Positions 1 to 29,825 of a stretch of 29,825 nucleotides of DNA are shown here, in pieces. The translations under genes were made by a program, and so were the position numbers. Positions within the stretch are counted from its first letter, which is position 1; each line of letters opens with the position of its first letter. The notes under the pieces were generated by a model. It searched no databases. It was given only the letters and a program-made list of their open reading frames with translations, and was not told the DNA's origin. The DNA is from a virus. The DNA lies in the IMG/VR virus record IMGVR_UViG_3300042898_004942, positions 1 to 29,825 of that record; one strand, written 5' to 3'.

Positions 1-1
1 A

Positions 2-358
2 GAACTTTATCAAATATCAGAAAGATACGACAATTGTTTTTTACATATAAATCCTACTCCACATAGACCAGCTATATACTTATTTATATTATTAGAAACT
101 GAGGTAGATACAAGCACTACCAAGTTAATGCAAATATTTAAAGAAATTAAAAGTAGAAATTCTTCTGCTAAAAGTGATTTTAGTAATAACACCACAGTTA
201 AGTTAGAAGATGATAAAATAGTAATAACATCAATAAGTTGGGATTATACTGATAGAAAATTTAGAGGTTTAATTAGAGATATTGACTTGACAGATTTCAA
301 AATTGAAAAAACACAAGAAGGTACTGGATCAATTACAAATACAATAAGTAAAAAATGA
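2..358 (+). CDS. Hypothetical protein, 5' end outside window
   Basis: The frame is open from base 2 to the TGA at 356-358, so at least 118 residues are visible and the true start lies upstream. An internal ATG at 128 would give 76 residues, but the codons before it read as plausible protein (ISERYDNCFLHINPTPHRP), so I treat the gene as cut by the window edge. The C-terminal half has alternating beta-like stretches (KLEDDKIVITSISWDYTDRK) and a serine/threonine-rich tail. I do not recognise the family. The stop overlaps the next start as ATGA, so the two genes are probably translationally coupled. Confidence 0.6.
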   Translation, partial: ELYQISERYDNCFLHINPTPHRPAIYLFILLETEVDTSTTKLMQIFKEIKSRNSSAKSDFSNNTTVKLEDDKIVITSISWDYTDRKFRGLIRDIDLTDFKIEKTQEGTGSITNTISKK

Positions 359-666
359 AACATTTAAAAAGATTTGAAAACTATATACCCAATGATGATT
401 CTTTGGATTTATTTAATGAAACTGGAAAATTCAAAGAACTTATTTCTAAATATTGGAAAAGTTCTCCTGTTGGTGGTGGTAGTATAGAATTTTGTGACTG
501 GCTACTAAATATCGGTCTAAATATTTATGATAAAAATGGTGAAATAATAACACAGGATGGTGATTGGTACGATGTATTAAAAGAATTTGATAAAGATTTT
601 GATAGTTCTACTGAATATACCGACTTTTTAAGATGGTTGGAAATGAAAAACTACGATCTTAAATGA
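355..666 (+). CDS. Small hypothetical protein with MKxLKRF leader
   Basis: This 103-residue acidic protein starts in an ATGA overlap with the upstream gene. Its N-terminus, MKHLKRFENY, resembles the leader of the gene at 29650 (MKYLKRFSED). It also resembles, in length and in basic/aromatic pattern, the short capsid-targeting leader of T4 internal head proteins (MKTYQEFIAE). The remainder contains WKSSPVGGGS and an aspartate/tryptophan-rich C-terminus (DGDWYDVLKEFDKDFD). No known family is recognised. A head-associated role is only an inference from the leader. Confidence 0.65.
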   Translation: MKHLKRFENYIPNDDSLDLFNETGKFKELISKYWKSSPVGGGSIEFCDWLLNIGLNIYDKNGEIITQDGDWYDVLKEFDKDFDSSTEYTDFLRWLEMKNYDLK

Positions 667-683
667 TTTTTGATTTTTTATTC

Positions 684-694
684 TTAATATATAA
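684..694 (+). promoter_or_regulatory. Candidate late promoter motif TTAATATATAA
   Basis: This copy is part of a 17-base string (684-700) found identically at 29625-29641 on this strand and at 6301-6317 on the other. It ends 21 bases before the ATG at 716. It resembles a T4-type late -10 box (TATAAATA), and a gp55-like sigma gene lies in this window. Confidence 0.5.
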
Positions 695-715
695 TAAAAA
701 ATTAAGTTAATTATT

Positions 716-1423
716 ATGACTTACAAACACAATACACCCACATTTAATGTTGATAGAAAAGTTGTTAATTTTAAAGACTTCTCAAAAGATATAGAATCTG
801 AAAAAGAAGAACTGAATAAAATTAAAAGACAAAATAAACCTAATTCTGAAAGACAACAATTAATTGGTGGAGAAAGAGCCAAATATAATAAAGTAACTCA
901 TAAATTAGACCGTAATCTTAGTCCAGATATGGTCAAAGGTAAAATTGACGCTATTGAAGATCTAGAAGAATCTAAAATAAATGAAAACCAAATTCATATA
1001 CCAGAAGAATATAGTGGTGTTAGAATGGAACTTGGAGAATTTACTTCACCCGAAGATATTATGGATGCTTATAACACTACTGTTGCCCGTGAAGATGTTC
1101 CTCAACTTACTGGATATTGGGATGGGATTTTCTATACTGAGGATGATGTAGATACTACTCTTGATGCGGTTCTTGACGAATTAAACTATTCAATTGTTGG
1201 AGATGATTCTATTGAAGAGTCAAAAATAAATGAATCTAGTATGGATGAAAATGTATATGATGAACTTAAAAAATCTTCAAAGTATAGAAAATTAGTTGAT
1301 AATTTCAGAAACGCTATAAGAGACTTTGAAAATGGAACATCAGATATATATGACGAAGGAGATACAGATCAATATATGGCTTTTCAAAATGTTCTTCAAG
1401 ATGCACTTGATGAAGCTCAATAA
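716..1423 (+). CDS. Hypothetical protein with two ESKINE motifs, possible processed head protein
   Basis: This 235-residue protein is mainly charged and helical. It has a basic N-terminal third (residues 1-75, many Lys/Arg) and an acidic remainder. The hexamer ESKINE occurs twice, as SKINENQ and SKINESS, roughly 80 residues apart. I/L-x-E followed by a small or polar residue is the consensus cut site of T4 gp21-type prohead proteases. A very similar DKINES lies near the C-terminus of the protease-scaffold protein in this window. It may therefore be an internal head protein cut during maturation (inference). A candidate late promoter precedes it. Its stop overlaps by 7 bases the end of the convergent gene at 1417. 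Confidence 0.7.
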   Translation: MTYKHNTPTFNVDRKVVNFKDFSKDIESEKEELNKIKRQNKPNSERQQLIGGERAKYNKVTHKLDRNLSPDMVKGKIDAIEDLEESKINENQIHIPEEYSGVRMELGEFTSPEDIMDAYNTTVAREDVPQLTGYWDGIFYTEDDVDTTLDAVLDELNYSIVGDDSIEESKINESSMDENVYDELKKSSKYRKLVDNFRNAIRDFENGTSDIYDEGDTDQYMAFQNVLQDALDEAQ

Positions 1424-1803
1424 TCTAATATATCGTCAATTCTCATTCCTCTATTCACCTGTTGACTAACATCACCAAGTGATAAACTATCTATATTTTC
1501 TCTATTGATTGAATTTTGATGCAAGCTATTTGGAAATTCATTTTCAGGATTCTCAATATATTTTAATATCATCTTGTGATTATCGGAATACCAAGAATAA
1601 AATATCTCACAAGTTTCTTCTAAACATTTCTGAAAATTTAAAGATTCATTCCAGAAGTCATGCACATAAATAAGCACAGAGACTGGTTCATACTCTTCAA
1701 ATCCTGAAATTCTATTGAAATCATATGTTATTTGAATCTGTTTATTCCAAATAATTTCAATATCATATCCAAGTTTATAAATTCGATTCAAGTGTTTTAT
1801 CAT
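1417..1803 (-). CDS. Hypothetical protein
   Basis: This 128-residue protein is rich in aromatic residues in its N-terminal two thirds (for example HDFWNESLNF, IFYSWYSDNH) and hydrophilic at the C-terminus (SLSLGDVSQQVNRG). I recognise no motif or membrane segment. Its start overlaps the end of the upstream gene (1775-2527) by 29 bases, which suggests co-transcription and coupled translation. Its 3' end overlaps the convergent gene by 7 bases. Confidence 0.6.
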   Translation of the reverse strand: MIKHLNRIYKLGYDIEIIWNKQIQITYDFNRISGFEEYEPVSVLIYVHDFWNESLNFQKCLEETCEIFYSWYSDNHKMILKYIENPENEFPNSLHQNSINRENIDSLSLGDVSQQVNRGMRIDDILDY

Positions 1804-2527
1804 CGTCTAGTAAATTATCAATTCGTTGGTTTCTTAATTCCGCCTTATACTTTGAATAAGTAGTTGATGTTAAATTTTCTACAATATACGTTAATTTTGG
1901 ATTAATAACATTATGATATATCATAAATTCAACTTTAAGAACTGGAGAGAATGTAGCCTCTTGTCTAATATTTATTTTTATATCAGATATATCATAATAA
2001 ACATCATCATAAGATAATATAAAATCATCATCCCATTTCATATATGGATCAATATAAACATCAACACTACCAAAAAGATTTCCTTGTTTTGTAAATGCGT
2101 TCAATTTTTGAATTTTAATTGGTGCTAAATTAAAAGCAGCAGAATCCATAATATAATCAGAAGATATTCTACCATTTGTAATAACATTAGGTAAATTTAA
2201 CATTTTAATCTCACTAACAATTTTTCTCGACATGGTAGCCATTGTGCTATAATCAGTAGAATTTGTGATATTTAAAATATCAATAAAATTGACATAACCA
2301 TTATGTTTTATATCACCTATAACGACTTTTAAAATATATTGATTAATCTCACCAACAATCTTTTCTCTTAATAAGTTATAATACATCACATCGGATTGAA
2401 TCGAAGGGGGTAAGTTAACTGATAAACTATATTTTTGATAGTTTGAAATATCAGATTCTAATCGTTTAAAAGGTAAATCAATATCTATCTTTTTAAAAGC
2501 ATTATTAAAAAATTCTTCTAATTTCAT
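1775..2527 (-). CDS. Stand-alone paralogue of the capsid protein C-terminal region
   Basis: This 250-residue protein has a C-terminal half that aligns by eye with the end of the major capsid protein encoded at 6786-8549. VYIDPYMKWDDDFIL (residues 157-171) matches YVDPYMRYNDNRIL, EATFSPVLK matches EATFAPRML, and VITNGRISSDYIMDSAAFNLAP matches AVTNGGIAAALMDIAGYTINP. The stretch around residues 53-77 also parallels capsid LVNELSQTISRQIVEKLF. The N-terminal part of the capsid fold is missing. T4 carries a full-length capsid paralogue, vertex protein gp24, so a minor capsid or vertex role is possible, but this protein is far shorter. Its ATG overlaps the methyltransferase stop (TAATG), placing it in the same transcript. 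Confidence 0.75.
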   Translation of the reverse strand: MKLEEFFNNAFKKIDIDLPFKRLESDISNYQKYSLSVNLPPSIQSDVMYYNLLREKIVGEINQYILKVVIGDIKHNGYVNFIDILNITNSTDYSTMATMSRKIVSEIKMLNLPNVITNGRISSDYIMDSAAFNLAPIKIQKLNAFTKQGNLFGSVDVYIDPYMKWDDDFILSYDDVYYDISDIKINIRQEATFSPVLKVEFMIYHNVINPKLTYIVENLTSTTYSKYKAELRNQRIDNLLDDDKTLESNL

Positions 2528-3465
2528 TAAAATTTAACTCCATTTTCATCATAATTCATGATAAGCAACTCAACACCCTTGGATTGTTCCTTTTTAAGAT
2601 CCGCATTATTACCACCTTGAGCCGAACTTCTAAACACTTCTTTTTCAGTCCAACGATATTTATCTCTTGGTAATAATTCTTCTAATAAAGGAAAATAATA
2701 ATATGAAAGTGACCATCTACATTTTGTAGTTTTAATTAATTCTAACAATCTTCTATGTGATGCGGGACCAAATACTCCATCTTCATCTGCACCATACCAT
2801 GATAATCTCTTAGCATCATCATCACCATTTACATCTGGTCTGTGATATGGTGGGTCTAAATAAAGATAAGTATCTTCGGAGTCATATTTAAGAATTAACT
2901 CTTCAAAATCAATATTATAAAATTCAGTAATTGAATGTAATTTACTTGTATAAGTATTATTCCTCAATTTCTTGATAAGAACTTCTAATTTTAGACGATC
3001 TTTATCTTTTTTATATCCATTGAATCCCGCACCACGAGGATAGACAGAATTGTGGGCGGATGTAATCAAGAAAGCATAAATAGCAGCTTTCTCAAAATCT
3101 CCTATCTCAAAGTCCATATTATCTAAGAAATCATTTTTAGTATATTCCTTATAAATGGCTTTGTAAAAATCCCACTTTTTTAGTGGATCAGTCTCCAATG
3201 TATGTAGTAAAGTTCTCTTAAGATTTTCTAAGTGATTAACAAATAGTGATGGATTAGCACAACACTTATAAAGATTCACTTGATGTCTATTTTTATCATT
3301 ATAGATAACTTCCGCAAACTTTAGGTTTGGATCGTCCATGTATGTTCCCATAGCTCCGGAGAATGGTTCTATATAGGTTTTTATTCCTGTTTTAGGAATT
3401 CTTTTATTAATTAATTCCATGAAAACATTTGAGGACTTACCACCAAAATAGCTTATAACTGACAT
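2527..3465 (-). CDS. dam: DNA adenine N6-methyltransferase, Dam (D12) class
   Basis: This 312-residue protein has the hallmarks of class D12 DNA adenine methyltransferases. FGGK at residues 7-10 and EPFSGAMG at 33-40 form the S-adenosylmethionine-binding region, and DPPY at 204-207 is the catalytic motif. RSSAQGGNNADLKKEQ near the C-terminus corresponds to the RxxxNxxxxxR-type end of Dam-like enzymes. Length is slightly above the usual 270-300. It methylates adenine N6 in DNA; the recognition site cannot be read from sequence. In phages such enzymes commonly protect DNA from host restriction. It lies 9 bases from the NADAR gene, probably in the same transcript. Confidence 0.93.
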   Translation of the reverse strand: MSVISYFGGKSSNVFMELINKRIPKTGIKTYIEPFSGAMGTYMDDPNLKFAEVIYNDKNRHQVNLYKCCANPSLFVNHLENLKRTLLHTLETDPLKKWDFYKAIYKEYTKNDFLDNMDFEIGDFEKAAIYAFLITSAHNSVYPRGAGFNGYKKDKDRLKLEVLIKKLRNNTYTSKLHSITEFYNIDFEELILKYDSEDTYLYLDPPYHRPDVNGDDDAKRLSWYGADEDGVFGPASHRRLLELIKTTKCRWSLSYYYFPLLEELLPRDKYRWTEKEVFRSSAQGGNNADLKKEQSKGVELLIMNYDENGVKF

Positions 3466-3474
3466 AATTTATTT

Positions 3475-3966
3475 TTATTTTTTAAAAAGTATTTCTTCTA
3501 GTGAAGGCTTAACATTTTGTTGTCTCAATTCCATCCGAACTTTCATTAAAATTTTACCTAGATTATTTTGACCTTCTCCACGACAGATCCCCCAGTAGGT
3601 ATCATTCCATGTGTTGCCTTCAACCAATTCTTCATCACCAGTAGATAACAATAAATCCTTTAAATCAGTATGTTTAAATTTCTCACGAACACCCCATAAC
3701 ATAACATCTAATTTAACATCATCCCAATCTCTTCTTACTTTTACTATCTTACCAAACTGTTTAACTCTTGCAGGGTTAGGCATTTTAGCAATAAGTTCTC
3801 TACAATCAATATATGTGATGAATTTACCATCAATTTGTTGATCATTTTTAACCTTCATAGATACGTAGTAGTGTTCCAAAGTTGGATAAGTAATACCCTG
3901 ATGTTCTATTTTAGCGGGGTAGAAATTTGAGAGAAAATTATATCTCCCAGAAAATGATTCTATCAT
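3475..3966 (-). CDS. NADAR/YbiA-like N-glycosidase
   Basis: This 163-residue protein matches the NADAR (YbiA, DUF1768) fold over its full length. FSGRYNFLSNFYP at 5-17 and YPTLEHYY at 27-34 form the N-terminal substrate pocket; WGICRGEGQNNLGKILM at 125-141 is the C-terminal signature. Family members cleave N-glycosidic bonds in riboflavin precursors (YbiA), and some remove ADP-ribose from guanine in DNA, reversing DarT1-type toxins. In a phage, next to a DNA methyltransferase, a counter-defence role reversing DNA ADP-ribosylation is plausible but inferred. It lies just beyond the tmRNA terminator, so it needs read-through or its own promoter; no 11-mer promoter motif is seen in front of it. 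Confidence 0.9.
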   Translation of the reverse strand: MIESFSGRYNFLSNFYPAKIEHQGITYPTLEHYYVSMKVKNDQQIDGKFITYIDCRELIAKMPNPARVKQFGKIVKVRRDWDDVKLDVMLWGVREKFKHTDLKDLLLSTGDEELVEGNTWNDTYWGICRGEGQNNLGKILMKVRMELRQQNVKPSLEEILFKK

Positions 3967-3997
3967 AGAAATTATATCTAAATAATGGAATATGTTT

Positions 3998-4031
3998 AAA
4001 AAAGAAACACCAACCTAATTAGGTTGGTGTT
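3998..4031 (-). terminator. Intrinsic terminator of the tmRNA gene
   Basis: A perfect 26-base palindrome at 4006-4031 (CACCAACCTA and its complement at the core) is followed on the minus strand by TCTTTTTT at 4005-3998. On the plus strand no T-run follows, so the terminator serves minus-strand transcripts arriving from the tmRNA. Confidence 0.85.
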
Positions 4032-4034
4032 GGT

Positions 4035-4053
4035 CCAAAGATACTATCTTTGG
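4035..4053. repeat. Perfect inverted repeat between tmRNA 3' end and terminator
   Basis: CCAAAGATA, one base, TATCTTTGG. It would form a second hairpin in the tmRNA 3' trailer, a possible processing or protecting element. Both arms contain TATCTTTG, which equals the Bacteroidota -7 box, but I see no matching TTTG about 20 bases upstream on the minus strand. Confidence 0.6.
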
Positions 4054-4063
4054 AGTGGTTCAG

Positions 4064-4427
4064 TGGAGATGCCCGGTATCGCTCCGGGGTCTTCCTCAGT
4101 TAAAAACGATCAATCGTTCACAAGCTTAGAAAGTTTTTCTTTAACTTACAAAATAGATAGTTGTTTCGACTCAAAAACACTCTAACAAGAAACTATCACA
4201 ATTTATACTGTTATGATTCAGTGTGAATTTTATGAAAGTATCAATTAAGCTACTTCAAGCTCATTCACAGTGAGCAAGTTGTTTTGTAGAGCAGCTACTA
4301 AATCTTCACTGGTTCCTACTTCTGTAACGTTTCCGTTTACGATTTTGATAATTTGTTTTAATCGGACTTTACCAAACCGATGCTTGCTTAATCACCCTTA
4401 CTCTGCGAATCAATTCAAATCACCCCC
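4064..4427 (-). ncRNA. ssrA: tmRNA (transfer-messenger RNA)
   Basis: The 364-nt RNA would rescue stalled ribosomes with host SmpB. The 5' end GGGGGUG (4427-4421) pairs over all seven positions with CAUCUCC (4071-4065), including the G3-U70 wobble that marks alanine acceptors; the discriminator is A (4064). A T-arm of correct geometry abuts it: CCCGG, 7-nt loop AGCGAUA, CCGGG. Near the 5' side is a pseudoknot (AUCGG/CCGAU at 4381-4377 and 4365-4361; UUUG/CAAA at 4376-4373 and 4355-4352), followed after 11 nt by an open frame ending EVA-UAA at 4245, as in E. coli tmRNA. GCAAGC near 4386 can pair with GCUUGU near the 3' domain, as expected for helix P2. CCA is not encoded. It has its own promoter and terminator. 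Confidence 0.86.
4245..4340 (-). other. tmRNA tag reading frame (31 codons, inferred)
   Basis: By position (11 nt after the pseudoknot) and context (AAUC GUA AAC, compare E. coli AGUC GCA AAC) the resume codon is GUA at 4340-4338. The frame then runs 31 codons to UAA and ends VNELEVA. Typical tags are about 10 residues and end in ALAA; tags near 30 residues are known in some bacteria. Upstream in frame there is a UGA and then no ATG, GTG or TTG before the resume point, so it is not an ordinary gene start. The exact resume codon is inferred. Confidence 0.6.
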
Positions 4428-4437
4428 AATTGTTTTA

Positions 4438-4469
4438 CAAAGATACATCTTATATATTAAACTACCAAA
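4438..4469 (-). promoter_or_regulatory. Bacteroidota-type promoter of the tmRNA
   Basis: On the minus strand TTTG at 4469-4466 and TATCTTTG at 4445-4438 are separated by 20 bases. This fits the Bacteroidota primary-sigma consensus (TTTG, about 19-21 bases, TAnnTTTG) exactly. The mature tmRNA 5' end lies 11 bases further on, leaving room for a short leader removed by RNase P. The box sits downstream of the stop of the 4486-4959 gene. Confidence 0.8.
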
Positions 4470-4485
4470 TAGTTTAATTTCTTTT

Positions 4486-4959
4486 TTAAAAAGGTAAATT
4501 ATCATCATGATCACCCTTGCCATGCATAAATTGAAATGATAAAATAGGATATCCTTGTTTACTCTCATATAACTCCATCTCAGAATCATATTGAGGTAAA
4601 ATATCTTTTTTCAATTTATAAACAACATCAAATGCCTTTAAAATATTCTTCATTTTCTCCTTTTTTTCTAAAAAAATATATACAGATAAATCAAGTTCAT
4701 CTCTATCAACTTGTGCCGTAATTCCATAGTTAGTAAACATAGATCGTATTAAATAACATAGATGATCTTCTTCATCAGAATTTTCTTCGTCATTAGAATA
4801 CACTTCACCACCCTCTTCCTCTTCTTCATCATCCTTTGATGGATCCCAGTCACTAAAATCTTCGTCATCACTATAATTTCTAGAATCGTCCCACTCGGTC
4901 TCTTCTTTAATTAATATTTTTTCAATTTTTAAATTTCGTATCATGTTATTTAAGTTCAA
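4486..4959 (-). CDS. Very acidic hypothetical protein
   Basis: This 157-residue protein has a basic start (residues 1-18), then a strongly acidic low-complexity stretch at about 20-65 (for example DDEEEEEGGE), then a folded-looking C-terminal domain (CYLIRSMFTNYGITAQVDRDELDLSVYIFLEKKEKMKN). No family is recognised. The acidic arm could mimic nucleic acid or bind a basic partner; that is speculation. Its ATG lies inside the end of the peptidase gene (14-base overlap), so the two are co-transcribed. The tmRNA promoter begins 16 bases past its stop. Confidence 0.7.
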   Translation of the reverse strand: MNLNNMIRNLKIEKILIKEETEWDDSRNYSDDEDFSDWDPSKDDEEEEEGGEVYSNDEENSDEEDHLCYLIRSMFTNYGITAQVDRDELDLSVYIFLEKKEKMKNILKAFDVVYKLKKDILPQYDSEMELYESKQGYPILSFQFMHGKGDHDDNLPF

Positions 4960-6286
4960 TTTTCATATATTGGTCATCAAAATAAATATCTGGATCCATC
5001 TTGTGCTTACTAAGTAATAAAGATAAATTTACCAAATCATCATGAACAACATCTATATTTGGTTCATCTAGTTCTACTTTAATATAAGCCATACCATATT
5101 CACTTGTGAGTCTTGCATCAACATTTAACACCATAGCTTTAAAATCGGATATAAATCCTTTATATTTTCTCAAGACTTCTTCATCAAATCCAACTTTCTT
5201 AACTGTTGGTAGATTCTCCCAATTAACATCTAAACAAGCTTTACCAAGTCGTTGTAAAAAAGAAATGTTTTGAGTCTCACTAATTGTATGTTCACTAAAA
5301 TAACCAACAGATATATTTGTACATTCAGCAATTTCATCAATAAATGATGCCGAATCTGTATAAATACCCGTTGGATCTAATGAAATTTTCAATCCCGATT
5401 TATTTAATTCCTTCGCCAATTCTGTCGCAAATTCATCAGAACAACATTCTCTTCCTAATTGTTGTGTAATAACTGAATAGTAATTTCTTCTATCAAAAGA
5501 TATACATCTTTTAACACCTTTCAAGTGTTCAACACTATCAAAAACAGATGCTAGTTTATTAGAACCAATTCCCCCTCTTTCCTCACCATCAAAGAAATAA
5601 TAAATTCCTGGAATGTTATGAGCCATCATATATAACATAATTGAAACACCTGCCTTATCATCAGCTCCTAAAATACTAGTACCATCAGTCACAAACATCT
5701 CATCCCCATCCTTTTCAGTACTATAAATAGTAACTTTAGATTGTTTTCTATCAGCTGTATCTAGGTGAGAAGTAAACATAGTCTCTGACTTACCAATTAT
5801 TTTATAATAATTATCGAATTCATCCTTAATTAAATCTTTTGGTAAAAATTTAAGAACTTCTGATTCGTGTCCATGTGGATAAGTCATTGTAGTCAATGAT
5901 AGAAATGTAGATCTAATATCTTTAGGACTATAAACAAATTCAGAAGGTTCTATCTTTTTATAAGATACCTTTGATGCTTCTTTGGTTGCTGGTTTTCCGT
6001 TTTTAATATTATTATAGCTCTGTGCAAATTTAAATATTTCAGAATTTGAGAATGTATCAGGTAAAATATATTTTATAAATTTACCCACTTTCATATTTGA
6101 TACTATACCAGAAATTTTAACATCAAAGTTCCAATCTAATTTTGATACATCTACTTCATCTATATTTAGATGATTATCTAAAAGATAATCTCCTTCAATT
6201 TTAATCAACATTTCAGCCACAGGGCCACTGATATCATCAATAATTTCATATAATTTATCAGTATATTTCAAAAGTGGTCCTTTCAT
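4946..6286 (-). CDS. Zinc-dependent peptidase, M20/M28-like, with unknown N-terminal domain
   Basis: In this 446-residue protein the catalytic part begins near residue 130. Candidate ligands for a two-zinc centre appear in family order: SHLDTAD (H174, D176), SILGADDKAG (D209/D210), FFDGEERGG (E235 and E236: catalytic base and ligand), SFDRR (D265) and YFSEHT (H333). LGADDKAG and GEERGGIGS are typical of tripeptidase-T and aminopeptidase-like enzymes. Residues 1-120 form a separate helical/mixed domain that I do not recognise, and about 100 residues follow the last ligand. It probably acts in the infected cell as an aminopeptidase or amidohydrolase; the substrate is unknown. It lies between the NFACT-R gene and the tmRNA. 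A candidate late promoter overlaps the upstream stop. Confidence 0.85.
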   Translation of the reverse strand: MKGPLLKYTDKLYEIIDDISGPVAEMLIKIEGDYLLDNHLNIDEVDVSKLDWNFDVKISGIVSNMKVGKFIKYILPDTFSNSEIFKFAQSYNNIKNGKPATKEASKVSYKKIEPSEFVYSPKDIRSTFLSLTTMTYPHGHESEVLKFLPKDLIKDEFDNYYKIIGKSETMFTSHLDTADRKQSKVTIYSTEKDGDEMFVTDGTSILGADDKAGVSIMLYMMAHNIPGIYYFFDGEERGGIGSNKLASVFDSVEHLKGVKRCISFDRRNYYSVITQQLGRECCSDEFATELAKELNKSGLKISLDPTGIYTDSASFIDEIAECTNISVGYFSEHTISETQNISFLQRLGKACLDVNWENLPTVKKVGFDEEVLRKYKGFISDFKAMVLNVDARLTSEYGMAYIKVELDEPNIDVVHDDLVNLSLLLSKHKMDPDIYFDDQYMKIELK

Positions 6287-6306
6287 TAATTAAAAATTCT
6301 TTTTTA

Positions 6307-6317
6307 TTATATATTAA
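6307..6317 (-). promoter_or_regulatory. Candidate late promoter motif TTAATATATAA
   Basis: Read on the minus strand, this is part of the 17-base string shared with 684-700 and 29625-29641. It overlaps the stop codon of the NFACT-R gene (6314-6316) and ends 20 bases before the peptidase ATG at 6286. Confidence 0.5.
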
Positions 6318-6703
6318 ATTTCAATTTGTATTTCTTGAGAATTTATATAATCCACTGAGACTTGTCCCGGCTTCATATCTGATGATTTTTTAACAAATTT
6401 TGATTTACAATATACTACATTTACTATATCCTTTGCTTTAGAGTTCTTAGCTGCTAAATGGGCAACCTTCTTAATAGTCTCTAGTGTTGGTAGTTTATCA
6501 TTAACTCTAATAAGAACATGACTTCCAGGAAACCCCTTAGCATGAAACCACAAATCATCATCATTAGCCATATTAATAGATAAGTGATCATTAGAAACGG
6601 CATCTTTACCAATTAATACTATAAAATCATCAACAATAACAGTCTTTATATTAGGAAATTTGTCTTTACTAGATTCAAAATGTTTAAAACTTAATATTTT
6701 CAT
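6314..6703 (-). CDS. Stand-alone NFACT-R domain protein (RqcH/NEMF-like RNA-binding domain)
   Basis: This 129-residue protein is essentially one NFACT-R (DUF814) domain. The signature DLWFHAKGFPGSHVLIR (residues 50-66), the LAAKNSKAK stretch (83-91) and the VVYCKSKFVKK...GQV strand pattern (96-115) are all present. In RqcH, Rqc2/NEMF and FbpA this domain sits at the C-terminus and contacts tRNA and the 50S/60S subunit during rescue of obstructed large subunits. The NFACT-N, helix-hairpin-helix and coiled-coil parts are missing here, so template-free alanine tailing as done by RqcH is not expected without a partner. The N-terminus MKILSFKHFESS resembles the MKxLKxF leaders of neighbouring genes. 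It lies upstream of the peptidase, on the tmRNA strand. Confidence 0.9.
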   Translation of the reverse strand: MKILSFKHFESSKDKFPNIKTVIVDDFIVLIGKDAVSNDHLSINMANDDDLWFHAKGFPGSHVLIRVNDKLPTLETIKKVAHLAAKNSKAKDIVNVVYCKSKFVKKSSDMKPGQVSVDYINSQEIQIEI

Positions 6704-6730
6704 AATGTATATATTATATCTGAATAAGAT

Positions 6731-6774
6731 AAAAACAAAAAAACCCTCCAGATGGAGGGTTTTTTTGTTTTTTT
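6731..6774 (-). terminator. Strong terminator after the capsid gene
   Basis: CCCTCC, 4-base loop, GGAGGG (6744-6759) is flanked by long A and T runs; on the minus strand the stem is followed by TTTTTTTGTTTTT. It lies just beyond the capsid stop at 6786. The mirrored A/T flanks could let it work in both directions. Confidence 0.9.
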
Positions 6775-6785
6775 AGAACTAATGA

Positions 6786-8549
6786 TTAGTTCAAATATTG
6801 AGCATTGTCAGTAACAACAATAGTCATATATTGCTTCTGAGGGAAGAATCCAACATCAGCAAGTGCGTATCTTGAACGTAACAACATTCTTGGAGCGAAA
6901 GTCGCTTCAGAAATTACACTGATAGACTGAGCCATCAAGTAAGGTACGAAGATAAGACCTGGTTGATCTGGGTTATTCTTTCTTCCTAAAAGGATTCTGT
7001 TATCATTATATCTCATATAAGGATCAACATAGATAGAAATATCACCGATTTGACCAACTGGGTACAATTGACCTTGACCAGATAATTTAGATTTAACTGG
7101 GTTAATTGTGTAACCAGCAATATCCATAAGAGCTGCAGCGATACCTCCGTTTGTTACTGCGAATTGTGCAGGACCAACACGACCTTCTGTTGCGATGTAG
7201 TTAGAAGCGTGAACCATCTTAGTGATCAACTTACGTTGAACCGCGTGTGTAGTTTCACCACCTGCCATAGTATTAACATAAGCTGTGTTTAAATCGAAAA
7301 TAGTTGAAGCTGTTGATGTTGATAAAGCATTACCAAGTCCAAGTGGAGCTGTTGATCTGTTTAAAGTACCTAAAGTAAATAATTTTTCAACAATTTGTCT
7401 TGAAATAGTTTGAGAAAGTTCATTAACAAGGATTGACTCCATTTTCTGAACGATATCCATACCTGTATTAGCCTTAATATCTTCAATCTCTGTTCTTCTA
7501 AGTGCAGTAGAAACTTCAATTGTACCTACTTGTACTGTTTTAGAAGAAACTTTTGGTCCAATAATACCAGCGTAAGATTGGTCGTCTGCAAGACGATTCA
7601 TTGGATAATCTCCAGAAGAACTGTCTGCAGTCCAATTAGCTGAGAAACCTGGAAGGTGATCTTCAAGAGCCGATACTAACTCGATTCCACTAGATGTAGG
7701 AACTACTGAAAAAGTACCAATCAATCTAATTTGAGCAGTAATAGCTGCAGTCGGTGAAAAAGTATTCAATTTTGGATCAAATACATATGGTGCCATAGCA
7801 TAGCTAGTTGTGTGAGAACCACTAACTGCGTTAGCTTGACGGTAAGCTTTGAACATTGGGAAACCATCAACACGAGAGAAACCTAAGAATTCAGCCTGAC
7901 CTGCTCTACCTGTTGAAAGAGCGTCGATAGTTGCCTCAGATCCAGCAGCAGTATAGAAAGTCGCATCAGCAATTGATGGACCATTAGTTATTGTAGATGC
8001 AGTACCAAGCGAGCAAAATACTCTACCTCCTCTAATACCACCTTGTGTTAAAGTACCACCAGCTAAAGTAACTTTAGCTTCAAGAGCAGTCATTGCAGTT
8101 GTTAAACCTGTACCAGCAACAATTTTGAAAACTTGTGGTCTACCCATTGTTCCAGTCATATCTAAATCATCATACTGGAAATCAATATAAAGTAAATCGA
8201 TTTTTGGACCTGGAGTTGGCTTAACAGCAACAAGGTCAAGACCGATTGTTTGAGCTGCGATTTTCATAGCTACTGGAAGAAGGTTTTGACCTAAGTCTCC
8301 TGATCCAGCAACACCTGAATTACTTGAGAATGGTGTGCCAGTTAAAGCACCTGCTAATGTAGAAGGAACTGCTGAAACAACACCACCCATACCTGCTGTA
8401 GTTGCGTTAGCGTAAGCATTTTCATTGATTGAATGATATTCTGCCATTTCTGACATCCACTCCACCTTATCAACAGAAACACCCATGTTTTCCAAAACTG
8501 GACCCCACTTCTTAACCGCTTTTTGTTTGTCTATTCTAATGTGTGACAT
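6786..8549 (-). CDS. Major capsid protein, T4 gp23-like
   Basis: This 587-residue protein builds the phage head. QNLLPVAMKIAAQTIGLDLVAV (about 88-109) resembles the gp23 region following the processed N-terminus, and IYVDPYMRYND near residue 505 with SEATFAPRMLLRSRYAL resembles the conserved gp23 C-terminus. SINE/NAYANAT at 40-49 fits a gp21-type (I/L-x-E) site, so cleavage after E43 would give the mature protein. The gene follows the protease-scaffold gene by 37 bases in the T4 order 20-21-22-23 and ends at a strong terminator, as expected for abundant expression. Its leader is A-rich (AAAATAAAATT before ATG) with no Shine-Dalgarno, typical of Bacteroidota translation starts. G/C content is visibly higher than in its neighbours. 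Confidence 0.95.
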   Translation of the reverse strand: MSHIRIDKQKAVKKWGPVLENMGVSVDKVEWMSEMAEYHSINENAYANATTAGMGGVVSAVPSTLAGALTGTPFSSNSGVAGSGDLGQNLLPVAMKIAAQTIGLDLVAVKPTPGPKIDLLYIDFQYDDLDMTGTMGRPQVFKIVAGTGLTTAMTALEAKVTLAGGTLTQGGIRGGRVFCSLGTASTITNGPSIADATFYTAAGSEATIDALSTGRAGQAEFLGFSRVDGFPMFKAYRQANAVSGSHTTSYAMAPYVFDPKLNTFSPTAAITAQIRLIGTFSVVPTSSGIELVSALEDHLPGFSANWTADSSSGDYPMNRLADDQSYAGIIGPKVSSKTVQVGTIEVSTALRRTEIEDIKANTGMDIVQKMESILVNELSQTISRQIVEKLFTLGTLNRSTAPLGLGNALSTSTASTIFDLNTAYVNTMAGGETTHAVQRKLITKMVHASNYIATEGRVGPAQFAVTNGGIAAALMDIAGYTINPVKSKLSGQGQLYPVGQIGDISIYVDPYMRYNDNRILLGRKNNPDQPGLIFVPYLMAQSISVISEATFAPRMLLRSRYALADVGFFPQKQYMTIVVTDNAQYLN

Positions 8550-8586
8550 AATTTTATTTTTTTTGTTTTTTTTCTACTTATGTAGA

Positions 8587-10737
8587 TTAAATGTTTCTGA
8601 ATCTCTCCATAATCGCCTTTAATTCAGATTCGTTAATTTTGTCTTCTTGAATTAAGCTTTCATGTGAAACTAATTTCTTAGTCACTGATTCATTCTTCTT
8701 GAGATTTCTAGTCATCCAGAAATGTTCAACTTGTGATTCTGTTGTCATTACTTCTGATGGATAAAGTCTAGCTTGTGATAAGATAGATTTTCTAGCACTC
8801 TCATTTAATTGGTTCCAGATTGGCTTGATGTTTTCAGGCATCAATCTGATTACTCTTTCTTCAAGAGATTCGTTCTTTGCTGACAAAGCCTCAGAAATTA
8901 GTCTTAACACATCTTGTTGTGTAAAGAAACTTTTTTCGTTTATGTAAAGTTTAACAGTATCTTGCTCTTCTTTTACTAAAGAGTAGAAACTATCTACCTG
9001 AGATTTGTTTAAGAACTTTAAAAAATGTAGATCGGATGTTTCTGAAGCTTTACGTTTTTTAGCTTCTTCGATCAATTTATCAATAGATTTAGATAATTCT
9101 GTGTCTGAGTTACCTTCATAGGCAAACTCTTCTGATTCTTCTGATTCTTCTGATTCATAGTTATCAGATTCTTCTGATTCTTCTGATTCGTAGTTTTCTG
9201 ATTCTTCTGATTCTTCTGATTCATAGTTTTCCAATGCTGGAGTTTCATTTTCATCAGATTCTGATTCATCGTTCCAAGATTTAGTTTCTTCTTCCTCTTC
9301 TTCTTCATATGAATCAAATCCAGCTGCTGATAGAGAAGGTAACATTTCATCTCCTTCTTCTTCATTGCTTTCAAATAATTTCTTACTACCATTTAATTTT
9401 TCAACAATTAAACCTTGATAAGAAATTGATTTATCAAGACTTTCAGCGATATATTCTGAATAAGCGATGTTGTCATCAAGATTTTCAGCGATATATTCTG
9501 AGTAAGCGATATTTCCTTCAACATTCTCAGCTAAATATTCTGAGTAAGCGATTGAATTATCAAGATGTTCTGCTAGATATTCTGAATAAGTAATGTTTTT
9601 ATCAAGATTTTCAGCGATGTATTCAGAGTAAGCGATGTTTTTATCAAGATTTTCAGCGATGTACTCAGAGTAAGCGATATTTTTATCAAGATTTTCAGCG
9701 ATATATTCTGAATAAGTAATGTTTTTATCAAGATTTTCAGCGATGTACTCAGAGTAAGCGATGTTTTTATCAAGATTTTCTGCAACGTACTCAGAGTAAG
9801 CGATGTTTTTATCAAGATTTTCCGCAACGTACTCAGAATAGTTAATTGCCTTCTCAAGATTTTCAGATAGATAATCAGTATGTTTGATTAGTTTATCAGC
9901 TGTAGTTCTTAAAGAGTTGTTTTCATTTACAACTACTTGAACTTTCTCTGCTAAATAATCTAAATACTTAACCATTTGAACATTTGTCTCATTAAGAGAT
10001 TCATAATACTCAAGCAATTGTTCAAATTTCTTTGGATTCAAATTGCCTTTCTTTACAGCTGTTCTAACTTCCTTCTTAGTGGAAGCCAACTCATTAATAA
10101 GATATTTTGAATATTCTGTGAGTTGTGTTTTTGTCACCAAGTCATTAGTGTTCATATTAAAAAGTGAATTTATTTTGGACTCATCGGACATCTCATATAT
10201 CCTAAAGTTAGTGTTATTAGAGTAGTTTAATGACTCATTTAAAATTTTAACACTCATTTTAGCTGAAGCAAAACCAGGGTCTGCAACGATATCATAAGTG
10301 AATAATTTTTTTAATGTAACCGTACCATCAGCTTCTGTTATACCAGCTGCTCTTGAAGATACAAAAACTGGACAACCATCATTTACTAATGCTTTGGCTT
10401 CTTTACCCCAATAGGTATTTAATAATTTTATTTCACCCTCTACTCTATTACTTTCTTTAATAAAATTTGCTTTAGTAATAATATGAGAAGCTCTTGACAA
10501 TGAAGTATCAAAAACATCTGGGTGGTCAAATTCACCATAGACAACACCCATGGTTTGAATTCTTTCATTTAATTCTTCCAAGCAAGGTAGAAATCTATCA
10601 GCGGTATAAATTCTCTCATTACGATTCTTAACATCGAATTCAGTGAAAACACCACCTAATAAATACTTCTGATCTCCTTTATTCTCTTTAACCATAAGAG
10701 AATTTACTGAATTTTCAACAATTAAAACTTGTTTCAT
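8587..10737 (-). CDS. Prohead protease (gp21-like) fused to a repeat-containing scaffold-like region
   Basis: This 716-residue protein starts with a T4 gp21-like protease domain (about 1-170). FTEFDVKNRNERIY matches gp21 EVVNRNKRLY; GEFDHPD holds the catalytic His72; FVSSRAAG holds Ser127/Ser128; FTYDIVADPGFASA matches the VDAVWGPSAPDA region. T4 gp21 is only about 210 residues. Here about 540 more follow: a charged linker, ten 14-residue YSEYxAENLDKNIx units (300-439), an acidic zone (about 462-560) with three 11-residue NYESEESEESE units, and a helical end. This resembles a gp22-type core scaffold joined to its protease. Likely self-cleavage sites include ILNE/SLN (167-168), QLNE/SAR and KINE/SEL near the C-terminus. 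It sits between portal and capsid genes. Confidence 0.9.
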   Translation of the reverse strand: MKQVLIVENSVNSLMVKENKGDQKYLLGGVFTEFDVKNRNERIYTADRFLPCLEELNERIQTMGVVYGEFDHPDVFDTSLSRASHIITKANFIKESNRVEGEIKLLNTYWGKEAKALVNDGCPVFVSSRAAGITEADGTVTLKKLFTYDIVADPGFASAKMSVKILNESLNYSNNTNFRIYEMSDESKINSLFNMNTNDLVTKTQLTEYSKYLINELASTKKEVRTAVKKGNLNPKKFEQLLEYYESLNETNVQMVKYLDYLAEKVQVVVNENNSLRTTADKLIKHTDYLSENLEKAINYSEYVAENLDKNIAYSEYVAENLDKNIAYSEYIAENLDKNITYSEYIAENLDKNIAYSEYIAENLDKNIAYSEYIAENLDKNITYSEYLAEHLDNSIAYSEYLAENVEGNIAYSEYIAENLDDNIAYSEYIAESLDKSISYQGLIVEKLNGSKKLFESNEEEGDEMLPSLSAAGFDSYEEEEEEETKSWNDESESDENETPALENYESEESEESENYESEESEESDNYESEESEESEEFAYEGNSDTELSKSIDKLIEEAKKRKASETSDLHFLKFLNKSQVDSFYSLVKEEQDTVKLYINEKSFFTQQDVLRLISEALSAKNESLEERVIRLMPENIKPIWNQLNESARKSILSQARLYPSEVMTTESQVEHFWMTRNLKKNESVTKKLVSHESLIQEDKINESELKAIMERFRNI
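9130..9228 (-). repeat. Three 33-bp repeats encoding NYESEESEESE
   Basis: Three near-identical units lie at residues 504-536 of the protease-scaffold protein, within its acidic zone. The DNA copies differ by few bases, which suggests recent duplication. Confidence 0.85.
9421..9840 (-). repeat. Ten 42-bp repeats encoding YSEYIAENLDKNIA
   Basis: Ten consecutive 14-residue units occupy residues 300-439 of the protease-scaffold protein. A degenerate unit (HTDYLSENLEKAIN) precedes them and another (YQGLIVEKLNGS) follows. Fourteen residues equals two heptads, with Tyr, Ile/Val/Leu and Leu recurring at fixed places, so a long amphipathic helix or coiled coil is expected. Middle copies are nearly identical in DNA and outer ones are more diverged. 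Confidence 0.93.
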
Positions 10738-10889
10738 GAAATTAGGCCTTTATTTTAGTTATATATGAAGTTAAAAAACCTCAAAAAAATAAAGGTGGAT
10801 TTTTTATAGGAATTTAATTTATGTTGAGGTATATACAAATACGAAAGAATTAATTTTATATATATTACATAAAAATTTTACGGTTTTTT
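10738..10889. other. Divergent intergenic region
   Basis: 152 very AT-rich bases separate the protease-scaffold start (minus) from a plus-strand gene. Several TATATA-type strings occur on both strands (for example around 10760 and 10857), which could serve as promoters, but no exact TTAATATATAA and no clear hairpin is present. Confidence 0.4.
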
Positions 10890-11258
10890 ATGATTATTAC
10901 TAGGGAGTTAAAAATAAAAATTAATGAATTTAATTATCTATATTTTGAAAATTTAGGATATGATAATATATTTATAGGAGATGAAATATTAATACCTATT
11001 GAACTTCTATCAAAAGGGTCACATCGAAAAATAGAATGTAAATGTGATGGATGTGATATTAAAAAAGATGTAATTTTTAAAAATTACATTAAATATGGAA
11101 ATAAATGGGGAGAGTATTTTTGTAGGAAATGCTCAGAGTGTAAAAGAAAAGAAACACTCAAGAAAAGCTACGGATGTGAATATCCAATTCAAAATAAGAA
11201 AATTTTTAAAAAAATTAAAAAAACCATTTCAGAAAAGAAAAAGGTATATGAAAGTTGA
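10890..11258 (+). CDS. Zinc-finger protein, probable truncated homing-endonuclease-type protein
   Basis: This 122-residue protein has cysteine pairs in two groups (ECKCDGCD and FCRKCSECK), suggesting a treble-clef or zinc-ribbon fold. Then follows KKSYGCEYPIQNKKIFKKIKK, which fits the KYGVxNPxQxxEIxxKIKKT repeat seen in large phage-encoded mobile endonuclease-like proteins. Those proteins normally carry several such repeats and a C-terminal nuclease domain; here the frame stops after one repeat. It sits on the opposite strand between portal and protease genes, a common site for such insertions. It is most likely a remnant or a stand-alone DNA-binding part. The family link rests on motif memory alone. 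Confidence 0.6.
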   Translation: MIITRELKIKINEFNYLYFENLGYDNIFIGDEILIPIELLSKGSHRKIECKCDGCDIKKDVIFKNYIKYGNKWGEYFCRKCSECKRKETLKKSYGCEYPIQNKKIFKKIKKTISEKKKVYES

Positions 11259-11688
11259 TGTTAAATTAAATAATTTGCACAATCTTGAATGTTTTAGAAA
11301 CATACTAGAAAAGTATAGAGATTATAAGTCATTTTATAGAGAATTAAAAATAAACTCCGTGTTAGGAAACAAATCACAATTCGATATTAATGATATAAAT
11401 CCACCATTAATAGGCGGATTCGAGGATGATAGTTCAAGTTTTGGCACTTTTAGATTAAAAGATTCATCATTTTCAATTAGCTCGATGAGTTTTATTGTAG
11501 ATAAAGATTTAAATGTTATAAAAATATCATTAGATATTAGAATATTAGAAACACCAAATGGTAAAATACTATTAAGCTTATTAGAAATAGGACATACAAT
11601 AGATTTTAGAGCTGTTATACTACACTATGCTAATTATTATGAAATAACAGGATTTCAAGCCTGTAGTATCTCTAAACTAGTCGCTTAG
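11248..11688 (+). CDS. Hypothetical protein, possible inactive prohead-protease-like fold
   Basis: I choose the ATG at 11248 (MKVDVKLNNLHNL), giving 146 residues. An earlier in-frame ATG at 11095 would add 51 residues that are only a frame-shifted reading of the preceding gene. The middle, VIKISLDIRILETPNGKILLSLLEIG, resembles the LDTPxGKxxxxLLxxG stretch of gp21-type proteases. The place where their SSRG serine motif should follow reads TIDFRAVILHY, and no GExxHP histidine motif is seen. It may be a non-catalytic relative, but I would not press this. It overlaps the upstream gene by 11 bases and the convergent portal gene by 4. Confidence 0.6.
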   Translation: MKVDVKLNNLHNLECFRNILEKYRDYKSFYRELKINSVLGNKSQFDINDINPPLIGGFEDDSSSFGTFRLKDSSFSISSMSFIVDKDLNVIKISLDIRILETPNGKILLSLLEIGHTIDFRAVILHYANYYEITGFQACSISKLVA

Positions 11689-13388
11689 AACTCAAATTCC
11701 CCACCACCAGCTTCCCCACCAGCTTCTCCACCAGCTTCAGGAGCAGGAGTTTCAGCAGGAGCCTCAGCAGGAGCCTCAGGAGCTGCTTGAGCACCAGCCT
11801 CTCCTCCTACGTCACCACCAACATCTCCGCCTCCCTCAGCAGGAGCCGCATCAGATGATCCACCACCTGCAGAGTCTCTGATCCAGTATCTCTTATTCTC
11901 TTCCTTTTCCTCAGCTGATAACTTCAATACATTGTCTATAAGATAATCTATATGGAAATATGGAGTTCCATCAGCTTTTTGAATACCGGTATAGCTTCCT
12001 AAAATTTCTATCTTCTTAGACATATTTCCTAATTTCTTCCATTCATCAAATAACTGATTTGAAACAAAGTCAATATCTATTTGATTTAGAAAAACCTCAT
12101 CTTCTTTTAATTCTGGAAACTCAACCATCATTTGAAGTTTGAGTGGTTTTACAATGATCTCTTTAAAATTAGCCCTTATTCTATTAGTGAAATTCAAAAA
12201 CTTAGCCTCATCTCTAGTCATCTCAGCAGCATCAGTGAAAACATTTCCACCACCACTCTCACCTTCGAATCTCTGAACTGGAATTTTAGAAGCTCTTTTC
12301 AAAACATTATAAAACCACTTCAACATATCATCCTCATTCAAATTGTGACCTTGTGGAGAAACTAATTCCATATTAGGAGTTCCACCATCACCTTCTGGAA
12401 ACCAGATTTGTTTATTATAAGCCAGATGTTTCGAACCATTTATAGTAAGAGTTCCTAAAGAATCATCCCACTCTACTTCTTCGGAGTAATCATGTATTAA
12501 CTGACCAATTTGCTCTTCCGCTTTTTGACGGGATAGTCCCTTAACAGGAATTGTGAATTTTTGATAAACAGTAGCGTTTATAATATTGAACATTATTTTA
12601 CTCTGTTGTAAAATCTTTAACTGATTATAAGGTTTTATCAAACCTTCAACATATGATGTCTCGGAATAATCATTTTGTGTTGAATATGAAATAAAAACAA
12701 TTTGAGAGTCTAAAAATATTCTCCTCAATTGTGGATCTTCTGGAAATTGAATCCAGAGATGCCCAATTGATGGCTCAAATGCTGGAACTAAAGTTTCAGG
12801 TCTCAATCTATTAAAGTGTATAATATTTTTCTTTTTATCATCCCAAACAATCTCCATCGCAACATATCCATCAATTAGGAAATCTTTCATCAAATTCCAA
12901 GCGGAAACTGAATCTGAAAATCCATATCGATTATAAATCTGTTCAAAATATTCTTGATACTTATCTCTAATATCTGCGGAATAATCCGTAGATATATTTT
13001 TTGGCTTACAAAAATCTTTATCTGAATAAATTATAGATTCATCACAAAGTGTAGAAACGAAATCTCTAATTTCATCTTTAATAGAATATTCTCTTAATAT
13101 TCTTCTTTTATCAGAATATGATCTATCTAAATATGGAATAGATTTTCTATTTAAAACTGATGCTACTGCTCTTTTTGAGAAGAAGTCATACATGCTATTA
13201 CCCTGCATCGAATAGGGATCTTCATTTATACCGACGCCGACCTGATTACGCATAATCATATCATCGTAATTCATACCCCATGATGATAGATTTCTAAGAA
13301 TTCGACTAAAAAGTCCTCGGTTTTCTACACTACTACCGATATAAGGTGATCCAGATGTTTGGTTTAAAGGATTATAACTAGCTGCCAT
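11685..13388 (-). CDS. Portal vertex protein, T4 gp20-like
   Basis: This 567-residue protein forms the dodecameric DNA channel at the head vertex. IWFPEGDGGTPNMELVSPQGHNLNE (around residue 330) closely parallels gp20 IWFPEGEGGRG...LPGGxNLxE. It is followed by KWFYNVLKRASKIPVQRF, as in gp20 FxxKLYxALNIPxSRL. FNRLRPETLVPAFE and EMTRDEAKFLNFTNRIR also fit the family. The last 65 or so residues are an unusual Gly/Ala/Pro/Glu low-complexity tail (repeated GGEAGGEAG and APAEAPAE), absent from T4 gp20 and coded with much more G/C than the rest. A candidate late promoter lies 23 bases upstream. Confidence 0.93.
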   Translation of the reverse strand: MAASYNPLNQTSGSPYIGSSVENRGLFSRILRNLSSWGMNYDDMIMRNQVGVGINEDPYSMQGNSMYDFFSKRAVASVLNRKSIPYLDRSYSDKRRILREYSIKDEIRDFVSTLCDESIIYSDKDFCKPKNISTDYSADIRDKYQEYFEQIYNRYGFSDSVSAWNLMKDFLIDGYVAMEIVWDDKKKNIIHFNRLRPETLVPAFEPSIGHLWIQFPEDPQLRRIFLDSQIVFISYSTQNDYSETSYVEGLIKPYNQLKILQQSKIMFNIINATVYQKFTIPVKGLSRQKAEEQIGQLIHDYSEEVEWDDSLGTLTINGSKHLAYNKQIWFPEGDGGTPNMELVSPQGHNLNEDDMLKWFYNVLKRASKIPVQRFEGESGGGNVFTDAAEMTRDEAKFLNFTNRIRANFKEIIVKPLKLQMMVEFPELKEDEVFLNQIDIDFVSNQLFDEWKKLGNMSKKIEILGSYTGIQKADGTPYFHIDYLIDNVLKLSAEEKEENKRYWIRDSAGGGSSDAAPAEGGGDVGGDVGGEAGAQAAPEAPAEAPAETPAPEAGGEAGGEAGGGEFEF

Positions 13389-13411
13389 TAAAAAATTTAA
13401 AATTTTAGAAT

Positions 13412-13422
13412 TTATATATTAA
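13412..13422 (-). promoter_or_regulatory. Candidate late promoter motif TTAATATATAA
   Basis: On the minus strand this 11-mer ends 23 bases before the portal ATG at 13388. It matches the copies at 684, 6307, 15305, 22515 and 29625. Confidence 0.5.
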
Positions 13423-13445
13423 AATGTAGTCGGTCTAAAAAAATA

Positions 13446-14123
13446 TTATAAACTATCTCTTAATTTCTTAATGTGGCCACGTAGTACCTCATATTTTTCA
13501 GATATTTCATTTTTAATATCAAGAAACTCATCAAGTGTAGATAGAATAATTTCTTGATGTCTTTTATCTCTGGTTTTAATTTTAACCGACCAAATCTCAT
13601 ACAATTTAGATGGATCATATTTATTTTTTGGGTGTGCTGAATATAAAAATCTTGGTAATATCTCTAAATTAATTCTATGAACTAGTTTCAAATTGATCGA
13701 ATTATATTCAACAATAGCATATTCAAATCCATACTTTCTCAATTCATTATAGATTCCCTTAAAATCAACAGCTAAAGTTCGATTCTGCTCAAAATCTTTT
13801 TCAGATATAAATTTCTCAAAAATAGAAGATCTTACTCTTAATGGAATAAAATTAAAATTTAAACCATAAGTAATCATATAATTTTGATATTGTTTAAAAT
13901 CACAAACAAATACCGGAGAATATTTCATCCAATTTGACTTATCATCATAATGGAAATGATGGAAACCACCAATTTGTATATCAGAAATAGAGATTGCTCT
14001 ACAAAATTCGTCAGTTTTTGAGTATCTCTCGTACATGAAATTTGAATTATTATGAAAATAATCGACCAAATTCTCACCAAATACTAATTGACTTAATTTA
14101 ATTCTTTCTTCCAAAGCTGTCAT
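13446..14123 (-). CDS. Conserved-looking hypothetical protein beside the portal gene
   Basis: This 225-residue protein has a central segment, YSPVFVCDFKQYQNYMITYGLNFNFIPLRVRSSIF, with the pattern of a T4-like phage family (a short Gly-rich strand, a FPLV-like strand, GLNLHYLPPxxR, a helix) that I remember only as uncharacterised. The C-terminal 30 residues look coiled-coil (LDIKNEISEKYEVLRGHIKKLRD). Its place between portal and head-completion genes favours a head or neck role. The start codon is only 17 bases from the divergent gp4 start, so the promoter must overlap one or both coding regions or the mRNAs are nearly leaderless. Confidence 0.7.
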   Translation of the reverse strand: MTALEERIKLSQLVFGENLVDYFHNNSNFMYERYSKTDEFCRAISISDIQIGGFHHFHYDDKSNWMKYSPVFVCDFKQYQNYMITYGLNFNFIPLRVRSSIFEKFISEKDFEQNRTLAVDFKGIYNELRKYGFEYAIVEYNSINLKLVHRINLEILPRFLYSAHPKNKYDPSKLYEIWSVKIKTRDKRHQEIILSTLDEFLDIKNEISEKYEVLRGHIKKLRDSL

Positions 14124-14140
14124 AACATATATATAATATT
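14124..14140. promoter_or_regulatory. 17-bp divergent intergenic region
   Basis: AACATATATATAATATT is the whole space between two divergent ATG codons. TATATATAA-type strings read on both strands. If these are promoter boxes, both transcripts start at or inside the start codons. Confidence 0.35.
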
Positions 14141-14674
14141 ATGTTAAACAGTCAGCCTAAAAATAAAAATTATCACCAAGGAAATTTCATACCCAAAGAC
14201 AAAGAAAAAGTACTGAAATTAAATTCACAAGGAGGAATCTATTATAGAAGTTCTTGGGAATTAAAAATCATGACTTGGTTAGATGGAAGTAACAGCGTGA
14301 CAAAATGGGGAGCAGAATGTATGGCAATTCCATATCAAATGACACATTTTAATGATGGGGATATGAAAGTTAAGAACCATAGTTATTACCCAGACTTCTA
14401 CTATGAGATGAAATTATCTGATGGTAGTATTAAAAAAGTCGTTGCAGAAGTTAAGCCACAAAAAGAGTATCAAATGGCTCTAATGTTACAGGAAAAGAAC
14501 ATACAAGTACCTGATAATAAAATTAGTTTAAAAAAACTAAAAAGCTTCGAGTACGATCTAAAAATGGCCCAAAAGAATTTGAGTAAATGGGAGACTATGA
14601 TCGAATTTTGTAATAAAAAAGGATGGGAATTTATTGTGATAACAGAGATTCACCTAAAAAGATTTAATTTATAA
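14141..14674 (+). CDS. Head completion nuclease, T4 gp4-like
   Basis: This 177-residue protein is close to the 150 residues of T4 gp4 (head completion, TnsA-like fold). YRSSWELKIMTWLD supplies Glu40. YYPDFYYE supplies Asp85, and VVAEVKP supplies Glu103-x-Lys105, giving the E...D...ExK arrangement of PD-(D/E)XK nucleases. In T4 the product acts on the filled head before tail attachment. The last 25 bases overlap the end of the convergent membrane-protein gene. Confidence 0.88.
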   Translation: MLNSQPKNKNYHQGNFIPKDKEKVLKLNSQGGIYYRSSWELKIMTWLDGSNSVTKWGAECMAIPYQMTHFNDGDMKVKNHSYYPDFYYEMKLSDGSIKKVVAEVKPQKEYQMALMLQEKNIQVPDNKISLKKLKSFEYDLKMAQKNLSKWETMIEFCNKKGWEFIVITEIHLKRFNL

Positions 14675-14973
14675 ATTAATATCAGAGAAATTATTTTTAA
14701 AATCTGATACCATATATGACGTGATTCTTTATTAGAATAGATAAGCAATCTAAATAAAAATAGCGATATCAATGTCAGGGCAGCTGAAAAATTGAAAAAC
14801 AGTAATACAATTACCCAAATATAATAAGAAAACTCAGAAATATAATATATTATATCCGAATATATTTGAATCTTCCACTTATATGTCCTTATATGGGGTG
14901 GTTCTAATAACCTCCTATAGTTTATAATATAATATAGTGTAAAAAAGGCAAAAATTATTGATAAATTAGTCAT
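14650..14973 (-). CDS. Small membrane protein
   Basis: This 107-residue protein has about four hydrophobic helices: residues 2-18, 41-60, 62-78 and a C-terminal one near 90-103. A polar segment (NYRRLLEPPHIRTYKWK) follows the first. It is rich in Ile, Tyr and Leu and has no recognised motif. It probably sits in the host inner membrane. A role in lysis or superinfection exclusion is possible, but nothing in the sequence decides it. Its start overlaps the upstream gene's stop by 8 bases, so the two are coupled. Confidence 0.6.
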   Translation of the reverse strand: MTNLSIIFAFFTLYYIINYRRLLEPPHIRTYKWKIQIYSDIIYYISEFSYYIWVIVLLFFNFSAALTLISLFLFRLLIYSNKESRHIWYQILKIISLILIYKLNLFR

Positions 14974-15259
14974 AATTAAAAATTAAATCTTCAAATTTGA
15001 TAAGATTATTCTTTTCATTCTCAGATATACGGATACTAGATTTTAAAACTTTTTCAAAAATCTCATCCGATACAAAACAAACGATAGGATTACCAACTAT
15101 TCTATCATATTCATTAGGTATCTCATCTGTTCTTGATGTGTAAATATCATTAATAAATCTCGTATGTTCTTCCAAAGAAGAATGTATTGAGCAACCTCCC
15201 GGTCTAACACCCATTCCTCTTTCAGACTCCTCCCAATACTGGAAAATACATTTATTCAT
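14966..15259 (-). CDS. Hypothetical protein
   Basis: This 97-residue protein begins MNKCIFQYWEESERGMGVRPGGCSIHSSLEEH. Two cysteines and two histidines in the first 32 residues could bind a metal. The rest is mixed helix and strand (NPIVCFVSDEIFEKVLKSS). No family is recognised. It is transcribed with the small membrane protein downstream and diverges from the phosphoesterase gene across 59 AT-rich bases. Confidence 0.6.
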   Translation of the reverse strand: MNKCIFQYWEESERGMGVRPGGCSIHSSLEEHTRFINDIYTSRTDEIPNEYDRIVGNPIVCFVSDEIFEKVLKSSIRISENEKNNLIKFEDLIFNYD

Positions 15260-15304
15260 AAAATTATAATTTATAGGTATTATTAAATAAAATTTATAAT
15301 TTGT

Positions 15305-15315
15305 TTAATATATAA
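15305..15315 (+). promoter_or_regulatory. Candidate late promoter motif TTAATATATAA
   Basis: This copy ends only 3 bases before the ATG at 15319, so a promoter here would give a leaderless or nearly leaderless mRNA. Confidence 0.4.
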
Positions 15316-15318
15316 CTC

Positions 15319-16044
15319 ATGGAAAAAATTAAAACTTTATTCATAAGCGATGTACATCTAGGAAGCGCAAATTCAAATCCTAAAAAATTATTAGAGGTAT
15401 TTAAAAAATATGAATTTGAAAATCTCATAATTAACGGAGACTTTATTGATCTAACATCACTTAAAAGAAGATTCTTTTGGAATCAAGATCACTCAACGGT
15501 TATTCAAAAAGTATTAAGATTCTCAAGAAAAGGAACAAACGTTATTTATATTATTGGAAATCATGATTTATATATTAGAGGACTTATAGAAGAAGGTCCT
15601 GTATTAATAGGAGATATTCTGATATGTGAGGACTATATTTATAAGACGATAGAAGGTGAAAGAATCTATATTACACATGGAGATTGTTTTGATGGTTTTA
15701 TAAGGTTACATCCATTTCTATATGTACTGGGTGATAAAGCATATTCATTATCAATATTTGTAAATAAGATTTATAATAAATTTAGAAAATTATTTGGATT
15801 GAATTATTGGAGCCTTTCAGCATTTCTTAAAACCAAGGTTAAAAATGTAATAAAATTTATATCTGAGTATAAAAAATTATCAAGTGATAAATTAAAAGAA
15901 GTAAATTGTGACTCAATAATGATAGGACATACACATACTCCAGAGATTGAAAATGGAAGGTATTATAATACTGGAGACTTTTGTGAAACCTGTAGTTATA
16001 TCATCGAAACACTAGATGGTAAAATACAATTAATGTACTGTTAA
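15319..16044 (+). CDS. Metallophosphoesterase, LpxH-like
   Basis: This 241-residue protein carries the calcineurin-type metal set in order: DVHLG (D11, H13), NGDFID (D41), GNHD (N81, H82), THGD (H120) and GHTHTPE near residue 198. Length and spacing, with a helical insert after THGD, match the UDP-2,3-diacylglucosamine diphosphatase (LpxH/LpxI-like) group, which cuts a lipid A precursor at the inner membrane. No signal peptide is seen. It overlaps the next gene by one base (TAATG), and the pair looks like a unit acquired from a host envelope locus. It may instead act on another pyrophosphate. Confidence 0.85.
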   Translation: MEKIKTLFISDVHLGSANSNPKKLLEVFKKYEFENLIINGDFIDLTSLKRRFFWNQDHSTVIQKVLRFSRKGTNVIYIIGNHDLYIRGLIEEGPVLIGDILICEDYIYKTIEGERIYITHGDCFDGFIRLHPFLYVLGDKAYSLSIFVNKIYNKFRKLFGLNYWSLSAFLKTKVKNVIKFISEYKKLSSDKLKEVNCDSIMIGHTHTPEIENGRYYNTGDFCETCSYIIETLDGKIQLMYC

Positions 16045-17033
16045 TGAGAATTCTATATGGCATTCAAGGAACTGGTAATGGTCATCTATCTAGATCGACG
16101 AAAGTAATTTGGAATCTTAAAAAGATCGGAATCGATGTAGATATACTAGTATCTGGAAATCAACATCAAATTGAACTACCATATAAAATAGATTTTAATT
16201 TAAAAGGATTTTCATTTAAACATCATGATGATGGTGGTATAGATAGGTTTGGAACATTTCTAAATTCCAACTTATTAACTTTTTTAAAGGATATAAAACT
16301 AAATGTCAAAAATTATGATGCTATAATTAGTGACTTTGATCCAATATCAGCATGGGCTGCTAAAATACAGGGTGTGAAATCATATGGAATAAGCAATCAA
16401 TATTCATTTCTATCGAAAAATTTACCAAGAATAAAACAAAAAAGTTGGATAGATGAATTAATTATTAAAAATTTTGCACCAGTGGATGTTCCATTTGGAT
16501 TATCTTATCAGAGATTTGATGATTTTATCTACCACCCAATAATTCGTGAGGATATTATTAAAAATACAGCAACAAACTTTGACCACTATGTAGTATATCT
16601 ACCAAACCTAAAAATAACAGATATACTCAAAGAGTTAATTACTCACAGTAAATATAAATTTGTTGTTTTTTGTAATGATGTACAAAAAACTCATAAATTT
16701 AAAAATTGTAAAATAAAACCAATAAATAAGGATCTATTTCTAGATAGCTTTTTATCTTGTCAGGGTGTAATATGTTCCGCAGGATTTCAAACAACATCCG
16801 AATCAATCTACTGTAAGAAAAAACTTCTAGTAATTCCAATTAAAGGACAATATGAGCAACTTTGTAATACTGAGATTCTTAAAAAGATCGGTATAGAAAT
16901 TGGAGATTTAAATTCTATTGGAGCGTTTCTATTATCAAACAAATCAACTATTAAGATAAATTGGGAAGATCCAACTAAACAAATAGTTAATTATGTGTCT
17001 TCGAATACGAAGAGCTCTCTAAATCGTTTCTAA
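16044..17033 (+). CDS. Glycosyltransferase, MJ1255/VC2487-like
   Basis: This 329-residue protein begins [18 protein letters not shown], the Gly-rich N-terminal loop of a GT-B glycosyltransferase family related to MurG-type enzymes. Near the C-terminus [25 protein letters not shown] and KGQYEQLCN fit the nucleotide-sugar-binding domain (SxGGxxTxxEalxxgkPxlxiPxxxxxEQxxNA). No membrane helix is seen. Its partner LpxH-like gene and the dehydratase on the other side suggest a role in host surface glycan or lipid A change. Its 3' end overlaps the convergent dehydratase gene by 47 bases. Confidence 0.85.
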
Positions 17034-18087
17034 TCTGTTCAAAGTCGGACATAACCATCTCCTCACATAATTGTTCAACCGAACACTCTGGAACCCATCC
17101 CAAGATTGTTTTAGCCTTAGTTGAGTCTCCTAATAAACTATCAACTTCAGTTGGTCTAAAATATTTCTCATCTATCTCAACTATAACTTTTCCAGTTTTT
17201 TTATCATAACCCTTTTCATCAAGTCCCTCTCCAGAGAATATAATATCTATACCCAAGAATTTAAAAGACATAGTAACAAAATCACGTACTGAAATTTGAC
17301 GACCAGTGGCTAAAACATAATCATCTGCGACCTCATGTTGCATCATCAGCCACATTCCACGAACATAATCTTTTGCGTGCCCCCAATCTCTTAAAGCAGA
17401 AAGATTACCAAGTAATAATTTATCCTGAATTCCTAATCTAATTTTAGAAACTCCTTGAGTTATTTTTCTAGTAACAAAAGTTTCTCCTCTAACCGGAGAT
17501 TCATGATTAAATAATATACCACTACAAGCAAATATATTATAAGATTCTCTATAATTAACAGTAATCCAATGTGAATATAACTTAGCAACTCCATAAGGAC
17601 TTCTAGGATAGAAAGGTGTTGTCTCACGTTGAGGAACTTCTTGAACAAGTCCAAACATTTCAGATGTTGATGCTTGATAGAATTTTGTCTTTTTTTCTAA
17701 ACCAAGTATTCTTATTGCCTCTAATAGTCTTAGGGTACCGATACCATCAGCATTTGCTGTATATTCTGGCGTTTCAAATGAAACTTTAACATGTGATTGT
17801 GCTGCCAAATTATAAATCTCATCTGGTTGCACTTCCTGTATAATTCTAATCAGATTTGTAGAATCTGTCAAATCTCCATAATGTAAGTAGAAGTTTTTAC
17901 TACTTTCAAAAATATTATCAATTCTAGCCGTATTAAATGAAGAAGAACGTCTCTTCATGCCATGAACAATATATCCTTTAGATAGTAGTAATTGTGCTAG
18001 GTAAGATCCATCTTGTCCCGTGATTCCCGTGCAAAATGCAACCTTTGGTTTAATTTCCAAATTTGTATTCATATTCTTTTTTGTCAT
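16987..18087 (-). CDS. gmd: GDP-mannose 4,6-dehydratase
   Basis: This 366-residue short-chain dehydrogenase-type enzyme makes GDP-4-keto-6-deoxymannose from GDP-mannose, the first step to GDP-fucose and related sugars. [16 protein letters not shown] is the Gmd NADP-binding loop, [10 protein letters not shown] and [12 protein letters not shown] follow, and STSEMFG plus YGVAK provide the catalytic Thr, Glu, Tyr and Lys. [17 protein letters not shown] and [17 protein letters not shown] are Gmd-specific. Length is normal (about 350-370), so it looks intact. Starts at residue 1 or Met6 are both possible. It probably feeds surface or virion glycosylation with the glycosyltransferase. Confidence 0.95.
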
Positions 18088-18104
18088 CTTTTTATGTTTT
18101 TTAA

Positions 18105-18528
18105 TTAAAGTGAATGTAATCCATGTCCATCATTTGAACTTTCAATTGAAATCAGTTTTATTAAGTGATCATTATCACCTTTTTTCTTATACAAGTCATT
18201 CCAACCCTTAGCGAGTCCTCTTTTGAATACCTCGGTAAAGTAGGCAAAGGCATTGATGGATTTATCTTCGTTGAAATTATACCAATTTTGGAACATGTCT
18301 AATAATCCAGATTGATAACAATCCATTTTGTCGTCATTTGACCAATATCTCATTTTTTTTATTGTTTCTTTTGCTAGAATTTCTAGCATCTTCTCAGCCT
18401 TTTTTGTTAATTTGCCCTGAGATTTTGAAACGATTAACTCGATATATAGATCTTTATTATTTAAGTAGATAAGCGTTGGATTTTTTTTTGAATAAAAAAT
18501 CTCCTAGATTTTTATTTGGAAAATTCAT
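18105..18528 (-). pseudogene. Late-transcription sigma factor, T4 gp55-like, frame broken at an A9 run
   Basis: The main part (KAEKMLEILAKETIKKMRYWSNDDKM..., INAFAYFTEVFKRGL) matches gp55 IGLAIMLIAEGLSKRF...HAYITQACFNAFVQRI, a minimal sigma region 2. In this frame no ATG, GTG or TTG lies between the TAG near 18504 and Met at 18389, although IYLNNKDLYIEL upstream matches gp55 YNYVNNKELLQAI. The ATG at 18528 (MNFPNKNLGDFLFKK) is in another frame. Removing one A from the A9 at 18481-18489 joins both into 140 continuous residues. Explanations are a homopolymer sequencing error, a mutation, or slippage/programmed frameshift. An intact 95-residue ORF from 18389 lacks the N-terminal part. T4 gp55 has 185 residues; LHSL at the end may be a clamp-binding tip. 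Confidence 0.8.
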
Positions 18529-18585
18529 ATATAAATTATTTAAATTTATACAAGCACACAACATGAAAGTTTATTTCAAAAGCAA

Positions 18586-18610
18586 AAAACCCCTCGATTT
18601 GAGGGGTTTT
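18586..18610 (-). terminator. Intrinsic terminator
   Basis: AAAACCCCTC, GATTT, GAGGGGTTTT forms a 10-bp stem; on the minus strand it is followed by TTTTTTGCTTTT. It terminates the 18626-19909 gene and separates it from the sigma gene. Confidence 0.88.
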
Positions 18611-18625
18611 AAGAATTTTTAAAAT

Positions 18626-19909
18626 TTAAATTTTTATTCTTTCTGCGTATTGTAACTCTTTAATTGCTTGTAATTCAGTATCTAAATTAGATCTTCTTTT
18701 CTTTAGATTCGTTAAAGCTTCAACTAATACTTTAGTTTCTCCTATCATACTAATTGATCCCTCAACTTTTGAAATATTGAAACCAACATCTTCCAACTTA
18801 AGAGTAATTTCTCTTTCTTTATCTTCAAGTTTTTTCTTAGAAATCAACTCTTTAGATAACTTATTTTCATAAAAGTAAGTTAAATCATAATTCATCTCAT
18901 TTCTAACCTCATTAACTAATTCTAAAGCTGAATCATATTTAAAGAATGAATTACCATATCTTTCATCACATCTGTAAATAAAAATATTATTTTTATAATT
19001 AAATGCAAAAACTTCTAATGTTGGGTTAATTAAGTTACTAATCTTTTTAACAACATCTAATTCAACAAAAGAATCGATATTTTTAGAAACTTCGACTAAA
19101 AGAGGGTAGAAATTTTTATTAACAATAGGAATAACTGGTGATGAGAATAAACTTTCTAATGTAGTTTCATTATTCATCTCATCATCATTGATGAAATATC
19201 CACCTTTTGATGTAACAGATAAACCAATTGTTAAATATTCTGAAATTCTGAAATCAATTCTACTCTCATTAATTGTAGCGAATTGTAATGCTGTTTGTAG
19301 AGTTCTCAGAGTACGTAATCTTTCTTCATCTTTAACATTATTCTCAAGTAAAGTTTTTTCTATTGAGTTTTCGGTTAATAAAAACCAAGAATCTCTAATA
19401 AAAGAAAGATGTCCTTCTTCAACCTGTTCAACTATGGTATAAACAGATTCTGATTTACCACCGCTTAAAAGATTTGATTTTTGTTCAGGAGACTTAGTAA
19501 GATTATAAACAAATAGTTTAATCTCTGGAACCCAGTCATAGATAGCTAATTCATTTAGAATTTTACCCATTCTATCTTGATCGGTTTCAAGATTAATTGT
19601 CTGCAACAAAACATTAATAGGTTGTCTATACAATTCTCCTTGATTCTGTGAGTTCAAAACATTATATAAATGTTTTAATTCATACAATAATTGGTAGTTA
19701 GAAAGATCGTCATTTAAACTTTCTAATAGGTTATTCACTTCCTTATCATAAGTGAATGGTTTTAGTTTTTCATTCAACGATGAAATAATTTGTTTTTCTG
19801 AGAAATCATTTACGGAGCTAATATGTCCTTCTATAATGTAGGAAACATCTAACTGATCGATAGATAATGATTTTTTGAAATTAAACAACTCAAGTTTGAG
19901 ATTCTTCAT
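18626..19909 (-). CDS. Hypothetical protein, possible structural or core protein
   Basis: This 427-residue, mostly helical protein has long heptad-like stretches near the N-terminus (about 40-85) and at the C-terminus (about 350-420, LEDKEREITLKLEDVG...LTNLKKRRSNLDTELQAIKE), so it probably oligomerises through coiled coils. It contains I/L-x-E sites (TINE/SRID, LLE/SLN) that fit gp21-type cleavage, and its start MKNLKLELFNF resembles the MKxLKxF leaders elsewhere. No family is recognised. It is an isolated transcription unit: its own terminator follows and a 69-base AT-rich gap precedes. Confidence 0.75.
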   Translation of the reverse strand: MKNLKLELFNFKKSLSIDQLDVSYIIEGHISSVNDFSEKQIISSLNEKLKPFTYDKEVNNLLESLNDDLSNYQLLYELKHLYNVLNSQNQGELYRQPINVLLQTINLETDQDRMGKILNELAIYDWVPEIKLFVYNLTKSPEQKSNLLSGGKSESVYTIVEQVEEGHLSFIRDSWFLLTENSIEKTLLENNVKDEERLRTLRTLQTALQFATINESRIDFRISEYLTIGLSVTSKGGYFINDDEMNNETTLESLFSSPVIPIVNKNFYPLLVEVSKNIDSFVELDVVKKISNLINPTLEVFAFNYKNNIFIYRCDERYGNSFFKYDSALELVNEVRNEMNYDLTYFYENKLSKELISKKKLEDKEREITLKLEDVGFNISKVEGSISMIGETKVLVEALTNLKKRRSNLDTELQAIKELQYAERIKI

Positions 19910-19978
19910 ACTTATAGTATTTTATTTTTTATATAAACTATATATTCAGTTATAAAACTGTGTTTTTTCACTTTTATT

Positions 19979-21502
19979 TTATCTATTTTTAAGATGTGTA
20001 TTATTATTATTCAATACAGCATTGGGATTCAGAGAATATCTATTTTTTTGACTCGATGTGTATAAATTACTAAACCATCTAGTCTTGTACGGAACTATAC
20101 TATCTACTAAATTATTATTAAAACTAAAAAAAAGTGTTTGTTTTGGAATAACATTGACAGGTTTAGAACAAATTACATAATTTTCCTCTTCATTTACCTC
20201 AATTACTTTAGTTGATAACGTAATGGCTTGACCAGCGATGGTTTGACCAGCGATGGTTTGACCAGCGATGGTTTGACCAGCGATGGTTTGACCAGCGATG
20301 GTTTGACCAGCGATGGTTTGACCGGAGTTGATTTGTACAGAAACTTGTTGCCCCACCTGGATATCTTTTGTAGTGGTTAAGTAAATAATATTATTACCAC
20401 AAATCACATTATAAGAATTACCGCAAATTAAAATATTTTGATTTTGAATAAAACTAACATTTTTATTCAAAACTATTGAATTATTTAATTGGTTTACAGA
20501 AACAACAACAACAGAATCTGGTATAAAAGTTGATGAATTTTCAGAAGTAACTGCACATCCAACTTGAATATTGATCACACTATTTAATCTTATATTTGAA
20601 CTAAGTACACTATCAACGAGATAATCATTAGTAGATATTTGTACATCATTTAAATTATTTGAAAAAGATATACTCTGACCAGAATATGCGTCTAAAATAG
20701 GAGAAGATGTGCTTATATACCTATTAATAGAATCTATTGATGTTACTGTGATATTTTGATCGATTCCAGATCCTAGTATATATTGACCAATAGATATACC
20801 ATCGATTGAGTTTAGTTTTAAATTTGAGTATGAACAGGTTCGAACAACAGTCGATCTAATTTTATCTTGATTTGATGTTATAAAAGATGGATAATAAGTT
20901 TGAACTTCTATTGATAATGTTAATTTTACAATATCATCACTTTTTAAATTCTTTTCTCTCTGAATTTGTATAGTTTCTGTATCTGGCATTAACATAATTG
21001 CATCTATATTCATATAATTATATTCGAAATACATGAATTTATATAACCACAATGTATTCATAATTTCCTGTGAACACTTGAATATATCAATTTCATTTTT
21101 AAGTAAAATTGTTAAATCATAAGTTGCAGTAATAGGAATGGCTCTTACTTGTTTTAGTAATTTCTTAACTTCGGTATCGTCTTCAACAACCGATCTTAAC
21201 CAAACATTTGGATTTCTGAATTCATCAGACCTAATATTAAAATTAGTTAATGTTAAATGTCCTCTTGGAATCTGATCAGTATTTAATTCAACATATCTAT
21301 TTTCAGAAACAATATCATCTTGAAATGCGTCTAATAAAAATCTATCATCACCGGTCATTGAATAATAAATAGGAACTGATACCAGTACATCACCAGATGA
21401 AAATCTATTAATCCAATTTAATCGACCCTCTAGTGTATCTAAAACACAAACTGTTAAATCTCTAAAGAATACGTCATCAAAATTAAACTTTTGTCCTATC
21501 AT
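19979..21502 (-). CDS. Probable tail terminator/sheath-completion protein (gp15-like) with long repeat-bearing extension
   Basis: This is a 507-residue protein. Residues 1-215 follow the T4 gp15 pattern: a start with FxxxFxRxxT, LVSVPIYYS (40-48; gp15 FIRVPITYA), IPRGHLTLTNFNIRSD (gp15 ILPRINLHLVDFSY), IPITATYDLTILLKNEIDIFKCSQEIM (gp15 KMIYELSIFTRYEDDMFQIVEQIL), and DDIVKLTLSIEVQTYYPSF. T4 gp15 is about 272 residues and caps the tail tube and sheath. Here about 290 residues follow, rich in beta-like Val/Ile/Ser/Asn stretches, with six exact GQTIA repeats (395-424). The extension could be a surface-exposed decoration; its function is unknown. Confidence 0.6.
   Translation of the reverse strand: MIGQKFNFDDVFFRDLTVCVLDTLEGRLNWINRFSSGDVLVSVPIYYSMTGDDRFLLDAFQDDIVSENRYVELNTDQIPRGHLTLTNFNIRSDEFRNPNVWLRSVVEDDTEVKKLLKQVRAIPITATYDLTILLKNEIDIFKCSQEIMNTLWLYKFMYFEYNYMNIDAIMLMPDTETIQIQREKNLKSDDIVKLTLSIEVQTYYPSFITSNQDKIRSTVVRTCSYSNLKLNSIDGISIGQYILGSGIDQNITVTSIDSINRYISTSSPILDAYSGQSISFSNNLNDVQISTNDYLVDSVLSSNIRLNSVINIQVGCAVTSENSSTFIPDSVVVVSVNQLNNSIVLNKNVSFIQNQNILICGNSYNVICGNNIIYLTTTKDIQVGQQVSVQINSGQTIAGQTIAGQTIAGQTIAGQTIAGQTIAGQAITLSTKVIEVNEEENYVICSKPVNVIPKQTLFFSFNNNLVDSIVPYKTRWFSNLYTSSQKNRYSLNPNAVLNNNNTHLKNR
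20231..20320 (-). repeat. Six perfect 15-bp tandem repeats (GQTIA)
   Basis: ACCAGCGATGGTTTG repeats six times without a mismatch, encoding GQTIA on the minus strand; a partial degenerate unit flanks each end. The period is a multiple of three, so copy-number change keeps the frame. Its G/C content is higher than the surroundings. Confidence 0.97.
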
Positions 21503-21542
21503 GAGAGTATATATAAAAACAACTTAGCTCGAATCAACATAT

Positions 21543-22502
21543 ATGAAAAATTTACTACTTTGGGAAAAATGGAGACCAAAGAAAATCGAAGATATAGTAC
21601 TACTACCCAGAATTAAAAGTCATTTTGAAGATGGTGTAAAGACCAATTATATATTTCATGGTCACTATGGTACCGGTAAAACAACTCTAGCTAGAATACT
21701 AATCGGTAAATATTCCAAGGATAAGGCTTTTCTTGAATTAAATAGTTCTCTTTTCACATCTATCGATGTTCTAAGAAATGAAGTAGAGAAGTTCTGTAAA
21801 ACTCAGCCGATGTTGGAAACAGAAGATCCAATAAAATATGTATTTCTTGATGAATTTGAACGTGTATCAAGTCAGTATCAAGATGCGATGAAAGCATTTA
21901 TCGAAACATATCACAAAAATGTTAGGTTCATACTAACAACCAATCATATTAATAAAATATCTGACGGAATTAAGTCAAGATTCACATGTATAGATTTTGA
22001 TTATCAAGATTCAAAAGAAGAAAAATATCTAAAACAAGAATTATACAAAAAGATAATAAATAATATCTGTCCATCTGAGGATATAATTATATCAAAAGAA
22101 CAATTGGTAACAATTATTAATAAAAAATTCCCAGACTTTAGGGGAGTTTTAGTATTATTACAAAATTTTAAAAGTACCGGAGAAATTAATAACAATGATA
22201 TAACAATATCTAACAAAATTAGACTAGATCTATATGAATCAATATATGATAAGTCATTAGACTATGAAAAGATCTATCACTTTATAATGTCTAGTTTTGG
22301 ACCTGATAAGATCGATATTATGTTTAATCTATTAAGTAGAGGATTTGTCGAATGGTATATTAAAGATAAAAAGGGAGATGTTGATAAACTATTCGAGGTT
22401 AATTATATAATTTCTGACTATGTATCTAAGCTAGAGACACAAACTGATCCAGTCATTTTAGGAATGACTGTAATTGGTAAAATAAGACAAATTCTACTTT
22501 GA
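21543..22502 (+). CDS. Clamp-loader AAA+ ATPase, T4 gp44-like
   Basis: This 319-residue protein is the same size as T4 gp44 (319). It loads the sliding clamp for phage DNA replication, and in T4 the clamp also activates late transcription with gp55. WEKWRPKKIEDIVL opens it (RFC-type WxxKYRPxxxxDxxx), GHYGTGKTT (40-48) is Walker A, YVFLDEFE (99-106) is Walker B, TTN (132-134) is sensor 1 and SRF (145-147) stands in place of the SRC arginine-finger motif. The C-terminal helical collar is present. It diverges from the gp15-like gene across 40 bases. A hairpin overlaps its stop. Confidence 0.92.
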   Translation: MKNLLLWEKWRPKKIEDIVLLPRIKSHFEDGVKTNYIFHGHYGTGKTTLARILIGKYSKDKAFLELNSSLFTSIDVLRNEVEKFCKTQPMLETEDPIKYVFLDEFERVSSQYQDAMKAFIETYHKNVRFILTTNHINKISDGIKSRFTCIDFDYQDSKEEKYLKQELYKKIINNICPSEDIIISKEQLVTIINKKFPDFRGVLVLLQNFKSTGEINNNDITISNKIRLDLYESIYDKSLDYEKIYHFIMSSFGPDKIDIMFNLLSRGFVEWYIKDKKGDVDKLFEVNYIISDYVSKLETQTDPVILGMTVIGKIRQILL

Positions 22503-22516
22503 TATAAAGTAGAATT
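22490..22516 (+). repeat. Hairpin overlapping the gp44-like stop codon
   Basis: AATTCTACTTT, 5-base loop, AAAGTAGAATT: an 11-bp perfect stem. It carries the gp44 stop in its loop and its last two bases begin the TTAATATATAA motif before the gp25 gene. No T-run follows, so it is not an ordinary terminator. Confidence 0.7.
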
Positions 22517-22525
22517 AATATATAA
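22515..22525 (+). promoter_or_regulatory. Candidate late promoter motif TTAATATATAA
   Basis: This copy ends 4 bases before the gp25-like ATG at 22530, in the 27-base gap after the gp44-like gene. A promoter here would allow tail expression separate from the replication gene. Confidence 0.4.
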
Positions 22526-22529
22526 GTGT

Positions 22530-22907
22530 ATGAAACCACCTGATTTTAAGGATCATTATATTGGATATCTTGGTCATCCTAGATTTATAGTAAATAAAAT
22601 TATAGAAGACGATATTATAAGAGTCATTATACAAAAGTATGAAATGTTATTATTCACTAATAAAGGAGAATTATTAGGAGATAGTAATTTCGGTTGTGAT
22701 CTACAAAGGTTACTATTTGAAACTAGAATTGCAAAATCTGGTGTCAGAACTATTATAATTGATCAGATAAATGAATATATTCCAGAAATTCAGAATGTAA
22801 ACTACATTATAGATGTAGAATTTTCTACGGATCCTGAAAACTTCCAGGAAGTAATGGAAATAAACTTTACAATTGCTGATTATGAAGTTTATTCCTTTAT
22901 TAGATAG
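22530..22907 (+). CDS. Baseplate wedge subunit, T4 gp25/GPW-like
   Basis: This 125-residue protein is close to T4 gp25 (132). The family signature LFTNKGELLGDSNFGCDLQRLLFE (41-64) is complete, followed by IIIDQINEYIPEIQNVNYIIDV, matching the GPW/gp25 helix and strand. gp25-like proteins join the baseplate wedges to the sheath start in contractile tails and related injection machines. The end overlaps by 8 bases the convergent giant tail gene. Confidence 0.92.
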   Translation: MKPPDFKDHYIGYLGHPRFIVNKIIEDDIIRVIIQKYEMLLFTNKGELLGDSNFGCDLQRLLFETRIAKSGVRTIIIDQINEYIPEIQNVNYIIDVEFSTDPENFQEVMEINFTIADYEVYSFIR

Positions 22908-25900
22908 GATAATAAGAATGTGTTATTGTTACAGCACCAGACGTACTATTCGTACCAAATAACAGACCACTTGTGTCTTGTGTTCCTGGACTTTCAGATC
23001 TGGCCACAGATGTTACAGAAGTAACTTGTATAGTTTTTAAGTCGGATTGAATAGAGTAATTATAATAAGTAGCCAACAATATATGAGGTCTATAACTTGT
23101 GTTGCTCGTGACTCTTGATTGATAATAAACATATCCAAAATCACCAACAACGTCATTAAATCCATCAACAACATCAACAAAGTTATTACTATATGTTACA
23201 ATTGTTTGAATTAAGTTAGTTCCTGACTGAGTTATTCCGATTATTGAAAAGTTCCAACCTTCGCTGCCCGGACCATTAGCACCATTACTAAAAAGTTGAG
23301 TAGGATCAGTCGGAGTGAATATAATACTTATGGAATTATGCCTATCATATAGATTATGATATCTTGGGGTCAAGAACCCTTGTGTAGAATATGTCAGACC
23401 ATAATTAACACCAGTTGCCAACATAGCCAGAACACTATAAGTCAGAGGAACAAGAGATTGGTTATTTGAAGTATTTGGACTATTCTTCCAATAAGCTCTA
23501 CCTCCTGTAGTAACATCAGCAATCAACTCAATTGATACGGTAGCTCCTGGTTGAAGATTACCCGTCCAATCTAAATTCCTACCAGATACATGCGCGGATC
23601 CTATATTTGAAATAACATAAGGATTCTGCATAGTAATAAAATCACCAGATAACTCAATTCTAAAGCTAGCAACACTATCTGTGCTAGAACTATTTCCGAT
23701 AATATAAGGAAAAGAATGTTTGATATGAGGTGTAATGACCTGTCCATATGAGCTAAGATATATTCTATCACTTGGATTACCGAACTGATCTGACACTTGA
23801 TTCTTATATGGAAGAGCTAACAGGTTCAGTTCAGGTGTCTTTGTAACATCAACATACTTAACAGGAAGTGTAGCATCTCTATATTGTTTTGTAGTTAAAT
23901 TAGTGAATGCCTCAAGCTCTTGAATATCTAATATTCCTTTAATCTCAAAGTTTTTTCTGTCTCGATAAATCATACCATATCCATTATCACTAGTAACTTC
24001 GATAACTAAATATGGGGTAATATTAGAATCAATTGTGAAATTGAAAGGATATAAATTAGAAATAGGTCTATATTCAGATATCTTCTCAACCGGAACAAGA
24101 TCGATTTGTTTCCATTCAGTAACATCAAACCAATTGGCACCAACACCAACATCCAAAACTGGAGATAATGTTGATGATGTTGCACCGGACTGACCTGACC
24201 AAATGTAGAATCTCCTATCATATTTTACTAAATCACCTACAACATATACAGAATTAAAAATCCATTCAACAACATTTTCAAATTTTCGAGGATTATTTAT
24301 CTTATTATCATTTACTACTGATTCATATAATTTATCATAATAAATTACTCTATCACCTATAACATAGTTTTTGAAAGCATACCACTCTCTATAGATCTCA
24401 TAGGTCCTTATATCAACTGTATAATAATCTGGTAGTAAGCTTGCTGACAATCCTTCACTAACTATGAAGTCTAATACACAATTATAAACACTTGATCCAC
24501 TATTAACAGGTAATAAATATGCTTCATTCATATTAAATGTAATAGGAGTGAAATTTTGATTTATCTTAATCAATTGAGCATCCCTTGATTGATGCGTAAT
24601 TGAATATCCAGCAACAAAATCAGCTCTACCGGTAATATCTAAAATCTTATGTGTAATAGGAATAATATTTTTCTGTAACCAATACTTCAATCCTTGAAGC
24701 TTCTTTTGAACTTCAGCAACTGTATAATACAGAATATTGTTTCCTTCTTTATCGGTAATTCGATATGTCAAATTGAATAAATTTGTATCTTCGTAATTAG
24801 TATTTGGAAAAGTGTTTTTTATAAAGTCATTATCTTTCCATCCTTCTACGGTATTATCAAAGATATCTGGAATTTCAACTTTAAATAGTTTTAGAAAATC
24901 ATCTGATTCAAAATTCACATTCTTATAATATTCATATAATTCTAAATCATTATATCCAAAATAATTTATAGCATTTATTATTGACTTATAACTACCAATA
25001 TATGGATAAATAAGATTCTTCATCATTAACATTTCTTTACGTTTCATGTTAAGATAATTCCAATCTATTCCCTCTTCTTTAATATCATATTCTTTAAAAA
25101 TATAAACGTCATCTGATGAAACTAATTTACCAACATTATTTAATTCTATATGGAATCTCTCATCCTCTATCTCGGTTTGACCATAGATATTAAATCTTCC
25201 GATTTCTCTATTCCACACGACGAATCTTGCGGATAAATAAGTTGTAGAATTAATGGATGGAAAATCATTAATAAGTGTTGATTCAAAATCTAATGCATCT
25301 GCGGGTTTGAAATAATCGACAATGATTTCTCTAGAAAAAACATTACGAATTTTTAATAAATATCCACTATTATTTGAAATGTATTGTTTTTTTGAATTTG
25401 ACACATCTTTGATAAAAATGGCCAAATGTTGTCCGACTTGAAGTCCTCTTTGACTTCCGTTGGAATCTGATGTGAATAAGCTAGTTGATGAATTATCTAA
25501 ATATATTCTTCCATAAAATCTAGATCTTTGAGTGTCATATTCATGTGAAAAATAAATAATATCAGTATTGTCAAGAGACGTATCAATTGTAAAATCGACA
25601 CTTTCTTTAATGAATAATTGAAGAATACTTCTTAATCCTCCTTCATCAGTAGAATTGAATCCTAGAAACAACTGTATAGGTTCTGGGACAACACTTATAT
25701 CAAAATTATCATCAATATAGTCTAAATCCCATTCTAAAGTATCGAAGATAGTTTGCTGACTACTTGAATCAGCAACTCTATTTAAATCTCTATTAGCTTT
25801 TCTGTTTAAGACAATTGTACTCAATGGCTTCTCTCCGGTATATGCTAATTTTCCAGTTGTAGGTAAAAAATCACCAGAAAAATCATACATAAAAAATTGT

Positions 25901-28900
25901 GGAACATTATCTGAAAACCACTTATAGTATAAACTAACCTTAGGATCACCATTAAAATTTTGTCTTGGTCCTCTGATATATTCACGAACATTTAACCAAA
26001 GATAGTTTCGATCGTTATAGTCAGGACTTAAACTACCATAATAGTTTTCATTCACACCAGTGGCGGAGATTGTCTCAACATCGAAAAAACTACTTAACTG
26101 AACCTGAACCTCTATTACCTGACCATCTTGTGGTCGAATTGCCCAAATGCTCTTTCTATCCGGATTATAAATAATTTTAGTAATTGGATTTCCACCATAT
26201 TCAGTATTTATCGTTAATCCAGTTGTGGAATTTATAGTCAAAATATATCCAGAATTTCCACCAGCGACATAGATATCACCGTCAAATTGATTTAATGCCA
26301 TATATCCATAATCAATAGCAGCATTCTGAAATACTAAATCATCAGTATCAACCAAAACAGATCCAATCCCTATATCACTTGAAATATTCATAGAGCTATT
26401 CAAATTATTAAATAGTAAATAGTTACTAGATCCAATACCTATTGTTGAAACCAATGATACAGCATTATTATCAATTTTATATAAATTGGTAGATCCAAAA
26501 GCATAAACTGCTTCGTTTTCCGGATCATAAGCAATCGAACCAACCAAACCTATAATTGAATAACTACTGTAGAGTGTCCTAGCCCCGCCATCTATTCTTA
26601 AAACCACATCACCATCAGTTGATACATACATATCACCCTCAAAATCGTTAAACACCATCTCATAGGTATTAGCGATTAACCCTGTAACAACTGTAGGAGT
26701 AGATGAAGATACTGTATAAATATTAACCTTATTAGAATTTGAAAATGAAACATAAATATCACCGTTACTCGTATTTAATTGTTGAGAATGAGCATCTTCG
26801 ACAAATGAATAAGATGCTATTATTGTATTCACGAATGGATCTATCTTATAAAGCATATTCTTCGATAAGACAAATAAATAATTACTTATCCAATTATATA
26901 AAAGTGATATACTATTTGTAAGACCAGTAATATTTATATCGGATGATACATCACCATAGATAGAGCTAAAAACACGAATACTATCACCTAATACATATAT
27001 AGAGTCATTTGGCTGAACATGTGCTATATCAACCATTCCAGATATACCGACAAAATCATAAGGAGTATAAACATTACTCGTTAAGTATTCAATGCTATAA
27101 TCAGTACTAAATTGAGTTTCGTCATACATTCCTCTCAATAAATCTGGAATAAATTGTGGAGGACATCCAGTTTGTCCAAAACCAATAGTAAAGGCAACTG
27201 TTGTAAATGCTGATGAATTACATAACGAATTTGTTAATCCCCAAAATGGACCTTCATAGCTTAGATTAATAACATCTGGATTAAGATATAAAGAGTTATA
27301 TTCAATATTTTGAAGTGGATAAACTGTCTTATTAATACCTATAACTTGACCGGTGGAGAATCCTTCTAACTCAAATGAGTTATCTCCTGTAGCAGTACCT
27401 AATAACATCTCATTTGACGTTATTAGTGTTCCGAAATTACCCTGTTTTTTATCAGAAATAATATAATTTTGAATACCAGGTAGAGATGATTTACCAATAT
27501 CCACAGTGATATCAACTCTTTGACTTTGTTTTTTAATATTAACTCTTAAAGAACCAGCATTATTGGTTATGTAAATACCAAAATCATCAACAGTTTCAGA
27601 CCAAGTATCAATCCATAATTGTAAAGTTGAGGCAACATCTGTAACCATTCCGGTACTAACAGCATTAACAATATATGTTCTACCATTAATTCTTAATGAT
27701 AGATATTTACCAATATCCAAAAAGGAGATTAAACTATGTTCAATATAATAATCTGCGGTGGTTCCAACTTGAACTGTAAATTCTATTGGAATATTTGGAA
27801 ACTCAGTCTGTATATTAATACAGTTATAATAAACTGAACTATATCCAATAGTTTTTAATGAAGGGAGAATACCTAGTATATTCAATCTTAGAAAGTGTCT
27901 AGTAAGCCAATTACGCAATGTCTTATCTATCGTTCTTTGCATATCAACAACACCTGAAGAATATACATATGATATCCTCTCAGAATAAACCATTTTATTA
28001 ACCTTAATAATTATACCGAACTCATCTATGTCTGTAAAAACTATGTTATATTCAAAATTTTCAGAATAATCATAATTAAATTCAGATACTAATCTCTCAT
28101 CCACTTCAATACACTTCTCATAGACAAATGTTCTTACACCAAAACTCTGTGTAGGTGATATATTGTCGTAATAGAAATTAACTTGAGCATAATCACTTGG
28201 ATATATCAAATCTGCCTTTAAAGTATCAACATCGAAATATAAATCTATATTAAATATTTTAAAATCTTCTTTGAACTTTTCTGCTGCCAAAGCCATAGTT
28301 ATTTTAGAAGACTGTGTATATGATTGTGTATAATAGAGGTGGTCAGTTGTTAGATATATTTGACCACCAGCCAATGATTCATCAATAACAACGCCAGATG
28401 ATGATGATGTAACTATTGGTAAATAGTCAGGTATTGACCAATAATCAGGATCATTTGGTAAAATTATTTGATTTATATCACCAACGATAACACCGGAATT
28501 CGGATTACTTGATGAATATGTATAAGCTTGAATACATTGATATATTTTATTTTCCCAAATAACTTGACTTCCTGTAGCGTAAAATACTTGTCCAGGATTT
28601 CCATAGAAATTAATAATATTACCTACTTTTAAAAAAGTATCTAAATTCTGAACAGAGTTAGTAACCTTAAACTCCAATCCTGGTCTAAATATTTTTGGTA
28701 TCTCAAATCCAAACTCTAATGTACTTGAAGAAGAAACAAAATTCAAAGGACCATTATAAACATTTGGCAAATCTGTCCTTGAAACATATTCAATATATAA
28801 AAGTGAATCTACTGGTAAATTTTTAGCTGAATATTCTACATGAATAGTATCTAAAATATTTGGATTCTTAACTGAAACAACATTAACATCATCAAACCTA

Positions 28901-29568
28901 AGTGTATTTCTATAATCATCATTTTTAAAACTATTAACTATATTAAGCTTTCTATATTGATATAATCTATCGTAAAAGTCCGGTTCATTCCAAAGAGATA
29001 ATGTATCTCTAAGGCTTGGTGTTATGTAATTATAAATACCTATAAGATCGACACCGCTAACTGTAAAATCACCTACTAAATCATATTGACCTATATAGGT
29101 ACTAGTAAAGACATCATTTGTAACACCTGATATAACCATTATAGCACCAGGCTTAGATGACACAACCATATACACAACATTAGGGTTTGTAAATTCAAAT
29201 AAAGATTGATCAAATCTGATGAATGTTCCTTTTTTAAATTTAGAATCTATTGATCTACCATAGATCCACTTAGAACGATATGTTATTTCAGCATTTGTTG
29301 GTTCAACCTTTGTTATTTTAATAGAATCAACCCCAGCATAGAAATGAAATCCATATTCATTAAATAATTGAAACCTTCTTAGACTAAGATCTGTTTCATT
29401 TTCATATTCAAATGCAGGAACTTTCTCAAAAAGATATAATGCCTGTGTTTTAAACGTATCGCTGGAATTTTCTGGAAATAGTATATCTCCCTCATATCTT
29501 CCTAGTGTCTCGTCGTAATTAAAATTAAGTGGATTCCCTTCTTTATCAAAAAAGATTAAATTTTGCAT
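22900..29568 (-). CDS. Giant tail/baseplate protein with beta-propeller-like and carbohydrate-binding-like parts
   Basis: This 2222-residue protein is the largest in the window. The N-terminal 800 residues are beta-rich. Residues about 840-1155 contain repeated short units such as NGDIYVSFSNSNKVNIY, EGDMYVSTDGDVVLRI, NEAVYAFGSTNLYKID and DGDIYVAGGNSGYILTI, typical of NHL/YVTN-type beta-propeller blades. A helical part at about 1500-1560 (KRKEMLMMKNLIYPYIGSYK) may be a baseplate anchor. Short aromatic motifs near 339 (IWENKIYQCIQAY) and 1735-1790 (VIGDRVIYYDKLYES and VVGDLVKYDRRFYIW) resemble CBM5/12 chitin-binding-like modules. It is probably a virion protein reaching host glycans. Position beside gp25 fits the baseplate. 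No close named homologue is recalled. Confidence 0.75.
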   Translation of the reverse strand: MQNLIFFDKEGNPLNFNYDETLGRYEGDILFPENSSDTFKTQALYLFEKVPAFEYENETDLSLRRFQLFNEYGFHFYAGVDSIKITKVEPTNAEITYRSKWIYGRSIDSKFKKGTFIRFDQSLFEFTNPNVVYMVVSSKPGAIMVISGVTNDVFTSTYIGQYDLVGDFTVSGVDLIGIYNYITPSLRDTLSLWNEPDFYDRLYQYRKLNIVNSFKNDDYRNTLRFDDVNVVSVKNPNILDTIHVEYSAKNLPVDSLLYIEYVSRTDLPNVYNGPLNFVSSSSTLEFGFEIPKIFRPGLEFKVTNSVQNLDTFLKVGNIINFYGNPGQVFYATGSQVIWENKIYQCIQAYTYSSSNPNSGVIVGDINQIILPNDPDYWSIPDYLPIVTSSSSGVVIDESLAGGQIYLTTDHLYYTQSYTQSSKITMALAAEKFKEDFKIFNIDLYFDVDTLKADLIYPSDYAQVNFYYDNISPTQSFGVRTFVYEKCIEVDERLVSEFNYDYSENFEYNIVFTDIDEFGIIIKVNKMVYSERISYVYSSGVVDMQRTIDKTLRNWLTRHFLRLNILGILPSLKTIGYSSVYYNCINIQTEFPNIPIEFTVQVGTTADYYIEHSLISFLDIGKYLSLRINGRTYIVNAVSTGMVTDVASTLQLWIDTWSETVDDFGIYITNNAGSLRVNIKKQSQRVDITVDIGKSSLPGIQNYIISDKKQGNFGTLITSNEMLLGTATGDNSFELEGFSTGQVIGINKTVYPLQNIEYNSLYLNPDVINLSYEGPFWGLTNSLCNSSAFTTVAFTIGFGQTGCPPQFIPDLLRGMYDETQFSTDYSIEYLTSNVYTPYDFVGISGMVDIAHVQPNDSIYVLGDSIRVFSSIYGDVSSDINITGLTNSISLLYNWISNYLFVLSKNMLYKIDPFVNTIIASYSFVEDAHSQQLNTSNGDIYVSFSNSNKVNIYTVSSSTPTVVTGLIANTYEMVFNDFEGDMYVSTDGDVVLRIDGGARTLYSSYSIIGLVGSIAYDPENEAVYAFGSTNLYKIDNNAVSLVSTIGIGSSNYLLFNNLNSSMNISSDIGIGSVLVDTDDLVFQNAAIDYGYMALNQFDGDIYVAGGNSGYILTINSTTGLTINTEYGGNPITKIIYNPDRKSIWAIRPQDGQVIEVQVQLSSFFDVETISATGVNENYYGSLSPDYNDRNYLWLNVREYIRGPRQNFNGDPKVSLYYKWFSDNVPQFFMYDFSGDFLPTTGKLAYTGEKPLSTIVLNRKANRDLNRVADSSSQQTIFDTLEWDLDYIDDNFDISVVPEPIQLFLGFNSTDEGGLRSILQLFIKESVDFTIDTSLDNTDIIYFSHEYDTQRSRFYGRIYLDNSSTSLFTSDSNGSQRGLQVGQHLAIFIKDVSNSKKQYISNNSGYLLKIRNVFSREIIVDYFKPADALDFESTLINDFPSINSTTYLSARFVVWNREIGRFNIYGQTEIEDERFHIELNNVGKLVSSDDVYIFKEYDIKEEGIDWNYLNMKRKEMLMMKNLIYPYIGSYKSIINAINYFGYNDLELYEYYKNVNFESDDFLKLFKVEIPDIFDNTVEGWKDNDFIKNTFPNTNYEDTNLFNLTYRITDKEGNNILYYTVAEVQKKLQGLKYWLQKNIIPITHKILDITGRADFVAGYSITHQSRDAQLIKINQNFTPITFNMNEAYLLPVNSGSSVYNCVLDFIVSEGLSASLLPDYYTVDIRTYEIYREWYAFKNYVIGDRVIYYDKLYESVVNDNKINNPRKFENVVEWIFNSVYVVGDLVKYDRRFYIWSGQSGATSSTLSPVLDVGVGANWFDVTEWKQIDLVPVEKISEYRPISNLYPFNFTIDSNITPYLVIEVTSDNGYGMIYRDRKNFEIKGILDIQELEAFTNLTTKQYRDATLPVKYVDVTKTPELNLLALPYKNQVSDQFGNPSDRIYLSSYGQVITPHIKHSFPYIIGNSSSTDSVASFRIELSGDFITMQNPYVISNIGSAHVSGRNLDWTGNLQPGATVSIELIADVTTGGRAYWKNSPNTSNNQSLVPLTYSVLAMLATGVNYGLTYSTQGFLTPRYHNLYDRHNSISIIFTPTDPTQLFSNGANGPGSEGWNFSIIGITQSGTNLIQTIVTYSNNFVDVVDGFNDVVGDFGYVYYQSRVTSNTSYRPHILLATYYNYSIQSDLKTIQVTSVTSVARSESPGTQDTSGLLFGTNSTSGAVTITHSYYPI

Positions 29569-29649
29569 TTAAAATTAGATTCATATTTTGAATATATATA
29601 AAAACTTTAATTCTTGATGGAGAATTAATATATAATAAAAACAATAGTT
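29569..29649. other. Divergent intergenic region with promoter-like boxes
   Basis: 81 AT-rich bases lie between the giant tail gene (minus) and a plus-strand gene. The minus strand reads GTTTTTATATATATT at 29603-29589, similar to GTTTTTATATATAC before the gp15-like gene. The plus strand carries the shared 17-base string at 29625-29641. Confidence 0.45.
29625..29635 (+). promoter_or_regulatory. Candidate late promoter motif TTAATATATAA
   Basis: It begins the 17-base string also found at 684-700 and, on the other strand, at 6317-6301. It ends 14 bases before the ATG at 29650. Confidence 0.5.
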
Positions 29650-29825
29650 ATGAAATATCTTAAAAGATTCAGTGAAGATGAAGTGATTATATCAGAACAC
29701 CTTCAATACCATGTAAATAATAATATGTCTATAACTGAAAATATTTTCAGATATGGATCAGAATCATATTTTAATCTTTTAAAAGAATCTAGAGAATTAT
29801 ATGATGCAGGGTTAGTTGAACTATC
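29650..29825 (+). CDS. Hypothetical protein with MKxLKRF leader, 3' end outside window
   Basis: The frame is open from ATG 29650 to the window end, giving 58 visible residues: MKYLKRFSEDEVIISEHL, then NNMSITENIFRYGSESYFNLLKESRELYDAG. The first ten residues resemble MKHLKRFENY of the gene at 355. No family is recognised. The product appears helical and charged. Confidence 0.65.
   Translation, partial: MKYLKRFSEDEVIISEHLQYHVNNNMSITENIFRYGSESYFNLLKESRELYDAGLVEL

Follow-up and report, generated by a model that had tools for sequence, protein, structure and literature searches.

The closest described counterpart of the RNA reported here is bacterial tmRNA (RF00023) with its partner SmpB, and the two share the TLD with G3:U70, the pseudoknot PK1, the tag reading frame and the terminal layout. 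Bacterial tags are short and end in ...LAA, whereas those of the phages described below have 29–32 residues, with a conserved core and a variable end. Most of the phage relatives also lack the bacterial UUCGA T-loop, and the phage RNA escapes both ARAGORN and the Rfam cut-offs. Long tags, of about 25–35 residues, occur in mycoplasma and plastid tmRNAs, and mycoplasmas use Lon with theirs; the phage tags are similar in length but unrelated in sequence, and the giant phages studied here have no Lon. Phage-borne ssrA genes are known from Bacillus phage G, mycobacteriophages and the huge phages of Al-Shayeb et al., which encode SmpB as well and whose tmRNAs were called by ARAGORN (PMC7162821), a tool that does not detect the tmRNAs of the present family. 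The long tag and the accompanying Clp genes also set this family apart from the known phage tmRNAs.

The proteins encoded beside this RNA have counterparts of their own. NFACT-R is found within RqcH/NEMF and in stand-alone forms (CCDC25 and small proteins of Calditrichota and Gemmatimonadota); the phage protein shares with these the domain and its SND-LT and W-H-K-G-PGSH motifs. Unlike RqcH/NEMF, the phage protein has no NFACT-N, HhH or coiled-coil, forms its own clade and starts with a capsid-targeting-like leader. The T4 internal proteins IPI–III share the [YF]xxF[IVL]xE leader and the gp23/gp21/gp20-type head, although T4 has a handful of leader proteins and the phages studied here have dozens per genome. 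In the T4 capsid-targeting sequence (CTS), targeting depends on residues 4 and 7 and processing on residues 8 and 10 (PMC9026906); many of the leaders found here differ in having E right after F, and their cleavage is predicted. What is new is the long-tag tmRNA that tools miss, with its SmpB/Clp company, together with a capsid-targeting-like leader that NFACT-R shares with dozens of further proteins.

The window, by which we mean the whole 29.8-kb viral fragment analysed, carries on its minus strand the genes of a T4-type head, namely the gp20 portal, the S77 prohead protease and the gp23 capsid protein (Table 1). Located 3' of the head genes are, in order, the genes for NFACT-R, a PepT-like peptidase, an acidic protein and the tmRNA, and then NADAR and a D12 methyltransferase. 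NFACT-R, the peptidase, the acidic gene and the tmRNA lie together on one strand and span at most 2.7 kb, as an earlier note on this DNA had described. The window fragment itself (30 kb) is without SmpB or Clp genes.

Table 1. Coordinates of the features of the locus in the window.
Feature	Position	Strand	Basis
tmRNA gene (ssrA)	4061..4427	-	RF00023 full-length match, covariation, homologues at the same place
Acceptor stem, 5' strand GGGGGUG, pairs with 4065-4071 (CAUCUCC)	4421..4427	-	7/7 pairs, G3:U70
T arm CCCGG-AGCGAUA-CCGGG, non-canonical T-loop	4072..4088	-	sequence reading
Pseudoknot PK1	4344..4381	-	sequence complementarity
PK1 S1, AUCGG/CCGAU	4377-4381/4361-4365	-	
PK1 S2, UUUGGUAA/UUAUCAAA	4369-4376/4344-4351	-	
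Tag reading frame, presumed resume codon GUA, 31 codons and UAA: VNGNVTEVGTSEDLVAALQNNLLTVNELEVA	4245..4340	-	
Bacteroidota-type promoter, TTTG (4466-4469), 20 bases, TATCTTTG (4438-4445)	4438..4469	-	
Intrinsic terminator 3' of the tmRNA, ACACCAACCTAATTAGGTTGGTGT and T run	3997..4030	-	sequence reading
Acidic protein	4486..4959	-	alignments, structure model
PepT-like M20/M28 metallopeptidase	4946..6286	-	phrog_4191, E 4e-66
Stand-alone NFACT-R, 129 aa	6314..6703	-	PF05670, E 6e-16
NFACT-R leader MKILSFKHFE, predicted cleavage after E10	6674..6703	-	relatives, enrichment, T4 control
Major capsid protein, gp23 type	6786..8549	-	PF07068, E 2e-28
Prohead protease, gp21/S77 type, long C-terminal part	8587..10737	-	phrog_207, E 7e-29

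A permissive search (551 bases) matched RF00023 over its full length to the ssrA gene with 30.2 bits (E 1.8e-10). This score falls short of the RF00023 gathering score of 47 bits, a threshold that marks a detection limit and not a biological trait. At the gathering threshold Rfam reported no tmRNA in the window or its relatives, and ARAGORN found none in either; the curated cut-off is passed by the tmRNAs of the complete relative W03 and of Lak phages. The mature RNA extends from G1 at 4427 to the discriminator A at 4064, the one point of correction to the locus as first read, and CCA is absent from the gene. Its G3:U70 acceptor stem is retained in 60/60 relatives, among which pair 5:68 occurs as A-U, G-U, G-C and C-G. 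Double changes were observed in 16 of the 35 TLD/P2 pairs, and 96.8% of cells pair (37 distinct sequences). Relatives that had been found via NFACT-R alone have a homologue of the RNA in the interval from the acidic gene to NADAR, the exception being contig L009, which stops before the tmRNA position. The homologous RNAs have the 7-bp acceptor stem, PK1, P2 and the T arm, and TAnnTTTG stands upstream of the tmRNA in 37 of 55 distinct regions, against 3.4 expected. The earlier claim of a tmRNA therefore holds, being carried by the sub-threshold match, the homologues in place, the covariation and the acceptor stem. The window gene is a diverged phage ssrA that encodes a true tmRNA; the RNA, its reading frame and the gene content are all observed.

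The T-loop of this RNA departs from the canonical UUCRA. It reads AGCGAUA in the window, GGCAGUA in most relatives and UUCGUUA in three, and the variants are accompanied by matching variants of the D-loop. Because the rest of the tmRNA is intact, we have counted the T-loop as a derived trait and not as a ground for exclusion; its divergence is probably the reason why standard tools miss the RNA. A scan of viral contigs with a degenerate PK1 pattern was tried as a tmRNA finder and rejected, its matches being mostly chance.

A reading frame ending in a stop follows PK1. Its resume codon, GUA, was set by alignment to the resume region of E. coli tmRNA, with which we take the phage region to align. 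A DNA-pattern scan supplied 89 viral loci for the tag collection, and these and other loci gave 42 distinct peptides, nearly all of 29–32 residues. The EDLV and LQNN of the core are nearly invariant, a conservation partly fixed by the search pattern and seen likewise in the loci obtained without it. Stop codons close the two other frames of the region in 91/91 and 88/91 loci, and the pN/pS of the tag core is 0.57, a modest signal from a region of which the search pattern fixed a part. As the mRNA-like regions of known tmRNAs reach up to 126 nt (PMC1168896), the tag is toward the long end and not unprecedented. In nine phage records the peptide was present in tmRNAs only; hence, it was not copied from the end of a phage protein. 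The C-termini vary (EVA, ATV, MTV). The tag of the 636-kb relative (LNDNVNSFEQSILNELFAPVEMAVAA, 26 residues) ends in AVAA and that of the 735-kb relative (GDYKMNAEDMMSIPTSLTGKVATESFVEDLVLA, 33 residues by ARAGORN) in LVLA, and Lak phages have short tags (LNDDEI(D/E)FRMAA, as judged visually in the Rfam alignment).

Full-length SmpB is encoded by all four genomes of 634–735 kb (W01–W04), and SmpB is encoded by Lak phages as well. A ClpA/C-type unfoldase is present in 4/4 of these genomes and ClpP in three, with two to three genes each. In the 642-kb phage, ClpC retains the Walker motifs and the VGF loop, and ClpP the MAASMGA motif. Lon was found in none of the four genomes and was ruled out as the reader of the tag. 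Since the relatives have their own SmpB, a ClpC-type unfoldase and mostly ClpP, a phage-run tag-and-degrade pathway is plausible, and their gene content makes phage-run trans-translation credible. The tag could also be something other than a degron: its variable C-termini, unlike a classical Clp degron and different from LAA, and its strictly kept core would suit a stabilising or localising peptide that shields truncated products from host ClpXP. We consider this unlikely, given the ClpP and ClpC genes of complete relatives and the AVAA and LVLA ends of the 636- and 735-kb tags.

The identification of NFACT-R in the earlier note was confirmed by the PF05670 match, which scored 59 bits against a cut-off of 30. 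Profile searches matched RqcH (E 4e-24) and CCDC25 (about 1e-11). The protein consists of the NFACT-R domain alone, as do bacterial solo forms, and does not have the RqcH/NEMF layout of NFACT-N, HhH, coiled-coil and NFACT-R. The phage copies form a single clade (100/100), separate from RqcH and from the bacterial stand-alone forms; a host origin was considered, and the tree did not place the source. No NFACT-N/RqcH N-domain was found in eight phage records, which excludes alanine tailing by a phage RqcH in the complete genomes. NFACT-R matches in Listeria/Enterococcus “phage” records were set aside, the one that was read being a full-length RqcH that resembles host DNA. The AlphaFold model of NFACT-R, made without an alignment, was poor (pLDDT 47).

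The M20/M28-like peptidase noted earlier between NFACT-R and the tmRNA is supported by its phrog_4191 match and by an alignment to peptidase T 3gb0 that shows the co-catalytic metal motifs SHLD, LGADDKAG and EE as well as a C-terminal H; by sequence it is an ordinary phage PepT-like enzyme. The acidic protein, likewise found where it had been reported, between the peptidase and the tmRNA, gave no match to protein families. It comprises a disordered, D/E-rich N-terminal part and a conserved alpha-beta-beta-alpha-beta-beta domain, the model of which (pLDDT about 88) had no counterpart among solved folds at E<=0.001.

The N-termini of NFACT-R and of the acidic protein resemble the T4 CTS (MKTYQEFIAE/A, with the slash marking cleavage, which is predicted for the phages studied here). 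Examples are MIKKFNLFE/GKK and MKLKKYSQFNE/SKK among NFACT-R relatives and MKIKKYNIFLE/KDN among acidic relatives; in the window copy of the acidic protein the N-terminus is diverged. The leader is carried by 36/41 NFACT-R and 47/59 acidic relatives, but by only 7/77 of the peptidase. With the exact T4 spacing, it begins 19 of the 808 ORFs of the 642-kb genome and, in 400-kb samples of the 636- and 735-kb genomes, 14/475 and 19/415 ORFs respectively, whereas shuffled N-termini gave an expectation of 0.2–0.4 and bacterial contigs had none (0/520). Applied to T4, the same form finds ipII and ipIII and nothing else. A looser form picks up 92 ORFs of the 642-kb genome, about 11 being expected. The leader is also present on CCA/poly(A) polymerase, PPK2, radical SAM, GNAT and methyltransferase proteins; since enzymes such as PPK2 and CCA/poly(A) polymerase carry it, it may signal something besides the head, and another targeting signal may look the same. 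Leader, domain and position in the head cluster are observed features of NFACT-R and of the acidic protein family. Based on the T4-CTS-like leader, both proteins are probably packaged in the head and injected, and the leader explains better than a rescue module why their genes stand beside head genes.

Linkage was assessed at the 51 tmRNA loci whose upstream sequence spans 3.5 kb or more. Upstream of the tmRNA there, the peptidase gene is found at 45 loci, the capsid gene at 42, and NFACT-R and the acidic gene at 40 each. NADAR lies downstream in 56/59. The order is that of the window in most relatives, including the 642- and 635-kb Mahaphages. As the whole head region is syntenic, the adjacency of NFACT-R and the tmRNA says little; the two are linked as strongly as the head genes around them and no more so. 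In five contigs (L026, L039, L055, L073 and L108), NFACT-R is 4–7 kb from the tmRNA on the opposite strand, and its neighbours move with it where they are in view. Nine contigs of 16–201 kb carry the tmRNA without NFACT-R, which is also absent from the complete genomes of 636 and 735 kb, both of which encode tmRNA and SmpB. The conserved adjacency that the earlier note proposed to look for in large phages is seen in the kept order (40/51) and fails in the five inversions and the nine contigs without NFACT-R. The unlinked arrangement that the earlier note would have taken as counter-evidence exists in part, in these inverted loci and in the contigs and genomes devoid of NFACT-R.

These counts bear on the proposal of that note, in which NFACT-R, the peptidase, the acidic protein and the tmRNA jointly handle stalled ribosomes while the host is shut off or a tRNA-cleaving defence is active. 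NFACT-R, with its RqcH match, and tmRNA are both factors of ribosome-rescue biology, and their same-strand order recurs in about four fifths of the testable loci and in the two genomes of 635–642 kb, so that a functional link between them may exist. Yet the losses and inversions, the synteny of the entire head region, the lack of NFACT-N, the separate tmRNA promoter and the capsid-type leaders make a joint module quite unlikely. What survives is the real tmRNA, with SmpB and Clp in complete relatives; what does not is one dedicated rescue module. The ribosome-rescue part of the proposal stands; the single module is probably absent. That the RNA is a decoy binding host SmpB or ribosomes to block host trans-translation, its tag being incidental, would agree with the diverged T-loop and with a known mycobacteriophage molecule that has little beyond the tRNA-like domain, of a kind that inhibits tmRNA (PMC4131195), but it is very unlikely in view of the conserved long open frame beside closed ones, the G3:U70 retained in 60/60 relatives and the SmpB that the phages supply.

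The reading that we favour, with some reserve, is that two systems adjoin, one a gene for phage trans-translation and the other a group of proteins delivered by the head. They require no direct link. The tmRNA, a working one in this reading, would be transcribed from a host-type promoter of its own; it would receive alanine by way of G3:U70 and, with the phage SmpB, act on ribosomes stalled during infection. A 31-residue tag would be added instead of the short host tag, and its core, EDLV-x-x-LQNN, is most readily understood as the recognition site of a partner, plausibly the phage ClpC/ClpP, in which case the phage would control how stalled products are degraded. The leader would send NFACT-R and the acidic protein into the prohead, where the S77 protease may cut after the leader Glu, and both would be injected along with the DNA. 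Once injected, NFACT-R would bind to tRNA or the 50S subunit in the early phase of infection. We propose more tentatively that a private trans-translation, with its own SmpB and a 31-residue tag read by its own ClpC/ClpP, is combined with injected capsid-targeted effectors, among them free NFACT-R, by which host translation is seized as infection begins.

It follows from the tmRNA data that tmRNAs of the largest phage genomes can escape standard annotation, and the long conserved tag allows its partner to be sought. If the leader is truly capsid-targeting, its sequence can be used to list the proteins of a giant Bacteroidota phage that are likely to be injected, dozens in each; such a list would aid function assignment for proteins without any and can be tested by virion proteomics. 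The tmRNA/NFACT-R family is one of giant viruses of Bacteroidota.

The D-loop type tracked the T-loop type in the tmRNA of the window (T arm, 4072-4088) and in those of its relatives. The T-loop GGCAGUA was paired with the D-loop UAGAAU, and the D-loop UGAAU accompanied the T-loops AGCGAUA or UUCGUUA. These matched types suggest that the D-loop/T-loop contact is altered in these phage tmRNAs.

The tmRNA of the 735-kb phage LR756501.1 was found to carry a group I intron of 229 nt inside its T-loop (RF00028, 96 bits). ARAGORN detected no tmRNA in the unspliced genomic form, and the exon-joined form was detected with a 33-aa tag.

The tmRNA is followed, in most relatives, by one gene for an NADAR protein and another for a D12 adenine methyltransferase. 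Some relatives, L003 and L010 among them, have a second gene for a PepT-like peptidase, located between the tmRNA and the acidic protein gene, and giant genomes contained 4-6 matches to this peptidase. In certain relatives, NFACT-R was in frame with a domain upstream of it (MKYLLIENSGDD... or MKKYILVADDPN...), possibly a fusion or overlapping starts.

Coordinates of the features (L-handles denote DNA pieces of relatives; bare coordinates, the window)
Feature	Location	Strand	Remark
Second PepT-like peptidase gene	L003:10447-11190
Second PepT-like peptidase gene	L010:10496-11233
NFACT-R in frame with upstream domain	L032:6167-6970
NFACT-R in frame with upstream domain	L097:2760-3527
NFACT-R in frame with upstream domain	L016:14671-15384
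Intron-split tmRNA	L223 (LR756501.1), about 718.2-718.8 kb	-	RF00028 match
NADAR protein	3475-3966	-
D12 adenine methyltransferase	2527-3465	-

We have examined leader-bearing proteins of LR756502.1 (pieces L250-L282), LR756501.1 (L283-L302) and LR756504.1 (L303-L322). The N-terminal leader, resembling the T4 capsid-targeting sequence, was present on dozens of unrelated proteins in each giant phage, including CCA/poly(A) polymerase, PPK2, radical SAM, GNAT and methyltransferase proteins. In the 642-kb phage LR756502.1, many small leader-bearing proteins (MKHLKTYKIFES...) were grouped within its first 80 kb (L250-L253); these share an LxDDGFEV-like stretch and possibly form a paralogous family.
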